A stretch of DNA of 64,000 nt from a virus: positions 35,377 to 99,376 of the IMG/VR virus record IMGVR_UViG_3300025929_000015, one strand, 5' to 3'. The notes beneath the pieces are model-generated. The model made no database searches. It had not been told where the DNA came from and saw nothing but the letters and a program-made list of their open reading frames with translations. The position numbers were made by a program, and so were the translations under genes. Of the stretch, positions 1 to 64,000 are shown piece by piece (position 1 is the first letter of the stretch; each line of letters begins with the position of its first letter).

Positions 1-2
1 AC

Positions 3-587
3 AGCTTCGCCGTCGGCATGTCGGCTACGCACCAGATCAGTCACACGAAGGGCGGGGTGCTGTCGGCGCAGGGCCTGTGGTTCGAGGGCAGTACCAACTG
101 GTCGGCGTCGGGAGAGGGTACCGGCATCAAGCTCGACCCAAGGGCCGTTCCGGCGCCTGGTTTCCGGTCTCAGAACAATACACTGCTGGTCAGCGCTAAC
201 GCGGTCAACCTGATCCAGTTTTCCGACCGACTTGACGTGGAGCACTTGATCGCGATTCAGCAGCAGGCGGCGAGGGCGGCGAAAGAGGTCGCGGCGGCTA
301 AGTTACCGGCTACGATAGCACCACCGTGGTGCTATCGTAGTGTAATGAGTGACGACGAAACGCGCATGACGCTCCGATTGCCTGCCCGCATGCGTGAGCA
401 GCTAGGGGCAACTGCTTCACAGAATCGCCGTAGTGTCCACGCTCAGGTGCTCATCTACATCGAGCTGGGCCTGGCTATCGGCGACACCCGCGTTGAGCTG
501 GAGCTGGCGGCATTGCACAATCCCGCGATCCGGGCAGCGGTGAAAGAAGCGAAGTCAGGCGGGGGAGCCGGTCCCCGCCCGCGATGA
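3..587 (+). CDS. Phospholipase D-like nuclease C-terminus (5' partial), open into an RHH domain
   Basis: The frame is open to the left edge. It shows the second half of a PLD fold: an HxK element (HTKG) followed by GSTNWS and then a QNNTLLV strand, as in the HKD motif of PLD-family nucleases and phosphodiesterases. The same frame continues without a stop through a 31-nt palindrome into a ribbon-helix-helix domain. Either this is a PLD-RHH fusion or, more likely, the PLD gene has lost its stop codon and a separate RHH gene starts at 345. The N-terminal HKD half lies outside the window. Confidence 0.6.
   Translation, partial: SFAVGMSATHQISHTKGGVLSAQGLWFEGSTNWSASGEGTGIKLDPRAVPAPGFRSQNNTLLVSANAVNLIQFSDRLDVEHLIAIQQQAARAAKEVAAAKLPATIAPPWCYRSVMSDDETRMTLRLPARMREQLGATASQNRRSVHAQVLIYIELGLAIGDTRVELELAALHNPAIRAAVKEAKSGGGAGPRPR
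310..340. promoter_or_regulatory. 14-bp perfect inverted repeat, likely operator
   Basis: Two perfect 14-nt arms (310-323 and 327-340) flank a 3-nt centre and end 4 nt before the ATG of the ribbon-helix-helix gene. RHH repressors commonly bind palindromes at their own promoter, so autoregulation is inferred. The element lies inside a reading frame that is open on both sides, which argues that this part of the frame is not really translated. Confidence 0.55.
345..587 (+). CDS. Ribbon-helix-helix (Arc/CopG-like) DNA-binding protein
   Basis: 80 aa from the ATG at 345. An Arc-like strand (TRMTLRLPARMREQL) is followed by two helices with an RRSVHAQV element, the usual RHH layout for a small dimeric repressor. 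The C-terminus is Ala/Gly-rich. Its stop overlaps the ATG of the HNH gene (ATGA at 584), so the two are translationally coupled. The palindrome at 310-340 is the obvious binding site. Confidence 0.7.
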   Translation: MSDDETRMTLRLPARMREQLGATASQNRRSVHAQVLIYIELGLAIGDTRVELELAALHNPAIRAAVKEAKSGGGAGPRPR

Positions 588-1075
588 GCACGCCGGAAGC
601 TCGCAGGAGAGCCCAGCAAGCGTTCCACGCGCGGAACCCAGGGTACCGGGCTGCACTGATGAAGAGGTACCGGGAGCGTAATCCTGAGAAGGCGCGCGAA
701 TCTACCGCAAAGTATGCAGCCAAGCCGGAAGTGAAGGCGGCCAAAGCGATCCGGATGAAGGCGTGGCGTGGAGCCAATCCTGAACGATCACGCCAGTACG
801 TGCGGGATTATCAGCGACGCCGCCGGTCGACGGTGGTGGGTGACATCCGTGAAATCGAAGCATGGATGCGGGTACTCGAATGCGATCCCTGCGTGTACTG
901 CGGCGGCCCTGGCGGCGAGATTGATCACATCGTGGCCCTGGCCAGAGGCGGGAATCATTCTGTGGACAACCTGACGGGTGCGTGTAAGTCGTGTAATAGC
1001 AGTAAGCAGACGGCAGGACTCCTGCGCTTTATGCTCCGGCAGGCCCAGAATAATAAGCCCGCGGCCGCCACGTAA
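584..1075 (+). CDS. HNH endonuclease with Arg/Ala-rich N-terminal region
   Basis: 163 aa. The first ~90 residues are charged (many Arg/Lys, repeated RNPxx and YRERNPE-like segments), typical of the DNA-binding extension of free-standing phage HNH enzymes. The C-terminal nuclease has CVYCGG, then EIDHIVALARGG, then NL..ACKSCN, i.e. the zinc-binding CxxC pairs and the catalytic HNH core. It starts in an ATGA overlap with the RHH gene. It is probably a homing-type or packaging-associated nuclease; the sequence does not separate these roles. Confidence 0.88.
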   Translation: MSTPEARRRAQQAFHARNPGYRAALMKRYRERNPEKARESTAKYAAKPEVKAAKAIRMKAWRGANPERSRQYVRDYQRRRRSTVVGDIREIEAWMRVLECDPCVYCGGPGGEIDHIVALARGGNHSVDNLTGACKSCNSSKQTAGLLRFMLRQAQNNKPAAAT

Positions 1076-1128
1076 CGGCTGACTCCGCGCGCACCCGCGC
1101 GCACTTCCGCACCATCTCTGGAGGCCCC

Positions 1129-2028
1129 GTGCCCACGTTCACCGTCGACTACGAGCGGATCCCCGAGCTGCCCGGCGCGGGCCGGCTCGGCCGCCACTAC
1201 CACCGCGACTCGCGCGCCGCCGCCTACCGGCACCGGCGTACCGCCCGGTCCGTCGCCGACGTCGCGTGGTTCCGGCACACGCCGGTCCTGGATCAGGGCC
1301 AGCTCGGCAGCTGCACCGGAAATGCGGAGACGGGGGCGCTGGGCTGCGACCCGCTGTTCGGCGCGCTGCCCGCCGGGTACCCGGCGCTGGACGAGGCGCT
1401 GGCGGTCAGCATCTACTCCGACGCGGAGAAGATCGACGGCGGGGCCGGCTACCCGCCCGAGGACCAGGGGTCGTCTGGCCAGTCAGTGTGCAAGGTGGCG
1501 CAGAACCGGGGGCTGATCTCCGGCTACACCTGGTGCCAGGACCTGGCCGACATGCTGGACGCGCTGCAGGCGGGCCCGGTGATCATCGGCATCAACTGGT
1601 ATACCAGCTTCGACTCCCCGGACAGCGCCGGGATCGTCCAGCTGCCGCCCGGCGCGACCGTCCGCGGCGGCCACGAGGTCCTGGTCCGGCAGCTGGACAC
1701 GGCCGGGAAGCTGATCTGGTGCGACAACTCGTGGGGGCCGTCGTTCGGGCTGGCGGGCCGGTTCGCGCTGCCGTACGCGGTGATGACCCGGCTGTTCGCC
1801 GAGCAGGGCGACTGCGCGGCCCCCCAGCCCGCCTCCGCCCCGGCCCCCGTCCCCGTCCCGGTGCCCGTCCCGGTGCCGGTTCCGGTACCGGGCCCGCACA
1901 TCGACGACGCGGACCGGGCGCTCGCCGGGGCGATCCCCGCCGGCTGGCTGACCGGGTCGCACACCGGCGGCAACAAGCGCGTCGCCGCCGCGGTCCGCAC
2001 CTGGGAACGGGCCAAGGGGCTCCTGTAA
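1129..2028 (+). CDS. Papain-like (C1-type) cysteine protease with Pro-Val linker
   Basis: 299 aa, GTG start preceded by GGAGG. The catalytic set is visible: Gln56 and Cys62 in DQGQLGSCTGNA, His182 in RGGHEVLV, and Asn200 in CDNSWGPSFG. After the peptidase domain (about 45-225) come a Pro-Val repeat of about 20 residues and a C-terminal ~50-residue basic tail. There is no signal peptide. C1-like proteases occur in actinophages and soil actinomycetes; here it opens a block of wall-active and exported enzymes, so host-surface protein cleavage is an inference. Confidence 0.82.
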   Translation: MPTFTVDYERIPELPGAGRLGRHYHRDSRAAAYRHRRTARSVADVAWFRHTPVLDQGQLGSCTGNAETGALGCDPLFGALPAGYPALDEALAVSIYSDAEKIDGGAGYPPEDQGSSGQSVCKVAQNRGLISGYTWCQDLADMLDALQAGPVIIGINWYTSFDSPDSAGIVQLPPGATVRGGHEVLVRQLDTAGKLIWCDNSWGPSFGLAGRFALPYAVMTRLFAEQGDCAAPQPASAPAPVPVPVPVPVPVPVPGPHIDDADRALAGAIPAGWLTGSHTGGNKRVAAAVRTWERAKGLL

Positions 2029-2112
2029 ATCCGGCCCGCCCCCGGCTGAATCACCGGCCGGGCGGTGGGATTCCTGGTCACGCCGTCACGGTGATGAACT
2101 CGTTACTTTCGC

Positions 2113-2152
2113 CGTGAATCACCGGGCGCGCAAAGAATCGGGGTGATTCACG
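2113..2152. promoter_or_regulatory. Inverted repeat in 184-bp upstream region of the LysM gene
   Basis: Arms of 11 nt (2113-2123 and 2142-2152) are perfect complements; a third half-copy of the same GTGAATCACC-type motif lies near 2050. The 2029-2212 interval holds no gene and is the only sizeable gap in the plus-strand wall-hydrolase block, so it is the likely place for a promoter and operator. No convincing -10/-35 pair was picked out. Confidence 0.4.
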
Positions 2153-2212
2153 CGGCGGGACGCCGATCAGGTCTACTGTCCGTCTGGTACCCAACCAGAC
2201 AAGGACAGCACA

Positions 2213-3142
2213 ATGAGATACACGCGATGGCCGGCCCTGCTGGCTGTCACTACCTCGGGCCTGCTGGCGTCCGCCCTGGCGGTCCCCTCCCCCGCGCACG
2301 CGCAGGTAAACACGCCGGTGACGGTCGCCACTGCGGTCGCGACCGACCCGGGCCTGCTGCCGGTGACGGCAGCGCTTGGTACGCTGACCGCAGCGGAGCC
2401 GGGACGTACCTCCGGCACGGCATCCACCCGGCAGGCCCCGGCTCCGCGGTCCTGGACCGTGCGGCCCGGTCAGACCCTGTCCGCGATCGCCGCCGCCGCG
2501 TACGGGAACGCGCAGCTATGGCCTGCCCTGTGGTGGGTGAACAAGGCGGCGGTGAAGAACCCGGACCTGATCCTGGCGGGCCAGGTGCTGCACCTGTCCG
2601 CGTGGCACCCGCAGGCCGCGTGGCTGTACCGGGCGGGCAAGGCCGCCGACGGCCCGCCCGGTGCGGGCCGCCAGGCGGTCCACCGGGCCATCCGGCGCGC
2701 GGTCCGGACCGGCGACGGCCGGATCTGGGGCGTCACCTACGGGTACCCCAACTACTGCGGCGACGGCGACGGGGACGGCTGGGACGTGTCCTGCGGCCGC
2801 GCCGCCGCCCGGCATGCTGCCGGTGGCGCTGTAGCGCGCCCTGCGCGGCGCGCCGCCGTGACCTATGCCGGGTCCGGGGTCTACTCCTACGGGGCGCTGG
2901 AGGCGCTGTGGATCTCCGCCGGGGGGCCTGCCTGGGCAGCGTCCGCCGCGGCGGCCGTCGCCGAGTGCGAATCCGGCGGGCGGGTTGACGCCCACAACCC
3001 CTCGGGGGCGACCGGGCTGTGGCAGATCCTGGGCTCGGTTGTAGCCGGGAACCTGGACAACCCGTACGTCAACGCGCTCAACGCCGTGGCCAAGTTCAAG
3101 GCCAGCGGTGACTCCTGGGCGCAATGGGTCTGCAAGCCGTGA
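2213..3142 (+). CDS. Exported LysM / lytic transglycosylase-like muralytic protein
   Basis: 309 aa. A Sec signal peptide covers residues 1-30 (ends AHA). A LysM peptidoglycan-binding domain spans about 80-129 (WTVRPGQTLSAIA, then NPDLILAGQVL). A Gly/Asp-rich stretch follows, then an SLT/lysozyme-like domain from about 217 with the catalytic-type Glu in AECESGG (about 253) and GATGLWQI. The role is cleavage of cell-wall glycan strands outside the membrane. It overlaps the next gene, an NlpC/P60 peptidase, so glycan- and peptide-cutting enzymes are co-translated. Confidence 0.88.
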   Translation: MRYTRWPALLAVTTSGLLASALAVPSPAHAQVNTPVTVATAVATDPGLLPVTAALGTLTAAEPGRTSGTASTRQAPAPRSWTVRPGQTLSAIAAAAYGNAQLWPALWWVNKAAVKNPDLILAGQVLHLSAWHPQAAWLYRAGKAADGPPGAGRQAVHRAIRRAVRTGDGRIWGVTYGYPNYCGDGDGDGWDVSCGRAAARHAAGGAVARPARRAAVTYAGSGVYSYGALEALWISAGGPAWAASAAAAVAECESGGRVDAHNPSGATGLWQILGSVVAGNLDNPYVNALNAVAKFKASGDSWAQWVCKP

Positions 3143-3591
3143 GGGCCCGCGTGCTGCCCGTGCTGGGCGTGCTGGCGTGCTTCGTGATCGCGCTGCTCGC
3201 CGTCACTGCGCGGCCGGCGGCCGCGTCAGAGTCGCTGGGCAACCGGATGCTGGACTGGGCCGAGGCCCACGCCTACGGGCACTGGTACGGCTGGGGCGGC
3301 ACCGGACCGGCCGTCTTCGACTGCTCGGGACTGGTCTTCGCGGCCGCCCGGGCAGATGGGGTCGCCCTGCCGCGGACCACGTACGGCATGCTGGCCGGCT
3401 CCTCTCACCTGTACCGCATCCCCCTGTCGCAGGCGCGGCGGGGGGATCTCCTTTTTTACGGGTCCGGCCACGTCGAGTTCGACACCGCCTGGTACCACAC
3501 CAGCTTCGGCGCGCACGCCAGCGGCCAGCGGGTGGGGTGGATCCAGTGGTCGTCCGGGTGGGCGCCGACGATGGCGATGCGGCTCCGCTAG
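3124..3591 (+). CDS. Exported NlpC/P60 peptidoglycan endopeptidase
   Basis: 155 aa as an ATG start at 3124; a GTG at 3139 overlapping the previous TGA is an equally good start. A hydrophobic signal segment covers residues 8-34, followed by an NlpC/P60 domain with catalytic Cys67 (FDCSGLV) and His116 (GSGHVEFD). It would cut peptide cross-links of the wall. It follows the LysM/transglycosylase gene with overlap. Confidence 0.87.
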   Translation: MGLQAVRARVLPVLGVLACFVIALLAVTARPAAASESLGNRMLDWAEAHAYGHWYGWGGTGPAVFDCSGLVFAAARADGVALPRTTYGMLAGSSHLYRIPLSQARRGDLLFYGSGHVEFDTAWYHTSFGAHASGQRVGWIQWSSGWAPTMAMRLR

Positions 3592-3604
3592 CGAAAGGAT
3601 CACC

Positions 3605-4879
3605 ATGACCAAGTTCCGCGCCGCGGCGATCATCGCGGCGATCACGCTGCTCGCGCCGGCCGGCGCGGCGGCCATAACGGGCCCCGCCCTGGCGGGCGCC
3701 CCGTACTCGTGCGACACCACGTCCCTGTCCGGGTCGTGCGGACCCTACACGTCCAACCCGGCCGTCCAGCTGGGCACCGCCGAGACGGCTAACGTCGTGC
3801 AGGACGCCTGGAACGCCGGGTACTCCGGCGGCACGATCAACAGCCAGGAGCTGCTGGCCAACAGCACTTCGGACTGGCAGATCAAGGCGAACGTGACTGG
3901 CGACGGGGCCGTCATGACCGGGCCGGAGGCCCAGGTCACCCCGGAGAACTGGACCGGTACCACTAACCTGCCGGTGCCGGTCGCGGACTACAGCTCCATC
4001 GCCAGCAGCTGGGACATCTCGATGCCCAGCCCGGGCGCGAGCGACGACTACGAGGCCGCCTACGACATCTGGCTGGCCGATGCTACCCAGCGGCAGTGGA
4101 CCAATGACCAGGAGATCATGGTCTGGACGGACAACCACGGCCAGCAGCCGGCCGGCACCGACACCGGGAAGACCTGGACGGATGCCTCCACCGGCGCCGT
4201 CTACGAGATCTGGGTCCGCACCGGCACGTCCACGCTCGGACCTGATTCCACCGTGTCGTTCGCGGCGAAGGCCAACAGCGTCACCGGCAGTGTGGACCTG
4301 CTCGCCCTGTTCAGGTTCCTGCAGGCCAACGGCTACTCCACCGGGTCCGTGGGCATCGACCAGGTCAACTTCGGTTTCGAGCTGTGCAACACCAGCGGGC
4401 AGGCCGAGGACTTCACGGTCAATAACTTCACGCTCACCGCGGCCGGTGACGGGCTGAACGGCGCCCCGGGCGGCGGCACCGGCGGAGGTGGCGGAGGTGG
4501 CGGCGGAGGCGGCGGCTCTGCGCAGGCCCCGGTGGTCACCACGGGCGCTGCCAGCGGGGTGACCAGCTCGGCGGCGACGCTGGCCGGGTCGGTCAACCCG
4601 GAGGGCGCGGATACGTCCTACCGGTTCGACTACGGGACCACCAGCTCCTACGGCAGCTCCACCGCAGCCGTCGATGCGGGCAGCGGCACCGCCGCGGTGG
4701 CGGTGTCCGCGAAACTGGCCGGACTGCTCCCGTCCGCCACCTACCACTACCGGCTGGAGGCCACCAGCGCGAACGGGACCAGCGACGGCGCGGACCGGGT
4801 GTTCACCACGGCCCGCAAGCACCGGCACGCGGCCCGGGCCCGGGTGCGCCCGGCGGGTCCGCCGTGGTTCCGCTGGTAA
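3605..4879 (+). CDS. Secreted GH12-type endoglucanase with Gly linker and Fn3-like domain
   Basis: 424 aa, ATG at 3605 after a GAAAGG site. A signal peptide (about 1-31) precedes a GH12 fold: nucleophile-type Glu170 in EIMVW and acid/base-type Glu259 in NFGFELCN, the two signatures of family 12 endoglucanases and xyloglucanases. A glycine run (about 288-302) links to a fibronectin-III-like domain. Secreted cellulases are common in actinomycetes but unexpected in a phage block; it may be cargo or help the particle through host polysaccharide. Confidence 0.84.
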   Translation: MTKFRAAAIIAAITLLAPAGAAAITGPALAGAPYSCDTTSLSGSCGPYTSNPAVQLGTAETANVVQDAWNAGYSGGTINSQELLANSTSDWQIKANVTGDGAVMTGPEAQVTPENWTGTTNLPVPVADYSSIASSWDISMPSPGASDDYEAAYDIWLADATQRQWTNDQEIMVWTDNHGQQPAGTDTGKTWTDASTGAVYEIWVRTGTSTLGPDSTVSFAAKANSVTGSVDLLALFRFLQANGYSTGSVGIDQVNFGFELCNTSGQAEDFTVNNFTLTAAGDGLNGAPGGGTGGGGGGGGGGGGSAQAPVVTTGAASGVTSSAATLAGSVNPEGADTSYRFDYGTTSSYGSSTAAVDAGSGTAAVAVSAKLAGLLPSATYHYRLEATSANGTSDGADRVFTTARKHRHAARARVRPAGPPWFRW

Positions 4880-4947
4880 CCTGGAGCTGACACAATCAGC
4901 GTCCGGTTTGCCGGGCCTGGTGTGACGTTTCAGGTGATGACAGCCAG

Positions 4948-4984
4948 CACAGCCCCGGGCACCCGTCCATTGCCCGGGGCTGTG
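4948..4984 (+). terminator. Hairpin between convergent glucanase genes
   Basis: Perfect 14-bp arms (4948-4961 and 4971-4984) with a 9-nt loop lie between the plus-strand GH12 gene and the converging minus-strand genes. There is no T-tract, so it could act in both directions as a bidirectional, non-canonical terminator. Confidence 0.6.
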
Positions 4985-5048
4985 CCATCCGGGGCCGGCC
5001 GCCGGCACTATGGGCCGGTTCCCCGGCCGTAGCCATTCTGGGCCGGCC

Positions 5049-5222
5049 TCACCGACGGGGCGGGCGGGCTTTCTCCTGGAACTCGACCCGGTCGACGCGA
5101 CGCTGGGGGGCGGGCGACAGCCAGGTCTGCATCGCCACTTCCAGGTCGACCCACTCGCCCTTGACCCCGTCGTCGTAGACGAACCGGACCTCGATCCGGC
5201 TGGCGGGCAGGCTCATGGCCAT
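5049..5222 (-). CDS. Small protein downstream of GH5
   Basis: 57 aa. The ATG at 5222 overlaps the TGA of the GH5 gene (ATGA), so it is co-translated with it. There is a short beta-rich N-terminus (RIEVRFVYDD), a Trp-containing centre and a basic tail. I do not recognise a family. Confidence 0.7.
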   Translation of the reverse strand: MAMSLPASRIEVRFVYDDGVKGEWVDLEVAMQTWLSPAPQRRVDRVEFQEKARPPRR

Positions 5223-6334
5223 CAGATGATGTCCTGGAGCAGCGCGATCATCTCGGCGTTGGTGCCTTTCCAGTCCTGGCCGCACATCAGCCCGAATCCT
5301 TCCCGGTTCCCGTCCGGGGCCTTGAGCACGCCGGTGCCGGGCTCGGTGCCGCGGACCGTCTGGGCGGACAGCGACCACCAGCACCAGCTGACCCCGCGGG
5401 CGCCGGCCCAGGCCAGGAAGTTCGCCATCCAGCCGCTGGTCATCGCCGCGCGGCTGGCCAGGTCCTGGCCGAACTCCCCGACCCAGACCGGCGCGGTCCC
5501 GGACAGCCGCAGGTAGCCGCCCTGGCGGTCCATCTGGTCGAAGTAGGCGGACGTCGCCTGCCCGCCCGGGTGGAACCAGGAGTAGTCGTGCAGGGACGCG
5601 ACCACCCCGGGACCGGTGACCGGGTGCGCGGCCCAGCCGGTCAGGTCGGTGGCGTAGGACAGGCCCTCGCAGAACACCAGGCAGCCGGGGGCGGTGAACC
5701 GGATCCGGTCGGCGGTGGCCTGGTACATCCGCCGGAAGTCGGTGGCGGGGTTGCCGTCTCCCCAGGTCGGGTGCACGGTGACCCCGCCGATCACCGCGCT
5801 GCGCGGCTCGTTGCGCAGGTCGTAGCCGACCCGCGGGTTGGCGCCGAACGCGGCGGCGACCGTGTCCCAGCAGGCGGTGAACACCGCGGCGGGCCAGTTG
5901 TCGTTATGCCACAAGCCGTTGACGTCGGCGTCGCTGCAGCACCAGCCCGGGTAGGACAGGTGGTTGTTGACGATGACGTACAGCCCGGCGGCGGTCATGT
6001 CGGCGACCAGCGCCTGCATCAGCTGCCACGGGGTCAGCCCGGCCAGGTCGGGGTTGGCCGCGACGCGGGCCAGCGGGACCGGGCTGGTGAACGGGGTGCC
6101 GTCGCGGTTGAGCAGGGTGCCGGTGGCGAACGGGAACCGGACGTGATTCATCCCCCAGCTCACGATCCGGCCGATGATCTCACTGCGCGGCAGCTTGTCC
6201 AGGCCCGCGGCGACACGGTTGTCCTGGTGCGCGCCGGGCCAGTTCACTCCGCACAGCCGGTACGGCTGCCCGTCGGCGCCGGTGATGGCGGCGCCGGAGA
6301 CGGCCAGCGGGAACGCGCTCGCGGGGATGATCAT
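5222..6334 (-). CDS. GH5-type endoglucanase (cellulase fold)
   Basis: 370 aa from the ATG at 6334, chosen because GGAGGAGTC precedes it. The TIM-barrel signatures of GH5 are present: VNWPG near the start, the acid/base Glu176 in DLRNEP, His/Tyr in LHDYSW and the nucleophile Glu287 in WVGEFG. No signal peptide is visible, unlike the GH12 protein, so release would need lysis or another route. It ends in an ATGA overlap with a 57-aa gene. This is the second of three glucanase families in the window. Confidence 0.87.
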   Translation of the reverse strand: MIIPASAFPLAVSGAAITGADGQPYRLCGVNWPGAHQDNRVAAGLDKLPRSEIIGRIVSWGMNHVRFPFATGTLLNRDGTPFTSPVPLARVAANPDLAGLTPWQLMQALVADMTAAGLYVIVNNHLSYPGWCCSDADVNGLWHNDNWPAAVFTACWDTVAAAFGANPRVGYDLRNEPRSAVIGGVTVHPTWGDGNPATDFRRMYQATADRIRFTAPGCLVFCEGLSYATDLTGWAAHPVTGPGVVASLHDYSWFHPGGQATSAYFDQMDRQGGYLRLSGTAPVWVGEFGQDLASRAAMTSGWMANFLAWAGARGVSWCWWSLSAQTVRGTEPGTGVLKAPDGNREGFGLMCGQDWKGTNAEMIALLQDII

Positions 6335-6354
6335 GACTCCTCCGTCTGCGCCGC

Positions 6355-6389
6355 CAGCCGCCGGGAGACGCCGCACGGCCCGGCGGCTG
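6355..6389 (-). terminator. Hairpin upstream of GH5
   Basis: 11-bp perfect arms (6355-6365 and 6379-6389) between the stop of the 48-aa zinc-ribbon gene and the GH5 start. It is either a terminator of the upstream gene or a 5'-leader hairpin. Confidence 0.45.
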
Positions 6390-6422
6390 CCGGCTCGCTT
6401 ATCGTATCACGCTGTCCAAGTG

Positions 6423-6569
6423 TCACTGCACGATCCTCGCGCCGCACCGGCGGCACCGCCACACCTCGTAGGTGACCCCGCTCTTGGTCACCGTGCCGAC
6501 TTTGGCCAGCTTCCTGCGCGGGTGCGGGCATTCTTCCTGCGCGGGCGGGGGCTTTTTCTTCTTCGGCAT
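6423..6569 (-). CDS. 48-aa zinc-ribbon mini-protein
   Basis: The frame gives a Lys/Pro-rich start (MPKKKKPPP), then CPHPRRK and a C-terminal CRRC pair, so one metal site is likely. It sits between GH5 and a membrane HTH protein on the same strand. Function unknown; it resembles the many zinc-knuckle mini-proteins of this replicon. Confidence 0.65.
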   Translation of the reverse strand: MPKKKKPPPAQEECPHPRRKLAKVGTVTKSGVTYEVWRCRRCGARIVQ

Positions 6570-6582
6570 CAGCGTTCCTGCG

Positions 6583-7104
6583 CTAGGGGATGCGGACCAA
6601 GGTGGCGGTGCCGCAGCCGCCGCGGACCGGCGCGGTGATCGCGGTGACCGAACCGGTCAGGCTGCTGTACCGCACGCAGATGGTGAAGCTGCGCACCGGG
6701 CCGGGCGGGCCGGTGCGGCCGGGTGCCCCGGCCGGGCCGGGCAGCCCGCGCGCGACCAGCCCGCCGTTCGCGGCGGCCAGCAGGCCCGCGACCGCGCCGG
6801 CCAGCAGCAGTGTCACCACGACCAGCGCGGTCACCGCGACCGTGGCGTAAGAGTTCCGCGGTGGCAGCCGGTAGCGCGGCTCGTCGTCGTCGTCATAGGC
6901 GGCGGGCAGCAGGGCGTGCAGCCCGGACGGGGGAGTGGTGTCCATGGCGACCGTGTTCTCGGCAGGGGGGTCTTTCTTCATCCGGTCCAGGATGCGGACC
7001 ACGGTGGCCTGGCTGGTCTGGACTTCCCCGGCGATCCGCCGGGTGGACCAGCCCAAGCGATGGTAAGACCAGACCAGGCCGTCAATGGGTGTCGGTGATG
7101 TCAC
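6583..7104 (-). CDS. HTH protein with one membrane segment and collagen-like Gly-Pro repeats
   Basis: 173 aa, GTG start at 7104 with GGAGG upstream. An N-terminal helix-turn-helix (about 8-43: WSTRRIAGEVQTSQATVVR) is followed by an acidic linker, a single hydrophobic segment (about 87-111), a short GPAGAPGRTGPPGP collagen-like run and a C-terminal beta-rich domain with one Cys pair. The order resembles a membrane-anchored sensor, with the HTH inside and the Gly-Pro part outside; this is inference. It starts 2 nt after the stop of the XRE regulator. Confidence 0.75.
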   Translation of the reverse strand: MTSPTPIDGLVWSYHRLGWSTRRIAGEVQTSQATVVRILDRMKKDPPAENTVAMDTTPPSGLHALLPAAYDDDDEPRYRLPPRNSYATVAVTALVVVTLLLAGAVAGLLAAANGGLVARGLPGPAGAPGRTGPPGPVRSFTICVRYSSLTGSVTAITAPVRGGCGTATLVRIP

Positions 7105-7106
7105 GT

Positions 7107-7592
7107 TCAGCCTCCGGGCTGATCGTCCCCCGCGAGGCCGGGCGCGCCGCTAGCTCCATGGTGTCCGTCATCGCCTTGGGCGCGCCCGGCCCCGGTATCG
7201 GCGTAGAGGTCCTCCACGCCGATCATGGCCCGGCCGCGCCGGGTCAGCTCCGTATTGAGGGTATCGATGAGGATCCGCAAGGTGGAGATCTTGGGGCGGA
7301 GCCGGTCCCCGTTCTCGATCTTGGCGATGGCGTCGCGGGAGATCCCGACGTGCCGGGGGAGCGCCACGCCCGCGTCGTGCAGCGTGGCGGTCAGCTGGGC
7401 TTCGCTCATCGTGGCGGAGCCGCCGATGTCGTTGGCGGCGGCGAGCTGGCGCAGCTCGGTGAGGCGGGTGAGCGCGGACAGGTCGATGCGCTCGAGCAGG
7501 GCCGCCTCACGCAGCGCCTTCAGCTTGTGCCGGTCGATGGCGATGCCGATGCCGGGCCGCCGGACGGGGGGTGCGGGGGGGGAGCGCTTCAT
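7107..7592 (-). CDS. XRE-family transcriptional regulator
   Basis: 161 aa from the ATG at 7592. The helix-turn-helix lies around residues 75-115 (ATLHDAGVALPRHVGISRDAIAKIENGDR region, with the XRE-typical ISRDAIAKIENG). An N-terminal basic stretch and a Gly/Asp-rich tail flank it. It is divergent from the plus-strand gene at 7695 across a ~100-bp spacer with a good promoter, the arrangement of a phage control region. Repressor identity is inferred. Confidence 0.75.
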   Translation of the reverse strand: MKRSPPAPPVRRPGIGIAIDRHKLKALREAALLERIDLSALTRLTELRQLAAANDIGGSATMSEAQLTATLHDAGVALPRHVGISRDAIAKIENGDRLRPKISTLRILIDTLNTELTRRGRAMIGVEDLYADTGAGRAQGDDGHHGASGAPGLAGDDQPGG

Positions 7593-7640
7593 AGAAGTCC
7601 ATGATACCGAATAGGACGGCATGAGCACCCGCCAGTGCAG

Positions 7641-7670
7641 TTGCCACCGTCTCAGACGCAGTGATACACT
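7641..7670 (+). promoter_or_regulatory. Sigma70-like promoter
   Basis: TTGCCA (7641-7646) and TACACT (7665-7670) with an 18-nt spacer, 25 nt before the start of the plus-strand gene at 7695 and facing away from the XRE regulator. Confidence 0.55.
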
Positions 7671-7694
7671 AAAAGCTCCTCTGTTCCAGGAGGG

Positions 7695-7961
7695 ATGATG
7701 AGCACCCTGACCCTGACCCCCATGCTGAAGTTCCGCGTGCAGGTGGCGCTGCGCCAGAAGCGGATCCGCCGCGCCGACTACACGTCCGCCATGCTCGCCT
7801 TCACCCTGACCGACGGGACCGTGCTGAAACTGACCAGCGAACCCGAGGTCCTCATCGCGCTGCGCTGCCTGACCTCCGCCGCCCACGCGGGCATGACCCC
7901 GTTCGAGGCCCGCGCGGCCGAGCGGTCCGCCACCGCCGAGGCCGGCCCGGCGGCGACATGA
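7695..7961 (+). CDS. Hypothetical protein beside the XRE regulator
   Basis: 88 aa (ATG 7695 or 7698) after AGGAGGG. A basic N-terminal half (QKRIRRADY) leads to a beta-rich centre (FTLTDGTVLKLTSEPEV) and an Ala-rich helix. Its TGA overlaps the next ATG. No family recognised. Confidence 0.75.
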   Translation: MMSTLTLTPMLKFRVQVALRQKRIRRADYTSAMLAFTLTDGTVLKLTSEPEVLIALRCLTSAAHAGMTPFEARAAERSATAEAGPAAT

Positions 7962-8206
7962 CCGCGCCGAAGACGCCGCCCCCGCCCAGCATGCCCACGG
8001 AATCTCCCAAAGTTCCTACGGCGGGGGCGGGCGGGCCGCGGCTGCCCACGTTCGGCAAGCTGCCCCGCCCGTTCGAGCCGAACCTGACCGCGGCGCACGC
8101 CCCGGCGCACTGCCTGTGCACCTGGACCTGGACCCCGGCGCTCGGCGGGCCGGACCGGCCGTTCGCGATGAAGTTCAGGAACAGGGCCTGCCCGGTCCGG
8201 CACTAG
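7958..8206 (+). CDS. Pro-rich hypothetical protein with His/Cys motif
   Basis: 82 aa, starting in an ATGA overlap. A proline-rich first half is followed by HAPAHCLCTW and a C-terminal CPVRH, a possible single metal site. Its TAG shares 4 nt with the stop of the convergent 50-aa gene. Confidence 0.65.
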   Translation: MTAPKTPPPPSMPTESPKVPTAGAGGPRLPTFGKLPRPFEPNLTAAHAPAHCLCTWTWTPALGGPDRPFAMKFRNRACPVRH

Positions 8207-8355
8207 CTGGGGAACCGGCGGGTGACGTGTCCTTCCCCGCCGCATTCGGTGCACCGGGCCTTGACCCCCCATTTGGTGGGATGCGGCACCCACCCTCTAT
8301 CGCACCGGGCCGGGCAGCGGATCACCCGGGTCACGCCCTTTTTCGCCCTGGCCAT
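8203..8355 (-). CDS. 50-aa DnaJ-type zinc-finger mini-protein
   Basis: CPARC near residue 14 and CTECGGEG near 35 form the two halves of a DnaJ-like zinc centre, with a basic N-terminus and tail. Convergent with the gene above. Likely a small nucleic-acid- or protein-binding factor; this is inference. Confidence 0.7.
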   Translation of the reverse strand: MARAKKGVTRVIRCPARCDRGWVPHPTKWGVKARCTECGGEGHVTRRFPS

Positions 8356-8366
8356 CCCTCAGTGTA

Positions 8367-8684
8367 TCATGGCGTATCTGGCTGCCAGATCTCGACGCTG
8401 CCGTCCTCCCGCAGCAAGATGGGCCCGGCCGGCCACACCGCATGCTGGACCGGGACCAGCGCCGGGTCGGCGGAGCGCAGCACCACCCAGCCCTGCGCGC
8501 CGGCCTGCTCCGGGTGGGCGTGGCACCAGCGGTGGCAGGACGCGCACAGCGTCACCCGGTTCGCCGCCGACTCATCACTGCCGCCCGACCGCGGCATCCG
8601 GTGGTGGATGTGCAGGTCCGCGGTGCTGGCACAGCGGGCGCACTTGAACCCGTCCCGTTCCCGGATTTCCGCGTCGGTCAGCAT
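8367..8684 (-). CDS. HNH endonuclease (short form)
   Basis: 105 aa. FKCARC, then IHHRMPRSGG and LCASCHRWCH give the CxxC/HH/CxxC core in the first 55 residues. The remaining 50 residues are a beta-rich tail common in actinophage HNH proteins. Its start overlaps the MazG-like gene by 7 nt, so it is part of the nucleic-acid-metabolism operon. Confidence 0.86.
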   Translation of the reverse strand: MLTDAEIRERDGFKCARCASTADLHIHHRMPRSGGSDESAANRVTLCASCHRWCHAHPEQAGAQGWVVLRSADPALVPVQHAVWPAGPILLREDGSVEIWQPDTP

Positions 8685-9067
8685 TCCGCGCTACCGCCGG
8701 ATCCCGCCCGCAGGACCCTGGCCCGCGCCTTGGCGAACGCAGCCGACACAACCTCCCATGTCCGGTCCGTGTCCTTCGTCAGGTGCTGGATGGCGCAGAT
8801 CCCGGCCGACACGGTGTCGCCCAGCTCGCCGAGCAGCTCGTCCAGCGTGCCGCAGGCGCCCTTGCGGAGGTTCTCCCCGGTGTACTTGCTGAGGGCAGCC
8901 CAGACCTCTCCGGATTCCTCGCAGACCTTCGTGACCCTCGCCCAGTCTGCGGCGAGCGGCTGAGCCAGGAACTCCGGTGCGGCGTTCGCGTCAAGGTGCG
9001 CATCCACGATCTCGGCGACCTCGAGCAGGCCGGCCAGCGTCATGGCGGCGGTCTCGGTGGCGCTCAC
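8678..9067 (-). CDS. MazG-like nucleotide pyrophosphohydrolase
   Basis: 129 aa using GTG 9067, which has GGAGGG 9 nt upstream; an ATG at 9094 in frame is possible. All-alpha MazG pattern: KVCEESGEVWAAL gives the ExxE metal ligands and LGDTVSAGICAI the ExxD-like second helix. Such enzymes hydrolyse (d)NTPs and in phages may lower (p)ppGpp or cleanse nucleotide pools. Confidence 0.78.
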   Translation of the reverse strand: MSATETAAMTLAGLLEVAEIVDAHLDANAAPEFLAQPLAADWARVTKVCEESGEVWAALSKYTGENLRKGACGTLDELLGELGDTVSAGICAIQHLTKDTDRTWEVVSAAFAKARARVLRAGSGGSAEC

Positions 9068-9087
9068 TAGTTCGTTCCCTCCTGGAG

Positions 9088-9447
9088 TCAGCACTCATAT
9101 CTCCGCACCGGGATCCCCGCCTGCCGGGCCGCCTGCGCGCAGTGCGACGCGCCGCGCGAGCCGTCCCGGATGAACGCCAGGCACACATCCGCACCTAGCT
9201 TCACCATCAGGCTGTTACGGCGGAACCCGGCACCTCGTCCGGTAGCCCAGTCGGCGGGATGCCGTTCCACCGTCCAGCCCATCCGGCGGCCGATGCGGTC
9301 CGCGATCTCATCCGCACCGCGCGGGCAGGCGCCGTGCGCGATGACGAACTCCTCCCCCGGCGCGGTCACCGCGAACGCCTCACGCAGCGCGGTGCGGATC
9401 ACCGCCTCGTCGTCCCAGGTCCGCGACCCGGTCACCAGTACTCTCAC
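9088..9447 (-). CDS. DUF2493 (SLOG/Rossmann, YspA-like) protein
   Basis: 119 aa from the GTG at 9447, which overlaps the previous TGA. It begins with the family signature VLVTGSRTWDD, and later has AHGACPRGADEIA and FIRDGSRGASH, all typical of DUF2493 Rossmann-like nucleotide-binding proteins of phages and plasmids. The ligand is unknown; SLOG relatives bind nucleotides or nucleotide signals. Confidence 0.82.
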   Translation of the reverse strand: MRVLVTGSRTWDDEAVIRTALREAFAVTAPGEEFVIAHGACPRGADEIADRIGRRMGWTVERHPADWATGRGAGFRRNSLMVKLGADVCLAFIRDGSRGASHCAQAARQAGIPVRRYEC

Positions 9448-9683
9448 CGCCGCGGCCAGCCGCACGACCGCGGATCCCACCAGCAGGTCCATTCCTGCCC
9501 GCACACCGCGCAGCGGTACCCGGCGCGCACGCTGCCCCGGTCGTCACTGACGCGGTACGGGTAGGTGGCCGGGTAGTCGCCGGGGAAGTGCTCCTGGCAG
9601 GCGTCTCCCAGCCCGGCCAGCAGCGCATCCAGCCGGTTGTTGCCGTAGGCGAAGCCCGCCGGGGCGGGCATCTGGTCAGTCAT
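9444..9683 (-). CDS. Small zinc-finger protein
   Basis: 79 aa. The C-terminal half has CAVCGQEWTCWW followed by a further Cys (RSCGW). It overlaps both neighbours (8 nt with the primase, GTGA with DUF2493), so it belongs to the replication operon. No specific function recognised. Confidence 0.72.
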   Translation of the reverse strand: MTDQMPAPAGFAYGNNRLDALLAGLGDACQEHFPGDYPATYPYRVSDDRGSVRAGYRCAVCGQEWTCWWDPRSCGWPRR

Positions 9684-11286
9684 CGCGTCCTCCGTACAGG
9701 GTGCGGTCCCAGGTCTGGTGGCCGTTCACGGCATCTTTGACTACCCAGGGGAAATCGGACGGACGGGTGCCCCAGGTCAGCTCCCGCGGCCAGTCGTACT
9801 CATCCCGCGGCCCGCGCCACGCATCCACCCGTACGTCCCGTTTCTTCGCCGGGTCCGGCTTGAAGATGCCGTAACCGAAATCAGGCCATCCCATGAACAA
9901 GCTCGAACCGCGGGGGCGCAACGTCCGCGGCGTGCCGTGCGGCGAATGCGCCTCCACGATCAGCGCCGGCTCGCAGATCTCCAGCGCCAGGTCCAGCACG
10001 TGCACGATAGCGCGGGCGGCCAGCTCCTCATTCGCGTCGATGGCGTGCAGCTTGTACAGCGGCCCGACCACCAGCAGGTCCGGCCGGTAGGCGCTGACCC
10101 GCTCGAAGACGAACTCGGCGTCCTCGCCGGACAGCAGGTTCATCCCGCCGGGACGGTGCACGATCCGGAACCCGCCCGGGGGCAGCGGGCGGTGCTGCAG
10201 CTCGCACGCCCGGACCAGCTCGCGGAACTTGCGCCGGGACCGCTTCACCCGGTTCTCGCAGTCCAGGAACAGCACCCGCTGCGGCGGCAGGTGGTTGAGC
10301 TTGAACGGGTGCAGGCCCGCCGCCGCGGCCACCGCGATCTGCCGGGTCACGGTCGTCTTGCCCAGCCCCTCCTCCCCGGTCCAGATCAGCCGGTCGCCCC
10401 GCTCGAGCAGGTCCTTGATCACCCAGTTGTCCGGGGGGTCGGGCTGGGTGACGAACGCCAGCAGGTCCATCGCCAGCTCCGGCTCGCGGTCGGCGTCCTG
10501 CTCGCTGGTCACCTCCAGCTCCGCCAGCGTGCGCCCCGCGCCCAGGTGGTCCGAGACGTCCTTGCCGACCGCGGGCTCGCGGATCTCCGCCGCCGCGGCC
10601 ACCCCGTCCAGGCTCCGCGCGATCGCACGGGCGTGCTGGCGGCCGGGCTTGTCCGCGTCGGCGACGATCACCACGATCGCGTCACGCAGGCACTCGGAGT
10701 ACTCCGGGCGCCACTTGCCCGCCCCGCCCGGGTTGCAGGTCGCCACCACCCCGGCGCGTTCCAGCGCGTGCACGTCCTTCTCGCCCTCGGCCACCCAGAT
10801 CAGCTCGCCCGCGTCGATCGCGGGCCGCAGCCGGGGCAGCCGGTACAGCACCCGCCGGGTGTCCCCCAGCCGCCAGCGCCACCCGCTGGCCGCCAGCGGG
10901 TCCGGCACCCGGACCGGGAACTGCTTCTTGCCGCCAGGTGGGGGCGGCACCCGCAGCACCTGGTACAGCACCGTGCCCTGCTCGTCGGCGTAGGAGTACA
11001 CCTCGGTGGCCGTCCCGTACGGCGTCCACAGCTCCCGGTCCGCCGGCGCCGCGGCGTCCCGGTCGGCGCTGATGTCGGCCAGCGTCAGCCCGACCGCGGC
11101 CAGCACGCCGGCCGTGTCGCAGCCGGCCCGGCAGATCATCACCACGGGCTGGTCCAGGCCGGGCTTGATGTCCAGGCTGGGGGTGGTGTCCTCGTGCGCC
11201 GGGCAGCGTGCCATCCAGTAGCCGTGCTGCGGGCGCACGTCCTCCAGCCGCTGCAGCACACGGTCCAGGATCTCCTGGCCCTCCAT
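9676..11286 (-). CDS. Primase-like protein: CHC2 zinc finger, Toprim and RepA-type ATPase
   Basis: 536 aa from the ATG at 11286 (ATGA overlap). Residues ~25-70 carry a CHC2-like zinc finger (CPAHED, then CRAGC). A Toprim region at about 160-250 has EGEKDVHAL and VADADKPG. From about 285 an ATPase has Walker A GEEGLGKTT and Walker B VLFLDCEN, as in RepA/RecA-type replicative helicases. It is likely the replication primase/helicase. It follows the organiser gene that contains the origin-like repeats. Confidence 0.85.
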   Translation of the reverse strand: MEGQEILDRVLQRLEDVRPQHGYWMARCPAHEDTTPSLDIKPGLDQPVVMICRAGCDTAGVLAAVGLTLADISADRDAAAPADRELWTPYGTATEVYSYADEQGTVLYQVLRVPPPPGGKKQFPVRVPDPLAASGWRWRLGDTRRVLYRLPRLRPAIDAGELIWVAEGEKDVHALERAGVVATCNPGGAGKWRPEYSECLRDAIVVIVADADKPGRQHARAIARSLDGVAAAAEIREPAVGKDVSDHLGAGRTLAELEVTSEQDADREPELAMDLLAFVTQPDPPDNWVIKDLLERGDRLIWTGEEGLGKTTVTRQIAVAAAAGLHPFKLNHLPPQRVLFLDCENRVKRSRRKFRELVRACELQHRPLPPGGFRIVHRPGGMNLLSGEDAEFVFERVSAYRPDLLVVGPLYKLHAIDANEELAARAIVHVLDLALEICEPALIVEAHSPHGTPRTLRPRGSSLFMGWPDFGYGIFKPDPAKKRDVRVDAWRGPRDEYDWPRELTWGTRPSDFPWVVKDAVNGHQTWDRTLYGGRDD

Positions 11287-12443
11287 CAGTCCCACAACCC
11301 GGACCGCGGTACGAGCGGGTCGGCGGCGGAGGTGCCCGGGCGCCGCCGGGCGGCTGCCTGCAGGACCACGTATTTCTCGCGCAGCTTGCTCATCGACAAG
11401 ATGTTCGGACGCCAGAACTCATCGTCCTGGCACCAGTCGATCGCGGCATGGACCCGGTCCTCGCAGAGCCCGTCGATGTCCAGCAGGTAGCGGGCGGACT
11501 GCCGCCACAGCTTGCCGATGTGCGGTCGCCGGCCGCTCTGCTGCTCGATCCGGTCCGCGAGGTGCTGGCAGAGCCGGTCCACGTCGGGCCGCACCCCGGG
11601 CTCATCCCGGCCGCCGTCAGCCAGCTCGCCGAGTTGCTCAGTGGTGATCTTGCCGTCCGCCAGCTCGGCTAGATGATCCTTGGTGGACCGGCGCGCCACC
11701 GTCGCCGTCACCCCGTGCGCCGTCGCCCACGTCACCCACACGGCCTTGGTGGCGCTCACCGCGGGACGCCGAACCGGATCATCATCACCGTCCGAACCGT
11801 TGACTTTCGGTTCGGACGAAGAACAAGAACTACGTAGTAGTTCTTGTAGGTCTTTAGGTGAGGTGAGGTGAGGTGAGGTGTTAGGCATAAAACGAGCATT
11901 GCTTGCAGCATGGATTTGCTGGGACGATGCAGCACTGATAGTTGAACTTTCAGTTACTTCCGGCTCCTCGGCATGCTGAAGAGCCGTCATTTCATGCGAC
12001 CCGTTTCTGAGCATCGTTTGAGCATTGCTCGCAGCATCGATTTGCTGGGACGATGTGCCGGGAGCATTGCTCGGGGCATCGGTTTCCTGGGACGATGCGT
12101 CCCACCGCTTGCGTGCGGCCCGGACCGCCCGGTCGGAACGACTGGCCCACCGGCCGAGCTGCTGCCAGTGCGCGAAGTCGTGGATGATCCACCCGTCCCC
12201 GGTGGCCTGCCACAGCCCGACGGCCACGAGCAGCCGGGCCAGCTCGGCGCTGCCGCCCAGCCGCCGGGGCAGCGACGCGGGGATGTGCCCCGCCTCGTCG
12301 GGCACGTGCGGGTCGGCGTGCCGCTTGGCCCAGCCGAGCGCCAGCGCCCACAGCCCGATGGCGGCCAGCCCGCCGTCATGCTCCAGCAGGGCCAGCACCT
12401 TGGGGTGATCGTAGAACTGGTCATCGACCAGCGCCCAGGTCAT
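11286..12443 (-). CDS. Replisome-organiser / replication-initiator-like protein
   Basis: 385 aa. The N-terminal ~100 residues resemble winged-helix replisome organisers (DDQFYDHPKVLALL, IGLWALALGWAKR, GWIIHDFAHWQ). A low-complexity linker (about 110-200) contains a 14-residue repeat of the SSQQIDAASNAQ type. The C-terminal domain (about 225-385) is helical with NILSMSKLREKY, like helicase-loading domains. The linker DNA carries direct repeats, a palindrome and pentamers, as in the lambda O gene, where the origin lies inside the initiator gene. Confidence 0.72.
   Translation of the reverse strand: MTWALVDDQFYDHPKVLALLEHDGGLAAIGLWALALGWAKRHADPHVPDEAGHIPASLPRRLGGSAELARLLVAVGLWQATGDGWIIHDFAHWQQLGRWASRSDRAVRAARKRWDASSQETDAPSNAPGTSSQQIDAASNAQTMLRNGSHEMTALQHAEEPEVTESSTISAASSQQIHAASNARFMPNTSPHLTSPKDLQELLRSSCSSSEPKVNGSDGDDDPVRRPAVSATKAVWVTWATAHGVTATVARRSTKDHLAELADGKITTEQLGELADGGRDEPGVRPDVDRLCQHLADRIEQQSGRRPHIGKLWRQSARYLLDIDGLCEDRVHAAIDWCQDDEFWRPNILSMSKLREKYVVLQAAARRRPGTSAADPLVPRSGLWD
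11823..11880. other. Origin-like palindrome and AGGTG pentamer array
   Basis: A perfect 11-bp palindrome (11823-11833 / 11837-11847) is followed by five tandem AGGTG pentamers (11856-11880). The stretch is clearly less GC-rich than its surroundings. Together with the repeats at 11894-12097 it looks like an origin inside the replisome-organiser gene. Confidence 0.5.
11894..12097. repeat. Iteron-like 36-nt direct repeats
   Basis: Three copies of a 36-nt sequence beginning GAGCATTGCT and ending GGGACGATG: 11894-11929, 12020-12055 and 12062-12097. Copies 2 and 3 are 42 nt apart and copy 1 is 126 nt (3 x 42) upstream, so a 42-nt unit with degenerate middle copies is likely. In the protein they are 14-residue repeats in a disordered linker, which tolerates iterons. 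Confidence 0.65.
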
Positions 12444-12449
12444 GGCCGC

Positions 12450-12758
12450 CTACTCGCCGTCGTAGTCCGGCGCGAAGACCCAGCAGCCCTCGCGGTGGGC
12501 CGGGTGCAGCGGGCAGGGATTGCGGTGGTACCAGTCCACGTCGCCTGGGCGCACGGCCTCGATGAGCCCGCGCTCGAAGTCCGCGACGAACACGGCCTCC
12601 AGCTCCGACCGGGGGTCGCGCCAGCTGACGGCATCAAGATGGGTCGCGATGGGCGTGCTGCTGGTGCACCCGGGGTGCTTTACAGCCCCCGGGCTGGTCG
12701 TTATCATGTGGCTTGACAGCGATCCCCCGCTGCCCCGGGGACGTGTGTCTCTTGACAT
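12450..12758 (-). CDS. Hypothetical protein, first gene of the replication operon
   Basis: 102 aa from the ATG at 12758 (GAAGGGA upstream); an internal ATG at 12707 is an alternative. The second half is acidic and aromatic with CPLHPAHREGC, a possible Cys/His metal site. It precedes the replisome organiser by 6 nt. A 9-bp inverted repeat overlaps its start codon. Confidence 0.65.
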   Translation of the reverse strand: MSRDTRPRGSGGSLSSHMITTSPGAVKHPGCTSSTPIATHLDAVSWRDPRSELEAVFVADFERGLIEAVRPGDVDWYHRNPCPLHPAHREGCWVFAPDYDGE

Positions 12759-12783
12759 GAAGATTTCCCTTCTCTCATGTCAA
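12752..12783. promoter_or_regulatory. Inverted repeat over the start of the replication operon
   Basis: TTGACATGA (12752-12760) and its exact complement TCATGTCAA (12775-12783) are centred on the Shine-Dalgarno of the 12758 gene. This is a good place for a repressor or translational operator of the replication genes. Confidence 0.5.
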
Positions 12784-12865
12784 ACGGTGCGGGTGCCGGC
12801 TTGTCCTTTCCCCGGCATCCGAGGGGAGAGGGGACGGGCAGCTGGCTTGTCCCCTCAACCTACGG

Positions 12866-12907
12866 CCGCCCCCTGGGGACCACAATCCCCGGGGGGCGGG
12901 TTTTTTG
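12866..12907 (+). terminator. Intrinsic terminator, plus orientation
   Basis: A strong GC hairpin (12866-12878 with 12887-12900) is followed immediately by TTTTTTG. It points rightward, away from the minus-strand replication operon, so it would stop transcripts entering the plus-strand gene set from the left. Confidence 0.75.
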
Positions 12908-12938
12908 TTACCCCCCCGGACCCATAGACAGGACCGAT

Positions 12939-13124
12939 ATGTTGGGCACCCCGCCGGAACGCGACGCCGCGACCTTGCGCGCCGCCGCGTGGATCCTGCA
13001 CCGCCGGGCGGGGTGCCGACCCCGGCTGGGCCTGCGCGTCGTCATCACGGTGCTGCGCCAGTCCGCGCGGCGGATCGAAGCCGAGAATAAGTCCCCGGAC
13101 CGATTGAAGAGATTGATCAGTTGA
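12939..13124 (+). CDS. Small basic hypothetical protein
   Basis: 61 aa, rich in Arg and Ala, a probable two-helix protein (AATLRAAAWILHRRAG). Its TGA overlaps a TTG start of the next gene. The ribosome-binding site is weak. Function unknown. Confidence 0.55.
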   Translation: MLGTPPERDAATLRAAAWILHRRAGCRPRLGLRVVITVLRQSARRIEAENKSPDRLKRLIS

Positions 13125-13498
13125 CCGTTCAATCACCGGCCCGGGCGGCCTACGCCGCGGCCCGCACGCGCGCCCGGCGGTCCGCCGACCCCCAGCGGAT
13201 CACCGGCGGGCCGGCCGCGCTGGCCGCGGTCGCGGCGATGACACGGCGCTGCCGCTGCGGCCACATGGTCCTGCTGCACGAGATCACCCCGCGCGGGGTC
13301 CGCAGCTGGTGCAGCTACGCCAGCCAGGCCGGGCGCTGCCCCTGTACCGCCTGCGAGATCGCGGCGTACAGTGAGGCGGTGCCCAAGAAGCCGCGCGACC
13401 TGGAGCTGCAGAAGAAGTCCTGCCCGACCTGCAAGGGAAGCGGCCTGTACCGGGGCGGTGTGTGCCCGGACTGCGAGGGGGACGGGGACCGGAAGTAA
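13121..13498 (+). CDS. Cys-rich zinc-finger protein (two domains)
   Basis: 125 aa from a TTG in a TTGA overlap. RCRCGHMVLLHE and WCSYASQAGRCPCTAC form a Cys/His-rich module in the middle, and the C-terminus has a DnaJ-type CPTCKGSG / CPDCEGDG pair. An internal GTG near 13379 could start the DnaJ-type part alone. Probably metal-binding; function unknown. Confidence 0.72.
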   Translation: MTVQSPARAAYAAARTRARRSADPQRITGGPAALAAVAAMTRRCRCGHMVLLHEITPRGVRSWCSYASQAGRCPCTACEIAAYSEAVPKKPRDLELQKKSCPTCKGSGLYRGGVCPDCEGDGDRK

Positions 13499-13523
13499 CG
13501 GTGTCCGTGATACGGTAACGGAC

Positions 13524-13850
13524 ATGAGCTGCATCCATGCACGCGGCGGCTGGCTGCTGTACTCCGGCCAGCTCGGCGTGATCGCCGCGGACGTCCTGGA
13601 CGCGGACATGTCCATGCGCTCCCGTAGCCTGGACGTGACCAGCATCGTGAGCCCGGTGCGCCAGCTGGTCTACGGCCCGCCCGACATCACCTTCACCGCC
13701 CAGCTAGGGCGGAAAATCGACTGGAACCAGGCAGCCGCAGCCGGGGAGCCCCCGGACCTGAACGCGCTCCTGGCGCTGGCCCGCCGCCACCCGGACGAAT
13801 ACCAGCGCTGGCACGAGGCCGAGACGGTCCTGAAAGCGCTCGGCGGATGA
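13524..13850 (+). CDS. Hypothetical protein
   Basis: 108 aa, start chosen at ATG 13524 just after a short inverted repeat (GTCCGT...ACGGAC). Beta-rich first half (GGWLLYSGQLGVIAADVLDAD), helical C-terminus ending EAETVLKALGG. It overlaps the next gene by ATGA. No family recognised. Confidence 0.7.
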   Translation: MSCIHARGGWLLYSGQLGVIAADVLDADMSMRSRSLDVTSIVSPVRQLVYGPPDITFTAQLGRKIDWNQAAAAGEPPDLNALLALARRHPDEYQRWHEAETVLKALGG

Positions 13851-14245
13851 CCCCGGAATCGCCCTGGTGGGAGACCGGCCCGGCCGAGATCACCCCTACC
13901 GCCGACGGGACCACCCTGGACTGCGGCGGCGACCGCCAGACCTGGGGCTGCGGCTGCCCGGCCTGCCTGCCCCGGCAGCACCCGCTGGACCTGATGGCCC
14001 GGGTCAGCGCCGCCCAGCTGGCCCAGTGGGCGCAAGCCCGGGCGAAACTGAGCGCCCAGCCGCGCACCCGCGGATCGTGCTACTGCGGCCAGCCCGGGCG
14101 GCTGTACGCCGGCGGGTTCCGCTGCGACACCCACGTCCGCCAGGCCCCCGGGCCGCTGTCAGCAGCCACCCGGGACGCCATCGGCAGCTACGTCCGGGAG
14201 CACGGGACCACACCGTGGCCGCGGAAACAGAAAAAGGACTCATGA
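13847..14245 (+). CDS. Cys-rich hypothetical protein
   Basis: 132 aa. WGCGCPACL and CYCGQPGRLYAGGFRCDTH give two Cys/His clusters consistent with zinc binding. Coupled by ATGA to genes on both sides. Confidence 0.72.
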   Translation: MTPESPWWETGPAEITPTADGTTLDCGGDRQTWGCGCPACLPRQHPLDLMARVSAAQLAQWAQARAKLSAQPRTRGSCYCGQPGRLYAGGFRCDTHVRQAPGPLSAATRDAIGSYVREHGTTPWPRKQKKDS

Positions 14246-14460
14246 ATGCAATAGCGGAATGGCTCGCCACCGAGGAAGGACTGCACTGGGCACTGCACCA
14301 CTTCTACGACGCCACCGAGTTCCACCCCCTCATCGAGATCATCGACGAAGACTGCTACACCGGCGACCACCCGGACCTCCCCGCCCAGACCATTTTCGAC
14401 CACCTCCGCGAACGGCCCCCGTGGCAGGACCTGACCTGGACTCCTGATGAGCCGCCGTGA
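14242..14460 (+). CDS. Acidic hypothetical protein
   Basis: 72 aa, ATG 14242 in a stop/start overlap with an AAAAAGGA site. Very acidic and aromatic (FYDATEFHPLIEIIDEDCY). It ends just before the tRNA promoter. No family recognised. Confidence 0.72.
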   Translation: MNAIAEWLATEEGLHWALHHFYDATEFHPLIEIIDEDCYTGDHPDLPAQTIFDHLRERPPWQDLTWTPDEPP

Positions 14461-14465
14461 TAGGT

Positions 14466-14471
14466 TATACT
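14466..14471 (+). promoter_or_regulatory. -10 element (TATACT) before the tRNA
   Basis: TATACT lies 16 nt before the tRNA 5' end, the expected distance for a transcript beginning a few nucleotides upstream. The -35 region overlaps the end of the preceding gene and is weak. Confidence 0.45.
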
Positions 14472-14487
14472 GAGTGTGTTACTACGC

Positions 14488-14562
14488 CGCGGGGTCGCCT
14501 AGCTCGGTATGGCATTGGGCTCATAACCCAAAATAACGCGGGTTCGAATCCCGCCCCCGCTT
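14488..14562 (+). tRNA. tRNA with CAT anticodon, initiator-like features
   Basis: A full cloverleaf can be drawn: acceptor CGCGGGG/CCCCGCT, D-arm GCC/GGC, anticodon arm TTGGG-CTCATAA-CCCAA, T-arm GCGGG-TTCGAAT-CCCGC. The C1xU72 mismatch and three consecutive G:C pairs next to the anticodon loop are initiator hallmarks, but the C11:G24 pair is elongator-like. CCA is not encoded. It could read as Met-initiator, Met-elongator or Ile2 (lysidine). Confidence 0.88.
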
Positions 14563-14564
14563 CT

Positions 14565-14948
14565 ATGATGAGCGTTGAGTGGCACCGCGAATACCAGCGC
14601 AACCGCCGTATCGAGCGGCTGGCACTAGCGCGCGAGCGCCTCGGCGGTCGGTGCGTGCGGTGCGGTGCGACCGAGGACCTGGATTTCGACCACATCGATG
14701 CGGGGACCAAGGTACGGAACATCTCCGAGGCAACCAACTGGGCACTGGCCAGGTTCTTGGAAGAAGTAGACAAATGCCAGCTCCTGTGCCGACACCATCA
14801 CCACGAGAAGTCAGCCGAGGCCGGGGATGTCAGGATCGTAGAGCACGGCGGTGGCGTCAAAGGCAAGCACAACTGCCCGTGCACTCTATGTAAGACTGCA
14901 CGTCGGGAGAATATGCGGCAGCGCCGGGCGCGGGCGGCCTCGGTCTAG
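14565..14948 (+). CDS. HNH endonuclease
   Basis: 127 aa, ATG 14565 only 2 nt after the tRNA, so the tRNA and this gene may share a transcript. Core: CVRCGATEDLDFDHID, then CQLLCRHHHHEKS, with a further Cys pair (CPCTLC) near the end. The N-terminus is Arg-rich. A nuclease gene directly beside a tRNA is a common homing arrangement. Confidence 0.85.
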   Translation: MMSVEWHREYQRNRRIERLALARERLGGRCVRCGATEDLDFDHIDAGTKVRNISEATNWALARFLEEVDKCQLLCRHHHHEKSAEAGDVRIVEHGGGVKGKHNCPCTLCKTARRENMRQRRARAASV

Positions 14949-14954
14949 TACACG

Positions 14955-15290
14955 TCACAGCTTCCTGGTGATCGCCCGGAGCTGGCGGGCGACGTGCGCC
15001 CGCCCGCGCTCGGTGTCCAGGTCGGCCTCGATCACGGCGTCGGCGACCTTGCGCAGCCGGGCGGGGATCACTGCCCCGGGCTGCACGATCAAGATGATCG
15101 GCTTGTCCAGCATCAGCGCCATGCCCAGCTCGACGGCGTATTTCACGTCGAAATTACCGCCGTCGGGGTACAGGCTGGCCACGTACGCCGACTCCGCCAT
15201 CGCCTGGACGGTGTGCTCCCGCTGGTGCTGCACGAACCGGTCCCATTCGGCCCGCTCCGACGGGGACAGGCCCTCCACCCAGTCGCTCAC
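14955..15290 (-). CDS. Nucleoside deoxyribosyltransferase-like / Rossmann-type protein
   Basis: 111 aa. The segment FDVKYAVELGMALMLDKPIIL followed by a short strand and VADAVIEAD is the pattern of NDT-like nucleotide-binding proteins carried by many phages. The upstream catalytic Glu context is not clear, so enzymatic activity is uncertain. ATGA overlap with the upstream 158-aa gene. Confidence 0.6.
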   Translation of the reverse strand: MSDWVEGLSPSERAEWDRFVQHQREHTVQAMAESAYVASLYPDGGNFDVKYAVELGMALMLDKPIILIVQPGAVIPARLRKVADAVIEADLDTERGRAHVARQLRAITRKL

Positions 15291-15763
15291 AGCTCCTCCT
15301 GTCCCGTGTCCCCGGGCCGGCCGCCGTACCCGGTGCCCCGGCCGTGCTGCTGCTCGGCGGCGGCCAGGAAATCGTAAAGTTCCCGGTTCTGCACGTACAT
15401 CTTCCGGCCTTCAAACATCATGCCAGGGGCGACCTTGCGGAGGGTTTCCGGGTCGTCCACCCACCAGGCTCCGACGGGTTCGATGCCATCGGGGATGGGG
15501 CCGAGGTCTTCCTTCACGGTCACGGTGCCGTACGGGGGGCCATTGTCCCAGTCGTCTTCGGTGAACAGGTACAGCGAGCCGAATTTCTCCCGGATCCCGA
15601 TGAACCCGCCGTTCCCGTCATAGACCCCGTAGGGCAGGTTCCGCGAAACGATCCGGTACAGGTGCCCCCTGATCAGGGTGAATTCTTTATTGCGCGGCCC
15701 GTTATCCGGCTTGAGTTTTTCCTGTGCTTCGGCGATCCGCTGTTCCAGTGGTTTGCTGTCCAT
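15287..15763 (-). CDS. Hypothetical beta-rich protein
   Basis: 158 aa. Repeated short strands and turns (GHLYRIVSRNLPYGVYDGNGGFIGIREKFG, aromatic-rich) suggest a compact beta protein. It immediately follows the PD-(D/E)XK nuclease gene, an operon position that often holds recombination accessory genes. Family not recognised. Confidence 0.75.
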   Translation of the reverse strand: MDSKPLEQRIAEAQEKLKPDNGPRNKEFTLIRGHLYRIVSRNLPYGVYDGNGGFIGIREKFGSLYLFTEDDWDNGPPYGTVTVKEDLGPIPDGIEPVGAWWVDDPETLRKVAPGMMFEGRKMYVQNRELYDFLAAAEQQHGRGTGYGGRPGDTGQEEL

Positions 15764-16747
15764 TTATTCACCCTCTTTCGGTGCTACCAATTCCAACTTG
15801 ACGCTCTCACCCTCGCGCAGCGGCGGCCGGGCCCCAGCCCGGGCATAGTCTTCGCGGACCTGTTCAGTGTCCAGGGACCGGCGACTGGAGACGGTCCAGC
15901 GCAAGACGTACGGGAAGTTCTCAAGCTGGACCTCGCCGCGTCCGCTGGTGTTGGGCCGCAGCGCGTCCAGCGCCCCCTTGGCCAGGGCTTCCTCGGCTTC
16001 GGCCTGCTTCTTGGCCTCCCGCGCGGCCGCCAGCCGCTTGGCCCATCCGGCCGCGTCCTGGTCCTCGACCAGCAGGACCGACCGCTCGTCCCGGTCGATC
16101 ACATGGCCTTCCCAGCAGGTGCCCGAGAACGGGCAGTTCCGGCATTGCGCCGAGTCGGGGGCGAAGTCGCGGGCCAGCCATTCCAGCGGGGTTTCGCGGA
16201 CCTGCTCCAGCCACTGCATCGCCTCGGTGACGGCGGCGTAGTCGAACGGCCCGGACCACATCCACGTGTTCCCGGAGTCGCGGACCAGGTAGTCCAGCTG
16301 GACCTGCTCCACGTCCAGGCCGCGGACGATCAGCGCCGCCGCATAGACTTGCACCTGCCAGAGGTGGCGGCGCGGCGGGCCGTTCAGCCGGTAGTTCGCC
16401 ACCTGCATGTCGTAGCCGACGGTCTTGACGTCCCGCAGCACCGGCCGGACGTACAGGTCGGGGTGGCCGAGCACCCCGCCGAACTGCACTTCCTCGTTGA
16501 TCACCGAGTCGGCGGGGATCAGGCCCTCGTCCCGCATCCGCAGCAGCGCCCGGTCCACCGCGTCGTGCACGGCGGTGCCGATCACCGCCTGCACGCTACC
16601 GCTGGGCTTCTCCGGCGGATACCCGTGGACGGTGTAGCCCGCCCGGCGCCGGCACCCACCGAGGTCCGATACGCCGAGGGCGCGCTGGCGGCTCCGCGGC
16701 CGTTCCCAGTCGGCCTTGAGTAGCAACTCCGCAGTAGACGGAATCAT
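15764..16747 (-). CDS. PD-(D/E)XK nuclease (RecB/Cas4-like) with Fe-S-type Cys set
   Basis: 327 aa from ATG 16747. Nuclease motifs: GTAVHDAVD, GHPDLY and RDVKTVGY (the D...xVK of the PD-(D/E)XK core). One Cys near the N-terminus (LGGCRRRAG) and CRNCPFSGTC near residue 215 make the four-Cys arrangement of Cas4/AddB iron-sulfur nucleases. With the RecT-like gene upstream it forms an exonuclease/annealase pair for homologous recombination. Confidence 0.87.
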   Translation of the reverse strand: MIPSTAELLLKADWERPRSRQRALGVSDLGGCRRRAGYTVHGYPPEKPSGSVQAVIGTAVHDAVDRALLRMRDEGLIPADSVINEEVQFGGVLGHPDLYVRPVLRDVKTVGYDMQVANYRLNGPPRRHLWQVQVYAAALIVRGLDVEQVQLDYLVRDSGNTWMWSGPFDYAAVTEAMQWLEQVRETPLEWLARDFAPDSAQCRNCPFSGTCWEGHVIDRDERSVLLVEDQDAAGWAKRLAAAREAKKQAEAEEALAKGALDALRPNTSGRGEVQLENFPYVLRWTVSSRRSLDTEQVREDYARAGARPPLREGESVKLELVAPKEGE

Positions 16748-16934
16748 GGGGCACTCCGGCCGCGCTCCCCATGGGCAGCGCCGTGAGATCCATGAGCCGG
16801 AGTGCCCCACGCGGCACCCCGTCCGTGTGATCTATGGGCCGGGCCGTAGCGTGCATGGGACGGGGACCCGCAGGCGGCACCCCGGCCGTACCCGCACTGG
16901 ATACCGTATCTCAGATGGGCCGGGGTGCCGCGGC
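16748..16934. repeat. Degenerate tandem repeats upstream of the nuclease
   Basis: The 187-bp spacer has no gene. It is built from related blocks such as GGCCGGGGTGCCGC and CCCATG motifs in both orientations, including arm pairs GGGGCACTCCGG/CCGGAGTGCCCC and a 14-nt GGCACCCC-type pair near 16873/16917. Unit length is roughly 60-70 nt. Confidence 0.55.
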
Positions 16935-17198
16935 TCACCAGTGGCGCGCTTTCGGGTGCCGCCGCGGCTTGACCGGGGCGGGCGGCTTGGCGTCCATGTC
17001 CGGGTACTTGTACCAGCGCAGCGTGCCGTTCTCGTTCTTCTTGTGCGGGCAGGCGACCGGGCCGGCCTCGAACTGGATCATCCCGCACCACGGGCAGCAC
17101 CACAGGGTGCAGTGCCCGGCGCGGCAGTACCGCCGGACGGGCTCGGCGTCCCCCCGGTCCTCGCACAGGCACGACTTGCAGTCCTTCAGCTTGGTCAC
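16935..17198 (-). CDS. Cys-rich zinc protein
   Basis: 87 aa with 9 Cys: CKSCLCED, CRAGHCTLWCCPWC and ACPHKK. The spacing suits two zinc sites in a small treble-clef-like fold. A basic Pro-rich tail may bind nucleic acid. It lies between the RecT-side genes and the nuclease. Confidence 0.75.
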   Translation of the reverse strand: MTKLKDCKSCLCEDRGDAEPVRRYCRAGHCTLWCCPWCGMIQFEAGPVACPHKKNENGTLRWYKYPDMDAKPPAPVKPRRHPKARHW

Positions 17199-17215
17199 GT
17201 CTTACCTCCCGCAGT

Positions 17216-17458
17216 TCAGGACAGCGCGGCCCGGCGCCGGCGTTCCTCGTCGACCTCGGCCATGGCGAGGTCCAGCATCATGGCGACGTGCCGCAGGTCC
17301 TCGGTGGAGGTGATCAGCCGCCCGCCGGGGTCGCCGCCTTCTTCGCGTACCGCGACCACCACCGCGAACCCGATGGTGCGCTCGCGCGGGACCCCGCTCA
17401 GCGCGGCCAGCACTTCGGCGAGCGGCTCCAGGTCGTCTTCACGTTTCCTCATCAGCAT
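17216..17458 (-). CDS. Hypothetical helical protein
   Basis: 80 aa, start inside the end of the RecT-like gene. Mainly helical and acidic (EPLAEVLAALSG, LDLAMAEVDEERRRRAALS). Possibly a recombination accessory by position; no family recognised. Confidence 0.68.
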   Translation of the reverse strand: MLMRKREDDLEPLAEVLAALSGVPRERTIGFAVVVAVREEGGDPGGRLITSTEDLRHVAMMLDLAMAEVDEERRRRAALS

Positions 17459-18608
17459 CCTGCCCGGGTTCCTCGATGGTTTTCAGGTAGCGGTCCAGCG
17501 CCTGGCGGCGGGCCCCGGAGGAGGCGTGCCCGCCTGCCACCCGGGTCACCGTATCGTGGATGATGAACACCTCACCTTTGGACAGCTCGTTCATGCCGGA
17601 CAGCTCGCGGTGGGCCAGCACGGCGCACAACCGGACCTGGGCGGGGCCGCTGACCCCGCAGCGGCGCAGCAGTTCGTGCAGCTCGGGCAGCCCCGGCGGC
17701 TCAGCGCGGACCGTCCCGGCCGTTTCACCTGTGGTCGCCGTTTCGACGTTGGGCCGGGACGACCCGCTGACCTCGTAGTCCGCCGAAGCCGCCGTCTCTG
17801 ATGTGGGTTCCGTAGTCGTCATGGGCGGCCCCGGCGGGACCGCCGCCCCCGCCGTAGCTGGTTTGGGTTCCGTCGCCTCTGTGGGCGGGGGCGGATGCTC
17901 GGTGCCGGCGGCGTGCTGGCGGTCCAGCTGGGCCAGCTTGTCGCGCACGTCCTGCACGCCCGGCGCGGGCTGGGGGGCGGGGACGACCTCGGCCAGGACG
18001 GTGCTGCCGTCGTTGCCGTCCCCGATCCCGGCCAGGTCAAATCCAAAGATCAACTCAGGGCAGCCGCGGGCGGCGCCGCGGGCGACCGCCCGCCATTGGA
18101 GCATGTCTTTCCGGTAGCTCTCCCAGGGCAGGGGCTGGCCGCTGCTGGACCGGGCGACGAGCTTGCCGTCGTGCCTCTTGACCAGGCCCGCGGCCTGCGC
18201 GTCCTGCACGGTAAACCGGCCGGTGTATTTAATCTTGAATTCCTCGTCTTTGCGAGTGATCACAAACTCGCAGGAATCCTCGGACTCGACGAAGTCGTAC
18301 CTATGGCCGGCGGCGCGGATCCGGGCCAGCAGCAGCGCGCCGCGCAGGCCCGGCTGGCCAGACGGCAGCACGTAGATGCCCCGGATCGCCTGGATCCAGC
18401 TCAAGCCCAGCTCCCGGCCCAGCAGCATGGTAATGAGGCAGTTCTGCGGCGAGCCGCGGAGCGCCTGCGGGACCATGGACGACTGGGCCAGCATGGTGGC
18501 CAGCCGGAACGCCTGGTCCAGGTCGGACAGCGGGTCGTTCAGATCGACGGCAATCCGCTGCTGCTCCGTCCGGGCGAGCGCCGTGCCCGGCTCGTCAGGC
18601 TGCGTCAT
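17439..18608 (-). CDS. RecT-like single-strand annealing protein
   Basis: 389 aa. Residues ~25-200 follow RecT proteins: LATMLAQSSMVPQALRG, LLGRELGLSWIQAIRGIYVLPSGQPGL, LLLARIRAAGHRYDF and DMLQWRAVARGAARGCPELIFGFD. The remaining half is a Pro/Thr/Glu-rich tail with a short helical end, longer than typical RecT. Its partner nuclease is at 15764-16747. Confidence 0.85.
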   Translation of the reverse strand: MTQPDEPGTALARTEQQRIAVDLNDPLSDLDQAFRLATMLAQSSMVPQALRGSPQNCLITMLLGRELGLSWIQAIRGIYVLPSGQPGLRGALLLARIRAAGHRYDFVESEDSCEFVITRKDEEFKIKYTGRFTVQDAQAAGLVKRHDGKLVARSSSGQPLPWESYRKDMLQWRAVARGAARGCPELIFGFDLAGIGDGNDGSTVLAEVVPAPQPAPGVQDVRDKLAQLDRQHAAGTEHPPPPTEATEPKPATAGAAVPPGPPMTTTEPTSETAASADYEVSGSSRPNVETATTGETAGTVRAEPPGLPELHELLRRCGVSGPAQVRLCAVLAHRELSGMNELSKGEVFIIHDTVTRVAGGHASSGARRQALDRYLKTIEEPGQDADEET

Positions 18609-18687
18609 GGTGTTCCTCCCGTGGGCGGGGAGGTGCCGTAGGTAGCATGGGTGAAACCGCTACGGCCCTGGGCACCTCCGCACGTCC

Positions 18688-18716
18688 ATTGTACCCTGGT
18701 TGTCTCTGGCTGTCTT
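18688..18716 (-). promoter_or_regulatory. Promoter for the RecT operon
   Basis: On the minus strand TACAAT (18693-18688) has AAGACA 17 nt upstream (18716-18711), a near-consensus -10 with a partial -35, about 80 nt before the RecT start. The same 167-bp divergent spacer has two direct copies of a GGGTACGRCAAAACGG motif (about 18730-18772) before the plus-strand gene. Confidence 0.45.
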
Positions 18717-18775
18717 CCATGCTAGCGTGGGGGTACGACAAAACGGAGCGTGGGTACGGCAAAACGGGAGCCCGC

Positions 18776-19453
18776 ATGACCATCAGCCTGATGTACGACG
18801 CCACCCATGACAACATCGGCCACCTGCCGCCGCACGCCACCTACGCGGGCTACACCACCGGCAGCGGCGGCATCGCCTGGACCGCGGCGGACTGGAAGAA
18901 GTTCCCCGACGCGGTGCGGATCGACCAGGACGCCAGCGCCGCCGACCCGTCCGCCGACATCCTGGACGTGGAGAACGGCGCGGCCACCCCGGCGGAATGC
19001 CCCGGCTGGGCCCGGCGGGCGCTGGCCAGCTTCGCCAGCGCCGCCCGGCCCGGGCAGCGTTCCCCCGCCATCTACGCCGGCGCCGCCGCCATCACCACCG
19101 TGGCCAACGCGCTGACCGCGGGCGGCGTCACGTCCGGTGTCGGGCTGTGGGTGGCGAACTGGAACCTGACCGACTCGGAGGCGGTCGCGGCCGTGACCGC
19201 GGCGTCCGGGCCGTTCCCGGTCATCGCGGTGCAGTTCCGCAACGCCGGCCCGTACGATATCAGCGTGGTATCGACCAGCTGGCTGACCCGCCGGTCGGCG
19301 CCGCCGGTGACCGCGCACGTCCCGCCCGGGCAGTGGCTGGACCCTGCCGCGTGGACGTGGCAGACGGCGCGGCTGTCCGGCACCGGGCTGGACGGGAACA
19401 CGCACGAGTGGGATTACCACCCCGGCACGGGGCAGTGGTCGCGGGCCACGTAG
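18776..19453 (+). CDS. DUF1906/GH25-like glycosidase-type protein
   Basis: 225 aa, ATG 18776 with GGGAG upstream. A TIM-barrel-like pattern: start ISLMYDATHDN, the acidic pair LDVENGAATP, then strand/helix units (SPAIYAGAAAI, GVGLWVANW, VIAVQFRN). This is the layout of DUF1906/glycoside-hydrolase-like proteins common in actinobacteria and their phages. No signal peptide, so lysin-type use after export or lysis is inferred. A C-terminal ~60 residues form a separate Trp-rich module. Confidence 0.7.
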   Translation: MTISLMYDATHDNIGHLPPHATYAGYTTGSGGIAWTAADWKKFPDAVRIDQDASAADPSADILDVENGAATPAECPGWARRALASFASAARPGQRSPAIYAGAAAITTVANALTAGGVTSGVGLWVANWNLTDSEAVAAVTAASGPFPVIAVQFRNAGPYDISVVSTSWLTRRSAPPVTAHVPPGQWLDPAAWTWQTARLSGTGLDGNTHEWDYHPGTGQWSRAT

Positions 19454-19455
19454 GC

Positions 19456-19722
19456 ATGCCCGCGCCCGCCCCGGAAGTAGTGCTGGCCCGCTGCGCGGTC
19501 TGCCGGTTCCGGATGGACCCGGTGCTGCCGCTGCACGGGTACCGCACCCACCCGTGCTGCCAGCCCGGCGAGGTATCCCCGCGCTGGGAACCCGGCGACA
19601 CCCCGCTGCGCGGGCCCAAGAGGAAAACGGCCCACCGGGCCCAAAGAGCCAACGGCCCGCCGCCCACAACGGGTACGGAACCAGCCAGGGTGATAACGGC
19701 GGCGGGTACAGTAGCGGGATGA
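19456..19722 (+). CDS. Small Cys-containing protein
   Basis: 88 aa. CAVCRFRMD and HPCCQPGE make a likely zinc site in the first 40 residues; the tail is basic and Pro/Thr-rich. Its TGA overlaps the ATG of a 19-aa ORF. Confidence 0.62.
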   Translation: MPAPAPEVVLARCAVCRFRMDPVLPLHGYRTHPCCQPGEVSPRWEPGDTPLRGPKRKTAHRAQRANGPPPTTGTEPARVITAAGTVAG

Positions 19723-19778
19723 CAGGCAGCCCCGGCCCAGGGACCAACCCCACAAAGATGACGGCCGGGGCTGCCTGA
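19719..19778 (+). CDS. 19-aa coupled mini-ORF covering a hairpin
   Basis: It starts in an ATGA overlap with the preceding gene and ends in a TGATG overlap with the next. Its DNA contains a perfect 13-bp inverted repeat (19725-19737 / 19763-19775). The peptide is Gly/Pro/Thr-rich. The arrangement suggests a leader that controls translation of the 19778 gene; this is inference. Confidence 0.5.
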   Translation: MTGSPGPGTNPTKMTAGAA

Positions 19779-20896
19779 TGCGTGACCTGGCGGAGGCGTG
19801 CGAGGAGCTGCTCACCCAGCTCCAGGTGTTCGACCTCGGCGCGGCTGACGACGACCGGGCCGACGCGGGCCTGGTCACGGTAACGTGCCTGATCGCCGAG
19901 GCGGACACCGACCCGGGGCTGCGCCGCTCCGGGCTGCTGGAATCCCGTCCGCCGTGGAACGCCAACGTGGCCGGCGCCTACCTGTCCGCCCACCAGCTGG
20001 TGCGCCGCCTGGAGGCGTCGCTGCGGCTGGCGGTGGCCGGGCACCCGGGCCGGGCGCGCGGCGGGTCGGATGCGAATACCGCCGAGGCCATCCGGGCGAT
20101 CGCCCGGATGGCCACCGCGGCCAGCGTGATCCCCACCGCCGAGCCGGTCTCCCGGTCCGACCCGGACGGGCGCAAGCTGACCGTGGCGGAACTGGCCGCG
20201 ATCGTGCTGGACCGCGCGATCCGCGTCATCGGCCAGCTGCCCGCCATCGACGAGTTCCCCAAGTGGGAGAAGATCCGGGCCGGCCCGGACGGGCTGCCGC
20301 CGCGCTGCCCGAACTGCGGTACGTTCTCGCTGCGGGTCGCGGTGCAGTCCGGGGTGGTGGTGTGCGTGCTGCCGTCCTGCGCCGACCTGGACGGGAACAG
20401 TCCCCCGCAGGCGCACCTGGACGTCTCGCGGCTGGACGGCAGCCCGGCGCTGGTGTGGCGGGACGGCACCGTGCAGTGCCCGCCGGCCGCGTTACGGCAG
20501 GTCCCGGAGCGGGATCCAGCCGTCTGGGTAGTCACCCCGGCTGATGGCCTGGGCCAGGCAGATGGCCGCGAACGGCCTGTACCCGCGCGCCCGGCCCGTG
20601 ACTACCGCCAGGGCCTCGTCCGGATCTTCGTCCAGTTCCAGGAGAGGGTCTTTCATGAGTTCTCGAATTCGATGTCGTCGATCATGTTCTGCCTTTCCCT
20701 TTCGTCACGGATTACCTCCCCAGAGTTTCCTGCTGAGCACAGGAACGCATTCCTTGCAGACCTGGAACTGGCACCACCATTTCAATTTCTTCCCGCAGTT
20801 CAGGCATCGCCCGGTCATTTCCTGCGCCGCCGTGCGGCGATACCCCTGGCGATCATCCGTAGCTTCTCCTCGAAGCAGGGTGTACACAGGCCATGA
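19778..20896 (+). CDS. Hypothetical protein with zinc ribbon; 3' end doubtful
   Basis: Residues 1-240 look like a real protein: helical N-terminus (ACEELLTQLQVFDL), a middle helical pair (EAIRAIARMATAASV, VAELAAIVLDRAIRVIGQLP) and a zinc ribbon (CPNCGTFSLRV...VCVLPSC). From about 20490 the frame runs ~400 nt over minus-strand genes with poor coding bias, so the true stop is probably lost or shifted near 20490-20545. Confidence 0.6.
   Translation: MRDLAEACEELLTQLQVFDLGAADDDRADAGLVTVTCLIAEADTDPGLRRSGLLESRPPWNANVAGAYLSAHQLVRRLEASLRLAVAGHPGRARGGSDANTAEAIRAIARMATAASVIPTAEPVSRSDPDGRKLTVAELAAIVLDRAIRVIGQLPAIDEFPKWEKIRAGPDGLPPRCPNCGTFSLRVAVQSGVVVCVLPSCADLDGNSPPQAHLDVSRLDGSPALVWRDGTVQCPPAALRQVPERDPAVWVVTPADGLGQADGRERPVPARPARDYRQGLVRIFVQFQERVFHEFSNSMSSIMFCLSLSSRITSPEFPAEHRNAFLADLELAPPFQFLPAVQASPGHFLRRRAAIPLAIIRSFSSKQGVHRP
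20492..20656 (-). CDS. 54-aa acidic hypothetical protein
   Basis: The frame starts MKDPLLELDEDPDEAL and ends IPLRDLP, with normal coding bias. It begins in an ATGA overlap with a 10-codon ORF that has its own GGGAAAGG site (20655-20687). It overlaps the doubtful 3' end of the plus-strand gene. Confidence 0.62.
   Translation of the reverse strand: MKDPLLELDEDPDEALAVVTGRARGYRPFAAICLAQAISRGDYPDGWIPLRDLP
20705..20818 (-). CDS. 37-aa zinc-ribbon mini-protein
   Basis: CLNCGKKLKWWCQFQVCKEC is almost the whole protein: two CxxC pairs around a Trp pair. Start overlaps the previous stop (ATGA). One of several zinc-knuckle mini-proteins here. Confidence 0.65.
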   Translation of the reverse strand: MTGRCLNCGKKLKWWCQFQVCKECVPVLSRKLWGGNP

Positions 20897-20970
20897 TTGC
20901 GGTTGGCCACCTGAGGCGTGATCTCGTTCTCGCATCCTGCGGTCTTGCACTGCACCGTGCCCTTGCCCAT
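20815..20970 (-). CDS. 51-aa zinc-finger mini-protein
   Basis: CKTAGCENEI and CTPCFEEKL give a four-Cys site; the tail is Arg/Lys-rich (ARRRRK). AGGAG precedes the ATG at 20970. Confidence 0.72.
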   Translation of the reverse strand: MGKGTVQCKTAGCENEITPQVANRNHGLCTPCFEEKLRMIARGIAARRRRK

Positions 20971-20978
20971 GATTTCTC

Positions 20979-21227
20979 CTAATTTCCTTCCCGCTGCCGC
21001 CGTATCTCGGCGAGACCTTCCGGGGTGAGCAGCCAGCCGACGCACCGGCCCGTGCGGTTGCTGAGGTACCAGTCGCGGTGGCATCTGCCGCAGTGCTGGG
21101 CGGTAAGCCACCGCCCTTCATGTGCGGCATACGTGAGCGTGAAGAGGTCGAGAGGGCAGAGCCCGACCTGGAGGGCGCCGCCCCACAAGATCCAGTTGGC
21201 CTCACCGAGCGTCATGTACTCCGTCAT
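20979..21227 (-). CDS. Small Cys-containing hypothetical protein
   Basis: 82 aa from the ATG at 21227 (AAGAGG upstream). Trp-rich N-terminus (GEANWILWGG), then CGRCHRDWYLSNRTGRCVGWLL and a charged C-terminal helix. The central part looks like a single zinc site. Confidence 0.7.
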   Translation of the reverse strand: MTEYMTLGEANWILWGGALQVGLCPLDLFTLTYAAHEGRWLTAQHCGRCHRDWYLSNRTGRCVGWLLTPEGLAEIRRQREGN

Positions 21228-21263
21228 CTGACCTCTTTTCCTTTCATGCGTCACCCGGCCCCC

Positions 21264-21334
21264 GAGGCCCTGCTCAAGCCCACCTGCGAACGTGGTTCCC
21301 GGCTGCCCGGAACCGTAGGTTTGAGCAGGACCTC
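21264..21334 (-). terminator. Nested intercistronic hairpin
   Basis: Outer 17-nt arms (21264-21280 / 21318-21334) match except at two positions, and a second perfect GGTTCC..GGAACC hairpin sits inside. It fills the gap between two minus-strand genes. Confidence 0.5.
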
Positions 21335-21343
21335 CGCGGTCAG

Positions 21344-21514
21344 CTACTTCTTCTTGGCCTTGGTCTTGCGGTACCTGTTCAGGTCCCTATTCGCCTGGAC
21401 CAGCGCGGCGGTAAGCCCGAAGTGGTCCGGATCTCCCCGCCTGAGCTGTCTCAGCGCATCTGCTATGTCGTTGCAGATGTCAATGAGCCGCTGCTCTTCC
21501 TGGTCTGCGGCCAT
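21344..21514 (-). CDS. 56-aa helical basic protein
   Basis: Starts MAADQEEQRLIDICNDIADAL and ends KTKAKKK; a two-helix charged protein. No ORF of this length is expected by chance with this coding bias. Function unknown. Confidence 0.65.
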   Translation of the reverse strand: MAADQEEQRLIDICNDIADALRQLRRGDPDHFGLTAALVQANRDLNRYRKTKAKKK

Positions 21515-21516
21515 CG

Positions 21517-21660
21517 TTACGGTTCGATCGGGCCGCAGAACGGCTGGGTCATGTGCGGGGCGATCAGCCGGCAGGCCAGCACGTGGTGGCCGGGCCGGCA
21601 GTGCGGCCGGAGCGGGTTCGCACGGTAGGCGGCGACTGCCCAGCGGATGATCGTGGTCAT
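21517..21660 (-). CDS. 47-aa hypothetical protein
   Basis: ATG 21660 with GGAAGAAGGAAAA upstream. Contains HCRPGHHVLACRLIAPH, a His/Cys-rich core that might bind metal. Overlaps the preceding gene by 4 nt. Confidence 0.62.
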   Translation of the reverse strand: MTTIIRWAVAAYRANPLRPHCRPGHHVLACRLIAPHMTQPFCGPIEP

Positions 21661-21896
21661 GGTTTTCCTTCTTCCTTCTCGGTGAATGACCGGGAATACT
21701 GGTCGTCGGGAGTGTAGGACGGGTAGTATTTCGCGTCGATCCAGGGATGCGTGCCCGGGTCGGGCACGAAGACGACCAGGCCGAACCACGGGGTCCGCAG
21801 GTACAGTGAGCAGTTCCCGTACTCGTCCCCGCCGTGCCCGGCGTACCAGCCGGTGGACGGGCCCTCCAGCAGGAGCCGCCTACCGAGGCTTCGCAT
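21657..21896 (-). CDS. Aromatic-rich hypothetical protein
   Basis: 79 aa, beta-rich with many Tyr/Trp/Gly (GWYAGHGGDEYGNCSLY). Acidic C-terminus. Overlaps both neighbours. Confidence 0.68.
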   Translation of the reverse strand: MRSLGRRLLLEGPSTGWYAGHGGDEYGNCSLYLRTPWFGLVVFVPDPGTHPWIDAKYYPSYTPDDQYSRSFTEKEEGKP

Positions 21897-22413
21897 GGCC
21901 GTCCCCTTTCGCTCGCCGGATCCTGGCCTTGGCGGCCAGGAACCGGACCGTATCGGCGAAACGGCCGCCTACCTGGATCTCACCCGAGGCGCTGAAGTAC
22001 TCGGCGATCTCGCCTGGGCGGTCCCGCCGCTTCTCGCAGGCCCACAGCCGGCCGTCGATATCAGCACACACGGCGACGGCGATCTCGATCCGGTCCGGCC
22101 GCAGGCTGGGCCGCGGTCCGGGGCCTTCCGCGGCCCACCCTTCGATCTGGAGGAGATACGCGTACGGCGGTTCGCCCGGGTGCTCCTCCAGGTGCTGCCC
22201 GGCCAGCCCGGCCAGCATCATCGGGTACTGGTCCGGATCGACCGCCGGGTCGATGCCGGCCAGTACCCGGCAGCTGACTTGCTGGCCGTCCCAGCCCAGG
22301 ATCATGAACTGGTGCAGCGAATCCCACTGGTCGTGCTGCTCGATGACGCCGCGGGTGTAGGCGGCCATGACTTCTTCCGGCGCGGATTTCTTGATCTGTT
22401 CGTTCTCATCCAT
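21880..22413 (-). CDS. Hypothetical protein
   Basis: 177 aa from ATG 22413. Helical N-terminus, a beta-strand centre (IEIAVAVCADIDGRLWACE) and a charged C-terminal helix (FLAAKARIRRAK). Divergent from the plus-strand peptidase gene at 22517. No family recognised. Confidence 0.72.
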   Translation of the reverse strand: MDENEQIKKSAPEEVMAAYTRGVIEQHDQWDSLHQFMILGWDGQQVSCRVLAGIDPAVDPDQYPMMLAGLAGQHLEEHPGEPPYAYLLQIEGWAAEGPGPRPSLRPDRIEIAVAVCADIDGRLWACEKRRDRPGEIAEYFSASGEIQVGGRFADTVRFLAAKARIRRAKGDGHAKPR

Positions 22414-22516
22414 AGATCTCACCGATCGGTCGGTGTCTCCTTTTCTCGTTGTGGTCCGTTCCGGTTTCGCACTTTCGCACTGCTCTCCTTTCCGTCTTGG
22501 GTATACGCTGAGGTTC

Positions 22517-23089
22517 ATGAATGTGGATGTCAGCCAGCTCCAGCCCGGCGTCTTCGGCGTCTCGCATGGCGGCGGCCTGGCCGGAGAGCTTATCCGCCAC
22601 GCGACTGGCTCCTGGGCCGGGCACGCGTTCCTCTACCTCGGCGGCGGGCGGCTGGTCCAGGGCCAGCCGCCCGCCGCCGCGCTCGCGCCCGCGGACAGCC
22701 ACGGCGACGCGATCTGGGCCTGGCGGATGTGGGACCAGCTGCGCGCCGTGACCGGCTGGACCGCGGACCAGGTGACCGCCGCGCAGCGGCGGGTGGTGGC
22801 CCGCGGACACGCCCTGACCGGCTGCCGGTACGACTTCGAGGCGTACGCGGGCTTTTCCCTGGAAGTGCTCAAGCTAGTCAACGCCGGCCAGCTCGACCCG
22901 GTGTTCAGCAGCGACAGCTACCGGGTATGCAGCGCACTGGTGGACGACGCGGAGGTCTTCGGCGGGGTGCCGATGACCTACGTGCCCGCCGACGGGCCGG
23001 GCGTGGCCCCGGGCGGGGCGATGATCGCCGCCAACCTGGTCGCGCCCGGCATGCTGCTCGGACTGGCCGAACGCAGTGAGTGGATCTAG
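22517..23089 (+). CDS. Permuted NlpC/P60 (YiiX/YebB-like) cysteine hydrolase
   Basis: 190 aa. The order of catalytic residues is reversed relative to classical NlpC/P60: His36 in GSWAGHAFLY first, Cys138 in YRVCSALV later, which marks the permuted papain-like group. No signal peptide. Isolated on the plus strand inside a minus-strand block; its stop shares 4 nt with a convergent gene. Substrate is probably a peptide or acyl bond; not determinable here. Confidence 0.8.
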   Translation: MNVDVSQLQPGVFGVSHGGGLAGELIRHATGSWAGHAFLYLGGGRLVQGQPPAAALAPADSHGDAIWAWRMWDQLRAVTGWTADQVTAAQRRVVARGHALTGCRYDFEAYAGFSLEVLKLVNAGQLDPVFSSDSYRVCSALVDDAEVFGGVPMTYVPADGPGVAPGGAMIAANLVAPGMLLGLAERSEWI

Positions 23090-23235
23090 CCGTCAGCCTC
23101 CGGCCGGCCGATGTTGTAGCCGGCCTCAGCTTCGGCGGCCCAGGCTTCCAGCTCCGCCTCGGTGATCACCTTTCCGGTCTTCGTGACCGGCGGATGGCAG
23201 ATCAGGCAGCCGGGATCGCCGCATTCCTTCCTCAC
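23086..23235 (-). CDS. 49-aa Cys mini-protein
   Basis: GTG start in a GTGA overlap. The first 15 residues carry CGDPGCLICHPP, a compact metal-site motif also echoed in the 40-aa gene at 40462; the rest is an acidic helix. Stop overlaps the convergent peptidase gene. Confidence 0.68.
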   Translation of the reverse strand: MRKECGDPGCLICHPPVTKTGKVITEAELEAWAAEAEAGYNIGRPEADG

Positions 23236-23720
23236 GTGCTGATCCCCGCCGCGCGGGCCCGCGCCTCGGTGGCGGCCGCCTTGGCATCGGCGAACTGCCG
23301 CGCTTCGGTGAACTCCTTCCGCGCCTTCTCGGCGTCCTCGCGGGCCCGGGTCAGCCGGGACAGCTCAGCGCGGTCTGCGTCGCTCAGCCGGGGCATCGCC
23401 CCGTCCAGGCGGTACCAGGCTTCCTGCGTGCGCTTGCCGGTGTCCTTCCATAGCACCAGCGCGTTGCCGCTGCCCGCGTGGAACCCGGTGATCACCGCAT
23501 CGCGGCCGTCCCGGGTGGTGACGGGCAGCTCGAACCGCACGTCCTTGAACTCGCGGGCCTTGTTCTCCAGCCCGTAGAAGCTGGGATCGGACAGCTCCTG
23601 GCCGTCACCCAGGTCCACCCGGAATTTCACCCTGTTGATGTAGTCACTGCTGTTCTCGGCCAGCTCGACCGGGTAGTCCCGGCCGAGCACCGACACGGTC
23701 AGGCCGGTGTACCTGTTCAT
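23232..23720 (-). CDS. Hypothetical beta-rich protein with coiled-coil tail
   Basis: 162 aa, ATG 23720 with GAGGAGAG upstream. Residues 1-105 look beta-rich (LTVSVLGRDYPVEL, DAVITGFHAGSGNALVLW). Residues 110-160 form a charged heptad-like helix (LSRLTRAREDAEKARKEF). Possible scaffold or regulator; unknown. Confidence 0.75.
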   Translation of the reverse strand: MNRYTGLTVSVLGRDYPVELAENSSDYINRVKFRVDLGDGQELSDPSFYGLENKAREFKDVRFELPVTTRDGRDAVITGFHAGSGNALVLWKDTGKRTQEAWYRLDGAMPRLSDADRAELSRLTRAREDAEKARKEFTEARQFADAKAAATEARARAAGIST

Positions 23721-23938
23721 TTCTCTCCTCTCGTTGTTTCGCTGACGTCGCCATCGGCCCATTCGATCCGGACGCTGACGGGCCGCCCGGCGTTGATGTC
23801 GCCTTTGCTGGGGACATGCAGCGCCCCCGGGCCGGTGACGACGGTGCGCCAGCATTCGTCCCCCGTCCCGGCATCGGCCAGGATCACGGTAAACGGGAAG
23901 CAGCTGGCGGGCAGGTCGTGAAACGGGATGCTGCCCAC
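23717..23938 (-). CDS. Hypothetical protein
   Basis: 73 aa, beta-strand rich (CFPFTVILADAGTG, VSVRIEWADG). ATGA overlap with the gene downstream. It follows the first structured intercistronic element. Confidence 0.68.
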   Translation of the reverse strand: MGSIPFHDLPASCFPFTVILADAGTGDECWRTVVTGPGALHVPSKGDINAGRPVSVRIEWADGDVSETTRGEK

Positions 23939-23951
23939 TGGCGTCCTCCTT

Positions 23952-24021
23952 CCTGCTTGCTTCCTGGCAAGCAGAACAACGCCCGGACCCCAGGGGTCCG
24001 GGCGTGTTCCTCCTGGCAGGA
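23952..24021 (-). repeat. Structured intercistronic element, copy 1
   Basis: Shared flanks (CTGGCAAGCAGA and CCTGGCAGGA on the plus strand) enclose a 12-bp stem (23980-23991 / 23993-24004). It lies between the GH16 stop and the next gene. One of seven copies with identical flanks and different stems. Confidence 0.8.
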
Positions 24022-24023
24022 TG

Positions 24024-25130
24024 CTACGGCTGGGTGTAGCTGAACGCAGGCAGCGGCACGGCCACTGCCGGGTCCCCGGGCGGTGGCGCCCCGTTGGGGC
24101 ACCACAGGTTGACGATCACCTGCTGCTTGCCGGTGGCGGGGACGGCGACCGTGCCGCTGAACTGGTTCCCGCCGTACAGCTGGGTGTAGCTGTACTTCTG
24201 CCCCTGGACGGCGGTCACCTCGGCCAGCACGGTCCCGTCCGCGGCGGACAGCCGCCATCGCAGGGAGCCGGGCAGCCAGGTGAACTCGGCGGTCAGGCTG
24301 CCATGCCCCGCCGGGATGGCGAACTGGCTGCCCGGTACCAGCACGTGCCCGGGCGGGGTGCCCTGCACCGAGCTGAGCTGGTCGGCGTAGTAGCCGAACT
24401 GGACGAACGCCGGGGCGCCGGCGATAGTCCCGGCCGAGTAGAACTCGATGTCGATTTCCTTCTGCCCGCCGGGGCCGCCCTTGCTGGCTGCCCAGTAGGT
24501 GAACAGTCCCAGGCACAGCCCGGGCGGCAGTGCGGTCAGGTCGGCGCCGATGCTCCACCGGTAGGTGCCGTACCCCCAGGTCGAGGCGTTCGCCGCGATC
24601 CCCTGGTCACCCCGGGCGGAGTCCGCCTCCGCCCCGGCATACAAGCCGGGTGACAGCTGCGCGGCGTGCAGCGTCAGGACCTGACCCAGCGCGTCCACGG
24701 TCACGTTGGCCGCCTTAGGCTGGCCGGGCGCGGTGCCCCAGTCCTCCAGCTCCCACAGGTGATTGCCCCAGGACACCGCGTTCCCCGCCTGGGAGGCAGG
24801 CGGCTCGGCCCCGCCGTAGCCGGAGACGATGGCCTTGCCGGCTGACGGGGCGGCCCCGGCCAGCAGCGCGGTGCCGTTGGCGTTGGACTGCAGCGCGTAC
24901 GACCCGCCCTGGTCATCGGTCAGCGCCACCACCGCGGCCGGGGTCCCGGACGGGGTCACCGTGTAGCTGGTGGTCGCGGTGGCGATCTCCCCGGTCGCCG
25001 GGTCCTGCGCGGTCCCGGTCAGGTTGACAGTGAACACCGCCGCCCGGTCCGCGTAGTTCGCCGTCACCTTCACCGCCTCCCCCGGGGCGTAATTCGTCTT
25101 GTCGGTGGACAGGGACAGGCTCAGGGTCAT
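24024..25130 (-). CDS. GH16-type beta-glucanase
   Basis: 368 aa from ATG 25130. Residues 1-75 form a beta-sandwich-like N-terminal domain without signal peptide. From about 115 the sequence follows GH16: WGTYRWSIG-like strand, LFTYWAASKG, and the catalytic EIDIEF (Glu225, Asp227, Glu229). GH16 enzymes cut beta-1,3/1,4-glucans or galactans. It is the last gene of an operon with a glycan synthase and a small membrane protein, which suggests control or trimming of the product. Confidence 0.86.
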   Translation of the reverse strand: MTLSLSLSTDKTNYAPGEAVKVTANYADRAAVFTVNLTGTAQDPATGEIATATTSYTVTPSGTPAAVVALTDDQGGSYALQSNANGTALLAGAAPSAGKAIVSGYGGAEPPASQAGNAVSWGNHLWELEDWGTAPGQPKAANVTVDALGQVLTLHAAQLSPGLYAGAEADSARGDQGIAANASTWGYGTYRWSIGADLTALPPGLCLGLFTYWAASKGGPGGQKEIDIEFYSAGTIAGAPAFVQFGYYADQLSSVQGTPPGHVLVPGSQFAIPAGHGSLTAEFTWLPGSLRWRLSAADGTVLAEVTAVQGQKYSYTQLYGGNQFSGTVAVPATGKQQVIVNLWCPNGAPPPGDPAVAVPLPAFSYTQP

Positions 25131-25273
25131 GGTCGACGCCTCCTTCGCGGGGTCAGCCGGACCCGGGGCCGCAGCCGGGTGGCCGCAAGTACCGCGTAGA
25201 CCAGGGTCACCCCGCTGATCACGTACGTGCCCAGGAAATGGTACATGGGCATGTACCAGCCGTAATTCTGCAT
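25127..25273 (-). CDS. 48-aa single-span membrane protein
   Basis: Short aromatic N-terminus (MQNYGWYMPMY), one hydrophobic span (about 12-30), then an Arg-rich tail. GAGGGGG lies before the ATG; its TGA overlaps the GH16 ATG. Position between a membrane synthase and a hydrolase suggests an accessory subunit of the synthase. Confidence 0.75.
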   Translation of the reverse strand: MQNYGWYMPMYHFLGTYVISGVTLVYAVLAATRLRPRVRLTPRRRRRP

Positions 25274-25290
25274 GATATTTCCCCCTCGGG

Positions 25291-26409
25291 TCAGATGGAC
25301 GTACCGGCACCCCAGCTGGAGCTGCGCTTGCGCAGCATCCGGTACAGCGCGCGGATGTAAACGAACTGGCGGGCGACCGAGTAGAACAGGTCGGGGACGA
25401 TCAGCAGCGTCGCCACGATGGCGACGATCCCGGCCTTGCGCGCCTGCCAGGTCTGCTCGATGATGATGAACAGCAGGCACAGCGCGTACAGCTTCGCGTT
25501 CAGCGGGTTGATGCCCTGCCAGCCGAACAGCGCGAACGACCAGGACAGGTAGAACGCGGTCAGCGGCAGCGCCAGCATCCCCAGGTAGGTGGCGGACTGC
25601 CGGACGATCATCCCGCGCGTCTCGTGCCCCCACCCGTACCGGACCAGCTCGGCCAGCGTGCCGTGCTGCCAGCGCAGCCGCTGGCTCACCCAGTCCCGGA
25701 CGGTCTCCATCACGTCGGTCAGCACCCGGCAATTCCCCGGCGCCAGCACCGGGATCCGCAGCCGTTTCAGCGCCAAGGTCAGCTCGTAGTCCTCGACCAG
25801 GCTGTGCACGTCGTACACCTGGCCGTCCGGGCGGGTCGCGGCCACCGCCCACAGCACGCACACCCGCATCCCCCACCCGGTGCCGGACAGCACGTCGGCC
25901 CGCGGGCGGCGGTTCTGGTGCTGGGCGAACCGGGCGAACTCGGCCCGCTGCAGCGCGCCGAGCAGGCCGCCGCCGGGGCGGCCGTGGAACGTCGCGCCGA
26001 CGCTGCCGTAGCCTTTCTCCAGCCACCGGATCGTGTTGGCGATGAAGTCGGGGTCCGGCACGGAGTCCGCGTCGAACCCCATCACGATGTCGGTGTCATC
26101 CAGCCGGGGCAAGATGTGCGCCAGCCCGATGTTCAGGTTGCCGGCCTTGCGGTGCGGGTTGACCGCCGTCTGGGTGATGCTCACCCCGTACGGCGCGACC
26201 TCGGCTGCGATCCGGTTGGCCAGCTCGCGGTCGGCTGTGTTGTCGAGCAGGACATACAGCTCGTCCGGGGGCCTGGTCTGGCCGAGCACCGCCTCCACGG
26301 TCCGGCTGATCGTCCCGGTCTCGTTGTGGGTGGGGATCACGACGACCACCCGGTCGGCCGGGTCGGTCAGCAGCGGACCGAAATCCCTTCCTCGTCTTGA
26401 ATGGTTCAA
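25291..26409 (-). CDS. Processive GT2 glycan synthase (cellulose/chitin-synthase-like)
   Basis: 372 aa, TTG start at 26409 with AAGGAG 6 nt before it. The GT-A domain has the four hallmark motifs of processive beta-glycan synthases: Asp56 (LLDNT), DAD at 113-115, ED at 206-207 and QRLRW at 243-247. Three hydrophobic spans follow (about 272-298, 305-320, 327-350). It should polymerise a UDP-sugar into a beta-glycan at the membrane. First gene of a three-gene operon ending in GH16. Confidence 0.88.
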   Translation of the reverse strand: MNHSRRGRDFGPLLTDPADRVVVVIPTHNETGTISRTVEAVLGQTRPPDELYVLLDNTADRELANRIAAEVAPYGVSITQTAVNPHRKAGNLNIGLAHILPRLDDTDIVMGFDADSVPDPDFIANTIRWLEKGYGSVGATFHGRPGGGLLGALQRAEFARFAQHQNRRPRADVLSGTGWGMRVCVLWAVAATRPDGQVYDVHSLVEDYELTLALKRLRIPVLAPGNCRVLTDVMETVRDWVSQRLRWQHGTLAELVRYGWGHETRGMIVRQSATYLGMLALPLTAFYLSWSFALFGWQGINPLNAKLYALCLLFIIIEQTWQARKAGIVAIVATLLIVPDLFYSVARQFVYIRALYRMLRKRSSSWGAGTSI

Positions 26410-26438
26410 AATTTCTCCTTTCGCAGCGGAACGTGGCC

Positions 26439-26484
26439 GTTCCCCGCGGCGCCCGCCCGCAAGCGGGCGCCACGGCCAGCGGCC
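26439..26484 (-). repeat. Structured intercistronic element family 2, copy 1
   Basis: Plus-strand form GTTCCCCGCGGCGCC...CGCCACGGCCAGCGGCC with a 9-bp stem (26448-26456 / 26463-26471). Two further copies, with changed stems, lie near 36.76 and 42.43 kb. It fills the 154-bp gap before the GT2 operon. Confidence 0.7.
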
Positions 26485-26563
26485 TCAACCCAGGTGTCAC
26501 CAAAGCAGGAACACTATTTTTCCCCGCCTGCCCCGCGGGGGCCAGCCCTGACTTCGGTGACCT

Positions 26564-27346
26564 TTACGGCTGACCCGACGATTCCTCCTGCCCTTTCAGG
26601 TAGCGCAGCGCCCGGTGCTCATCCCAGCCGAACGTCTCGTGCAGCCCGGCGGCCAGCATCTCCTGGTATGCCGGGGCGGGCGCCAGCGGTTCGACGTCGG
26701 CCATCCGCCACGGCGCGCCGAACGTGACCACCGGGTGCCCGCGGAGCCTGCCCACGCAGCTGACGGTCTCGTAATGGCCGGGCCCGGCGGACAGCTGTGC
26801 CCCCGGGGTGAGCGGCAGGTCCCAGTCCGTCCCGGGGACCTGCTTCATCTCCTGGGCCATGATGTCACAGAGCTGTGCCGGGGCGATCAGCCAGGCCCGG
26901 GCCGCGGTGATGCCGGCTGCGTGAGGGTCATACAGGGCCCGGCCGCCGCCCCAGAACGCCGACCGGGTGGCGAAGTACATCCGGCCGGGCAGCCAGGCAG
27001 CCGTCGTGTCGACCGGATCGGCCGGGTCGCGGGCCCCGTGGTGGACCCGGCCGGTCTCGGCCAGCACACCGCCGTGCAGGTAGTACCGGAACCGGCGCCA
27101 GGTCATGTTCGACCCGTAGGCCGCATACCAGACCAGGCTCGTGTCCTTTCCTGTTCCCATGGTTAACTCCTTTTCTCCGCTGCCGCGCTTGCGCCGTTTC
27201 TCGGCGGTATCAGCGCACCTGTCGCTGCAGAACCTGCTGCGCGCCAGCACTGCGAAATATGGCTTCCCGCAGCACTCGCATCTCTTCTCGATAAGTTTCT
27301 TACGGCGGGTATATGTCGCGCCTTTCTGAGGCCCGCGTTTTCCCAT
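26564..27346 (-). CDS. Zinc finger plus gamma-glutamylcyclotransferase-like protein
   Basis: The open frame has two parts. Residues 1-62 are a basic zinc finger (CECCGKPYF...FCSDRC). Residues 63-260 start MGTGKDTSLVWYAAYGSNM, the YGSNM signature of GGCT/AIG2-like enzymes, followed by a 190-aa globular domain. A strong GGAG site sits 6 nt before the internal ATG at 27160 although no stop separates the parts, so the GGCT part may also be made alone. GGCTs release 5-oxoproline from gamma-glutamyl amines. Confidence 0.7.
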   Translation of the reverse strand: MGKRGPQKGATYTRRKKLIEKRCECCGKPYFAVLARSRFCSDRCADTAEKRRKRGSGEKELTMGTGKDTSLVWYAAYGSNMTWRRFRYYLHGGVLAETGRVHHGARDPADPVDTTAAWLPGRMYFATRSAFWGGGRALYDPHAAGITAARAWLIAPAQLCDIMAQEMKQVPGTDWDLPLTPGAQLSAGPGHYETVSCVGRLRGHPVVTFGAPWRMADVEPLAPAPAYQEMLAAGLHETFGWDEHRALRYLKGQEESSGQP

Positions 27347-27349
27347 GGG

Positions 27350-27583
27350 TCACCAGCTCCCTAGATACTTCCGGCACTTCGGGCAGCGGTACAGCGTCGT
27401 GCCGTTCTTGTTTTTCTTTATTGGCCGGGGATTGTGCGGCGGGCAGCGCTCGCTGTAGTTCTTGGCCGGCCGGGGGACCGGAGCCGGGTTCGGCCGACGC
27501 CTCTTACTCGCCTTAGAACACGTGGGATCGTGCGGATCGCCGCCCTTAGCCCCGCATTCCGCGCACGGCGGCTTCTTCGGCAT
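27350..27583 (-). CDS. Lys/Pro-rich double zinc-finger protein
   Basis: 77 aa. CAECGAKGGDPHDPTC at the start and CPPHNP...YRCPKCRKY at the end make two Cys/His sites joined by a Pro/Arg linker. Likely nucleic-acid binding by composition. Confidence 0.72.
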   Translation of the reverse strand: MPKKPPCAECGAKGGDPHDPTCSKASKRRRPNPAPVPRPAKNYSERCPPHNPRPIKKNKNGTTLYRCPKCRKYLGSW

Positions 27584-27587
27584 CGCG

Positions 27588-27644
27588 CTAACGCCGCGAA
27601 TTGAATACGTCCGCCCAGTAATCGGCGGTCATGACGTTATCCAT
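27588..27644 (-). CDS. 18-aa mini-ORF
   Basis: MDNVMTADYWADVFNSRR with AGGAAGGAAA before the ATG and 4 nt before the next gene start. Too short to judge; kept because of its good ribosome site. Confidence 0.35.
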   Translation of the reverse strand: MDNVMTADYWADVFNSRR

Positions 27645-27661
27645 GTTTCCTTCCTTCTTTC

Positions 27662-28111
27662 TCACAGCGGGATGTGGCCTTTCGGCCAGCCATCCTCGCG
27701 GATTTTCCCGTCCGCCAGCATGGCCAGGTGCTCCAGTGTGCCCGGTTCGTACCGGCGGACCGGCGCGGTGGTCCGGGCGATCTGCCGGGCCACCCGCCGG
27801 GCGAACCGGGCCTTGCGCCAGGCCGCCCGGGCGGCGGCGGTCTTGACCCGTCCGGTCAGCGGCGTGTAGACGTAGGCGTCTTCGATGTGCACCCCGGACA
27901 CGGTGCCGTCCCCGTCGAACCAGACCTCGCCGGTCAGCTCGTGCCGGGCGACCGTCAGCGCGGACAGGTCCACCTTGCACTGCCCGTCCGGCCAGAAGTC
28001 GACGTCGGTGCCGTCGGCCAGGTGCACGGTGAGCCGCACGGCCGGCCGGCGTCTCATGGCCGGCTCAGCTGTCTGCCGCAGCGGCAGCAGCATCCATCTC
28101 GGTCCGGTCAT
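27662..28111 (-). CDS. Hypothetical basic protein
   Basis: 149 aa, ATGA overlap with the S24/S26-like gene. Beta-rich first 85 residues (VRLTVHLADGTDVDFWPDGQ), then an Arg-rich helix and a C-terminal ~40 residues. Possibly a partner of the S24/S26-like protein by coupling. Confidence 0.7.
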   Translation of the reverse strand: MTGPRWMLLPLRQTAEPAMRRRPAVRLTVHLADGTDVDFWPDGQCKVDLSALTVARHELTGEVWFDGDGTVSGVHIEDAYVYTPLTGRVKTAAARAAWRKARFARRVARQIARTTAPVRRYEPGTLEHLAMLADGKIREDGWPKGHIPL

Positions 28112-28404
28112 CGCACTGCCCGGCCGGCGATCCGGTCCCGGCTGGTCCAGCCGTTGACGTGCCCGTGGTTGTTGGAGATCTGCACCCGCTGCCCGTCGAT
28201 CGCGGTGATCTTATGCAGGTAGATGCGGCCGCGGACGCGGGCCAGCACGATGTCCCCGGCTTCGAGCGTGTCATCGTCGCGCAGCCGCCGGATGGTCACC
28301 CGCTCCCGGTCGCAGATCAGCGGTTCCATGGAGTGGCCGCGCGGCCGGATCGTGACCTGCTCCGCACCGTCACGGAGCTGGTGATAAGCCCAGGTCTCGG
28401 TCAC
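28108..28404 (-). CDS. S24/S26 peptidase-like protein
   Basis: 98 aa. PRGHSMEPLICDRERVTI holds the Ser of the S24/S26 fold and GRIYLHKITAI the candidate catalytic Lys; the rest matches the compact beta barrel (AGDIVLARV, HGHVNGW). There is no DNA-binding or membrane part. It may be a trans-acting self-cleavage or signal-type peptidase. It lies right after a multi-HTH regulator. Confidence 0.75.
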   Translation of the reverse strand: MTETWAYHQLRDGAEQVTIRPRGHSMEPLICDRERVTIRRLRDDDTLEAGDIVLARVRGRIYLHKITAIDGQRVQISNNHGHVNGWTSRDRIAGRAVR

Positions 28405-28564
28405 CGTTCCTCCCTTGCACGAATACCTTCAGGGTCCGCTGGTCGTCCTGTAGCTGCACCTGCACCTCCAGGTGATACCGGACATACACCCGCCCGTCTT
28501 CGTCGATGACCTCGAACCTGGTGACCTGATCGAACATGGCGCTCAGATCGATGCTGTTGCTCAC
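28370..28564 (-). CDS. Small beta-rich protein
   Basis: 64 aa from the GTG at 28564, which has AAGGAGG at good spacing. DEDGRVYVRYHLEVQVQLQDDQ is the core. It is in frame with the end of the upstream ORF, but coding bias there favours a frame that stops at 28561. Overlaps the S24/S26-like gene by 35 nt. Confidence 0.6.
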   Translation of the reverse strand: MSNSIDLSAMFDQVTRFEVIDEDGRVYVRYHLEVQVQLQDDQRTLKVFVQGRNGDRDLGLSPAP

Positions 28565-29362
28565 CTGTTCTCCTCCTTCTCTTCCAGCAGGTACGGCGTC
28601 CGTGGCCGGGCGGACGATGATTTCCAGCCCGCACGCCGCGGCCAGCCGTTCCAGGTTCTCCGGCGAGGTGGCGTGCGAGCCGTGCAGGAAGGTGTAAGCC
28701 GCGGACAGCGAGAACCCGCCCGCCTGGGACAGCTCCAGCACCGTGACCTCCCCGGCGGTGAACTGCCGGCGTGCCTCGTTGACCAGTGCCGTGAACCAGC
28801 GCGCCCGCCCCGCGGGCAGCGGTTCCCAGCCCGATTTGACGCGGGTGAACCGCCCCTGGTCGCGGGCGATGAGCCGGACCATCTCTGCGGAGATGCCGAA
28901 GACAGCGCCGATCGAACGCAGGCTGCACCCGGCAGCGCGCAGCTCGCGGATGGCCTGTCCGCGCTGCGACGCAGGCGTTGACCGGCTGTACTGCCGCGCC
29001 GCCGCGTCCAGCACCGCCTGCGTCCTGGCCTCGCGCTCCGCCCGCTCCGCCCGCTTCCTGGCCCGCTCCGCGGGCTCCCGTTCCCTGCGGTCCAGGTCCG
29101 CGAGCCCGGCGCCGGTGGCGAACCACCGGTACTGGGGCGTGTTCTTGTAGTAGACCGACGGCTCCGTGCCGGCCGAGCGTCGCACCAGGCCGCGGCGTTC
29201 CATCCGGGTCAGGATGGAATTGCAGCGGCTGGCCCGCCTGCTGATGTCATCGGGATAGCTGAACAGGCGGGCGACCGCGCCGGCCGCCAGGCCGCCGTCG
29301 CCCGCGGCGGCCAGCGCTCTCAGGATCTCGTCTGCCGACGGGCTGCCGGGTTCTCTCTGCAT
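28561..29362 (-). CDS. Multi-HTH regulator, apparent +1 frameshift near its end
   Basis: About 266 aa from ATG 29362. A winged-helix region (about 10-70), a charged coiled-coil (about 85-120), a central HTH (IRELRAAGCSLRSIGAVFGIS) and a C-terminal XRE-like HTH (TVLELSQAGGFSLSAAYTFLHG...NLERLAAACGLEI). Beyond about 28600 codon bias moves to the +1 frame and ends LLEEKEENR at 28561, overlapping the next GTG. It is divergent from a plus-strand HTH-like gene, so this is a candidate control region. Confidence 0.7.
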
Positions 29363-29401
29363 GAATTCCTCCGTTCTTTTTTTGCGTCTACGCTGGACCT
29401 G

Positions 29402-29650
29402 ATGCGTGAGAACAGGCTGTCGCTGACCCTGCCGGAACTGGCGTCCGTGCTGGACCCGCCGGTGACCGCGGCGCAGCTTCAGCACCTGGTCACCGCGCTG
29501 CGGCTGCACCCGTGCGGGTACCGGCGCAACGGCCAGCCCGGACGGCCGCTACCCCGCTATGATGCTGAGACCATGATGCGTATACATGGTGCCGTGGCGC
29601 CCTGGCTGGCCGTGTGCGGGACCCTGGCCGCGGTCACCGGGTCGGCCTGA
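29402..29650 (+). CDS. Small HTH-like protein, divergent from the multi-HTH regulator
   Basis: 82 aa. LTLPELASVLDPPVTAAQLQHLVTALRLHP resembles a helix-turn-helix, followed by a basic loop and a hydrophobic C-terminal helix. Only 39 bp separate its start from the divergent regulator. Confidence 0.68.
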   Translation: MRENRLSLTLPELASVLDPPVTAAQLQHLVTALRLHPCGYRRNGQPGRPLPRYDAETMMRIHGAVAPWLAVCGTLAAVTGSA

Positions 29651-30218
29651 AGATGCGCTCGGCGATCGCGAGGAGCGTGGCTCTCTTGCCGGACCCGGGT
29701 TCGCCCAGGCCGGTCGCGATGTCGTTCAGGCCCGCGCCGTACCCGTAGTCGTAGGTGCAGGCCCAGTGCGTGCCGTCCGGTTCGGTCATGGTGGCCTCGT
29801 AATGCCCCGAAGCCGAATGGGCGTCGTCGGTGAACGTGAACAGGTACTCCCCGGACCCGAAATCGTGCCGGACCTCGAAGTGGTCATACTCGAACTCCAG
29901 CTCCGGCGGCGCGCCGGTGAGTTCCCGGGGTGCGTACTCCTGCGGAGCCGCGGCGCCGTCCGGCCAGAAATAGATCCGGCTGGAGCCCAGCCCCTGCTTG
30001 TAGCAGCCGACCCGGACCGGGCCGTCGCCCAGCACGCCGTGGTGGCTGTGCTGCCACCACGCCTCGGTGCCGCGCTCGCGGTTCTTGATCAGGTTCGCGA
30101 AGATCCGCACCCCGCTGGGCAGCCCGGCCTCGTCGGTGTCGAAGACCCCGACGTCTTCCTTATCCGGGCGGCGCTTCCCGTTGCAGTAGGTAAACGCGCC
30201 GTAGTCTGAGTACGCCAT
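29634..30218 (-). CDS. Hypothetical protein, aromatic and acidic
   Basis: 194 aa. Many Tyr/Trp/His and Gly residues (TYCNGKRRPDKEDVGVFD, AWWQHSHHGVLGDGPV, YDHFEVRHDFGSGEYLF), typical of a beta-sandwich. Convergent 17-nt overlap with the plus-strand gene. No family recognised. Confidence 0.75.
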   Translation of the reverse strand: MAYSDYGAFTYCNGKRRPDKEDVGVFDTDEAGLPSGVRIFANLIKNRERGTEAWWQHSHHGVLGDGPVRVGCYKQGLGSSRIYFWPDGAAAPQEYAPRELTGAPPELEFEYDHFEVRHDFGSGEYLFTFTDDAHSASGHYEATMTEPDGTHWACTYDYGYGAGLNDIATGLGEPGSGKRATLLAIAERIFRPTR

Positions 30219-30221
30219 TGC

Positions 30222-30455
30222 CTATGCTCGCTCCCCGAAGCAGAACGTGATCTCGCCCGAGGGCGAGACTTCGATCGCGTCGCCGGGCAGCAGCGGCACG
30301 CCGGCGACAGACAGGTGCCAGCCGTCCGCCTCAATCCGGACGTCATAGGGCGGCCGGCCGTGCTCGTGCGGGATGCGTGCCATCTGGATGACAGCCAGGT
30401 TCTTGCCGTCCCAGGGGGCGGTCCGGACCGGTTCCGTGCGTTCGGCGGTGCTCAT
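30222..30455 (-). CDS. Hypothetical beta-rich protein
   Basis: 77 aa from ATG 30455 (ATGA overlap). DVRIEADGWHLSVAGVPLLPGDAIEV suggests a small beta barrel. Four nt before the next gene. Confidence 0.7.
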   Translation of the reverse strand: MSTAERTEPVRTAPWDGKNLAVIQMARIPHEHGRPPYDVRIEADGWHLSVAGVPLLPGDAIEVSPSGEITFCFGERA

Positions 30456-30649
30456 GCGCCCGTCCATTCCCAGTGGCCGACGTCAAGGCCGTCCGAGCCG
30501 GTGACCCGGCCGCCGGTGTCGTCGTCTTCTTCGTCCAGGCCGGCGGTGAGAACGGCCCGCACGTTGTGCAGGGTCAGCGCGCCGGCGGTGGTGTCCCGGT
30601 CGATGACCAGCCGCAGCATGAATGTGCCTTTCATGTCCCTTCCTTTCAT
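30452..30649 (-). CDS. Small hypothetical protein with duplicated start signal
   Basis: 60-65 aa. The start region has a tandem GGAAGGGACATGAAAGG repeat, giving two equivalent Shine-Dalgarno/ATG units at 30649 and 30634 and a third ATG at 30619. Core LRLVIDRDTTAGALTLHNVRAVL then acidic. Function unknown. Confidence 0.65.
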   Translation of the reverse strand: MKGRDMKGTFMLRLVIDRDTTAGALTLHNVRAVLTAGLDEEDDDTGGRVTGSDGLDVGHWEWTGA

Positions 30650-31209
30650 GTCCCTTCCTCCTCCTTATCTGCCGTGACCTTCTTGGCCCCGGCGTCCCGG
30701 GAAACAGCCTCCCGCATCAGGGAGGGCACCTCCCAGCCCAGCGCGTGAAGCCGCCGGATCGCTGCCAGCGCGGCCCCGGACCCCTGGCCGGAGAGGCGGG
30801 TCGAGGCCAGCGACATCGCCAGCGCCCACTCCCACGGTTCTCCTTTCGTGACCAGGCGGCCCTGGAGGTTCCACAGCACGACCGCGCAGGACGCCCCGGC
30901 GACCGCCCACCGCGTGACCTGCGGGAGGTTCTCGAAGAACCGGGTGTGGATATGCGGCTCGGGGCAGTGCTCGATACAGCCCCTCCGGTCCCATTCCTCG
31001 GGCCGCTTCGGGGCGTTCATGGGCTCGGCGCTGCTTCCGGTCAGGGCGCACAGCTTGTCCGTGACCTGACTCAGCGAGGTCTCCACGTAGACCGAGACCT
31101 GCACGCTGCCCCGGGCGCGCGTCTTGTTCTTATGCCGGACGACATGCCCGTGCATGTCCAGGACTCCCGCCGTCCAGCCCAGGTCTGCTTCGGTTATCAC
31201 CTGGCTCAT
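30646..31209 (-). CDS. LAGLIDADG-like protein
   Basis: 187 aa. Near the N-terminus ADLGWTAGVLDMHGHV fits a LAGLIDADG motif (xxAGxxDxxGxV), followed by strands (SVQVSVYVET) and a helix with LSQVTDKL, as in homing-endonuclease half-domains. One motif only. The aspartate is present, so activity as a dimer is possible. Confidence 0.6.
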   Translation of the reverse strand: MSQVITEADLGWTAGVLDMHGHVVRHKNKTRARGSVQVSVYVETSLSQVTDKLCALTGSSAEPMNAPKRPEEWDRRGCIEHCPEPHIHTRFFENLPQVTRWAVAGASCAVVLWNLQGRLVTKGEPWEWALAMSLASTRLSGQGSGAALAAIRRLHALGWEVPSLMREAVSRDAGAKKVTADKEEEGT

Positions 31210-31634
31210 GGCGAATGCGTCGTGGCCGGCGGCGTCACCCCGGGGATGCTCGGCGTGCCCGCAACGGCGGGCTGGCCCTGGGCCAGCGCGAACGTCACGA
31301 CACCGGCGGCCCACGCGTGCAGCGCCGGGCCGTGCGCGTCGGCCAGGGTGAACGTCCGCACCGCGAAGTTCACGACCCCGGCGCCGTCGGGGAACGTGGC
31401 CTGCACCGCGCTCATCATCGACGTGATCGGGTGCGACGGCCGGAAGTCCTTCTGGAAGCTGGCGAGCAGCTCGCCTTCCAGCCGCTGCTTGTCCGCCCGG
31501 TAGGCGGGGTCCGCGGTCAGCGCGCTGACCGCGGACCGGGCCGGGTGCGCGGTCGCGCCTGGCGCGGAGGCGCACCCGGCCGCCAGCAGTACCGTGGCTG
31601 CTGCCATGGCGGCCAGCATGTCCTGCTTGTTCAT
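31206..31634 (-). CDS. Predicted lipoprotein
   Basis: 142 aa. The N-terminal hydrophobic segment ends in the lipobox LLAAGC (Cys about 21), so membrane anchoring is expected. The mature part is helical and Ala-rich. Overlaps neighbours by 4 nt on both sides. Confidence 0.75.
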   Translation of the reverse strand: MNKQDMLAAMAAATVLLAAGCASAPGATAHPARSAVSALTADPAYRADKQRLEGELLASFQKDFRPSHPITSMMSAVQATFPDGAGVVNFAVRTFTLADAHGPALHAWAAGVVTFALAQGQPAVAGTPSIPGVTPPATTHSP

Positions 31635-31801
31635 TTCACGGTTCCTTTCCCTTTTGCGGAACTAGCTGTTCGCGCTTTGTCGCAGGATTCGGTGTGGTGA
31701 CCCGTCAGCTCGCAGGCCATGCAGCACCACCACTTTTTACGGAACCTCCCCTTGACGACCGTGTATGTGCCTTTCCGGCCGCAGCCCGCACATTTCCTCA
31801 T
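31631..31801 (-). CDS. WWCC-type zinc-knuckle mini-protein
   Basis: 56 aa: CAGCGRKGTYTV, then KKWWCCMACELTGHHTESC. Paralogous to the next gene upstream and to the gene at 41628. GGAGG precedes the ATG. Two CxxC units plus His suggest one treble-clef zinc site. Confidence 0.75.
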   Translation of the reverse strand: MRKCAGCGRKGTYTVVKGRFRKKWWCCMACELTGHHTESCDKARTASSAKGKGTVK

Positions 31802-31929
31802 TGTCCGTTCCTCCGGTCGCAGGCGTAGGTGTGGCGGCCCGACAGCTCGCAGGTCAGGCAGCACCACCATTTCCCGGCCTGCTTGTACCAGCCTTTCCGG
31901 CCGCAGCTGTTGCACTTCCTGAAGGTCAT
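31798..31929 (-). CDS. WWCC-type zinc-knuckle mini-protein, paralogue
   Basis: 43 aa: CNSCGRKGWYKQ, then KWWCCLTCELSGRHTYAC. Same Cys/Trp spacing as the adjacent 56-aa protein, so the pair is a tandem duplication. Its TGA overlaps the next ATG. Confidence 0.74.
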   Translation of the reverse strand: MTFRKCNSCGRKGWYKQAGKWWCCLTCELSGRHTYACDRRNGQ

Positions 31930-31962
31930 CTGCCTCCTCCCTTAGCCGGGCAATTCGTTTTA

Positions 31963-32026
31963 CCTGCCTCCTGGCAAGCAGGCCCCGCCCGGGGCGATGA
32001 GCCCGGGCGGGACCTTCCTGGCAGGA
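31963..32026 (-). repeat. Structured intercistronic element, copy 2
   Basis: Shared flanks with a GCCCGGG-rich stem different in sequence from the other copies. It lies between the stop at 32028 and the zinc-knuckle pair. Confidence 0.78.
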
Positions 32027-32027
32027 A

Positions 32028-32267
32028 TCAGCTGCGGCGCCGCCCGCGTATCTCGGCGACGGCGTCCTGTGCACCGGTCTGGTAGATCAGCTCCACGGCG
32101 AAGCCGAGCAGGGAGACGGGCTCTTCGGCGGCGGCCTGCTGCGAGACGTAATCGCGCAGCCGTTCGCTGACCACCTCGAGCAGGACCGGGACGGCTTCGG
32201 AGTCGAACGGCTCGTCCGAGGGGGGCAGCGCGATGACGTCCTCGCGGGTGACCTCTTTGGTCGTCAT
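32028..32267 (-). CDS. Hypothetical helical protein after the AAA+ gene
   Basis: 79 aa, acidic N-terminus, then a long amphipathic helix (AVPVLLEVVSERLRDYVSQQ). It starts 11 nt after the AAA+ ATPase stop, so it is probably co-transcribed. Possible adaptor; inference. Confidence 0.7.
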   Translation of the reverse strand: MTTKEVTREDVIALPPSDEPFDSEAVPVLLEVVSERLRDYVSQQAAAEEPVSLLGFAVELIYQTGAQDAVAEIRGRRRS

Positions 32268-32278
32268 GACGTTTCTCC

Positions 32279-33850
32279 TTACTGCCCGTTGCTCGCGGGC
32301 TTCTTGGCGAAGGTGATGTCGTATCCGTCGTCGCCGGACACCATCTTCCCCTGGGTGGCGCCGAGGGCGATGGAGACCAGCTCGGTGATCCGGGCTTCCA
32401 TCGTGGTGACATCGTGGTCGCCGTGCTGGGCGTTGTCCATCAGGTCCAGGTGGGCCTTCATGCCGAACGCGGCGTCGACCAGGTCTGCCGTGCTGATCGC
32501 GGCGGGCTGCCCGGCGTTCCTGGTGATCGAGTACCGGACGGCCCGCATGGCGGCCTCGGCGGCGAACGCGGGCAGGAAGCCCTCGTACGCCGCGGCGACC
32601 CGCACCCAGTCGATGTCCTCAGCGAGGAGGTCCCCGACGAGGACCTTGACCAGCCGCTCGTAGCCGTCCGCGTCCAGGTCCCCGACCGGGACCACCGCGT
32701 CGAGACGGCCCGGCCGGATGACCGACTTATCGAGCCTGTCTGCGAAGTTCGACGTGAACCCCGCCATCACCTCGGCTCCCTTGGCCTGGATGTTATCCAG
32801 GGTGTCCAGCACCTTGGCGATGGCCTTGCGTCCCTCGACCGCGGAGATGCCCGCGGACGCGATCACGTCCAGGTCCTCGACCCACACCACGGCCGGTGCG
32901 TACATCCGCGCCGTGATCATCGCGCCGAACGGGTCGTCGCCCGCCCGGACGAGAATGAAGGTCCACCCGTTTTCCTGCGCGATCTGCGCGGTCCGCAGCC
33001 CGGCCAGGGTCTTGCCGGTGCCGTTGGGGCCTTCGAGCAGCACGGCGCGCTTCAGCGGGATCCCCGCGTCACGCAGCGCCTCGGTGTACCGCATCGGCGC
33101 CCACAGGTTCACGTCCAGCTGCTCGAACACCTCCGGGCGGTAGATGATCTTCGCCGGGTCGATCCCCGACGTGTCCACGAACTGCGGCTCCTCGGGGTGC
33201 GCGGTGATCGCCCGCCCCTTGTAGATGGACCCGTTGACCAGCTCGTCGTCGATGACGGCGAAGAATCCCTCGATCCGCGCCTGGTGCTTCTTGGGTGCGG
33301 TCACGGAGATCTGGAAGACGGTCCCGTACTCGTCCGTCTGGGTGGCGCCGAGGACGAACGTCGCGTCCAGCAGCGAGAAGTTGACCTCCCCCCACGGAAC
33401 CTGGAGGGTCTGCCCGCCCGGGCCGGCCGGAATCGACCGGTACTGCGGCGGCTGCTTGCCGAAGAACATCGAGAACGTGGCCTTGCCGATCCCCGTGGTG
33501 CCGAAGACCCGCTTCATCGCCCGGTTGAACGCCGCCGCGCCATCCAGCGGCTTGAAGTTGAAGCGCCGGACGAACTGGAACTCGGCGTTCTGCTGGCCGT
33601 CCCAGTCGGTGAGGAACGCGACGACCTCGCCGATGTTCCCTTCCATCTGCGCGGGCAGGATGAACTGGGTTCCCGTGAAGATCAGGCTGTCCTCGGTGAC
33701 GTTCTGGCTGCCGAGCGCGTCCAGCTTCGCGAGCAGCTCGGCGGTGACCCGCTCCTGCTCGGTCGGCGGGCGGTTCGCCTTCGCGAGGGCACGCTCAGCT
33801 GCGCGGTCCATCGACGACGTGCCGGTGGCGCGCTTCCTGGTTGTAGCCAT
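32279..33850 (-). CDS. AAA+ ATPase
   Basis: 523 aa. An N-terminal ~240-residue domain precedes the AAA+ core: Walker A GPNGTGKTL, Walker B VVWVEDLD and the arginine-finger helix FADRLDKSVIRPGRLDAVV, typical of the FtsH/Cdc48-like remodelling class. No protease or membrane segment. It is followed by a vWA-like gene on its upstream side, a pairing seen in AAA+/vWA chaperone systems that assemble metal cofactors or particles. Confidence 0.85.
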   Translation of the reverse strand: MATTRKRATGTSSMDRAAERALAKANRPPTEQERVTAELLAKLDALGSQNVTEDSLIFTGTQFILPAQMEGNIGEVVAFLTDWDGQQNAEFQFVRRFNFKPLDGAAAFNRAMKRVFGTTGIGKATFSMFFGKQPPQYRSIPAGPGGQTLQVPWGEVNFSLLDATFVLGATQTDEYGTVFQISVTAPKKHQARIEGFFAVIDDELVNGSIYKGRAITAHPEEPQFVDTSGIDPAKIIYRPEVFEQLDVNLWAPMRYTEALRDAGIPLKRAVLLEGPNGTGKTLAGLRTAQIAQENGWTFILVRAGDDPFGAMITARMYAPAVVWVEDLDVIASAGISAVEGRKAIAKVLDTLDNIQAKGAEVMAGFTSNFADRLDKSVIRPGRLDAVVPVGDLDADGYERLVKVLVGDLLAEDIDWVRVAAAYEGFLPAFAAEAAMRAVRYSITRNAGQPAAISTADLVDAAFGMKAHLDLMDNAQHGDHDVTTMEARITELVSIALGATQGKMVSGDDGYDITFAKKPASNGQ

Positions 33851-33873
33851 TGGTTTCCTTTCCTTGCGTGGTG

Positions 33874-33936
33874 CCTGCCTCCTGGCAAGCAGAAAACCGC
33901 CCGGCCCTAAAGGCCGGGCGGCATCTGCCGGTCAGG
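33874..33936 (-). repeat. Structured intercistronic element, copy 3
   Basis: Shared flanks around a 10-bp CCGCCCGGCC stem. It separates the vWA-like gene from the AAA+ gene. Confidence 0.78.
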
Positions 33937-33953
33937 ATCCCGGCGTCACCCTC

Positions 33954-34736
33954 CTACTTCCTGCCGAGCACCGCCACGGCCATGTCCTCGGCGATCTCGG
34001 CCGAGCTGGTGACCGAGTCGAACGAGTACACGCGCACGTTGGGATGCTGCTCGGCGACCTGGTTGTACAGCGCGAGCGTCTTGTCGTGGTCCTCGCCGTA
34101 GCCGAACACGGCGACGAACCACTCCTCCTGCGGCCACTCACTGCGGTGGTCCTCGGCCAGCCGCCGCCCGAACTCCTCGTAGTCCGCGATGGCCCCGTCG
34201 GTCCACACCGTCCGGGCCCGCTTCGGCCGCTCGGTCACCGGGCGGTCCCCGAACTCGGACAGGTAGTGCTGGTCCAGGTAGCGGACCGCGCCCATGATCC
34301 GGGTCCCGCCGTAGGGCAGCGGCACCTCCTGGCCGTTCTCGTCGGTGACGCGGATGGCGGCGACCTTGCGCTCCATGTTGGTGGAGTTCAGGTCCCCGTC
34401 ATCGTCGCCCCGGCCGATCTTGACCAGGTGGTGGTTGAAGAACGCGCTGTAGATCCCGCCCTTCTCGTCGGACCCGCCGGCCTGCTCACCGGCCGCCTGG
34501 GAATCCATCCCCTCGGCGGCGGCGGTGAACTGGCGGAACGCCTCCATCTGCACCGACCAGGTGGTCGGCGCGCCGGGCTCGGGCGACGAGCTGCCGTCCC
34601 AGCCCTCGGAGGAGGAGCCGTCGATCAGGGCGTCCGGCTCGACCTGGTCGGTCTCGGCGAAGACCGGCTCGATCCGGTTGCGCGGCGTCCGGCTCGGACC
34701 GCCGGTGGCCGGCTCGGTGCGCTCGATGATACGCAT
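33954..34736 (-). CDS. vWA-like protein next to the AAA+ ATPase
   Basis: 260 aa. The C-terminal ~150 residues alternate strands and helices in a Rossmann/vWA manner (RARTVWTDGAIADYEEF, EWFVAVFGYGEDHDKTLALY, NVRVYSFDSVTSSAEIAEDMAVAVLG). The N-terminal ~90 residues are low-complexity and acidic. A clean MIDAS DxSxS is not visible, so metal binding is uncertain. The AAA+/vWA pairing suggests joint function. Confidence 0.62.
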   Translation of the reverse strand: MRIIERTEPATGGPSRTPRNRIEPVFAETDQVEPDALIDGSSSEGWDGSSSPEPGAPTTWSVQMEAFRQFTAAAEGMDSQAAGEQAGGSDEKGGIYSAFFNHHLVKIGRGDDDGDLNSTNMERKVAAIRVTDENGQEVPLPYGGTRIMGAVRYLDQHYLSEFGDRPVTERPKRARTVWTDGAIADYEEFGRRLAEDHRSEWPQEEWFVAVFGYGEDHDKTLALYNQVAEQHPNVRVYSFDSVTSSAEIAEDMAVAVLGRK

Positions 34737-34777
34737 GATTTTCCCTTCCGCCTGAGTAGCCTTTACCCAGACTGCAC

Positions 34778-34806
34778 CCCGCACCGGGATTCCCCCCCGG
34801 TGCGGG
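34778..34806 (-). terminator. Intercistronic hairpin
   Basis: 11-bp perfect arms (34778-34788 / 34796-34806) between the 68-aa membrane protein and the vWA-like gene. Confidence 0.55.
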
Positions 34807-34829
34807 ATACACGCCAGGTACGCGGCGTC

Positions 34830-35036
34830 TTACAGGTTGAATGCCTTGAAGAGCTGGCTGAGCAGGCTGCCGGCCCAGCGGAGCACGTCAGCGAACCCGT
34901 CGGCGACCGCCGCCATGGACGTCAGCTTGGCGTGCTGGTTGACCGCACCGACGGCGGCCAGCACCAGCAGGACGCCGAGGATCATCAAGGTGATGGAGAT
35001 GACCTTGACGAACCCGGCCATCATGGCGGAGAACAC
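34830..35036 (-). CDS. Small membrane protein
   Basis: 68 aa. One strong hydrophobic span (about 10-33: ISITLMILGVLLVLAAVGAV) and an amphipathic C-terminal helix ending LFKAFNL. Could be a minor membrane component or holin-like protein; nothing decisive. Confidence 0.7.
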   Translation of the reverse strand: MFSAMMAGFVKVISITLMILGVLLVLAAVGAVNQHAKLTSMAAVADGFADVLRWAGSLLSQLFKAFNL

Positions 35037-35051
35037 GCCTGCCTCCTTTCC

Positions 35052-35309
35052 TTACTCATCCGACGACTTGCGCCGCCAGACCGGGCCGGTCCGGACCGGG
35101 CCGCCGCTGCCGTCGTCCATCCGCGCCGCCAGGCGTAGCTCCTTCCTGGACAGCCGGGCCGGGGGCTTGACTTGGCCGGATTCCATCTTCTTGCGCAGCT
35201 CCTCCTTCGACGCTGCGTCCTTCGCGGCTGCTTTAGCCGTGCGCGTCTTGGCCGCCTGGAACTTCGCCTTCTGCTTATCTGCCCTGCTCGGCTTCGGCGC
35301 TTTTGCCAT
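35052..35309 (-). CDS. Lys/Ala-rich basic protein
   Basis: 85 aa, highly basic, helical (ADKQKAKFQAAKTRTAKAAAK). Likely nucleic-acid binding by composition. Overlapped at its start by the preceding gene. Confidence 0.7.
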   Translation of the reverse strand: MAKAPKPSRADKQKAKFQAAKTRTAKAAAKDAASKEELRKKMESGQVKPPARLSRKELRLAARMDDGSGGPVRTGPVWRRKSSDE

Positions 35310-35538
35310 TGCTGGTCTCCTTTCCGTGCTGGTGGAACTCAAGGGTGCAGCCGGCCCACCACAGCCCGTCCGGGTCATGATGGACCAGATGCTCAGCCAG
35401 GACCAGGTCGCAGCCCAGGCCGTGCGCGGCGCTGACCGCGCGGCACGGGCCCGCGTCCCGGTTCCGCGGCCGGACGGTGAGCCCCTGCTCCATCTCGGCG
35501 AGCGTACGCCGCTCGCCCGCCGACAGGGGGCCGCTCAT
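35275..35538 (-). CDS. Hypothetical protein
   Basis: 87 aa from ATG 35538 (ATGA overlap). Contains GCDLVLAEHLVHHDPDGLWWAGC with a His/Cys distribution. Its last ~11 codons overlap the next gene. Confidence 0.65.
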   Translation of the reverse strand: MSGPLSAGERRTLAEMEQGLTVRPRNRDAGPCRAVSAAHGLGCDLVLAEHLVHHDPDGLWWAGCTLEFHQHGKETSNGKSAEAEQGR

Positions 35539-35927
35539 CAGTCCTCGCCCTCGAACGTATCGCCGTACTCCCTGGAGGTGGCGTCGGCCGCGTACTGGCT
35601 GGACATCCGCAGCCACTGCCGCTTCCAGTCCCAGTCGTCCATGACGTACCGGGCGAAGTTGGGCTCGCTCAGGGTGAACGTGTCGCCGGTGTCCATCTCC
35701 AGCATCTTGATGGTCCGGTCGTAGTCCCGGGTGTGGTCCTCGGGCCGGCTGAGCAGGATGCGGATCTCCGGGGTGCGGCCCGCTTCGAGGTCCTCGAGCT
35801 TGTTTTCCAGCAGCTCGGCGGCCCGTTCCCGGTAGCCGTGCAGGGCCGCCTCGAAGACGCCCCGGTGCCGGTCCCGGTTCTGCCGGAGGATCGCGATCAG
35901 CTCATCTTTCCGGACCGTCGTTTCCAT
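35538..35927 (-). CDS. Hypothetical helical protein with reiterated start
   Basis: 129 aa from ATG 35927. The same GGAAAGAAGGGTCATGG-type signal occurs twice, so an in-frame ATG at 35942 is an equal candidate. Core: KDELIAILRQNRDRHRGVFEAAL, later LSRPEDHTRDYDRTIKMLEMD. Many phages have similar proteins of unknown role. Confidence 0.72.
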   Translation of the reverse strand: METTVRKDELIAILRQNRDRHRGVFEAALHGYRERAAELLENKLEDLEAGRTPEIRILLSRPEDHTRDYDRTIKMLEMDTGDTFTLSEPNFARYVMDDWDWKRQWLRMSSQYAADATSREYGDTFEGED

Positions 35928-36105
35928 GACCCTTCTTTCCATGACCTTTCTCGCTTCCGTTTCGTGTCCCCGCACGGGGGCCGGGTGTCTCATGCCCGTT
36001 GGCGCCGCGCCGGCGGAGCCGGTCTTTCTCCGCCGTGATCAGCACCGAGCGTTTCGCCGCGGACTTCCGCCGTTTCCTTTCCTGCCAGAACCACCTGATG
36101 GCCAT
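35902..36105 (-). CDS. Small very basic protein
   Basis: 67 aa, WFWQERKRRKSAAKRS start and a Gly/His/Lys-rich tail that is encoded over the duplicated start signal of the next gene, so the tail may be a by-product. Nucleic-acid binding by charge. Confidence 0.5.
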   Translation of the reverse strand: MAIRWFWQERKRRKSAAKRSVLITAEKDRLRRRGANGHETPGPRAGTRNGSEKGHGKKGHGNDGPER

Positions 36106-36353
36106 TTGTCCCCCTTTCCGGGTTCGGCCTTGATGACCGGCGAGGTGGTGATCCGCCGGTATTCGGCCGCGGGGTCGAGCGGATCGGCGATGATGACCAG
36201 GGACATGCTAGACAGCACGAACACCTGGCGGTAGCCGCCGCCGCACGTCCGGGCCCGGCCGCTCAGGCCGCCGGCCTCCAGCCGCCGCCAGGTGCGGGCC
36301 GCAGTGTCGATCGCGTAGACCGAACCGGTCGCGGTCGTCAGGAGGAGCTTCAC
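36039..36353 (-). CDS. Beta-propeller-like blade protein
   Basis: 104 aa. TATGSVYAIDTAARTWRRLEAGG and YRQVFVLSSMSLVIIADPLDPAAEYRRITTSPVI look like two beta-propeller-type blades. The last ~22 codons overlap the next gene. Function unknown. Confidence 0.62.
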   Translation of the reverse strand: MKLLLTTATGSVYAIDTAARTWRRLEAGGLSGRARTCGGGYRQVFVLSSMSLVIIADPLDPAAEYRRITTSPVIKAEPGKGDKWPSGGSGRKGNGGSPRRNARC

Positions 36354-36355
36354 CG

Positions 36356-36709
36356 CTACCCTCCTTCGCCCCAGCGGGCCGCGGCCTTCTCCAGCACCGC
36401 CCGGACGTCACCGAAGTGCGTGTCCTCGTGGTCGTTGAACCAGATGACCGCGACCTTGCAAGAAGACGGGCACATGACCCCGGCGGCCCGGGCCCGGTCG
36501 GGAAACTGCTCGCGGATGACCTGGGCGAGCAGCCGGAGGTACGGGTCGCTGTCCAGGTCGATCTCTTCACCGCTGAAATTGACCTGACCGGCGGCGCGCA
36601 GCCGGGCGGCGGTCAGGCAGACACGCGGTCCGGCCGCGTAGGCGTTCTTGCACCACCGGCGGTCGCTGGACAAGATGGCGAGCATCTCCTGCGCGACATC
36701 CTGCTTCAT
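36356..36709 (-). CDS. Hypothetical protein
   Basis: 117 aa with Cys at CKNAY, VCLTA and CPSSCKV. Helix-rich with AQVIREQFPDRARAAG. Follows the family 2 intercistronic element. No family recognised. Confidence 0.7.
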   Translation of the reverse strand: MKQDVAQEMLAILSSDRRWCKNAYAAGPRVCLTAARLRAAGQVNFSGEEIDLDSDPYLRLLAQVIREQFPDRARAAGVMCPSSCKVAVIWFNDHEDTHFGDVRAVLEKAAARWGEGG

Positions 36710-36740
36710 GGCTTTCTCCTTCCCGGAGCATCTGCTGTGA

Positions 36741-36788
36741 CGCTCCCCGCAGCGCCGGGCGGTCAGCCCGGCGCCACGGCCAGCGGCC
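36741..36788 (-). repeat. Structured intercistronic element family 2, copy 2
   Basis: Same flanks as at 26.44 kb (CTCCCCGCAGCGCC...GCGCCACGGCCAGCGGCC) but with stem GCGCCGGGC/GCCCGGCGC. Confidence 0.7.
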
Positions 36789-36827
36789 AGCAGGCCGGGG
36801 ACGTGGCGCACGTCCCCGGCCCGGGAC

Positions 36828-37322
36828 TCACAGCGCGCGCCGCTGACGGTCCCGCGCGACCCGCTCCCGCCTCCGGTCGGGCTGCTGGTCATCCCAGCAG
36901 ACGAACCCGGTGATCAGCGCGATGACGCTGACCACCGTGCCCACGATGCCCAGGACGAGGAACCAGGCGCACAGCACGTTGGACAGCGTGTCATGGTAAT
37001 GCGCCAGCGCCGTCGCCGGCACGACCGCGGTCAGCAGGCTCACCGTCAGCGTGAGCGTCCCAGCCGGGACGAAATTCCGCGGCACTCCCCAGTCGATGCG
37101 GCCCTCGTCCGCCGTGTCCGCCAGGTCCGGCAGCCCGCGCAGCGCGAGCACCCGGCGCAGCACCTGCCGGGTCTGCGCCTGGCCGATCTCCCCGGCCAGC
37201 ACGTTACGTTCGTCCGTGCTGGTGATGTAGCCGGCCCGGACCAGCTCATCCAGGTGCTCCTGGTATCTTTCCCGGTCCGCGTGGCACGCGCGGGGCTCAC
37301 CGGCCCGCTCGATGCTGGTCAT
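36828..37322 (-). CDS. DUF1707/SHOCT-like membrane protein
   Basis: 164 aa. Residues 15-65 are a helical domain (RYQEHLDELVRAGYITSTDERNVLAGEIG) like DUF1707-type modules. Two hydrophobic spans follow (about 92-112, 117-142), then an Arg-rich cytoplasmic tail. Membrane location is clear; function unknown. Confidence 0.7.
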   Translation of the reverse strand: MTSIERAGEPRACHADRERYQEHLDELVRAGYITSTDERNVLAGEIGQAQTRQVLRRVLALRGLPDLADTADEGRIDWGVPRNFVPAGTLTLTVSLLTAVVPATALAHYHDTLSNVLCAWFLVLGIVGTVVSVIALITGFVCWDDQQPDRRRERVARDRQRRAL

Positions 37323-37582
37323 GCGGGTACCACCTCGCCTTCGGGGTTGAACAGGTGACAGTGCCCGCGCAGCGCACCGTCCGCAGCGAACTTGCGGCAC
37401 GGGTCGCACAGCAGGTCTTCCTCGGTGATCTCGTTCGCGCACCGGACCTGGCAGTCGTCACCGCAGCTACGGCACTGGCATTTCCCTTCGGTGTCGCCGT
37501 CGTCTGCGTGCAGCGCGATGATGCGGAGCCCGACCACCCCCCAGGTGCGTACTACCTCTTGCTTCTCTTCGGTGAGGGACAT
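37319..37582 (-). CDS. Cys-rich zinc protein
   Basis: 87 aa. CQCRSCGDDCQVRC, then CDPCRKF and HCHLF: seven Cys and two His in 50 residues, consistent with two metal sites. ATGA overlap downstream. Confidence 0.74.
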   Translation of the reverse strand: MSLTEEKQEVVRTWGVVGLRIIALHADDGDTEGKCQCRSCGDDCQVRCANEITEEDLLCDPCRKFAADGALRGHCHLFNPEGEVVPA

Positions 37583-37600
37583 CTGTGTTCCTTTCCTTGG

Positions 37601-37626
37601 CGGGGCGGCCCCGCAGGGCCGCCCCG
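37601..37626 (-). terminator. Intercistronic hairpin
   Basis: Perfect 11-bp arms (37601-37611 / 37616-37626) with a 4-nt loop between two minus-strand genes. Confidence 0.55.
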
Positions 37627-37630
37627 GTTT

Positions 37631-38164
37631 TCAGGCCGCGTTGGCTACCTGGCGGAACCCGGGCTCGTCGGTGACCAGATGCAGCATCTGCGCGAGGTGC
37701 GCATCCGCGAGCGGCAGCCCGCCCGGCGGGTGGCAGCAGAACGACGCCAGCCGGACCTCCCCGGTCTCCGGCATCAGGTCGACGTTGCCGGCCTGGCTGC
37801 GCCGGCGGATCCGGTACCGGCCGCCCGCCGAACCGCGCACCTCGAAGTAGCCCCGCCCGGTGTAGCTGGCGGCTTGCTCCTCGGTGAGCAGTTCCAGCAG
37901 CAGCGCCTCCGCCCGCGCGCCGGCCTGGTGCCGCTCGGCCCGCCGCTCCTGTTCCCTGCGCTGGGCTTCGTGCTGGGCTTCGACGGCCTGCGCATACGTA
38001 CGTTCCGTCTGCTCGTTCCATGCCTCCCACGTGGTGGTGAGGTACGCGCCGGTGCCGGTGCTAGTGCTGTACGTGCTGTTCCAGCCGGCCCAGATCGTGG
38101 TTGTGGCCGTCGAGGCCGTCATGATTGTGCCCGTCGATGAGGACGGGACCCAGATGTTCGGCAT
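37631..38164 (-). CDS. Coiled-coil plus basic beta domain protein
   Basis: 177 aa. A Ser/Thr-rich start, a charged coiled-coil (about 50-95: AEAQHEAQRREQERRAER-like), and a C-terminal domain with RYRIRRRSQAGNVDLM, CCHPPGGLP and AHLAQMLHLVTDE. The last part resembles a domain widespread in actinophages and plasmids; role unknown. Confidence 0.7.
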   Translation of the reverse strand: MPNIWVPSSSTGTIMTASTATTTIWAGWNSTYSTSTGTGAYLTTTWEAWNEQTERTYAQAVEAQHEAQRREQERRAERHQAGARAEALLLELLTEEQAASYTGRGYFEVRGSAGGRYRIRRRSQAGNVDLMPETGEVRLASFCCHPPGGLPLADAHLAQMLHLVTDEPGFRQVANAA

Positions 38165-38280
38165 TTCTTCCCAGCCTTCAGTTCGCGTTCAATGCGGTCG
38201 TATGCCTTGCGCAGCTCGCGCTTAATCCGGTCATCGAACCTGCGCATTTCCTCCTCGATTTTGGGATCGGGATCGGGCAT
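38119..38280 (-). CDS. Small charged helical protein
   Basis: 53 aa from ATG 38280. A single long helix of alternating Arg/Lys/Glu (IEEEMRRFDDRIKREL), basic tail. It overlaps the next gene by 46 nt, which lowers confidence in its C-terminus. Confidence 0.55.
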   Translation of the reverse strand: MPDPDPKIEEEMRRFDDRIKRELRKAYDRIERELKAGKKCRTSGSRPHRRAQS

Positions 38281-38299
38281 TTCCTCATACCTCCTTCCG

Positions 38300-38366
38300 T
38301 CCCGGGGATGCCCCGGGCCGGAGCCCCGCACGGTGCAAGCACCGTACGGGACCCTGGCCCGCTCAG
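38300..38366 (-). repeat. Structured intercistronic element family 3, copy 1
   Basis: Plus-strand form starts CCCGGGGATGCCCCGGG and ends CTGGCCCGCTCA, with an internal GCACGGTGC/GCACCGT hairpin. A second copy near 43.69 kb keeps the ends and changes the inner hairpin. Confidence 0.7.
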
Positions 38367-38590
38367 CCGCCGGCGTTCGGCCGGACCAAGATGATCCGTT
38401 CCGCATCGGGATCGAAGGTGCGGATCTGGTCGCCCTGGTCACCCATCTTCCCGGTCGCGCGGTACGCCAGGTACCCCTTCCCGGTCAGGTCATCGAACGT
38501 CCGCCGGGCGGCGGCCACCTCGTCCGGGAACGCGGCATCCCACATGATCCGCTGATCACCTTCCCTGTCTAGGGTGTGCATCTGCCCCAT
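38363..38590 (-). CDS. Hypothetical protein
   Basis: 75 aa. Helix VAAARRTFDDLTGKGYLAYR followed by a strand TFDPDAERIILVRPNAGG; the end matches small conserved actinophage proteins of unknown function. Confidence 0.7.
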   Translation of the reverse strand: MGQMHTLDREGDQRIMWDAAFPDEVAAARRTFDDLTGKGYLAYRATGKMGDQGDQIRTFDPDAERIILVRPNAGG

Positions 38591-38609
38591 TTTTTCTCCT
38601 TTCCTTTTC

Positions 38610-38816
38610 TTAATCCGGGCTTGCCGCCCGGAGGCGGGCGATGAAAGCCCGCCAGGCCCCGTCCGGGACCCGGAGGACGGTGCCGTCCCCCAGCGTGCTG
38701 TCCCGGATCTCGACGCCCGGGGCCACCTCGACGCACTGCCCGTTGTGACTGCTGTGCGAGGACTTCCGCCATTCCAGGCAGTTGGTTTTGCTGCTGTAAC
38801 TGGACTTAACCCACAT
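38610..38816 (-). CDS. DUF397 protein
   Basis: 68 aa with the DUF397 signature WRKSSHSSHNGQCVEVA, VEIRDST and a C-terminal WRAFIARLR. The N-terminus has a second partial copy (VKSSYSSKTNCLEW). DUF397 proteins are actinobacterial and usually sit beside an XRE regulator in morphology control or toxin-antitoxin-like pairs; none is adjacent here. Confidence 0.85.
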   Translation of the reverse strand: MWVKSSYSSKTNCLEWRKSSHSSHNGQCVEVAPGVEIRDSTLGDGTVLRVPDGAWRAFIARLRAASPD

Positions 38817-38818
38817 GG

Positions 38819-38971
38819 CTAATCCACCGCGCCCGGCTGGATGGCGGACAGGAACTTGCCGGCGTAGAACGGCTCGGTATTGACCTTGCCGGTGCCCGAG
38901 CAGTCCAGCGCGTTCCCCTGGCTGTAGGCGCTGGACCCGTTCCAGCCGAAGCTGTTTCCGTTGGAGAGCAT
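38819..38971 (-). CDS. 50-aa Gly/Ser-rich protein
   Basis: MLSNGNSFGWNGSSAYSQGN start, one Cys, ending FLSAIQPGAVD. It precedes DUF397 by 2 nt. Unknown; aromatic and Ser-rich like a small structural or adhesive peptide. Confidence 0.6.
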   Translation of the reverse strand: MLSNGNSFGWNGSSAYSQGNALDCSGTGKVNTEPFYAGKFLSAIQPGAVD

Positions 38972-39021
38972 TCTTTTCCCTTTCTTCCTGGGTTAAGAAT
39001 TTTCCCGGCACTGCTTACAGG

Positions 39022-39525
39022 TCAGCTGATTCCTTCTCCCTCCTTTCCCGGCAGCGCCGCGCGGAGCAGGTACTCCCCGCGGTAACCGCCGTGATCGTCC
39101 TGCATCTGCCAGACGACCGCAGGCAGGTGCTCGAAGCAGGCTGCCCGGGCCTTCCGCCAGTCCTCCCCCCGCCCGTCCGGGATCTTGACGTAGAAACCGA
39201 TAGGATCCGGGCAGCGCAGGTCCGGCCGGGCCCGCCCGCCCTTGGTGTACTGGTACGCGCAGTAGTCTTGCGCGGTCGGCGGGCCGTAGTAAAGCTCCGG
39301 CGCCGGCCCCGGCGGCAGGCATTCCGCCAGCTCGTACACCGCCCAGGCGTCCGCCCGGATCAGCGTTCCGCCTGGTCCGGGGATCTTCCCGGTCTTGTTC
39401 CTGGCGTCAGCCTCGCGGTGCGCCGCCGCCAGGCCCGCCGGGCCCGTGAACACCACCGGGGTCCCCTCGTACAGATCCACGGCCAGCTCGTCCCAGCTGG
39501 CGCCGACGACGTACCGCTCAGCCAT
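39022..39525 (-). CDS. Hypothetical protein
   Basis: 167 aa from ATG 39525 (GTGAGGAAA upstream). Mixed alpha/beta with PGPGGTLIRADAWAVYELAECL and a Cys/Tyr-rich centre. Overlaps the preceding gene by 8 nt. Confidence 0.7.
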   Translation of the reverse strand: MAERYVVGASWDELAVDLYEGTPVVFTGPAGLAAAHREADARNKTGKIPGPGGTLIRADAWAVYELAECLPPGPAPELYYGPPTAQDYCAYQYTKGGRARPDLRCPDPIGFYVKIPDGRGEDWRKARAACFEHLPAVVWQMQDDHGGYRGEYLLRAALPGKEGEGIS

Positions 39526-39880
39526 TTTCCTCACCTTCCCGGTGCCGGTCCGCGAACGCCTTCCAGATCGCCGCGACCCCGTCCTCGACGTCGTCGCACT
39601 CGACCGAGACCCGCAGCCAGCGTTTCTCCTTGTGATCCGGGTGCCAGGTCTCGGCCGTGACCCTGGACCACATGTCGTTGTGGATGCCGGTGATCTCCGC
39701 GCCGTAATCCCAGTTCAGCGAGACTACGACGTGCGTGAGCAGGTTGGCGTCCGTCGCCGTCTCGGCGCTGCCGCGCTCGTTCAGGCGGCGCATTACTTCC
39801 TGGCGCAGCCGCCCGGCCTGCTCTTTCCCCTCCGGGGAGCACCGGCAGATCATGTCCAACCGCACCACTGCGACCTTCAC
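39518..39880 (-). CDS. Hypothetical protein
   Basis: 120 aa from GTG 39880 (GTGA overlap). Starts VKVAVVRLDMICRC, then a helix (GRLRQEVMRRLNERG) and beta strands (HVVVSLNWDYGAEITG, LRVSVECDD): an alpha/beta fold of unknown type. Confidence 0.7.
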   Translation of the reverse strand: MKVAVVRLDMICRCSPEGKEQAGRLRQEVMRRLNERGSAETATDANLLTHVVVSLNWDYGAEITGIHNDMWSRVTAETWHPDHKEKRWLRVSVECDDVEDGVAAIWKAFADRHREGEENG

Positions 39881-40068
39881 ACGCCCTCCCAGCACGGCGG
39901 ATCGGCGTGGGCGTTCCACGCGATCAGGTTGCCGTTCGCGTCTTCGAGGAACAGCCGCGCACCGGCGGGGTCCTCGTGCAGCGCGTACGCCTTGGCCTCC
40001 TCCTCGGGCAGCGCGCCGGTCAGCTTCGTCCCGGCCGCGTCGTCCCAGACTTCGTAGAACTTGTCCAT
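39877..40068 (-). CDS. Small hypothetical protein
   Basis: 63 aa with GGAAGGAG before the ATG. MDKFYEVWDDAAGTKLTG, acidic, helix-rich. First gene of this sub-block, next to the divergent HNH pseudogene. Confidence 0.72.
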   Translation of the reverse strand: MDKFYEVWDDAAGTKLTGALPEEEAKAYALHEDPAGARLFLEDANGNLIAWNAHADPPCWEGV

Positions 40069-40106
40069 ATATGCTCCTTCCGTAGGCGACCGCAGGAGGT
40101 GGTGTC

Positions 40107-40398
40107 GTGACAATGGGCCGCGGGGGTTTCCGCTGGAAGAAACTCTGCCAGCTGGTATACGCCGAGTGGGGCCCTACCTGTCACGTTTTACGCCTGCTAC
40201 CACGGCATCCCCGGCGGCCTGCTGACCGGCCAGGTCGACCACGTGATCGCGGTGTGCGAACGCCCTGATCTGCGGTTCGACCTGGGCAACCTGCGCCCGA
40301 TACATGGCGGCAAGCACCGGTGCCCGGTGTGCGGGTGGACCTGTAATCAGGTCCGCGCAGCGAGACCCCTGGAATATGCCCGGCGTAAGGTTCTTACT
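40107..40398 (+). pseudogene. HNH endonuclease broken by a one-base insertion
   Basis: GTG 40107 with AGGAGG 7 nt upstream starts MTMGRGGFRWKKLCQLVYAEWGPTC. At TTTT 40186-40189 the frame shifts by one. Removing one T restores the zinc Cys pair (CHVYACYHG) and continues QVDHVIAVCERPD, NLRPIHGGKHRCPVCGWTC, a complete HNH core. After about 40398 homology fades and the frame runs to 40656. Either a real pseudogene, a slip site or an assembly error. Confidence 0.75.
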
Positions 40399-40416
40399 CC
40401 CGCTCCGGGGTTCCCT

Positions 40417-40461
40417 GGTTCCCCCCCGGAGTCGAAACCTCCTGAGCACGGCCGGCCGTGG
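40417..40461 (-). repeat. Two-hairpin duplicated element, copy 1
   Basis: Element of about 45 nt (GGTTCCCCCCCGGAG...GAAAC...CACGG...CCGTGG) with hairpins GGAG/CTCC and CACGGC/GCCGTG. Copy 2 is at 40602-40650. Confidence 0.6.
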
Positions 40462-40584
40462 TTACGTCTTGCCGATCTTACGTTCCTTCACGCAGGAGCA
40501 GTCGTAGACTCTGCCGTCCGGGTTGCGGCATTCGCCGGTCCCGTGGCAGATGGAGCAGTTCGGGTCGCCGTTATTTCGTGGCAT
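40462..40584 (-). CDS. 40-aa DnaJ-type zinc mini-protein
   Basis: DPNCSICHGTGECRNP and YDCSCVKERK: a CxxC-GTG-C and CxC arrangement. Shares the DPxCxICH motif with the 49-aa gene at 23086. Overlaps the preceding gene by 14 nt. Confidence 0.68.
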   Translation of the reverse strand: MPRNNGDPNCSICHGTGECRNPDGRVYDCSCVKERKIGKT

Positions 40585-40810
40585 GATTCTCCTTACCGGC
40601 CGGTTCCCCCCCGGAGCCGAAACTTCCGGGAGCACGGTCGTCGACCGTGGACATGACCAGCATCAGCCGCAGCTCACCGGGAGTACGGCTGGCGAGCATT
40701 GCCATCCCGAGCAGTACGGCCTCGTCCTCGCTGTCCGCATCGCGCAGCACCCGGGTCAGCTCTGCGACATAATCCCGGGCGGTCGTCCTGTTCACGGCTG
40801 TCCTGTTCAT
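40571..40810 (-). CDS. Hypothetical protein with reiterated N-terminus
   Basis: 79 aa. The start contains a tandem repeat giving MNRTAVNRTT, after GAGGAGGAAGG. Helical core (VAELTRVLRDADSEDEAVLLGMAML). Its 3' part is written over copy 2 of the two-hairpin element. Confidence 0.68.
   Translation of the reverse strand: MNRTAVNRTTARDYVAELTRVLRDADSEDEAVLLGMAMLASRTPGELRLMLVMSTVDDRAPGSFGSGGEPAGKENHATK
40602..40650 (-). repeat. Two-hairpin duplicated element, copy 2
   Basis: Same order as copy 1, with hairpins CCGGA/TCCGG and CACGGTC/GACCGTG; both stems differ from copy 1 but stay paired. Confidence 0.6.
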
Positions 40811-40819
40811 CCTTCCTCC

Positions 40820-41104
40820 TCACGGTGGTAGCAGCCGCTTCCACAGCGGCATCTTGCGGCGCAGCCGCCGCATGACAGCCCGGTTGAGCTGCTGCCACAC
40901 CTGCGGGGTGATCAGCACGGGGCCCGTGAGCGGGCCCCTGTTGTGGTGTTCCTGGTATTCAACCCAGACGCCCGGTTCCCTGGCCTGGCCTTCCGGGTAG
41001 AAGACCGGGCCGACCCGGACGCACAGCGCCTGCGGGTCATCCCCCGCCTCGACGGCGTGAACTTCCGGGCTCAGTCCGTCATCATCTAGGTAGCACTCGC
41101 TCAT
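40820..41104 (-). CDS. Hypothetical protein
   Basis: 94 aa from ATG 41104. Acidic start (MSECYLDDDGLS), strands (ALCVRVGPVFYPEG, GVWVEYQEH), basic C-terminal helix (RRLRRKMPLWKRLL). No family recognised. Confidence 0.7.
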   Translation of the reverse strand: MSECYLDDDGLSPEVHAVEAGDDPQALCVRVGPVFYPEGQAREPGVWVEYQEHHNRGPLTGPVLITPQVWQQLNRAVMRRLRRKMPLWKRLLPP

Positions 41105-41121
41105 ATCTTCACCGTCGTCGC

Positions 41122-41359
41122 TCAAGGCGCGTCCGCGCAGGGCGTGCGGCCGTGCTTGGCTTCGTCGCACACCTGCGGGCACGGCGGGTGGCCGTGCACG
41201 GCCCGGACGCACCGCTTGGGCCCGAGGTTCTCGAACCGGTCCCCGGCCTCGGCGACCAGGCCGAGGCGGGCGCCGCTGCCCGAGTTCGCCCGGTGCCAGC
41301 CTGGTGTACTCATCGGTGCAGCAGATCAGCCGCACCCGGTCACCGACCTCGGTGCTCAC
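41122..41359 (-). pseudogene. DUF4314 protein with internal out-of-frame deletion
   Basis: The GTG at 41359 opens VGDRVRLICCTDEYTRLAPG, the DUF4314 signature. Near 41285-41300 the coding bias jumps frame and continues GSGARLGLVAEAGDRFENLG, the end of the same domain, plus a Cys-rich tail ending at 41122. About 15-20 residues of the usual domain middle are missing, so an out-of-frame deletion is likely. Confidence 0.7.
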
Positions 41360-41631
41360 CTGCCCCGGCCCCTTTCCTGCTTCGGGTTGTAGCTACCTGC
41401 GAACGGCCAACCGCTCCGCTTCGGCTCCGGTTCCTGCTTCGCACCGTTCTTCTTCGCAGCCCTGGCCGCCTGCCTTGCTGCTTGCTGCTGGCGGACGAGA
41501 CGCGCCGCCGCCGCTTTCTGCTTCCTGGTCGGCACGGACGTGCGTGCGTTCTTCGCCCCGCAGTCCTCTATGGGAGGGCACTTAGGCCGGTTGTCCCACG
41601 TGATCTGGTTCCGCGCGAACAGTCCCATCAT
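41356..41631 (-). CDS. Basic Ala/Gln/Lys-rich protein
   Basis: 91 aa. Cys pair near the start (CPPIEDCGAKN) and a basic helix (AAAARLVRQQQAARQAARAA). GTGA overlap downstream. Nucleic-acid binding likely by composition. Confidence 0.7.
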   Translation of the reverse strand: MMGLFARNQITWDNRPKCPPIEDCGAKNARTSVPTRKQKAAAARLVRQQQAARQAARAAKKNGAKQEPEPKRSGWPFAGSYNPKQERGRGR

Positions 41632-41756
41632 TCCTCCTTTTTCATCCTGTCATTACATTTCCTGCTATGCGCCATTCTGTTCTTGCACTGAATGCAGCAC
41701 CACCATTCGCCATCCCGCTCGATGGTGGCGATCCGGCCGCACCTGCATAGCGTCAT
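41628..41756 (-). CDS. WWCC-type zinc-knuckle mini-protein
   Basis: 42 aa: CRCGRIATI, then EWWCCIQCKNRMAHSRKC. Same WWCCxxC core as the pair at 31.6-31.9 kb, so a third paralogue 10 kb away. Confidence 0.74.
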   Translation of the reverse strand: MTLCRCGRIATIERDGEWWCCIQCKNRMAHSRKCNDRMKKEE

Positions 41757-42133
41757 GTGCCGCCAGCCTCCTGTCCCGGTTCCCAGATCCGCCACCGGTC
41801 CCGGTCCTGCGGGGCTGCCAGGACGCGCTGGTCGCGGTACATGACCAGCTGCACGGCGTACCGGTCCAGGTCGGTCAGCAGCAGCCACGGATTGGCCTTA
41901 TCCGGGGTGAACCCCTCGATCTGCACCTGCGTGCCCGGGGTATCTTCCGGCGCGCCCGGGGCGCGCAGCCACACCGCCGGGCTGGAGTTCACACCCCAGA
42001 TCTCGGGCTGCTTTTCCCGCGTCCCGATCTCGAGCACGCAGCAGTTCTCGTCGGCGTGCAGGATATCGACGTGGTGAACGGTGACGCTGCCCGGGGTCAC
42101 GATTACCCGCAGTCGCAGTTCGCGCATTTGCAT
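41753..42133 (-). CDS. Hypothetical beta-rich protein
   Basis: 126 aa from ATG 42133 (a second ATG two codons on). Strands LRLRVIVTPGSVTVHHVDILHADENCCVLEI. Overlaps the upstream Cys-rich gene by 31 nt. Confidence 0.7.
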   Translation of the reverse strand: MQMRELRLRVIVTPGSVTVHHVDILHADENCCVLEIGTREKQPEIWGVNSSPAVWLRAPGAPEDTPGTQVQIEGFTPDKANPWLLLTDLDRYAVQLVMYRDQRVLAAPQDRDRWRIWEPGQEAGGT

Positions 42134-42267
42134 GGCATTTTCCTTCCTGTCACGATGTCTACCCTCCGGTAGCAGGGCCGGGGACACCGGCAGGGCTGGT
42201 TCCACTTCGCGCAGCATTTCGGCCCGCTGCTGCCCCGGCGCAGATCCCGGCGTGGCTTCTTCCTCAT
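42103..42267 (-). CDS. 54-aa Cys-rich basic protein
   Basis: Begins MRKKPRRDLRRGSSGP, then CCAKWNQPCRCPRPC and ends KMPCKCANCDCG: ten Cys in 35 residues. Coding bias is good up to the overlap with the next gene. Probably metal-binding. Confidence 0.6.
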   Translation of the reverse strand: MRKKPRRDLRRGSSGPKCCAKWNQPCRCPRPCYRRVDIVTGRKMPCKCANCDCG

Positions 42268-42380
42268 GCGCAGCACGCCTGGCAGTCATTGCAGATCCGC
42301 TGCTCGTCCCACTCCCGGTGCGACATGACCCGCGCGCACATCGGGCAGACGTGCGGGGAATCCTCACAGCACTCATTCAT
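42264..42380 (-). CDS. 38-aa zinc mini-protein
   Basis: CCEDSPHVCPMC and CNDCQACCA with a charged middle. ATGA overlap with the 54-aa Cys-rich gene, so two Cys-rich proteins are made together. Confidence 0.68.
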   Translation of the reverse strand: MNECCEDSPHVCPMCARVMSHREWDEQRICNDCQACCA

Positions 42381-42406
42381 GGCACTCCTTTGCCATCAAA
42401 CCGGGT

Positions 42407-42456
42407 CGTTCCCCGTGGCGCCCGCACGCAGGGCGCGGGCGCCACGGCCAGCGGCC
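42407..42456 (-). repeat. Structured intercistronic element family 2, copy 3
   Basis: Flanks as at 26.44 and 36.74 kb, stem GGCGCCCGC/GCGGGCGCC with a longer loop. Confidence 0.7.
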
Positions 42457-42462
42457 CGGGAT

Positions 42463-43044
42463 TTACTGCCGGACGGTCAGCGGCCCGCTGGCGGTGAGCA
42501 CCGAGACCGCGCTGCCGGCCACCGGCTGGGCGGTGCGGCTGGTGTCGCACTGGCCGTTCTTGCGCGGCACGGTAAACCGCGTGTCCGCGGTCAGCGTGCC
42601 ATGCCCGGTGGCCCCGGCGAACCGGCCGGTGCTGCGCGCCCCGTCGACCACGTAGACGGCGCGGATCGGGACCCTGAACAGGCAGCCGGCGCCGGCCCGC
42701 TGGGGCTGGGCATTCAGCCCGGACACCGTCGCGGTCAGCACCAGGTTCCCGGCGCTGGTCCTGAACACGCCGACCTGATGGGTGCTGTTGCTGTCCGGCG
42801 GGGTGAACGTCCCGGTCGCGGCGACCGGACCGGTGAATGTCAGCGGGTAGGTGGGCGGCCGGTTCGCCACGACCGCGGCGCCGCGTACCGTCCCGGAGAA
42901 CCGCTCGGTCCCGGACACGGTGGCCGGCCGGGTCGAGGCCGGGTGGCTGGTCACCGTGCCGGTGGCGCTGCTGGAGCCCGAGCTGCACCCGGCCAGCGCG
43001 GCGGCGGCCGCCACGGCGGCCAGTCCTGTGATCGTCCGGTTCAT
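42463..43044 (-). CDS. Predicted lipoprotein, beta-rich
   Basis: 193 aa from ATG 43044 (AGGAG upstream); an in-frame ATG at 43059 repeats the MNRxxMNR pattern. Signal segment with lipobox ALAGC, a Ser/Thr linker, then a beta-sandwich-like domain (FSGTVRGAAVVAN, LVLTATVSGLN, GTLTADTRFTV). Surface lipoprotein; possible superinfection exclusion or wall role, not determinable. Confidence 0.76.
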   Translation of the reverse strand: MNRTITGLAAVAAAAALAGCSSGSSSATGTVTSHPASTRPATVSGTERFSGTVRGAAVVANRPPTYPLTFTGPVAATGTFTPPDSNSTHQVGVFRTSAGNLVLTATVSGLNAQPQRAGAGCLFRVPIRAVYVVDGARSTGRFAGATGHGTLTADTRFTVPRKNGQCDTSRTAQPVAGSAVSVLTASGPLTVRQ

Positions 43045-43051
43045 GTCTCTC

Positions 43052-43396
43052 CTATTCATTGGAATCCTCGCCATTCACGGCGATGGAGTCGTGCTTACTT
43101 TCCGGCAGCTCGCGCTTTTGCAGCTTCCAGATCTTGTTGTAGTCGGGCGCCGGCCGGTCCGCTATCTTCCGCAGCGCCTTCTCGTGCAGCCCGTAGATGA
43201 TGACCAGGTTCGTCATGCACAGGGCGAACGCGACCCACATCACCGCGTAGGATCCGGTCACGGAGCCGACGGTGAAGACAAGCAGCCAGACCGCCATGAT
43301 GACTGTCCCGGTCAGTATCCGGCGGCCTTCCCGCCGCCGCCGGATCTCCGCGATCTCCGGCGGGGTCCTATCCTTCTTGCTCACCTTCTTGCTCAA
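43052..43396 (-). CDS. Two-span membrane protein
   Basis: 114 aa from TTG 43396, in a TTGA overlap; a GTG 12 nt later repeats the same AGCAAGAAG sequence. Two spans (about 28-46, 50-70) between basic segments. ATG absent, so expression may be low. Confidence 0.7.
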   Translation of the reverse strand: MSKKVSKKDRTPPEIAEIRRRREGRRILTGTVIMAVWLLVFTVGSVTGSYAVMWVAFALCMTNLVIIYGLHEKALRKIADRPAPDYNKIWKLQKRELPESKHDSIAVNGEDSNE

Positions 43397-43632
43397 GACA
43401 GGTCCCGGGTCCCGGACCAGACGTAGACCTCGCCGTTCCGTTCGATGACGAACTCGAACCCGGTGGCGGTGTCGTGCCCCAGCATCGCCATCTGCGCCGG
43501 GTCGGTCTTGCCCCGGTTGAACGCGGTCATCAGCTCGGCGCCGATGCCGGCGATGACGGCCTGCTTTTGCCGGTCCGCCCGCTCGCCGTCGGCGCGTCGT
43601 CGCGCCGCCGCCGGGGATTCATTCTCGCTCAT
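43393..43632 (-). CDS. Hypothetical protein
   Basis: 79 aa, acidic start, then helix (KQAVIAGIGAELMTAFNRG) and a strand pair (GFEFVIERNGEVYVWSG). No family recognised. Confidence 0.7.
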   Translation of the reverse strand: MSENESPAAARRRADGERADRQKQAVIAGIGAELMTAFNRGKTDPAQMAMLGHDTATGFEFVIERNGEVYVWSGTRDLS

Positions 43633-43652
43633 GCCCTTATCCTTTCCCGTGA

Positions 43653-43726
43653 TCCCGGGGTTGCCCCGGGCCGGGGCCCCGCACGACCGGCCTGGTGACC
43701 GTTCGTGCGAGACGCTGGCCCGCTCA
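43653..43726 (-). repeat. Structured intercistronic element family 3, copy 2
   Basis: Starts CCCGGGGTTGCCCCGGG and ends CTGGCCCGCTCA like 38.30 kb; the inner GCACGA...TCGTGC hairpin is changed but paired. Confidence 0.7.
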
Positions 43727-43733
43727 ACCCTTT

Positions 43734-44291
43734 TTACCCGGCGTGAATCTGGCGCGGCCCGTCCGCCGTGCCTGCCTGGCGGGCGCGGCGCGCGTCGGCC
43801 CGCTGGGCAGCCTCGGCGCCGTACCGCGACCGGATCTCCCCGAGCGGCAGCAGCCGGCGCCGGGCGTGCTCGCCCGCCCGGCGGGCACTCCGGGAGATCT
43901 GCCGGGCCTGTGCCGCGCTGGCCAGCGCGACCTGGGCGTGCCCGTGGCGCTGCAGCTGGCGGCCCAGCTCTTCCAGTGCCCGGCCGACGGCCAGGCTGGC
44001 GGCGATGTCCGGGTCATGGGGATCACCCGGCTGGCGTTTCGCCGTGCCCTGCGCGGTGAAGGTGCGGTCCGCGAGGGTCAGGGCCGCCTCGGCGACCGCC
44101 GCGTGACGCCCGTCGAGCAGCTCGATCCGGGCTGCCCGGAAGATGACGCCTGTCATGTTCTCGTCCTTTCCGCCCAGCGCGGTCGCGATGGCCTCGCGAA
44201 CGCGCCGTTGCAGTTCTCTCAGTTCCCGTTCGGCGCTGCGCACGGCCTGCTCGCCGCGCGCTCGCCGGATTCCCTTCACGTCCACGGTCAC
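43734..44291 (-). CDS. Coiled-coil helical protein
   Basis: 185 aa from GTG 44291 (GTGA overlap). Residues 10-42 form a charged coiled-coil (QAVRSAERELRELQRRVREA). An in-frame ATG at 44156 could start a 140-aa form. The rest is Ala/Arg-rich helix. Role unknown. Confidence 0.68.
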   Translation of the reverse strand: MTVDVKGIRRARGEQAVRSAERELRELQRRVREAIATALGGKDENMTGVIFRAARIELLDGRHAAVAEAALTLADRTFTAQGTAKRQPGDPHDPDIAASLAVGRALEELGRQLQRHGHAQVALASAAQARQISRSARRAGEHARRRLLPLGEIRSRYGAEAAQRADARRARQAGTADGPRQIHAG

Positions 44292-44659
44292 GTCCCTTCT
44301 CCGTTCCTGAGCTGATGCTGCCCGTCCGGGGCGGACGGGCAGTTGGGGTCCTGGATCAGGACCCCGTTCTCGCCGTCGCGCATCGCGTACAGCCCGGCGC
44401 GCGGGCCGCGGAACAGCCGCAGCGACGCGCCGCAGTACGCGCATTTGCGCTCCCGCCCGCGCAGGTTCAGCTCCCGCACCGTCTTGATCAGCTCGGGCAC
44501 GTCCTGTTCCACCAGCCGGCGCAGGTCCGCGGCCCGCTGGTTGCGGAGCACGCCCGGGGTGGCCGGGATGGCGGCCGCGCGCCGGGACCCCGCGCCGTTC
44601 AGCCATTCCGCGATCCGGTCCAGCCGGTTCGCTATCTTGTCCAGGTGCCTGCCTCTCAC
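44288..44659 (-). CDS. Hypothetical protein with CxxC
   Basis: 123 aa. Helical first 70 residues (LDKIANRLDRIAEWL, LVEQDVPELIKTVREL), then KCAYCGASLRLFRG and a Cys near the end, i.e. a possible zinc site at the C-terminus. Confidence 0.7.
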   Translation of the reverse strand: MRGRHLDKIANRLDRIAEWLNGAGSRRAAAIPATPGVLRNQRAADLRRLVEQDVPELIKTVRELNLRGRERKCAYCGASLRLFRGPRAGLYAMRDGENGVLIQDPNCPSAPDGQHQLRNGEGT

Positions 44660-44683
44660 CTTTCCTTCTCTCTGATTCCAGGG

Positions 44684-44965
44684 TCAGGACAGCGTTTCCA
44701 GTTCCGCGCTGTCCGCGTCGGACAGCATCGTGCCGCCCTCGTTCAGGTACTCGAAGTCGCAGTCGCCGCAGCAGCACCAGCAGCTGCACCGGTCGTGCCC
44801 GGGGTCGTACAGCTGGCGCAGCTCGTGCAGCCGTTGCGCCAGGTCCGCGACCGTCATGTCATCAGCGCCCACGGTCACCACTTCTCCGTCATCTAGCGCT
44901 TGTTCCAGCTGGCTCACCTCGCGCGGCGTCAGCTGCATGCCCGGCTCCTCGTTTACGTTCACCAT
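44684..44965 (-). CDS. Acidic protein with Cys cluster
   Basis: 93 aa. LTPREVSQLEQALDDGEVV and a compact cluster DRCSCWCCCGDCDF, then an acidic end. The six-Cys cluster looks like a metal site. Confidence 0.7.
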   Translation of the reverse strand: MVNVNEEPGMQLTPREVSQLEQALDDGEVVTVGADDMTVADLAQRLHELRQLYDPGHDRCSCWCCCGDCDFEYLNEGGTMLSDADSAELETLS

Positions 44966-45183
44966 TTCTCCATGTCGTCCAGGCCGGGCAGGTTCGCCCG
45001 GTGCCCGCCGCGCCGCGCGGCCCGCAGCCCGGCGGAGGTGTCACCGCGCAGTTCCGCCATGCAGTCCGCTTCGCGGCCATGACGGTAACGCAGCACCGTG
45101 CCGGGGACCATTTCCTCCTCCTGATCTGGCGTGATCTGCCCGCTGCAGGTCAGGCACTTGTGGATGTGATGCTTCGCTGTCAC
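44959..45183 (-). CDS. Small zinc protein
   Basis: 74 aa. HHIHKCLTCSGQI near the start and one further Cys (ADCMAEL), then a Gly/Arg-rich tail. GTGA/ATGA couplings on both sides. Confidence 0.66.
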   Translation of the reverse strand: MTAKHHIHKCLTCSGQITPDQEEEMVPGTVLRYRHGREADCMAELRGDTSAGLRAARRGGHRANLPGLDDMEKW

Positions 45184-45470
45184 GGGATCACAGCCTGTCG
45201 GTCCTGATGGTTGGTGATGTTCCGGCTCCGGCTTCTCCCCTCGGGGAGCGGCTCGCCCGGGCCGGAACTGGCGACGCTGACCGCGATCTGCTCCGCTTCG
45301 GCGGCACTGTCCGCATCGAAATGGCCGGTGAACCGGAGCAGGTCACCGTACCCCTCCATGTAGGTGATGTGCTCGCTGCCGACCTCTTCGTGGGCGCCCA
45401 GCGAGACCGACGCCACGTACAAGTCACCGGTCTCCTCATCGAGCAGCCCGGTCACCGTGTAAATCCGCAT
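45180..45470 (-). CDS. Hypothetical beta-rich protein
   Basis: 96 aa. IYTVTGLLDEETGDLYVASVSLG then HITYMEGYGDLLRFTGHFDADS: a small beta sheet with a C-terminal basic tail. Overlaps the next gene upstream by 35 nt. Confidence 0.7.
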   Translation of the reverse strand: MRIYTVTGLLDEETGDLYVASVSLGAHEEVGSEHITYMEGYGDLLRFTGHFDADSAAEAEQIAVSVASSGPGEPLPEGRSRSRNITNHQDRQAVIP

Positions 45471-46008
45471 CGGATTCCTCTCTTCCGGTCGCGGCCCGCA
45501 CGAACGCGTCAGCTTCGTCCTCGGTCAGATCCGGGATGACCGGATTGCCGTCCAGCACGACGGGCCGCTTGGGCAGCTCGATGTCCCCGGTCTGCAGCCA
45601 CTTGGTGTAGACACGCTCGAACCAGGTCGGCCAGTACCGGGCGCCGCTCGGCGTCTCGTACACCGGCCGGTCCGGCGGGGTCAGCGCGCGGATATGGTAC
45701 TGGTCCGCGAATTTCTTCATGTCCCGCCGGTACCGGCGGGACTCGGTCTTGGTCCCCATGGGGAGGACCGGGGCAGGACGCGGTTCGCTGGCCCGCGGCG
45801 AGCCGGGCTGCGCGGCGGCGAGCATCATCTCCACCGGCCCGCTGCACAGCTCCAGGTTCTTATCGGACAGGTCCAGCATCCCTTCCCGCACCGGCCCGCC
45901 GTCCACCTGCCAGGTGATCCGCACCACGTGCCCGCCCCCGGGCGCGAGCACGGTCTCGGTCTTGTCCTGGGCGTAGTCCAGGTCATCGATCCGCTGCATG
46001 ATCCGCAT
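45436..46008 (-). CDS. Lsr2-like two-domain protein (weak)
   Basis: 190 aa. VVRITWQVDGG...EGMLDLSDKNLELCSG resembles the Lsr2 dimerisation strand pattern, and MKKFADQYHIRALT its DNA-binding helix region, followed by a Trp/Tyr-rich end. Lsr2 proteins silence AT-rich DNA in actinobacteria and phages carry homologues. The match is partial. Confidence 0.45.
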   Translation of the reverse strand: MRIMQRIDDLDYAQDKTETVLAPGGGHVVRITWQVDGGPVREGMLDLSDKNLELCSGPVEMMLAAAQPGSPRASEPRPAPVLPMGTKTESRRYRRDMKKFADQYHIRALTPPDRPVYETPSGARYWPTWFERVYTKWLQTGDIELPKRPVVLDGNPVIPDLTEDEADAFVRAATGREESDADLHGDRAAR

Positions 46009-46366
46009 GTCTTCTCACCTCTCCTTCGTATTTCGCGGTGACATCCGCGACCTGCTGGTACAGCGCCGGCCGCGGCTGCTGGGCGTCGAAGACCTCCAGG
46101 TACATCCGGGCCACGGCAGTCAGCACAGCCAGCTCACGGCGGGTGATCGCTACCCGGTCCTCGCGGCCCTGCGGCGCCAGCCGGCCGGCCGCTGTCATCT
46201 CCTGCCTCAGCTGGTCCACGTCACCGACGCGGAACTTGAGCCAGCCGGTCCCGTGGTTACGCCGGACGGGGACCAGCAGGCCAGCGGCGGCCCAGTTCCG
46301 GACCGTGTTCTCGTGCACGCCCAGCCACCGCGCGGTATCCCGCACGCCGAGCAGCTCCTCGTTCAC
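45983..46366 (-). CDS. MerR/excisionase-type DNA-binding protein
   Basis: 127 aa from GTG 46366 (GTGA overlap). GVRDTARWLGVHENTVRNWAAAGLLVPVRR is a winged-helix MerR/Xis start, then a charged helical C-terminus. Likely a transcription factor or excisionase; no integrase is visible. Confidence 0.76.
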   Translation of the reverse strand: MNEELLGVRDTARWLGVHENTVRNWAAAGLLVPVRRNHGTGWLKFRVGDVDQLRQEMTAAGRLAPQGREDRVAITRRELAVLTAVARMYLEVFDAQQPRPALYQQVADVTAKYEGEVRRHADHAADR

Positions 46367-46506
46367 GGTGCGGGCTTCCTGGACCGCAGCCGCAGCCACA
46401 CGATGTGCAGCCACACAAACGGCGCGGCCAGTGCCACCCGGGCACGCACCCGCCAGCTCTCCTCGCGGGCCAGCTCACGGGCAGTCTTCAGCTCGCTGAT
46501 CTTCAT
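46363..46506 (-). CDS. 47-aa single-span membrane protein
   Basis: MKISELKTARELAREES start, then a hydrophobic stretch (VALAAPFVWLHIVWLRL) and a basic tail. Coupled by GTGA to the MerR-type gene. Confidence 0.65.
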   Translation of the reverse strand: MKISELKTARELAREESWRVRARVALAAPFVWLHIVWLRLRSRKPAP

Positions 46507-46528
46507 GACTGACACCTCCTTTGCCGTG

Positions 46529-46902
46529 TCACGGCAGCACCGTCACGGTCCTGGTCACGGTTTCCTCCACCTGGACCTTGCGGTACCGGCAGCCCTGGCC
46601 CGGATGGGCGCGAACTGGCGCTGGAACACCTCTTCCAGCTCCTCGCGCGTGTCGAAGCTGCACCCGGTCAGGTACATCCACGTGTCCGGGGCTTCGGTCA
46701 CCGCACCCTGCACCCAGTACGCGGCGACGGTCTCACTGGCCGCCAGCGCCACGGCGAACATCTCCTTGACCTCCGCGTACCCGTCGTAGAACTGGCCGTT
46801 CTCCGCGTCGTACGCGCCCCAGGGCGCGTCTTCCTTCAGGACCTGGAATGCGTCCCGCATCTGGTGCATCGCCGCCATGAAGCGGTCCTCGCCGCCGGTC
46901 AC
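46529..46902 (-). CDS. Hypothetical protein, frame break near its C-terminus
   Basis: GTG 46902 (GTGA overlap). Helical and acidic (MHQMRDAFQVLKEDAPWG, CSFDTREELEEVFQRQF). The uninterrupted ORF stops at 46555, but from about 46600 codon bias favours the -1 frame, which reads QGCRYRKVQVEETVTRTVTV and stops at 46529. Both versions exist in the DNA; a one-base deletion or a programmed shift would join them. Confidence 0.65.
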
Positions 46903-47144
46903 GGCACGCCGCCTTCCCTGATCTTCCTGCCCGGCTTGACCTCGCCGAGGTGCAAGATGTGGTAGATCGTCACGCTGCTGACGCCCAGCTCGGCGCCCAG
47001 GGTGCGCAGCGTGGCACCGGGCGCCGCGTACAGCTGCCGGGTGATCTCCTGGCGCTCGGCGGCCAGCACCGCGATCCGCTGCTGGTGCGCGCGGATCTCC
47101 GTGCTGACCTGCTTCCACCGGTCCGCCAGCTCGCCGTGGTTCAC
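46899..47144 (-). CDS. Small HTH protein
   Basis: 81 aa. Coiled-coil start (DRWKQVSTEIRAHQQRIAVL) then a recombinase-type HTH (ATLRTLGAELGVSSVTIYHIL). Probably DNA-binding. Confidence 0.72.
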   Translation of the reverse strand: MNHGELADRWKQVSTEIRAHQQRIAVLAAERQEITRQLYAAPGATLRTLGAELGVSSVTIYHILHLGEVKPGRKIREGGVP

Positions 47145-47524
47145 GGCACACCGGTTTCCGCGCCCGCCGGGAACAGCTTCGCCAGGTTCCGCTGCATGTT
47201 CTCCATGTAGGCGTCACCCTGGGTGAACTTCAGCGTGAGCTTCACCCAGTCGGGCGGGTCGATGTAGTTCCAGTTGCAGCGCACCACCCGGCGTTCCGGC
47301 ATCGGCTTCCACCGGGTCTTGCCGCAGCGGCGGCACACGTCCATCAGCCGCCACAGGTCCGCCGCCTCGTCGACCAGCTCGACGTACACCCCGCGCGGGA
47401 GCTTCTTGCCGTCCTCGACGTCCTCCGACGGCCAGTCGTGATGCACCCGGCAGGTGAGCTGCCGCCCAGGTACCTCCCGGATGTCCGCGGTGACGACCTT
47501 CTTCGCCGGCCTGCGTCTGGCCAT
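47141..47524 (-). CDS. Zinc-containing hypothetical protein
   Basis: 127 aa. DVCRRCGKTRW with another Cys (VVRCNWNYI) and a basic N-terminus (MARRRPAKK). A small nucleic-acid-binding role is possible. Confidence 0.7.
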   Translation of the reverse strand: MARRRPAKKVVTADIREVPGRQLTCRVHHDWPSEDVEDGKKLPRGVYVELVDEAADLWRLMDVCRRCGKTRWKPMPERRVVRCNWNYIDPPDWVKLTLKFTQGDAYMENMQRNLAKLFPAGAETGVP

Positions 47525-47554
47525 GGTTTCCTCCTCTCGTTGGCGGTTCCCACC

Positions 47555-47582
47555 CGCACGCAGGACCCGCGCCCTGCGTGCG
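47555..47582 (-). terminator. Intercistronic hairpin
   Basis: 10-bp arms (47555-47564 / 47573-47582) between the ParB-like gene and the next gene, inside a larger GGCGG...CCGCC pairing. Confidence 0.5.
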
Positions 47583-47602
47583 AGTGCCAGCCGCCACCGG
47601 CA

Positions 47603-48469
47603 CTACCCTGGTACGTCGATGCCGCTGTCGCGGAGCAGCTGCTCCAGCAGCTTGACCCGGTCGGACAGCAGCTCGATCTGGTCGGACAGGTCCGCGGTCA
47701 GCACCTTCTCCCAGCACTGCCCGCAGGCGACGTTGCCGATCCGGCGGCGCCTCGTGTGCCCCATCCGGTCACACCGGTCCTCGGCGGTCTGCGCGAGGGG
47801 GTGGGTGCGGGCCAGCCAGTCCGGCTCCCACATCGGGGCCATCGGCTTCTGCCCCTTCCGGGCGCGCGTGTCCTTCCGGACCCGGCGGAGCAGCCGCCGC
47901 GCCTCCGAGACCGGGATCTCTTTGTTAGCGACCCTCTGCTGCGCTTTCGGTGCCAGCTCCAGCAGCAGCAGGTGGTTCGTCACGGTCGAGGTGGACAGCC
48001 CGGTCTGCTCGGCGATCTGCGCCCCGGTCAGCCCGAACTCATCCCGCAGCCGCCCGAACGCCCAGGCTTTCTCCATCGGGTTCAGGTCCTCGCGGTGGAT
48101 GTTCACCACGATGCCGGTCAGGATGCTCCGCATGATCAGGTTCTGGCCGGGCAGCGACGGGCTGACCACCGACGGGACACCCGTGGTCCACTCCCGCATG
48201 GCCAGGAACCGCCGCGTGCCGTCCTCGAGGACGTAATGCTGGTCCTCCGACCCGCAGACCCGGCCGTCGTCCAGGAGGGCCGGGCAGGGCCGCGGCAGGG
48301 GGATGATCAGGATCGGCTGTTTCAGCCCCTGCTGCCGGATCGATTTCGTCAGCTCGGCCAGGTCGCGGGGCTCTTTGCGCGGGTTGTCCGGGTTCAGGTG
48401 GATACGGTCCGGGGCGATCAGCTGCCGCCACGGCAGCCGCCCGGTGATCTCCTCATTCACGGCGGTCAT
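47603..48469 (-). CDS. ParB-like protein with C-terminal zinc ribbon
   Basis: 288 aa. ParB/RepB/Spo0J signatures in order: LNPDNPRKEPRDL, YVLEDGTRRFLAM, VNIHREDLNPMEKAWAF, then an HTH (LTGAQIAEQTGLSTSTVTNH). The C-terminus carries CDRMGHTRRRRIGNVACGQC and a helix. No ParA and no obvious centromere array are visible. In phages such proteins act in segregation, transcription or nuclease roles. Confidence 0.85.
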   Translation of the reverse strand: MTAVNEEITGRLPWRQLIAPDRIHLNPDNPRKEPRDLAELTKSIRQQGLKQPILIIPLPRPCPALLDDGRVCGSEDQHYVLEDGTRRFLAMREWTTGVPSVVSPSLPGQNLIMRSILTGIVVNIHREDLNPMEKAWAFGRLRDEFGLTGAQIAEQTGLSTSTVTNHLLLLELAPKAQQRVANKEIPVSEARRLLRRVRKDTRARKGQKPMAPMWEPDWLARTHPLAQTAEDRCDRMGHTRRRRIGNVACGQCWEKVLTADLSDQIELLSDRVKLLEQLLRDSGIDVPG

Positions 48470-48678
48470 TGCTTGTCATCTCCTCCTCCGTTCGTGCGGC
48501 CGGACCGGAACCGCAGGCTGAAGCTGTAGTAGACCGCGGCCATCGCCAGGTACACGGCTAGCGCGATCCACCACCCCCACCAGACGTCCCGGACGATGGC
48601 GGTGACCAGGATCGCCGCGCCCACCGCGTACACCGCCCAGGCCGATGCGGTCCGCATCCGGACCTCGCTCCGCGGCAC
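48466..48678 (-). CDS. Two-span membrane protein
   Basis: 70 aa, two hydrophobic segments (about 12-28, 34-52) with Trp at the interfaces and a Gly/Arg tail. ATG 48657 is an alternative start. GTGA overlap with ParB. Confidence 0.68.
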   Translation of the reverse strand: MPRSEVRMRTASAWAVYAVGAAILVTAIVRDVWWGWWIALAVYLAMAAVYYSFSLRFRSGRTNGGGDDKQ

Positions 48679-48702
48679 CCAGACGGTCCTGCGGGTGACC
48701 TT

Positions 48703-48963
48703 TCACGGTTCCCCCCCGTAGTGCGATTGGTCGCGCTGCCAAGACGTGTCCTCCAGTGCCGCGGCGTGCGACGCCGCCCGGTGGTGTTCGTGGCTGGGCA
48801 CGCTGATCACGTGCCGGGCACGGGTCACAGTCACCCACCACACCCCGTTCGTGATCGGCTCGCCGCAGCCCCGGCAGGCAGTCGCCGGCCCGCCGCGGAA
48901 CTGCGGCGGATCCGACTGGTAGCACGCCGGGCAGTTCAGCGCCTCGTCATGGACGTGTTTCAT
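48703..48963 (-). CDS. Zinc-finger protein
   Basis: 86 aa. CPACYQSD and CRGCGEPI form a four-Cys site; HEHHRAASH is a His-rich loop. Likely zinc binding. Confidence 0.74.
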   Translation of the reverse strand: MKHVHDEALNCPACYQSDPPQFRGGPATACRGCGEPITNGVWWVTVTRARHVISVPSHEHHRAASHAAALEDTSWQRDQSHYGGEP

Positions 48964-48976
48964 GAATTCCCTTCCA

Positions 48977-49060
48977 TCAGACGCAGGTGCAGGTACGGAA
49001 CGGGCACTGCGGCTTGTGGCACTTGCCGCATTTGCCGCATTTCTTATGGGGGCATTTCAC
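48977..49060 (-). CDS. 27-aa Cys-rich metallothionein-like mini-protein
   Basis: GTG start with GAGGAGG at good spacing and a GTGA overlap with the upstream gene. CPHKKCGKCGKC, then CPFRTCTC: seven Cys and two His in 27 residues, no aromatic core. The composition suits one or two metal clusters rather than a folded enzyme. Confidence 0.6.
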   Translation of the reverse strand: MKCPHKKCGKCGKCHKPQCPFRTCTCV

Positions 49061-49212
49061 CGTTCCTCCTCGATTTTCTTCAGGACCCACTGCCGGGCGT
49101 ACCGCAGCGCGATCAGCCCGGCGATGCAGCCGGCTATGACCAGGAATCTCACCGGCCTCCTTTTCAGTGCACGGCTAGCGCGATGCCGCGGCGTGTATGT
49201 GATCTCAGGCAT
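49057..49212 (-). CDS. 51-aa single-span membrane protein
   Basis: Arg-rich start, a hydrophobic span (about 22-37: FLVIAGCIAGLIAL) and a charged tail. Its TGA overlaps the GTG of the Cys-rich mini-protein. Confidence 0.62.
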   Translation of the reverse strand: MPEITYTPRHRASRALKRRPVRFLVIAGCIAGLIALRYARQWVLKKIEEER

Positions 49213-49507
49213 GAGCGCTCCTTCTCATGTAGCCGCTCGCGGTCCGGCGGAAGCCGTGCCGCTCATACCAGGCGGTGAGCTGGTCGTAGTCAAGCCCGTC
49301 CGACGGGCTGACCTCCAGCTGGAGGGTAATGCCCTCCGCGTCGGCGTCGGCTAGGATCCGGCGCAGCAGCCTGCCGCCGATACCCTGACCGCGGCCAGCT
49401 CTCACCGGTACGTTGATGCGGGTAATCGTCCAGTTTCCCGTCAGCTCACCCGGCGCCACGAGGTCCGCGATGGCATTGGCCGCGGCGTCGACGTAGCACG
49501 TATTCAC
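49205..49507 (-). CDS. GNAT acetyltransferase-like protein
   Basis: 100 aa, a short GNAT: acetyl-CoA loop VRAGRGQGIGGRLLRRIL (R/Q-x-x-G-x-G/A), then TLQLEVSP and a YERHGFRRT end. Acceptor unknown. Ku, a small coupled gene and GNAT form one run. Confidence 0.8.
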   Translation of the reverse strand: MNTCYVDAAANAIADLVAPGELTGNWTITRINVPVRAGRGQGIGGRLLRRILADADAEGITLQLEVSPSDGLDYDQLTAWYERHGFRRTASGYMRRSAHA

Positions 49508-49746
49508 GAGTCCTTCTTCCGGGTGCCGCGGTCGTACGTGGCGACCGGGACCGCGTAGTCCTGCTCATGGACCATGTCATTGACCTGCCAGATGGTCAGC
49601 TCGCACGCCCAGGCCCGGGACAGCACGATGGCCGCGTCGGTCGCCAGGGCCAGCGAGACCGCGTCATCGTCCGGGGTGCCCACGCACGGCCCGGCCACGA
49701 CCACCCGGTGCTCGCTGCCCCGGCGCCGCACCTCGTACTCGATCAC
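49504..49746 (-). CDS. Hypothetical protein coupled to Ku
   Basis: 80 aa from GTG 49746 (GTGA with the Ku stop). EYEVRRRGSEHRVVVAGPCVG, then DAAIVLSRAWACELTIWQV: alpha/beta. Translational coupling suggests a Ku-related role, not proven. Confidence 0.7.
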   Translation of the reverse strand: MIEYEVRRRGSEHRVVVAGPCVGTPDDDAVSLALATDAAIVLSRAWACELTIWQVNDMVHEQDYAVPVATYDRGTRKKDS

Positions 49747-50531
49747 GCGGCCGTCCCTTCCTCCCTCTTGGCTTTCGCCGCCTCGATGCTGGCCTTGAGC
49801 ACCTCGCCGATGTCGGCGACCGCAGCGGCCTGCGCCGGGGTCGGCTCGGGTGGCGGACTCCCGGCCAGCTTGGCCTGGATCAGCTTCTCGACCGCCTCCC
49901 CGTACTTCGAGGTGTACGCGCCGGGGTCCCACGGCCCGGACAGCGTGTCGATCAGCTGCGCGGCCAGCAGCCGCTCTTTGTCGGTCACTGCCACCTCCTC
50001 GCGGAGGAACTTGAACGCAGGCTCGCGGATGTCCGCCGGCCAGGCCAGCTGCTGCAGTATCAGCATCTTGCGGTGCGCCCGGATCACCACCAGGCAATCC
50101 TTGGACCGCATCGCGAACCGGGCGATCCCGACCTTGCCGCTGGCCTTGATCTGCTGGCGCAGCAGCGTGTACGCCTTCAGGCCCACCGGGTCCGGCTCGA
50201 TGTAGTACGCCTTGCCGAGCCCGGACAGGTCGATCTCCCCGGCGTGCACGAACAGCTCGATGGCGATCACCTTGGCCCCGGGCAGCGGCAGGGACTCCAG
50301 CTCCTCGTCAGTCAGCACGAACATCTGGTCTCCGACTTCCTTGCCCTTGCCGATGTCGGCATACGGGACCTCTTCGCCGTCGATGCTGCAGTAGCGCCGG
50401 AGCTGGATCCGCCCGCCGTCCTTCTTGTGCACCTGGCGGAAGGCGTACTCGTCATCGCCGGTGATCCGGTAGAGCTTCACGGGCGTCACCAGCAGCCCGA
50501 CAGCCAATGCACCGTTCCACGTGCTTCTCAT
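49743..50531 (-). CDS. ku: Ku-like NHEJ protein
   Basis: 262 aa from ATG 50531. Bacterial Ku order: MRSTWNGALAVGLLVTPVKLY, FRQVHKKDGGRI...RRYCSIDGEEVPYADIGKG, KVIAIELFVHAGEID, a core to about 220 and a basic helical tail. Ku forms a ring on DNA ends and recruits a ligase. Mycobacteriophages Omega and Corndog carry Ku and use host LigD to circularise short-overhang genomes. No LigD is seen here. Confidence 0.92.
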   Translation of the reverse strand: MRSTWNGALAVGLLVTPVKLYRITGDDEYAFRQVHKKDGGRIQLRRYCSIDGEEVPYADIGKGKEVGDQMFVLTDEELESLPLPGAKVIAIELFVHAGEIDLSGLGKAYYIEPDPVGLKAYTLLRQQIKASGKVGIARFAMRSKDCLVVIRAHRKMLILQQLAWPADIREPAFKFLREEVAVTDKERLLAAQLIDTLSGPWDPGAYTSKYGEAVEKLIQAKLAGSPPPEPTPAQAAAVADIGEVLKASIEAAKAKREEGTAA

Positions 50532-50576
50532 CCCTTGTCGTCCTTTCGTGTATCTTACCCACGCCTTCTGGCGCAC

Positions 50577-50616
50577 ATGGCAGGCCCGCGGTGGTCACTC
50601 ACCGCGGGCCTGCCAT
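50577..50616 (-). terminator. 17-bp perfect hairpin before Ku
   Basis: Arms 50577-50593 and 50600-50616 are exact complements. It overlaps the last codons of the gene at 50599 and lies about 45 nt before the Ku start. Confidence 0.6.
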
Positions 50617-50814
50617 CAACGTCAGCTCAGCTGCCATCTGCCAGGATGCCGGGCCGGGCCACTCCCGCTGGGCACCGCCCGCCAGCTCGCAGCCGGTGTG
50701 CCCGAACACGACCGGGTCGTACGCGCAGCCGCACGGGCGGTTCCCGTTCCGCAGCCGGTCGGCTTCAGCGCGCGCCCGGCTGCGGACCGGGCCCGGGATT
50801 CTTAGTCTTCGCAC
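50599..50814 (-). CDS. Small hypothetical protein upstream of Ku
   Basis: 71 aa, GTG 50814. Arg-rich N-terminal half (RRLRIPGPVRSRARAEADRL) and a short Cys motif CGCAYDP. Its stop lies in the hairpin before Ku. Unknown. Confidence 0.6.
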   Translation of the reverse strand: MRRLRIPGPVRSRARAEADRLRNGNRPCGCAYDPVVFGHTGCELAGGAQREWPGPASWQMAAELTLMAGPR

Positions 50815-50823
50815 CTCTGTTCC

Positions 50824-51729
50824 TCATAGCTCTCCGCGACCCTGCTCCGGGGTCATCGGCACCCGGGCCAGCGCCGGCGGGGCACCCGCGTTGAGCGCCT
50901 GCCGGAGCAGTGCCGCCATCGTGTAGCCCGGGTCATCGGCGAACGCCCGGTCCAGCGCCACGTTGGCCAGCGCCCCGTTGCCGGCCTGCCAGGCGCAGAA
51001 CGCCAGCAGCGACGCCGGCGCCGCCACGTACCCCGGGGGCGCCAGCCGGGTCAGGTCCGTCCACAGCCGCAGGTGCGCCCTGGAGTACTCGGGGTCCATC
51101 CGGGCCCACGCGTCATCCCGCACCCGGATGTCCCGCAGCGCGGCCAGGACCAGCGCGGCGTTGCCGTCGGTGAGCGACGCGCCGCCGCGGTACACGGCGA
51201 TCGCGGAGACCGGAGCCAGCGCCACGCCCGGCGCCGGCACGGCCCGGCGGACCGCCTCCTGCATCGCCTGCGCCCGCTCCCCGCAGACCGGGGCGACCTG
51301 CGCGGTCAGGGCCGCCCGGTCGGCCAGCACCGGGATCCCGATGTCCGCCGGCTGGAACGGCGTCCCCTCCGCCGGGCAGCACCGCTCGTCGGTGCAGATG
51401 CAGGACCAGTAGCGGTTCCCTTCGATCCGCAAGATCTCGGCCATGTTCACGTCCGCCAGCGCCGCGATGGCCGGCTGCGCCTCCTGCCCGGTGCCGTAGA
51501 TGATCGCGACGGCCTCCGCGGCCTCCGCGTTGACCATCGCCATCGCCGCGTGCACGAGCTGCTCACGCGCCTCCTCGCCCGTACCGGGCAGGTCGTACCG
51601 CAGCGTGAGCGCCACCTTCCCCTCGTCGCTGACTCCCACGAACACCAGGCTGTGCTGCGGGGTGAAGCCGATCAGGTTCGGCACGTGAGCCGCCAGCGCC
51701 GCCGGCGAATCGATGACCACCTTTTTCAT
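50824..51729 (-). CDS. DUF4192 protein
   Basis: 301 aa. Family pattern: DSPAALAAHVPNLIGFTPQHSLVFVGV at the start, a central CICTDERCCPAEGTPF zinc-like cluster and C-terminal LLAFCAWQAGNGALANVALDRAF. DUF4192 occurs across actinobacterial chromosomes, plasmids and phages with unknown function. Located between the two-Rossmann oxidoreductase and Ku. Confidence 0.86.
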   Translation of the reverse strand: MKKVVIDSPAALAAHVPNLIGFTPQHSLVFVGVSDEGKVALTLRYDLPGTGEEAREQLVHAAMAMVNAEAAEAVAIIYGTGQEAQPAIAALADVNMAEILRIEGNRYWSCICTDERCCPAEGTPFQPADIGIPVLADRAALTAQVAPVCGERAQAMQEAVRRAVPAPGVALAPVSAIAVYRGGASLTDGNAALVLAALRDIRVRDDAWARMDPEYSRAHLRLWTDLTRLAPPGYVAAPASLLAFCAWQAGNGALANVALDRAFADDPGYTMAALLRQALNAGAPPALARVPMTPEQGRGEL

Positions 51730-51757
51730 GGCTCTTCCTTTCTCCCGGGAACGACAT

Positions 51758-51822
51758 CTTGCCTCCTGGCAAGAGGAAACGCCCGCACCGGAGCACGGTG
51801 CGGGCGTAACCTCACGGCAGGA
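51758..51822 (-). repeat. Structured intercistronic element, copy 4
   Basis: CTTGCCTCCTGGCAAG flank, stem CGCCCGCACCG/CGGTGCGGGCG, ending ACGGCAGGA. It separates the oxidoreductase from DUF4192. Confidence 0.76.
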
Positions 51823-51839
51823 TTCAGTCCTTTCGCGGA

Positions 51840-53231
51840 TCAGTCCAGTGTCGCGGCCAGCATGGCGGTGCGCGGGCCGAGCCGGAACATCGCGGCCCTT
51901 TTCTCCTCGTTCGCGGTGATGCCCGCCTGCCCGTCCTGTTCGTCGAACTCAAGACCGGCGGCCGGGCCGACCTGGTAGTACTCGCCGCACTGCCGGGCGG
52001 CGGACCGGCCGCCGGCCTTGAAATTGGGGAGGGGATTCCCGGACTGGACGATCAGGGGATTCCCGGACTGGACGATCAGGTCGGGCGGCGGATCCCACCC
52101 GGTGCACAGCACTGCATGGTCGTAGTACCGGCCGTTGACCAGCACCCCACCGCCGGGCAGCGCGACCGGGGTCCCCTTCTCCGGGATCACGGTGAGGTCA
52201 TGGAACTGGATGCCCGCGGGCAGGTGCGACGCCAGCCGCAGGTACCGGCTCTGCATCTCCCCCAGCCACCGGCCGCGGGTGTCGGGCAGCTTAGGTGCGT
52301 ACAGGTCCACCCGCGGGAACCCGGCGCCGCCGCGCCTCATGCGCGGGCCGATGCCCAGCAGCGCCTCCGCGGCGCACAGCGCCGATTTCCCGTCGCCGAG
52401 GACCGCGACCCGCTGCATCTGGCCGAACGCGAAATCCTGGTCCGCCTGGCGCATCGCCTGCGCCCAGGTGAGGATCGTCTTCCCGTCAGCCCCGGCCGCG
52501 CCGCGTTCGGTGCCGAACCCGCGCGCGTCGATCACCCGCCCGGCCAGCAGGGACCGGCCGTCTCCCAGGGTGACCCTCATCGCCGGCTGACCGGTTCCGC
52601 TGAACCGCTGGCCGGTTACCCGGACCGAGGCTGCGGACGCCCCGGTGATCACCCGGGCGTGCAGCATCAGCGCCGCCCGGATCACGAACCGCGGCACCGT
52701 GTTGTCCGGCAGCTCCCGCCCGCTGATCTGCGCGCACTGCACCGGCGCCCCGGGCAGCCAGTTCGGCGCGTTCGGCTCGCCGTCCGCCCACGGGACCCCG
52801 GGCATCCCCCCGGTGTCCTCGCTGTTGAGGTAGAACGACGGGTTCCGGGTCACCGCGAAGACCCCGCCGGGTATCTTGGACGTTTCCAGCGCCCACGGCT
52901 TGGGCTTGCCCCTCAGATGCCGGATCGCGCAGTACGTGGCGCAGTGGTAGCCCGACCCGATCACGAACTCGTCGACCTGGCGCCCGTCCAGCGCCGCGGA
53001 GAGGTTGAGGTTTGACAGGTTCGCGAACAGCACCCCGAGCCGGGTATCGAACCGGGTGTACGCGACGGGGTTCATCGCGATCCCGGCGAGCTGCGCGGCC
53101 AGGACCGCGTCGGCGTCCCCGCCGGACGCGCGGGCCTGCTTAGCTAGCAGGTCCGCCTCGTATCCTTCCGGGGATCTGATGATCTCCGCGATTTCCGCGG
53201 CCATCGCCGGTGGTAGTACGTCGGCTGTCAT
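51840..53231 (-). CDS. Two-Rossmann FAD/NAD(P) oxidoreductase
   Basis: 463 aa. First nucleotide-binding site VIGSGYHCATYCAIRH (about 91), second VAVLGDGKSALCAAEALLG (about 278), then ...YYDHAVLCTGWDP: the layout of flavoprotein monooxygenase / disulfide-oxidoreductase-like proteins. A perfect 24-nt tandem duplication (52031-52078) repeats LIVQSGNP. A palindrome and hairpin lie upstream. Substrate unknown. Confidence 0.8.
   Translation of the reverse strand: MTADVLPPAMAAEIAEIIRSPEGYEADLLAKQARASGGDADAVLAAQLAGIAMNPVAYTRFDTRLGVLFANLSNLNLSAALDGRQVDEFVIGSGYHCATYCAIRHLRGKPKPWALETSKIPGGVFAVTRNPSFYLNSEDTGGMPGVPWADGEPNAPNWLPGAPVQCAQISGRELPDNTVPRFVIRAALMLHARVITGASAASVRVTGQRFSGTGQPAMRVTLGDGRSLLAGRVIDARGFGTERGAAGADGKTILTWAQAMRQADQDFAFGQMQRVAVLGDGKSALCAAEALLGIGPRMRRGGAGFPRVDLYAPKLPDTRGRWLGEMQSRYLRLASHLPAGIQFHDLTVIPEKGTPVALPGGGVLVNGRYYDHAVLCTGWDPPPDLIVQSGNPLIVQSGNPLPNFKAGGRSAARQCGEYYQVGPAAGLEFDEQDGQAGITANEEKRAAMFRLGPRTAMLAATLD
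52031..52078. repeat. Perfect 24-nt tandem duplication inside the oxidoreductase gene
   Basis: 52031-52054 and 52055-52078 are identical; the frame is kept, adding an 8-residue repeat. It looks like a recent slip event. Confidence 0.9.
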
Positions 53232-53251
53232 GACAGTGTCCTTTCTCTGGG

Positions 53252-53299
53252 TTCACGTGAAACCACGGCCGCCCCGCCCCCGCAGGGGCCGGGGCGGCC
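53252..53299 (-). promoter_or_regulatory. Palindrome and hairpin upstream of the oxidoreductase
   Basis: TTCACGTGAA (53252-53261) is a perfect 10-bp palindrome about 20 nt before the start, and a strong GGCCGCCCCG-type hairpin (53267-53299) precedes it. Operator plus upstream terminator is a reasonable reading. Confidence 0.5.
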
Positions 53300-53305
53300 T
53301 GCCGG

Positions 53306-53440
53306 TCAGATGTCGCTGACCTGGTGCTTACTCACGACCGGCGCGGAGCTGAACCCCAGCGGGGCCGGCCTCCGGGCCAGGAACGGGTCGAGCGTCTCGA
53401 CGTCGGGACTGGGCTTGGCGCCGTTCGGGTTGTCGTACAA
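53306..53440 (-). CDS. 44-aa peptide upstream of the oxidoreductase
   Basis: TTG start at 53440 with GAAGGAAA upstream. Begins with an acidic/Pro-rich part (YDNPNGAKPSPDVETLDPFL) and ends APVVSKHQVSDI. No signal peptide. It lies next to the flavoenzyme, separated by a hairpin, so a substrate-like peptide was considered but nothing proves it. Confidence 0.5.
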   Translation of the reverse strand: MYDNPNGAKPSPDVETLDPFLARRPAPLGFSSAPVVSKHQVSDI

Positions 53441-53464
53441 CGGGTTTCCTTCCCTCGGGTTGCG

Positions 53465-53530
53465 CCTGCCTCCTGGCAAGCAGAGCGCGCCCGGGCCCCC
53501 GCGGGACCGGGCGCGCTCCTCCTGGCAGGA
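53465..53530 (-). repeat. Structured intercistronic element, copy 5
   Basis: CCTGCCTCCTGGCAAGCAGA flank, stem GCGCGCCCGG/CCGGGCGCGC, CCTGGCAGGA end. It precedes the 44-aa peptide gene. Confidence 0.78.
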
Positions 53531-53606
53531 TCTCTCAGGCACCGCCGTCACAGTGCCTGACCTCAGGACAGTTACGCCTGCGCATGGACGCACCCCCTCG
53601 TTTCAC

Positions 53607-53906
53607 TCACCCGTCCGCGTCGGACGACGCCGGCCGGTCCGGGTAGGGTGCCTGCCCGCACAGCGGGGCGATCTGCCCGCCCGCGCCGAGCTGCTGCAGG
53701 CTGGCCGCCACCGCCGCGCAGCTGAACGGCCGCGGCGCGGCCCGCACCGGGTGATACCCCGCGGCCAGGGCGCAGTACAGTACCACGCCCAGCGCGGGTA
53801 TGATCACCCACATCCAGATCCGGAACAGCCGGACCCGGCTGACGCGGGCCGCGGCGGCCCGGTCGTTCCGCGCCCATTGCGCGGCGATCTCCCGCGGATC
53901 GGTCAT
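53607..53906 (-). CDS. Single-span membrane protein
   Basis: 99 aa. Basic N-terminus, one span (about 28-48: IWMWVIIPALGVVLYCAL), then an extracytoplasmic Cys pair. ATGA overlap with the upstream gene. Confidence 0.7.
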   Translation of the reverse strand: MTDPREIAAQWARNDRAAAARVSRVRLFRIWMWVIIPALGVVLYCALAAGYHPVRAAPRPFSCAAVAASLQQLGAGGQIAPLCGQAPYPDRPASSDADG

Positions 53907-54235
53907 GGGCTATCACCTTCATGCTCCTCGGCCCACAGCCGGGCCGCGAACGCGGTGACCGCGTCGTAGACCGCTTCAGGGTCGGCGTCGTGCGACTGGA
54001 CCAGGTCCAGGCCGAGGCTCCGCAGCAGCGCCCCGGTCAGCGCGACCGCGCTCGGCGCCGCCCGCGCGAACGTGCGCAGCACCGCCTCGTACCGTTCCGG
54101 GTCCATCCCGCCGGGCGGGTCGCTGAACTCCAGGTGCCGCAACCCGCCCCGGTCCCGGTCCTGGGCCTGGACCGTGGCCGCCAGGGCCTGCTCGACGTGC
54201 TCTCCGGGATCACCGGACAGCCACTTGCCAGCCAT
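53903..54235 (-). CDS. Hypothetical helical protein
   Basis: 110 aa. MDPERYEAVLRTFARAAPSAVALTGALLRSLGLDLV and an acidic end. No family recognised. Confidence 0.68.
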   Translation of the reverse strand: MAGKWLSGDPGEHVEQALAATVQAQDRDRGGLRHLEFSDPPGGMDPERYEAVLRTFARAAPSAVALTGALLRSLGLDLVQSHDADPEAVYDAVTAFAARLWAEEHEGDSP

Positions 54236-54237
54236 CG

Positions 54238-54645
54238 TCAGCCTCCTGCCAATCTCCGAATCTCCGCGTCCATGTCGTCCTTCGCGGACGCCTCCTGGGC
54301 CGCGTGGTATTCCGCGACCGCGGCCATGATGTCCTCCAGGTTCTCCGGCATGTCCTTCGCGATATACTGGCGGCGGTAGTGCTCCTTCTCGATCACGTGC
54401 TCCCGCAGTTCCTGCGGTGTCTTAGCCCGGTAGATGCTGTACGCGTCGATCGCGTCGGCCTTCAGTTCCTGGGCCAGCTTCGCCCACGCCACCATGTGGC
54501 CGGTCGGGCGCACCACGTTGTCGTCCCATCGCACGATCGAGCGGCGCCGGTCCTCGGGACCCAGCGCGCTGATCCGCCGGGTGATCTCCTCCTCGCCCAG
54601 GCACGCTGCGACGTAGACCCGTTCCTGCTCATATGTTGCTGCCAT
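54238..54645 (-). CDS. Charged helical protein
   Basis: 135 aa, long charged helices (LREHVIEKEHYRRQYIA, EYHAAQEASAKDDMDAEIRR). Two nt before the next gene. Unknown. Confidence 0.7.
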   Translation of the reverse strand: MAATYEQERVYVAACLGEEEITRRISALGPEDRRRSIVRWDDNVVRPTGHMVAWAKLAQELKADAIDAYSIYRAKTPQELREHVIEKEHYRRQYIAKDMPENLEDIMAAVAEYHAAQEASAKDDMDAEIRRLAGG

Positions 54646-54692
54646 TGCCGTTTCCCTTTCCGCCTGGCCACAGTCTGGCTTGGCCGTGACTC

Positions 54693-54732
54693 AGCGGCCC
54701 GGCCGGGGCCTGCCTTCCCCGGCCGGGCCGCT
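54693..54732 (-). terminator. Intercistronic hairpin
   Basis: 16-bp perfect arms (54693-54708 / 54717-54732), loop 8 nt, just before the stop of the upstream 148-aa gene. Confidence 0.6.
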
Positions 54733-54735
54733 CAA

Positions 54736-55182
54736 TCACGCGATGAGGGATTCGGGCTGTTCGCCGATGATCTGCAGGATCACCTCGTCGACCTCGGTAC
54801 GGCCGGATGCCATCGCGGGGGCGATGAGCGGTGGCTGCAAGATGTTGAGCTGCGGCGGGTCCTGCTTCACGACACCTTCGGCGGCGTCGAACAGGGCCGT
54901 CCGCACCGTGAGGTTGTGCCCCCACCACGGGCTCCTCGTGACCGCGTCCGTCTTGTTCATCATGTCGATGAGGCCGCGCAGCCACGGCAGGAACTCGGCG
55001 GTGATCGGGAACCGGTGCTTACGGCCGGTGGTGCAGTCCAGTACCACCAGGTCGTCGGCATTGTTGCAGATATCGGCCTGGGTGATCGCGCTGGCCCACA
55101 CGGCGTGGTGGCCGCTGAACAGCGGGTACACGCCGACCTGGATCCCGCCGCCCACGGCGATTTTGCAGGGTCTGGCACTCAT
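54736..55182 (-). CDS. Hypothetical protein
   Basis: 148 aa from ATG 55182. Beta-rich first half (KIAVGGGIQVGVYPLFSGHH), a strand/turn LVVLDCTTGRKHRFPITAEF, helical end. Follows structured element copy 6. Confidence 0.72.
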   Translation of the reverse strand: MSARPCKIAVGGGIQVGVYPLFSGHHAVWASAITQADICNNADDLVVLDCTTGRKHRFPITAEFLPWLRGLIDMMNKTDAVTRSPWWGHNLTVRTALFDAAEGVVKQDPPQLNILQPPLIAPAMASGRTEVDEVILQIIGEQPESLIA

Positions 55183-55200
55183 GGCGTTCTCCTTTCCGTG

Positions 55201-55267
55201 CCTGCCTCGCTGGCAAGCAGAACGCGCCCGGACCTGTTGCAGTCCGGGCGCGTTCTCCCTGGCAGGA
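55201..55267 (-). repeat. Structured intercistronic element, copy 6
   Basis: Flanks as in the family, stem ACGCGCCCGGAC/GTCCGGGCGCGT, between the SprT-like gene and the 148-aa gene. Confidence 0.78.
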
Positions 55268-55268
55268 T

Positions 55269-55796
55269 TCAGCTCGCCTTCCGCCACGTGATCAGGTTCG
55301 CGTCGCTGTGCACCCGGCTGCACCGCAGGCAGTACAAGTCCCGCGTCGTGCTGCGCGCCCGGTGGAAGACATGCCCGGCCGGGCATGTCCCGGTCCACGG
55401 CAGCGGGGCGTGAACCTCGCCGTTCTCACCCCACAGCCGGGATGGCGCGATGCCCAGCCGGATGCAGTGATGCTGCCACAGCGGGCCATGCCCGTCATCC
55501 GGGGCGCGGGCGTGCGCGATCTCATGCAAGATGACCAGCCGCTGCTGCTGTTCTGTCCACAGCGACATCAGCGGCCCGGACAGCGTGATCGTACCGGGCT
55601 GGCCATTCCACCGCTTCGTGCTCCGGTTGGTGGGGAACGTGACCGAACCGGCTTCCTTGACCGCCCGGCCGATCTGCAGCGTCCAGTCCGCGAGACCGTG
55701 CTCGGCCATCAGCGCGACCGCCAGGTCATGCGCCCGCTCGATCGCGAACGGGTCACCTTTCGCGTTCAGCGCCCATTTCAGCCACGCGTACTCCAC
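55269..55796 (-). CDS. SprT-like zinc metallopeptidase with zinc ribbon
   Basis: 175 aa. HEIAHARAPDDGHGPLWQHH gives the HExxH...H catalytic site of SprT-type proteases, and CPAGHVFHRARSTTRDLYCLRC a C-terminal zinc ribbon. SprT/Spartan proteases cleave DNA-bound proteins. Its place near Ku hints at DNA-protein crosslink repair. Confidence 0.84.
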   Translation of the reverse strand: MEYAWLKWALNAKGDPFAIERAHDLAVALMAEHGLADWTLQIGRAVKEAGSVTFPTNRSTKRWNGQPGTITLSGPLMSLWTEQQQRLVILHEIAHARAPDDGHGPLWQHHCIRLGIAPSRLWGENGEVHAPLPWTGTCPAGHVFHRARSTTRDLYCLRCSRVHSDANLITWRKAS

Positions 55797-55836
55797 GATC
55801 TTTCACCTCCTCCTCGTATTTCATAAAAAGCACGAG

Positions 55837-56019
55837 TCACCCCTCCTCGGGATTGCCATCGGGAACGGAATTAGCCGCGTCGATGCAGCGGGCCAGCTGG
55901 TCCGCCTCGTTGACAGAGCACTCAAACCCGCGGTTCTTCACCAGGTTCGTGACCTGCACCCGGTCCAGCTCACGGTCCAGCGCGATACTCCACCGCCCGT
56001 TACTGACCTTGACCATCAC
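55837..56019 (-). CDS. Small hypothetical protein
   Basis: 60 aa, GTG start in a GTGA overlap. KVSNGRWSIALDRELDRVQVTNLVKNRGF then an acidic end. No family recognised. Confidence 0.64.
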   Translation of the reverse strand: MMVKVSNGRWSIALDRELDRVQVTNLVKNRGFECSVNEADQLARCIDAANSVPDGNPEEG

Positions 56020-56426
56020 TCCTCCAGGTCATCAATCAGGTGGATCATGTAGTGCGCCTGGTAGCCGACGTGCTCAGCGCCGTGGCAGTTCCACGTCCGG
56101 TGACCGCACCGCGGGCACTTCAGGAACAGCAGGCGCTCCACCGGAGCGGGAATCCGCTCCAGCAGCAACCGCTGCCACTCCCCGGGCCCCATCGCGGCAA
56201 TGCAATCCGGGCACGTCACCCGCGTCAGGACCGGGGTCGCCGCGTAGCATGTGCCGTCGAACCCGCACAACGGCCGGTACGTCCCCGGCGTCAGGTAATG
56301 GCGGCTGACGGTTACGTGATGCGCCTGGTCCGGGGATTCCCGGCATGTCATGTCACTGTCGCCGGTCATCAGGACACCGGTGACGAAATCCTCGCAGAGC
56401 GGCCGCCCGCAGTAGGCACAGGTCAT
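56016..56426 (-). CDS. Multi-zinc-finger protein
   Basis: 136 aa. CAYCGRPLC, CGFDGTCY, CPDCIAAMG, CPRCGHRTWNCHG: four Cys/His clusters spread over the chain, no catalytic motif. Possibly a modular metal- or nucleic-acid-binding protein. ATGA overlap with the next gene. Confidence 0.76.
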   Translation of the reverse strand: MTCAYCGRPLCEDFVTGVLMTGDSDMTCRESPDQAHHVTVSRHYLTPGTYRPLCGFDGTCYAATPVLTRVTCPDCIAAMGPGEWQRLLLERIPAPVERLLFLKCPRCGHRTWNCHGAEHVGYQAHYMIHLIDDLEE

Positions 56427-56683
56427 GCCGCCACCTCCTCCCACGGTTTCGGGCAGATCACCGCGACCATCTTGTGGTGCCCGGCCGCCGCGCACGCGCA
56501 CTTCGACTCCCCGTACGGGTTCTCATCGGTCCGCGGCACGAAACCGCGCCACGCCCCGCGGCAGCGGCCATGCACGTCATAGCAGACGCCCGCCGGACGG
56601 ACCGGCCCGGGCCCGCAGAAACCGCAGGTCCACGCCTCGTCGTGCCGCGGCGCCACCGCGGGCACCGCGCGCCGCGCGGTCAT
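56423..56683 (-). CDS. Cys-rich zinc protein
   Basis: 86 aa. CGFCGPGPVRPAGVC, GRCRGAW, KCACAAAGHH and a late Cys give a treble-clef-like arrangement. Coupled to its neighbours by 4-nt overlaps. Confidence 0.74.
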   Translation of the reverse strand: MTARRAVPAVAPRHDEAWTCGFCGPGPVRPAGVCYDVHGRCRGAWRGFVPRTDENPYGESKCACAAAGHHKMVAVICPKPWEEVAA

Positions 56684-56904
56684 GGCCGCACCGGCTCACC
56701 GGTGACATGCCAGTGCCACGCGTCACGCGGACCGCTGCGCTCGCGGCGCACCGCGCCGGTACCGAGCCCGTAGCGCAGCACCAGCTGCGCCCGGTACCGG
56801 TTGGCGTTGATCGCCACGGCAACCTCGCTGATCGTCGCACCCGGATGATGCGCTAGCCATGCCATCGCCAGCGCGTACCGGCCTGGTTCCATAACCTCAG
56901 TCAT
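56680..56904 (-). CDS. Winged-HTH DNA-binding protein
   Basis: 74 aa. YALAMAWLAHHPGATISEVAVAINANRYRAQLVL is a clear winged-helix start, then GLGTGAVRRERSG wing and a Trp/His end. Probably a regulator of this zinc-protein run. Confidence 0.76.
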   Translation of the reverse strand: MTEVMEPGRYALAMAWLAHHPGATISEVAVAINANRYRAQLVLRYGLGTGAVRRERSGPRDAWHWHVTGEPVRP

Positions 56905-56935
56905 CTCAATCCCTCCTTATCTGTCTCTGGGCATG

Positions 56936-56975
56936 CGAAAGCACCCCGGGCCCTGGTGGACCCGGGGTGCTTTCG
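56936..56975 (-). terminator. 15-bp perfect hairpin
   Basis: Arms 56936-56950 and 56961-56975 with a 10-nt loop, 32 nt before the start of the winged-HTH gene. It follows the nested stem structure on the transcript. Confidence 0.65.
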
Positions 56976-56990
56976 TACAGCCAGGACTAG

Positions 56991-57090
56991 GGCCGTACCC
57001 CGGAGCCGGGCGCAGCGTGGGGAAGTGCGGGAGCCCCGCGAAAGGCTCAACCGCTTCTGCGCCCGCATTCCCTCGCTCCGGGGTACGGCC
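56991..57090 (-). ncRNA. Candidate structured RNA in an intercistronic gap
   Basis: Read on the minus strand: a 16-bp perfect closing stem (57090-57075 with 57006-56991), a 9-nt one-sided bulge (57074-57066), a 9-bp second stem (57065-57057 with 57015-57007), then ~41 nt with a smaller GCGGG/CCCGC hairpin. No ORF fits. It is longer and more complex than the terminators elsewhere in the window. Confidence 0.5.
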
Positions 57091-57095
57091 GGTCT

Positions 57096-57266
57096 TCACG
57101 GCTTCCTGATGATATGGATATCCGTGACCAGCGGGACGCTGATGAGGACGTTCGCTGACCTCGGGTCCCGGTTGATGACCTGCGCGACGGCCTCACTCCC
57201 GGCGCTGGCCGGGTCTTGAGCGACCACGGCGGTTGTCACGGTGATGGTGACTTCGTACTCAGTCAT
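57096..57266 (-). CDS. 56-aa hypothetical protein
   Basis: MTEYEVTITVTTAVVAQDP with alternating hydrophobic strands and a single helix; ends ITDIHIIRKP-like. GTGA/ATGA neighbours. Probably a small beta protein. Confidence 0.65.
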   Translation of the reverse strand: MTEYEVTITVTTAVVAQDPASAGSEAVAQVINRDPRSANVLISVPLVTDIHIIRKP

Positions 57267-57484
57267 CGCAGCCACGGATTCTCGTCGTCGTCGTCTTCGT
57301 ACTCGTTCGCCAGCAGCTCCTCCAGGACCTTCTCGAACGCGATCTCCCGCAGCGCCAGCCGGTCCTGCGGGCCCAGCCGGTCCGTGTAACTGGTAGCGCC
57401 GCCGAGCGGTAGCTCCACGTTCACGACCTGGACCGCGCGGGCCACCTCGTGGCGCAGCTCGGCGACCGTACGCCGCGCGGTCAC
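57263..57484 (-). CDS. Hypothetical helical protein
   Basis: 73 aa, GTG 57484 (GTGA). RHEVARAVQVVNVELPLGG, then an acidic C-terminus (LANEYEDDDDENPWLR). Unknown. Confidence 0.68.
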   Translation of the reverse strand: MTARRTVAELRHEVARAVQVVNVELPLGGATSYTDRLGPQDRLALREIAFEKVLEELLANEYEDDDDENPWLR

Positions 57485-57648
57485 CGGTCCCCCCGGGCCC
57501 AGCGCTCCACGGAGTACAGCCACGCCCGCCGGGACCGCTTCACCCGGGAGATCCACGCCTTGAGATCCTCCAGCTCCTTGCAGAACTGCTCGTACGTCAG
57601 TTCGGTGTCCTTCCATTCCTTGCTGCCGTACTGCGGCTTACCGGCCAT
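57481..57648 (-). CDS. 55-aa charged protein
   Basis: ATG 57648. KEWKDTELTYEQFCKELEDLK helix and a basic end (RSRRAWLYSVERWARGDR). Unknown. Confidence 0.66.
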   Translation of the reverse strand: MAGKPQYGSKEWKDTELTYEQFCKELEDLKAWISRVKRSRRAWLYSVERWARGDR

Positions 57649-57826
57649 GGCAGGTCTCCTCTCCAGCCGCGGATGCACGCACCCGCGAAACTTCCCAGCA
57701 CGGACGGCGGGACCACAGGTCCCACCAGATCACCGACAGCGAGCCGAACTGCACGCCCCAGCGGTGGATCTTGAGCCTGCGGCCCCACCCGTTCAGGTGC
57801 GCCACGTAGCGGTACGGGGGCAGCAT
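57638..57826 (-). CDS. Small Trp-rich hypothetical protein
   Basis: 62 aa (ATG 57826; ATG 57835 in frame). Trp at five places, RPCWEVSRVRASAA end. Overlaps its neighbours at both ends. Confidence 0.62.
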   Translation of the reverse strand: MLPPYRYVAHLNGWGRRLKIHRWGVQFGSLSVIWWDLWSRRPCWEVSRVRASAAGEETCHGR

Positions 57827-57828
57827 GG

Positions 57829-58173
57829 TCAGCACGCGGCGATCTGCGCGTAGGTGACCGCGTTATCGATGCACGCCACGTACAAGTCCGAGGCGCTGGG
57901 CTGCGCCGCCAGCAGCACGGCCACCACGGCCACCGCGGCCGCGATGAACACGTACCCCAGCGCGCACGCCCACGTCGCCACCGCGGACGGCTCCAGGCCG
58001 CGCCGCCTGGCCTGCCCCCGGGACACGTGCCCCAGGATCACCCCGAGCGGGGGGAACACGAACACGCTGATGATCCCGCCGACCGCAGCCGCGTCGGCGT
58101 CCGCCCGGGTCACGGGCGGCGAACCGGAGCCGGTAACCCCGGCCATGTCGTTGACTGTCATGATGATTCCCAT
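57829..58173 (-). CDS. DUF4190-like two-span membrane protein
   Basis: 114 aa from ATG 58173 (AGGAC upstream). GGIISVFVFPPLGVILGHVSRGQARRRG and a second span VFIAAAVAVVAVLLA match the small DUF4190 membrane proteins of actinobacteria. The C-terminal ~25 residues carry two Cys. Confidence 0.75.
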   Translation of the reverse strand: MGIIMTVNDMAGVTGSGSPPVTRADADAAAVGGIISVFVFPPLGVILGHVSRGQARRRGLEPSAVATWACALGYVFIAAAVAVVAVLLAAQPSASDLYVACIDNAVTYAQIAAC

Positions 58174-58182
58174 CTGTCTCTG

Positions 58183-58292
58183 CCTGTCCTCCTGGCAAGC
58201 AGAACGCACCCGGCCGCCGTATGGCCCATGGGATCCCCGGGGACGGAATCCGCTATGGGTATGGGCGGCCGGGTGCGCTCTTCCCGGCAGGA
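58183..58292 (-). repeat. Structured intercistronic element, copy 7
   Basis: Same flanks, stem GCACCCGGCCGCC/GGCGGCCGGGTGC, but with a much longer (~50 nt) loop that has its own CCCATGG palindrome. Confidence 0.76.
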
Positions 58293-58493
58293 TTACTTGA
58301 TGACGCAGACCTGCGTCTGGTTCCGGTACCGGATGTTGAGCTGCACGTCGGCGGGCTTGTCGTCCTTGTTGACATACCCGCCGGCGCCGATGCCCACGGT
58401 CAGGAACTCCTTGCCCTCCACCCACGCGGCCAGGACTTCCTTCTTGGATTTGTAGTCACGCCCGTACGCCGGGACCGCGCTGATGAACATCAT
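58293..58493 (-). CDS. Small beta-rich protein
   Basis: 66 aa. FISAVPAYGRDYKSKKEVLAAW, then GIGAGGYVNKDD and VQLNIRYRNQTQVCVIK. GGAGGG overlaps the ATGATG start. Unknown. Confidence 0.68.
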   Translation of the reverse strand: MMFISAVPAYGRDYKSKKEVLAAWVEGKEFLTVGIGAGGYVNKDDKPADVQLNIRYRNQTQVCVIK

Positions 58494-58524
58494 TCCCTCC
58501 TTGCTGCGCCACGCTGGCACACAA

Positions 58525-58552
58525 CACCGCCGCCCGCATGCGGGCGGCGGTG
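58525..58552 (-). terminator. Perfect GC palindrome
   Basis: 28-nt self-complementary sequence; a second, longer GC hairpin (58600-58652) runs into the stop of the next gene. Confidence 0.6.
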
Positions 58553-58650
58553 CAATGCGTCGCGGTGCTAGGTTCGCGCTAGTTCATTCGTGAACGGGCA
58601 GCAGCGCCCGCGCCCCGCCCGGCGCACCGGGCGGGGCCGCGGGCCCGCTG

Positions 58651-58902
58651 CTACCTCTTGCTGGCACCCTGCCCGTCGGCGGACAGGTCCGCCGCCATGT
58701 GCGCGGTGGTCAGGTTGTCCAGCATGGTGGCCACGGTCTTCCAGATCGGGGCCTGGCTGGTGCCCTCGGCGGCGTCGGCGAACTTGAGCGCGGCGATGAT
58801 CTCCGGCAGCTGCTTGACGTCGTTGACGGACTCCAGCGTCCTGGTGAGCGCGCCCAGCAGGATGTGCGCGGGGCGGGTCTTCTCGCTGTTGGTCTCGGAC
58901 AT
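58651..58902 (-). CDS. Hypothetical helical protein
   Basis: 83 aa, acidic/Ser start then helices (LGALTRTLESVNDVKQLPEII, TVATMLDNLTTAHMA). Unknown. Confidence 0.68.
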   Translation of the reverse strand: MSETNSEKTRPAHILLGALTRTLESVNDVKQLPEIIAALKFADAAEGTSQAPIWKTVATMLDNLTTAHMAADLSADGQGASKR

Positions 58903-58956
58903 GGTGACTCCTTTGTTGGCCGGGTCCGTTGGGAAACCTTGTTTTCCCTGGACACG

Positions 58957-58992
58957 CCAGCAGCCCCAGACCTGCGGGTCTGGGGCTGCTGG
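58957..58992 (-). terminator. 16-bp perfect hairpin
   Basis: Arms 58957-58972 and 58977-58992 with a 4-nt loop, between the 83-aa gene and the gene upstream. Confidence 0.65.
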
Positions 58993-59070
58993 TGAATCGA
59001 GGGCTAGGATCAGCCTTACGTCAGGAATCCGCGCTCACGCAGTCGCGCCTCATAAGGAGCCGCGGGGTAA

Positions 59071-59268
59071 TCACCAGATCAGTCGCTCCGCGCACTCAGC
59101 GCAGGCATAGAAGACCTCTCCCTCTCCCTCAGGGTCCGGGAGCGTGACGGTCGGTTCGGCCCCGCACCTGCATACGAGTGCGGATTCGACCAGCACACCG
59201 ACGTAGCGTACGTCTTCCACCATGTGCTCTATGGTGTCGATTCGGATGAGCGGATGAAGTTCACTCAT
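59071..59268 (-). CDS. Small zinc protein
   Basis: 65 aa. ALVCRCGAEPTV and YACAECAERLIW form a four-Cys site after a helix (IEHMVEDVRYVGVLV). Four nt after the previous stop. Confidence 0.72.
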   Translation of the reverse strand: MSELHPLIRIDTIEHMVEDVRYVGVLVESALVCRCGAEPTVTLPDPEGEGEVFYACAECAERLIW

Positions 59269-59272
59269 AGGA

Positions 59273-59536
59273 TCAGCCTTTCTGGACCGTGACCGGAATC
59301 CCTTCCTCCGACGAGATACGCAAGGACAGTTCGCTGCCCTGCGCGATCCATCCGTCGAGCGTGAGCGTGTCCCAGTCGGGATAGTCCACAGTGAGCGTGT
59401 ATCCGCCAGCCTCACGGATCACGAAGCCCGCCTCGTCCAGCGCCGCGATCAGCTCCGCCGCCGTCTCCTCCGGGTCACAGCAATGCTGCGCCCGCTTCCA
59501 GTACGCGGTCAGCGCCGCGCGGACCCTCTCGTCCAT
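59273..59536 (-). CDS. Hypothetical protein
   Basis: 87 aa. Helix (VRAALTAYWKRAQHCC), acidic turn, then a beta-strand half (YTLTVDYPDWDTLTLDGW). No family recognised. Confidence 0.7.
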   Translation of the reverse strand: MDERVRAALTAYWKRAQHCCDPEETAAELIAALDEAGFVIREAGGYTLTVDYPDWDTLTLDGWIAQGSELSLRISSEEGIPVTVQKG

Positions 59537-59623
59537 GATTGCCTTCCTGGCCTGCCGATGCGGCAGAACCGCGGCGCGCCCCACACTGAGTTGGGGCGCC
59601 CCGCCGCTTGCCGCAGCGAGATC

Positions 59624-59734
59624 TTGCACAAACGGGCCGGACCCCGGGGCACGCACGGCGGCCACGGTCCGACCGCCCGCGGAAACCGTGTTGGGCCGGC
59701 CCCGGGGTCCGGCGGCTCATCGCATCTTGTGCAG
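59624..59734 (-). other. Nested hairpin region
   Basis: An outer 7-bp pairing (59625-59631 / 59727-59733) encloses a perfect 14-bp stem (59636-59649 / 59700-59713) and a ~50-nt loop; a separate GCGCCCCA hairpin lies at about 59577-59600. The outer arm enters the 34-aa gene. Confidence 0.45.
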
Positions 59735-59821
59735 GATGCAGGCCAAGATGACAGCGATACTAGCCAGGCTCACCGCGCAGCTGGCGACGCAGGCCGCGAT
59801 GAGGTCCAGCGCGCCGGTCAC
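59717..59821 (-). CDS. 34-aa single-span membrane peptide
   Basis: GTG start in a GTGA overlap. VASCAVSLASIAVILACIL is one hydrophobic span; short charged ends. Three Cys. Small hydrophobic phage peptide; function unknown. Confidence 0.55.
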   Translation of the reverse strand: MTGALDLIAACVASCAVSLASIAVILACILHKMR

Positions 59822-60030
59822 GACAGCTTCCAGAACTTGAAGCCGTCCCGCCTCAGCCTAGGTGCGCACTGAGTCGCGTGATGCGCGCACAACCGGATCT
59901 CCTGCCGTCCCCGCATCTCCCGCACCGCCACGCACACCGCGGTCTCCGCCCCGGACGCCGCGCCGTCACAGCCCCGCAGGAAACGGCTCTCCGCTTCCCG
60001 GGATGTCTCGTAAACCTGGGTCCTTTCCAT
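59818..60030 (-). CDS. Small hypothetical protein
   Basis: 70 aa from ATG 60030 in a TGATG overlap. RGCDGAASGAETAVCVAVREMRGRQEIRLCAHHATQCAP: Cys/His-rich centre. Possibly metal-binding. Confidence 0.64.
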   Translation of the reverse strand: MERTQVYETSREAESRFLRGCDGAASGAETAVCVAVREMRGRQEIRLCAHHATQCAPRLRRDGFKFWKLS

Positions 60031-60299
60031 CACGTCACCTCCTGGCAATCCGCGCCGCACCGGCGGCACGTGCGATGGTCAATCGTCCACGCCATCACGA
60101 TGACGACGTGGGAATCGTGCACGGCATCCTTGCCGCACACCGACGCACCGGGAATCCCGGTGCACGTCTCGTTCAGCTCCCCGTACCCGGTCCGCTCGGG
60201 GTCGCGGCGCAGGAACGCGCCGCACCCGCAGCGCGGGTAGAACGGGTCCCCCGGGAACGGCAGCTCCTGCTCCTCGGGCCACGCTGGCGGCCACGTCAT
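60030..60299 (-). CDS. Zinc protein
   Basis: 89 aa. PRCGCGAFL, ETCTG...VCGKDA and HRTCRRCGADC make three Cys clusters. ATGA coupling to the membrane protein upstream. Confidence 0.72.
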   Translation of the reverse strand: MTWPPAWPEEQELPFPGDPFYPRCGCGAFLRRDPERTGYGELNETCTGIPGASVCGKDAVHDSHVVIVMAWTIDHRTCRRCGADCQEVT

Positions 60300-60448
60300 G
60301 ACACCGCCACGACCTTCAGGACCATCCACACGACGTGGAGGAGAACCGCGCACAGGATGTACCCCGTGGCGACCATCCGCAGGCTATGCGGCCAGGACCC
60401 GGGCAGGATCCCGTACACCGCCCAGATCACCCGCTCGAGGTGCCTCAT
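60296..60448 (-). CDS. 50-aa single-span membrane protein
   Basis: MRHLERVIWAVYGILPGSW then a hydrophobic span (YILCAVLLHVVWMVLKVVAV). ATGA at both ends. Confidence 0.66.
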   Translation of the reverse strand: MRHLERVIWAVYGILPGSWPHSLRMVATGYILCAVLLHVVWMVLKVVAVS

Positions 60449-60858
60449 GACGCCACCTGTCCTTCCGCGGCAGCGCGGCGCCGCAGCTCCGCGCTGATCA
60501 TCCGCACATACCAGCGGTCCGCCGCGACCTGCGCCGTAACTTCCGCCGGGGGCACCCGCTGCGCCCGCTGCGCCTGCGCGTACTCCGGGCGCAGCCGGAA
60601 CTGGTGCAGTGCCAGCCGGGTCCGCAGCTCCTGGATATCCAGCGTGGCATGCTCCCGCCACAGCTGCACCCGGATCAGCGCCACCTTGTGCGCTTGCTTG
60701 CGCGCGTTCTCGTACTGAATCGACGCGGACCGCTGCTGCATCGCCGCGATCCCCGCCGCGCGCCGCACCGCCTTGTCGAAATCGGACCGCGCCTTACGGA
60801 CCTGCGCATCCCGGCGCTGCGCCGCGTCGGCCAGGTTATACACCACCGCGTCATTCAT
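60445..60858 (-). CDS. Arg/Gln-rich coiled-coil protein
   Basis: 137 aa from ATG 60858 (GGGAGG upstream); a GTG at 60891 is in frame. Long basic helix (ALIRVQLWREHATLDIQELRTRLALHQ). Likely oligomeric; role unknown. Confidence 0.7.
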   Translation of the reverse strand: MNDAVVYNLADAAQRRDAQVRKARSDFDKAVRRAAGIAAMQQRSASIQYENARKQAHKVALIRVQLWREHATLDIQELRTRLALHQFRLRPEYAQAQRAQRVPPAEVTAQVAADRWYVRMISAELRRRAAAEGQVAS

Positions 60859-60902
60859 CGCCGCCACCTCCCAATTCGTTTCGTCGTTCACGGATACTTG
60901 GC

Positions 60903-60940
60903 ACCGTGCCCGCGTGCGATCTTCCGCCCGCGGGCACGGT
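60903..60940 (-). terminator. Hairpin after the tRNA-like sequence
   Basis: 12-bp arms (60903-60914 / 60929-60940) directly downstream of the tRNA-like element on the minus strand. Confidence 0.55.
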
Positions 60941-60944
60941 TAGC

Positions 60945-61007
60945 GGCGCTGGCCGGAATCGAACCGGCACGGGCTATCATCCGCTGGCACACCAGACCAG
61001 CAGCGCC
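60945..61007 (-). tRNA. Truncated tRNA-like sequence
   Basis: A 7-bp acceptor pairing (GGCGCTG/CAGCGCC), a CTGG/CCAG D-like stem with a GG-containing loop and a perfect T-arm (GCCGG-TTCGATT-CCGGC) are present. Only 63 nt, no variable loop, and the anticodon region (ATGATAG, possibly GAT) lacks a good 5-bp stem. Either a degenerate tRNA(Ile) or a tRNA mimic. Confidence 0.6.
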
Positions 61008-61035
61008 ACGGTCCCGCCCACGCGGGACATTCACC

Positions 61036-61251
61036 TCAGGGTTTCTCCGGCTTTTCCTTCGCGGCCGCGGCCTTACGCTCCGCCTGCTGCCGGGCCAGCT
61101 CCTCCGCGGCGGCCCTGCGGGCGTCGTTGTCGAGCTGCACCATTTTCCCGGCCGCGGCCCGGGCCCGGCTGTCCGCAGCGACCGCCTTGGTATTCTTGCC
61201 GCTGGCCGCGCTGGTCTTAGGCTCTTTCTTGGGCTCTTTCTTCCGTGCCAC
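61036..61251 (-). CDS. Small Lys/Ala-rich protein
   Basis: 71 aa from GTG 61251 (GGAGAG upstream). KKEPKKEPKTSAASGKNTK, then a long Ala/Arg helix. Likely nucleic-acid binding. Confidence 0.65.
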   Translation of the reverse strand: MARKKEPKKEPKTSAASGKNTKAVAADSRARAAAGKMVQLDNDARRAAAEELARQQAERKAAAAKEKPEKP

Positions 61252-61261
61252 CGGCTCTCCT

Positions 61262-61510
61262 CTACTGTCCGTAGTCCGGGTCCAGCACCCATGCGCCGTT
61301 CGCGCACACGTACACCCCGGTGTCATACCGTTCGGCGTCGCCATCCGGCACGGACCTGTACGCCCCGCCGTTCAGCGGCGCGATGCACGACGCCGGGATC
61401 ACCGGGCCATGATGGCCCGCGTCCGCGACCGCCGCACCCGCGCCCGCACCCGCGGACGCGATGATCAGCGCCGCACCCGCAACAGCGGCGCACCGCGCGT
61501 ATTTCCGCAT
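61262..61510 (-). CDS. Exported small protein
   Basis: 82 aa. Signal peptide (about 1-30: RCAAVAGAALIIASAGAGAGAAVADA), then two Cys around a Tyr/Gly-rich mature part. Secreted. Confidence 0.74.
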   Translation of the reverse strand: MRKYARCAAVAGAALIIASAGAGAGAAVADAGHHGPVIPASCIAPLNGGAYRSVPDGDAERYDTGVYVCANGAWVLDPDYGQ

Positions 61511-61700
61511 TGCCCTGCCTCCTCGGATTCTGGGCGGCGCCGCCTAGTGACGGTCAGCGGCGCCTGTTTGCCCCGTGCCTCTCGGGTCACCACGGGGGAT
61601 GCGGAAAGCGTGACCTTACGGTCACCTCCGCTACTGGCAAGTCGGCCAGCACCGGGTCGCCACGTGCGAGACGTGACGCCCGGAACCGGGAAACTACGGA

Positions 61701-61925
61701 TTACGAGCACGGCAGGCAGATCCCCGGCCCGCCGCACCTCGCAGGATCATGCACGACGCGCCGCCTAGCGTTAGGCGGCGGCGGCGGGACATGCAAGACC
61801 AGGTTGATTAGCGCACCCGCGCCGCGATGCGCACACGAATCATCGACGCTGACACAGCAGCGGCGGCGGTACGGAAACTCACGCTCGACGGGATCACGTT
61901 TGTCGTGACGATCGGTCCGGCTCAC
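61701..61925 (-). CDS. Cys-rich hypothetical protein
   Basis: 74 aa, GTG 61925 (GTGA overlap, GGAG upstream). YRRRCCVSVDDSCAHRG and ARCGGPGICLPC at the end. A plus-strand ORF over the same bases (from 61827) also looks plausible but has no ribosome site. Downstream, 61511-61700 is gene-free with a GTGACCGTAAGGTCAC palindrome. Confidence 0.5.
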   Translation of the reverse strand: MSRTDRHDKRDPVEREFPYRRRCCVSVDDSCAHRGAGALINLVLHVPPPPPNARRRVVHDPARCGGPGICLPCS

Positions 61926-62068
61926 CGGAAACCATCTCCTCTCGGGTCATCATTTAGCGCACACCAGCAGGGACACCCGGTGAGCGCGCACGAACGGCAC
62001 TCGGGACAGTGCGCGTCACGGCCACCGCCGCAGTTGCGGCAGTGGCCGGTGCTCAGGTTCATGGACAT
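61922..62068 (-). CDS. 48-aa zinc mini-protein
   Basis: From ATG 62068. CRNCGGGRDAHCPECRSC then CPCWCALN: two compact Cys clusters. Last clear member of the zinc-mini-protein series. Confidence 0.64.
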   Translation of the reverse strand: MSMNLSTGHCRNCGGGRDAHCPECRSCALTGCPCWCALNDDPRGDGFR

Positions 62069-62140
62069 GCCAGGATGGCGGACACGCGACGACGCGATAC
62101 GCGCAGCGCGATGTCCCCGCACGGCCGGACAGACACGACG

Positions 62141-62233
62141 TCACACATCGGACCCGGACCCGGTCCCTGTGTACGCATACCCGCGACGGTGGATCAATTC
62201 CGCCGTAATCAGTGCCAGCGCACGACGCGTCAT
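62141..62233 (-). CDS. Possible 30-aa peptide
   Basis: MTRRALALITAELIHRRGYAYTG reads like a small amphipathic peptide, but no ribosome site precedes it. Otherwise 62069-62598 holds no gene: it has a GTGATTCC/GGAATCAC repeat (62239-62258), GGCCAGC repeats and two terminators. Confidence 0.25.
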   Translation of the reverse strand: MTRRALALITAELIHRRGYAYTGTGSGSDV

Positions 62234-62355
62234 GCGACGTGATTCCGCACGGAATCACAATCCAGCGTGCGAGCTAGCTCGCCATACCGTGACACTAGCT
62301 GACCAACTGACATATCAGGGAACATCGGAACACACCTCCATCGGGAATGTGGAAC

Positions 62356-62470
62356 GCTGGCCACATGCCAGCGAACGGGAATCACGCGCTGGCCAGGATT
62401 GGCCAGCGTTTCGGATCACGCCATATCGCGCTTGCACGCTGGCCAGGATCAAACGGCAACGCTGGCCAGC
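62356..62470. repeat. GCTGGCCAGC-type repeat cluster
   Basis: At least four copies or half-copies of GCTGGCCA(GC) in both orientations between 62356 and 62470; further copies lie inside the two terminators that follow. No coding bias. Confidence 0.6.
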
Positions 62471-62491
62471 GTGCGAACGGGACATGCGAAA

Positions 62492-62529
62492 AATCCCCGT
62501 CCCTGGCCAGCGTGCCAGGGACGGGGATT
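62492..62529 (-). terminator. Intrinsic terminator, minus orientation
   Basis: 16-bp perfect stem (62492-62507 / 62514-62529) with a T-run following it on the minus strand (AAAAA on plus before 62493). Confidence 0.8.
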
Positions 62530-62536
62530 CCGCGAC

Positions 62537-62590
62537 GCAAAGCATCCCCCATCACTGTCCAGTGCTGGCCAGCGATGGGGGATGCTTTGC
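62537..62590 (-). terminator. 16-bp perfect hairpin after the 62599 gene
   Basis: Arms 62537-62552 and 62575-62590, first of two tandem terminators behind the 132-aa gene. Confidence 0.7.
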
Positions 62591-62598
62591 CGTAGGGA

Positions 62599-62997
62599 CT
62601 ACGCCACGGGGAGCGTAGGTGTCATGTTGGCGATGATTCCGCCGATTACTTCAAAGTCACGTGCTGTGGTGATGTTCGCACCCTTGGCAGCCGTGTCAGC
62701 TAGGCCGACCATTTGCAGGATGGCGGCGCGGAATTTCGCGTCGTCATCAGCGAACGCTGCGTCGGCTGACACCATGTACTTGACCATGGTGGCCACGAAC
62801 TGATGAGGCGCGTTTGGCTTCTCACCATGAAGGAGCTTGTCGGCCGCGCGCTGGCGTGCAGCCTCTTCCCTCTTGGCCTTCTTGGCAGCCTCGACGATCG
62901 CTGTCGCTTGTGCGAGCATCTCCTCGTCATTCATGTTGCCGTTCAGCGTAACGGTACCGTTGTTGTCGTTTTCCTTGACGTTGGCGTCTGTCGCCAT
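62599..62997 (-). CDS. Hypothetical helical protein under apparent repression control
   Basis: 132 aa from ATG 62997. N-terminal Asn/Asp/Thr-rich segment, then an Ala/Lys helix (ATAIVEAAKKAKREEAARQR) and a C-terminal domain (VKYMVSADAAFADDDAKFRAAILQM). Two terminators follow and two inverted repeats precede it, the profile of an individually expressed, abundant gene. Confidence 0.78.
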   Translation of the reverse strand: MATDANVKENDNNGTVTLNGNMNDEEMLAQATAIVEAAKKAKREEAARQRAADKLLHGEKPNAPHQFVATMVKYMVSADAAFADDDAKFRAAILQMVGLADTAAKGANITTARDFEVIGGIIANMTPTLPVA

Positions 62998-63027
62998 GAT
63001 GATCACTCCGTTTGATCGGATTCGTTC

Positions 63028-63081
63028 GTTGGCAGTTGCCAACGTGGGGAATCACGTAACAGGTACGTGACGTGAATCCCC
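63028..63081 (-). promoter_or_regulatory. Two inverted repeats upstream of the 62599 gene
   Basis: GTTGGCA/TGCCAAC (63028-63043) and a 12-nt pair GGGGAATCACGT/ACGTGAATCCCC (63046-63057 / 63070-63081, one mismatch). Operator or leader-hairpin candidates for the gene starting at 62997. Confidence 0.5.
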
Positions 63082-63120
63082 ATGTCGGAAGCTACTAGGC
63101 GGAAAGGTGAGTGTGAGCAA

Positions 63121-63330
63121 TCATGACCACTTCACCCAATCTGGGAAATCGATGTGGACGGCTGGTGATGGCACGCTACGGTGGATCATCGGTCGCTTGC
63201 TGCCAGCAAGCGCGTCATGTGGCCCAACGTTGCGCATCACGCTACGGGGTTGGTCGTGCTCATCTAGATCGACGTAGACGGATGGGCGGACACCTTCCCG
63301 TATACCCTTTTCGGCATACAACGCGCCCAT
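63121..63330 (-). CDS. Hypothetical protein (overlapping)
   Basis: 69 aa. VYVDLDEHDQPRSVMRN then HIDFPDWVKW. Its first ~22 codons overlap the gene ending at 63264; no ribosome site is obvious. Lower third-position bias than genes further left. Confidence 0.5.
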   Translation of the reverse strand: MGALYAEKGIREGVRPSVYVDLDEHDQPRSVMRNVGPHDALAGSKRPMIHRSVPSPAVHIDFPDWVKWS

Positions 63331-63611
63331 TGCCGTGACTGATGGGTGCTAAACGGACGTTGTTCGATCATCCGCGCCCATGCCTGCCATGAGAAGAAAG
63401 CATGTTCCTCTGCGCGCCACACACGGTAGGGACGGTAACACCTGTGCGTCTGATGTGGGGTTGGCTTGTCTCCGAACCGTGCCACTACGTCGACGCATCC
63501 GCACGGGGTTGGAACCTTGTCCCTGGCCACCAGACGCGCTAGCGCGTCCGATATGCCGTATGCCTCTGTGTCGACGTCGCGCTCCACGCGCGTGTCGTCT
63601 GATGTGTCCAC
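63264..63611 (-). CDS. Hypothetical protein
   Basis: 115 aa from GTG 63611 with GGGAGGTGGAAA upstream. VERDVDTEAYGISDALARLVA, then CGCVDVVARFG and Trp/His/Arg-rich end. C-terminal part overlaps the next gene. Confidence 0.55.
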   Translation of the reverse strand: MDTSDDTRVERDVDTEAYGISDALARLVARDKVPTPCGCVDVVARFGDKPTPHQTHRCYRPYRVWRAEEHAFFSWQAWARMIEQRPFSTHQSRQWARCMPKRVYGKVSAHPSTSI

Positions 63612-63696
63612 TTTCCACCTCCCGTTTCGCTCTCTGAACTACTCCAATCGTATCATGCCGTCCGTTGCCGTCCGTTTTGGCTGGTCACAGAGGTGC

Positions 63697-63807
63697 CTAC
63701 TCGTTAGGTCGGCTAACGATACAACGCTCTGACCAGGCACTATGCCTATTCATCCGAGCAGCGCTAGACAATGGTGACACAGTGACGCATGTGAGAGTGA
63801 CAACCAT
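63697..63807 (-). CDS. Possible 36-aa peptide
   Basis: MVVTLTCVTVSPLSSAARMNR with AAAGGTGAG before ATG 63807. A second short ORF starts at 63830 with GGAGGTGAGAC. Weak coding signal; given as a candidate only. Confidence 0.3.
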   Translation of the reverse strand: MVVTLTCVTVSPLSSAARMNRHSAWSERCIVSRPNE

Positions 63808-63883
63808 CTCACCTTTGGGCCACACATGTCTCACCTCCAGGCCAGGCACATGCACGACAGTTGCCGACCCTGGCAGACACTGA

Positions 63884-63950
63884 CCATGGTGCTAGGCCCC
63901 TCCACCATCCGTGCCCATGGTCAACCACAGCCATGGTCACTCAACCATGG
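63884..63950. repeat. CCATGG repeat cluster at the right end
   Basis: CCATGG occurs at 63884, 63915, 63931 and 63945; three copies are extended to CCATGGTCR. 63808-64000 has no supported gene. Could be a binding-site cluster at the edge of the next region. Confidence 0.5.
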
Positions 63951-64000
63951 TCGACCACTAGGTGACGCTCCGTCACCAGCTGGCGAGGCCGGCCGTCACA

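Follow-up and report, generated by a model that had tools for sequence, protein, structure and literature searches.

A candidate phage-borne glycan-export module: a GT2 synthase, a 48-aa membrane microprotein and a GH16 hydrolase in one apparent operon

What use would a phage have for a polysaccharide synthase and a polysaccharide hydrolase encoded side by side? Here, we describe a three-gene locus that raises this question, located in a 64,000-base window of DNA that comprises bases 35377-99376 of a 99,376-base IMG/VR virus record (IMGVR_UViG_3300025929_000015). A first-pass annotation, made from the sequence alone, had read the locus as a glycan synthase operon ending in its own glucanase. 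Operon coordinates refer to the window; gene calling spanned the whole record and yielded 155 ORFs.

All three ORFs were recovered on the minus strand where that annotation had placed them, namely a GT2 gene (25291-26409; 372 aa from an assumed TTG start, or 352 aa from the GTG at 26349 favoured by the gene caller), a 48-aa membrane protein gene (25127-25273) and a GH16 gene (24024-25130; 368 aa, or 428 aa from an in-frame GTG further upstream). They are as closely linked as had been claimed: 17 nt separate the GT2 stop from the microprotein start, the microprotein and GH16 genes overlap by 4 bases (ATGA), and a purine-rich, ribosome-binding-like sequence lies upstream of each ORF (AAAGGAG for the GT2, GAGGGGG for the microprotein and AAGGAGG for the GH16). 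An intrinsic-terminator-like hairpin of 12 pairs, 10 of them G-C, follows on the same strand at 23979-24005, 18 nt past the GH16 stop. The fold energy of this stretch is 5.3 sd below that of its shuffles (z -5.3; 0/200 as good), and a terminator search of the operon region gave 2 sites against 0.8 expected from shuffles. A search of the operon region for sigma-70-type promoters gave none; the host may use other promoter types. Synthase-type GT2 and hydrolase apparently share one transcription unit, as the annotation had supposed.

The genes around the operon are those of a phage. The left arm of the record is structural and plus-strand, with a head-tail adaptor (phrog_442, E 5.7e-27), a 2058-aa tail protein that carries NlpC/P60 and lysozyme-like domains and matches minor tail proteins, and a 1563-aa protein of phrog_5313, a family of unassigned role; the right arm, mostly minus-strand, carries primase, exonuclease, ParB and many small genes. 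The structural genes rule out a reading of the locus as ordinary host chromosome, and a plasmid search with the operon DNA returned no match. Also encoded in the record are a GH5 cellulase (5222-6334; Pfam 5.8e-33), a GH12-like protein (3605-4879; PDB 1nlr, E 1e-5) and an apiosidase-like protein. Since TerL, integrase and resolvase were sought in the record and none was found, we treat it as an incomplete fragment; a lytic life style is possible. Hallmark searches of 10 records placed phrog_2 in four, the operon's own record not among them, and phrog_442 in four, its own included, while PF03354 was found in 0/9 records searched. Phage matches of the phrog_5313 protein come from 32 Streptomyces phage records and one Thermobifida record, covering at most 38% of its length among the matches listed; because they are mostly from Streptomyces phages, a soil actinomycete close to Streptomyces is the probable host, as judged from sequence.

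The GT2 (Pfam PF13641, E 2.7e-19) carries the claimed motifs at the claimed residues: D56, D113-A-D115, E206-D207 and Q243-R-L-R-W247, the last encoded at 25669-25683 on the minus strand. QxxRW is the motif of processive GT2 synthases, and D, DxD, ED and QxxRW together define that class (HAS/BcsA/chitin synthase); the query has this full set of GT-A motifs. In a structure alignment of 40 sequences (the query and 39 of 97 related loci, selected by us), D113, D115, E206, D207, Q243, R244 and W247 are invariant and D56 is kept in at least 90%. The three membrane spans of the first-pass annotation correspond to C-terminal hydrophobic segments at residues 276-294, 299-317 and 320-338; one more lies within the GT domain (173-191), and no N-terminal span was found. 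An AlphaFold2 model built from the 40 aligned sequences (pLDDT 91.5, pTM 0.89) had Chlorella virus hyaluronan synthase (CvHAS) as its top Foldseek match (E 1.8e-13), with PcManGT at rank 2. A DALI-scale comparison, which bears only on the GT2 families listed in it, likewise ranked CvHAS best (Z 26.7, 3.2 A over 325 residues), followed by Xenopus HAS1 (25.1), E. coli BcsA (24.9), PcManGT (23.4) and Chs1 (23.2). Motifs and model together show a GT2 with the catalytic residues and the predicted membrane-integrated fold of solved processive synthases. Its substrate cannot be read from the fold, because HAS1, BcsA, PcManGT and Chs1 all follow at Z 23-25. A Pfam scan detected no PilZ domain. PHROG searches matched a phage glycosyltransferase family (2.6e-12) and, weakly, a GtrB-like family of O-antigen conversion (1.5e-4). 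The label "hyaluronan synthase" was considered and rejected: class I hyaluronan synthases have a pair of transmembrane segments N-terminal to the GT domain, and the PBCV-1 enzyme has N-terminal spans, whereas the query GT2 has none and is therefore not filed with them; nor was a UDP-glucose dehydrogenase relative found among the called ORFs of the record.

Behind the GT2 lies the predicted 48-aa membrane microprotein, with a single span at residues 13-31. A short ORF is usual just behind related GT2s, mostly of 45-100 aa with one span followed by a basic stretch. Under a strict partner test (a start between -30 and +120, a ribosome-binding-like site, a length of 30-110 aa and a hydrophobic span), such an ORF stands behind 62 of 89 related GT2s in virus and actinobacterial contigs, compared with 17 of 698 control genes of the same loci; the 89 were drawn from 97 loci, eight having been dropped for a weak match, no stop or less than 350 bases downstream. 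Many of the 27 loci that failed the strict test still have a looser partner match. An HMM of 60 related microproteins, built with the query and two related loci (L015 and L016, below) left out, scored the query's 48 aa at 20.0 bits, against 6.4 for the best of 200 shuffles and 3.3 for the top-scoring of the record's other small ORFs. The enrichment and the HMM score make it very likely that the 48-aa gene is genuine and that its product partners the GT2. Of 63 non-redundant partners, 21 contain L[AP]xTG, which generally precedes the span (mean over 1000 shuffles 0.65, maximum 5), and all six isolated-phage partners that were translated carry LAxTG and one span. Sortase genes adjoin some bacterial GT2s (Actinomadura L034, Nocardioides L109). 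The query's own 48 aa contain no LAxTG and so lack the class E sortase-substrate pattern of LAxTG before the span and a basic tail. A small protein that alters the surface polysaccharide phenotype of a bacterium, RmpD, is described in the part of the source available to us (PMC7512549).

The third gene was harder to place. Pfam, PHROGs, NCBIfam and a single-sequence PDB search did not reveal a GH16, and a profile was needed. A two-member profile (A2) found nothing in the PDB by hmmsearch and only the L015 contig again in IMG/VR; its hhalign comparison with bulged GH16s (probability 31%, motif unaligned; score 33.7, with 20 column shuffles reaching 19.9 at most) was suggestive only. A seven-member alignment (A4) was then assembled from the query, L015 and five proteins of four genome loci, with L131 omitted for a doubtful ORF call. 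The A4 profile found 12 distinct lichenase sequences in the PDB (E 5e-7 to 0.002) with the catalytic motif aligned, the next, unrelated match standing at 0.16. The ExDxE triad is invariant in 7/7 members (EIDIE in the query, E225-E229, at 24444-24458 on the minus strand), and the query and L015 retain YGxY, ExDxE, FxWxP and further W positions of A4. PF00722 matches one of the seven, at E 0.054, and misses the query. Aligned singly with a lichenase, the query scored 96 (best of 500 shuffles, 75) and L015 scored 51, below its best shuffle of 64. A structure model of the GH16 was too poor to use (pLDDT 41), and its weak matches in fold searches are given no weight. The profile thus confirms, at the level of sequence, the annotation's call of a GH16, of lichenase type. 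Its catalytic ExDxE and flanking strands align with those of the Bacillus 1,3-1,4-beta-glucanase (lichenase), but it is distant, below Pfam detection, and differs in having an extra N-terminal part (residues 1 to about 104) and no signal peptide visible by eye; the five genome relatives in A4 start with signal-peptide-like sequences, also by eye. The GH16 had no match in phage records, and IMG/VR scans with the single GH16 and single GT2 proteins yielded none that was confirmed. Among 394 genomes of the taxonomic class to which a Streptomyces genome belongs, five gave distant, partial GH16 matches.

To see where the genes recur, IMG/VR and genome contigs were scanned with a profile of seven GT2s, which returned 17 virus contigs and, of at least 207 confirmed relatives in bacterial genomes, the best 80, almost all actinobacterial. 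The nearest relatives of the query GT2 are in other virus contigs (58-62% identity), and those in genome contigs reach at most 42% among the best 80 of at least 207; the identical operon was not found as an ordinary chromosomal locus. The pair of GT2 and small membrane protein is common in actinobacterial genomes and is therefore best regarded as a module shared by phages and bacteria; the genome contigs may themselves hold mobile elements, and one (L033) has recombinase-like neighbours. A 39-kb virus contig (L015), matched by neither phrog_2 nor phrog_442, repeats the three-gene order of the query (GT2 58%, GH16 domain 45%), its GH16 having a different N-terminal part. Three others have terminase and head-tail adaptor matches. 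In L016 (130 kb), which has g91 in common with the query phage, the third gene encodes a beta-helix protein without a Pfam match but 33% identical (E 2e-34) to a PF12708 protein of L033. L021 (122 kb), which shares g100 and g101, located shortly ahead of the GT2, has in the third position a GH26 (3.3e-8) whose start resembles a signal sequence, and the next gene encodes a polysaccharide deacetylase (NodB; 7e-36). In L023 (95 kb) no microprotein was found behind the GT2 and a GH16 (1.7e-16) is the second gene past it; the first looks by eye like a polysaccharide deacetylase and, for want of a Pfam match, is not counted as one. A glycan enzyme thus stands behind the GT2 in 4 of the 14 virus contigs read. 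The other ten show none beside it by eye, except L020 with a UDP-glucose dehydrogenase-like gene; L022 and L024 end within 1 kb. Across 736 neighbour genes there are eight GH16 matches (six in genome contigs, three of the eight from Microbacterium, and two in virus contigs), all at most two genes from the GT2, a zone that holds 222 of the 736; five of the eight were in the training set of the HMM used, and position-blind clustering gave 7/8. A glucanase end as a general feature of such loci, which the first-pass annotation might suggest, is not supported: among virus contigs, this GH16 type was found in the query and in L015.

A tree of 59 rows (the query, the 39 aligned loci, five isolated phages, Javan622 and 13 further loci) was made by a quick method and includes very long rows (L029, Javan622 and L071). 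The query groups with L015 and L016 in a clade of virus rows only (SH-aLRT 100), a second such clade unites eight further virus rows (99), and the Microbacterium phages nest in a clade that also holds genome contigs. The tree has six changes between virus and genome states, at least four of them forced by supported branches; because the states switch repeatedly, the GT2 module has probably crossed between bacteria and phages on more than one occasion, as far as sequence can tell.

Homologous GT2s are also present in 27 phage records (26-36% identity in the 20 listed), 11 of which were examined. All nine actinophages among these (Merry, Count, SilentRX, Cantare, RobsFeet, Sparcetus, Tyrumbra, AWGoat and Ajin, with hosts in Microbacterium, Arthrobacter and Brevibacterium) have a 50-54-aa CDS behind the GT2, annotated as "hypothetical" or "membrane protein", the GT2 itself as "glycosyltransferase"; the GT2 relatives of Moorella phage MCACPph1 and Streptococcus satellite phage Javan622 are not part of an annotated pair. 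GT2 homology and a single-span partner link these pairs to the query operon, from which they differ in that the partners translated carry LAxTG, no annotated hydrolase lies next to the pair in the nine actinophages, and Merry, RobsFeet and Tyrumbra have a UDP-glucose dehydrogenase about 2 kb on (RobsFeet: PF00984, E 3.9e-15). Since no hydrolase is annotated behind the pair in the nine actinophages, or visible by eye in 10 of the 14 virus contigs, it appears dispensable to the module. Microbacterium phage papers mention the glycosyltransferase and UDP-glucose dehydrogenase of cluster EC in passing, in the parts available (PMC7302621; PMC12614000).

Among known systems, that of the chlorovirus PBCV-1 also has a virus-encoded membrane GT2, with the fold of the query's (its best structural match); neither a microprotein partner nor a hydrolase is known to us from its unit. 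According to the accessible part of its description, PBCV-1 makes hyaluronan on the infected cell surface by means of the synthase A098R, with UDP-GlcDH and GFAT (PMC5408694). Unlike the query, it is a eukaryotic algal virus, and its hyaluronan genes form no operon in that account (PMC5408694). The order of synthase, membrane partner and glucanase is that of Streptomyces cslA-glxA-cslZ and Gram-negative bcsA-bcsB-bcsZ, as far as the consulted portion of the source goes (PMC11022532), which bears out the cellulose-type synthase/hydrolase logic proposed for the locus, as do the other glycan enzymes behind the GT2 in some virus contigs. The query differs from these systems in that its partner is a 48-aa single-span protein and not GlxA or BcsB, its GT2 lacks PilZ, its GH16 has no visible signal peptide and its operon is phage-borne. 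Membership in the cellulose operons was rejected on the lack of PilZ, BcsB and GlxA, and the operon may therefore work like a bcs operon without being one.

Our preferred reading, to which sequence and structure model lead us to give about even odds (roughly 0.5), is that the operon is a phage-borne, synthase-dependent glycan-export module that would coat infected cells, with the GH16 freed at lysis to cut the coat. The GT2, with help from the microprotein, would polymerise a beta-linked glycan from a host nucleotide sugar during infection; the glycan would pass out through the host membrane and coat the infected cell, where it could block superinfection or hold cells together. Until phage lysins open the cell, the GH16 would be kept from the polymer by remaining cytoplasmic; it would then cut the coat and free the progeny, a make-then-break system. 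This timing is taken entirely from the lack of a visible signal peptide: a signal-less hydrolase made together with the synthase is awkward if it acts outside during synthesis and sensible if the membrane separates the two until lysis. A bolder version, which we consider unlikely, is a timed make-and-break capsule, a phage-made coat whose dissolving enzyme waits behind the membrane, with the microprotein as a new synthase subunit that may, in LAxTG relatives, anchor the polymer via sortase. Some observations tell against glycan export: likeness of fold does not equal processivity, and PcManGT, which we take to be a mannosyltransferase and no polymer synthase, scores nearly as well; the GT2 lacks N-terminal spans, which makes it uncertain that it could form a channel alone; and no UDP-glucose dehydrogenase relative was found among the ORFs called in the record. 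As to the use of a coat, hyaluronidase or free hyaluronan left plaque size and number unchanged in PBCV-1, and its authors thought superinfection exclusion an unlikely reason for hyaluronan, in the part of the report available (PMC5408694); both points count against it.

The GH16 might instead be a virion or lysis-time depolymerase directed at a host polymer such as hyphal-tip beta-glucan, joined with the GT2 only as one glycan-handling set. We regard this as plausible, if short of likely: the record's other glycan-cleavage genes (GH5, GH12-like and apiosidase-like) and the separate N-terminal part of the GH16 would fit it, as would Erwinia phage S6, which needs cellulose as its first receptor and whose GH5 enzyme degrades carboxymethylcellulose (PMC9544554, in the portion consulted), but the GH16 gene lies in the right-arm block directly behind the synthase pair, away from the tail genes, and the same gene order recurs in L015. 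Such a role is compatible with glycan export by the GT2, and the GH16 may serve both ends. Rather unlikely, in our view, is that the GT2 transfers a single sugar, or a few, onto a lipid carrier, a wall polymer or the microprotein and so blocks adsorption of other phages, the GH16 being a separate depolymerase. The match to PcManGT (Z 23.4), the two PHROG families matched (a phage glycosyltransferase and, with weak support, GtrB-like O-antigen conversion), and the isolated phages that have GT2 and partner without an annotated hydrolase speak for it, yet ED and QxxRW are kept across the 40 aligned sequences, HAS and BcsA score above PcManGT, and hydrolases and deacetylases recur beside the GT2. 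That the operon is a transient passenger, bacterial EPS genes acquired without benefit to the phage, we think very improbable; the record is a metagenome fragment and the pair is common in bacterial genomes, but against this stand intact reading frames and motifs, the virus-only clades of three and eight contigs, and the four or more switches between virus and genome rows on the quick tree. Of the first-pass interpretation, then, the phage-borne synthase/hydrolase unit stands; the glucanase end as a general feature is not supported, we saw nothing to support a glycan-bearing particle, and the pair itself is common in actinobacteria.

The arrangement of synthase, partner and hydrolase is known from bacterial cellulose systems and is, as far as we searched, apparently undescribed in phages: the literature on phage polysaccharide synthases or a GT2/microprotein pair, with subscription journals thinly covered, held no description, in agreement with the first-pass annotation. 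The loci point to an actinobacterial glycan module of GT2 and microprotein, in some cases with LAxTG or with a sortase, GH16 or GH26 close by; the literature searched likewise gave no description of it. Viral polysaccharide synthases are known in chloroviruses, where their purpose is still open according to the part of the source at hand (PMC5408694). With the same enzyme class present in cultivable actinophages, along with a conserved partner and, in some phages, varied hydrolases, that purpose would become testable in laboratory strains.

The putative glycan synthase gene pair of the window (GT2 and a 48-aa microprotein) has counterparts in isolated actinophages (loci L004, L005, L006, L008, L009 and L010). 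There, an LAxTG motif, one span and a tail of basic residues make up nearly the whole of the proteins of about 50 aa encoded 3' of GT2, which by sequence resemble a sortase signal that lacks a passenger. A 55-aa ORF of L029 (5593-5760, plus strand) has LPVTG and a span, and lies directly 5', not 3', of a very distant GT2 relative. On the phage contig L021 (7256-9075), the genes next after GT2 and microprotein encode GH26 and a polysaccharide deacetylase, an order that recalls deacetylated EPS operons. At locus L129 (255-1929, minus strand), a GH16-like protein with NEIDxE and a signal-like start is encoded twice, by copies that lie side by side and have diverged; Pfam GH16 matched weakly in only 1 of the 7 members of the alignment holding these copies, which together may represent an unnamed GH16 subfamily.

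Further candidate glycan hydrolase genes are found in the phage itself. A GH5 cellulase-family gene (window 5222-6334, minus strand; Pfam E 5.8e-33), in whose product no signal peptide was seen by eye, matched 34 phage records; the 12 of these that were listed all belong to phages of Klebsiella and Erwinia, with identities of 22-29%. A GH12-like endoglucanase with a signal-like start (window 3605-4879, plus strand) matched PDB 1nlr (E 1e-5), and a Pfam scan of this gene gave no GH12 match. What may be a distant paralogue of it lies in the left arm and carries a putative Ig domain (L002 4710-6218, plus strand; 26.6% identity over 128 aa, E 7e-4). The left arm also encodes an 822-aa apiosidase-like protein (L002 10174-12642, plus strand; PF13204, 1.8e-11) with a collagen-binding-like C-terminus.

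A 98-aa S24/S26 peptidase-like protein (window 28108-28404, minus strand; PF00717, 1.3e-7) is perhaps a mini signal peptidase. G+C content drops to 0.598 at window 62001-64000; every other 2-kb step of the window has a value of 0.655-0.721. The left arm (L002 1-3200, plus strand, and record 19611-20441) also encodes two methyltransferases and proteins judged by eye to resemble glycosyltransferases, two of which gave no match in a Pfam scan. These left-arm proteins may serve in virion glycosylation.
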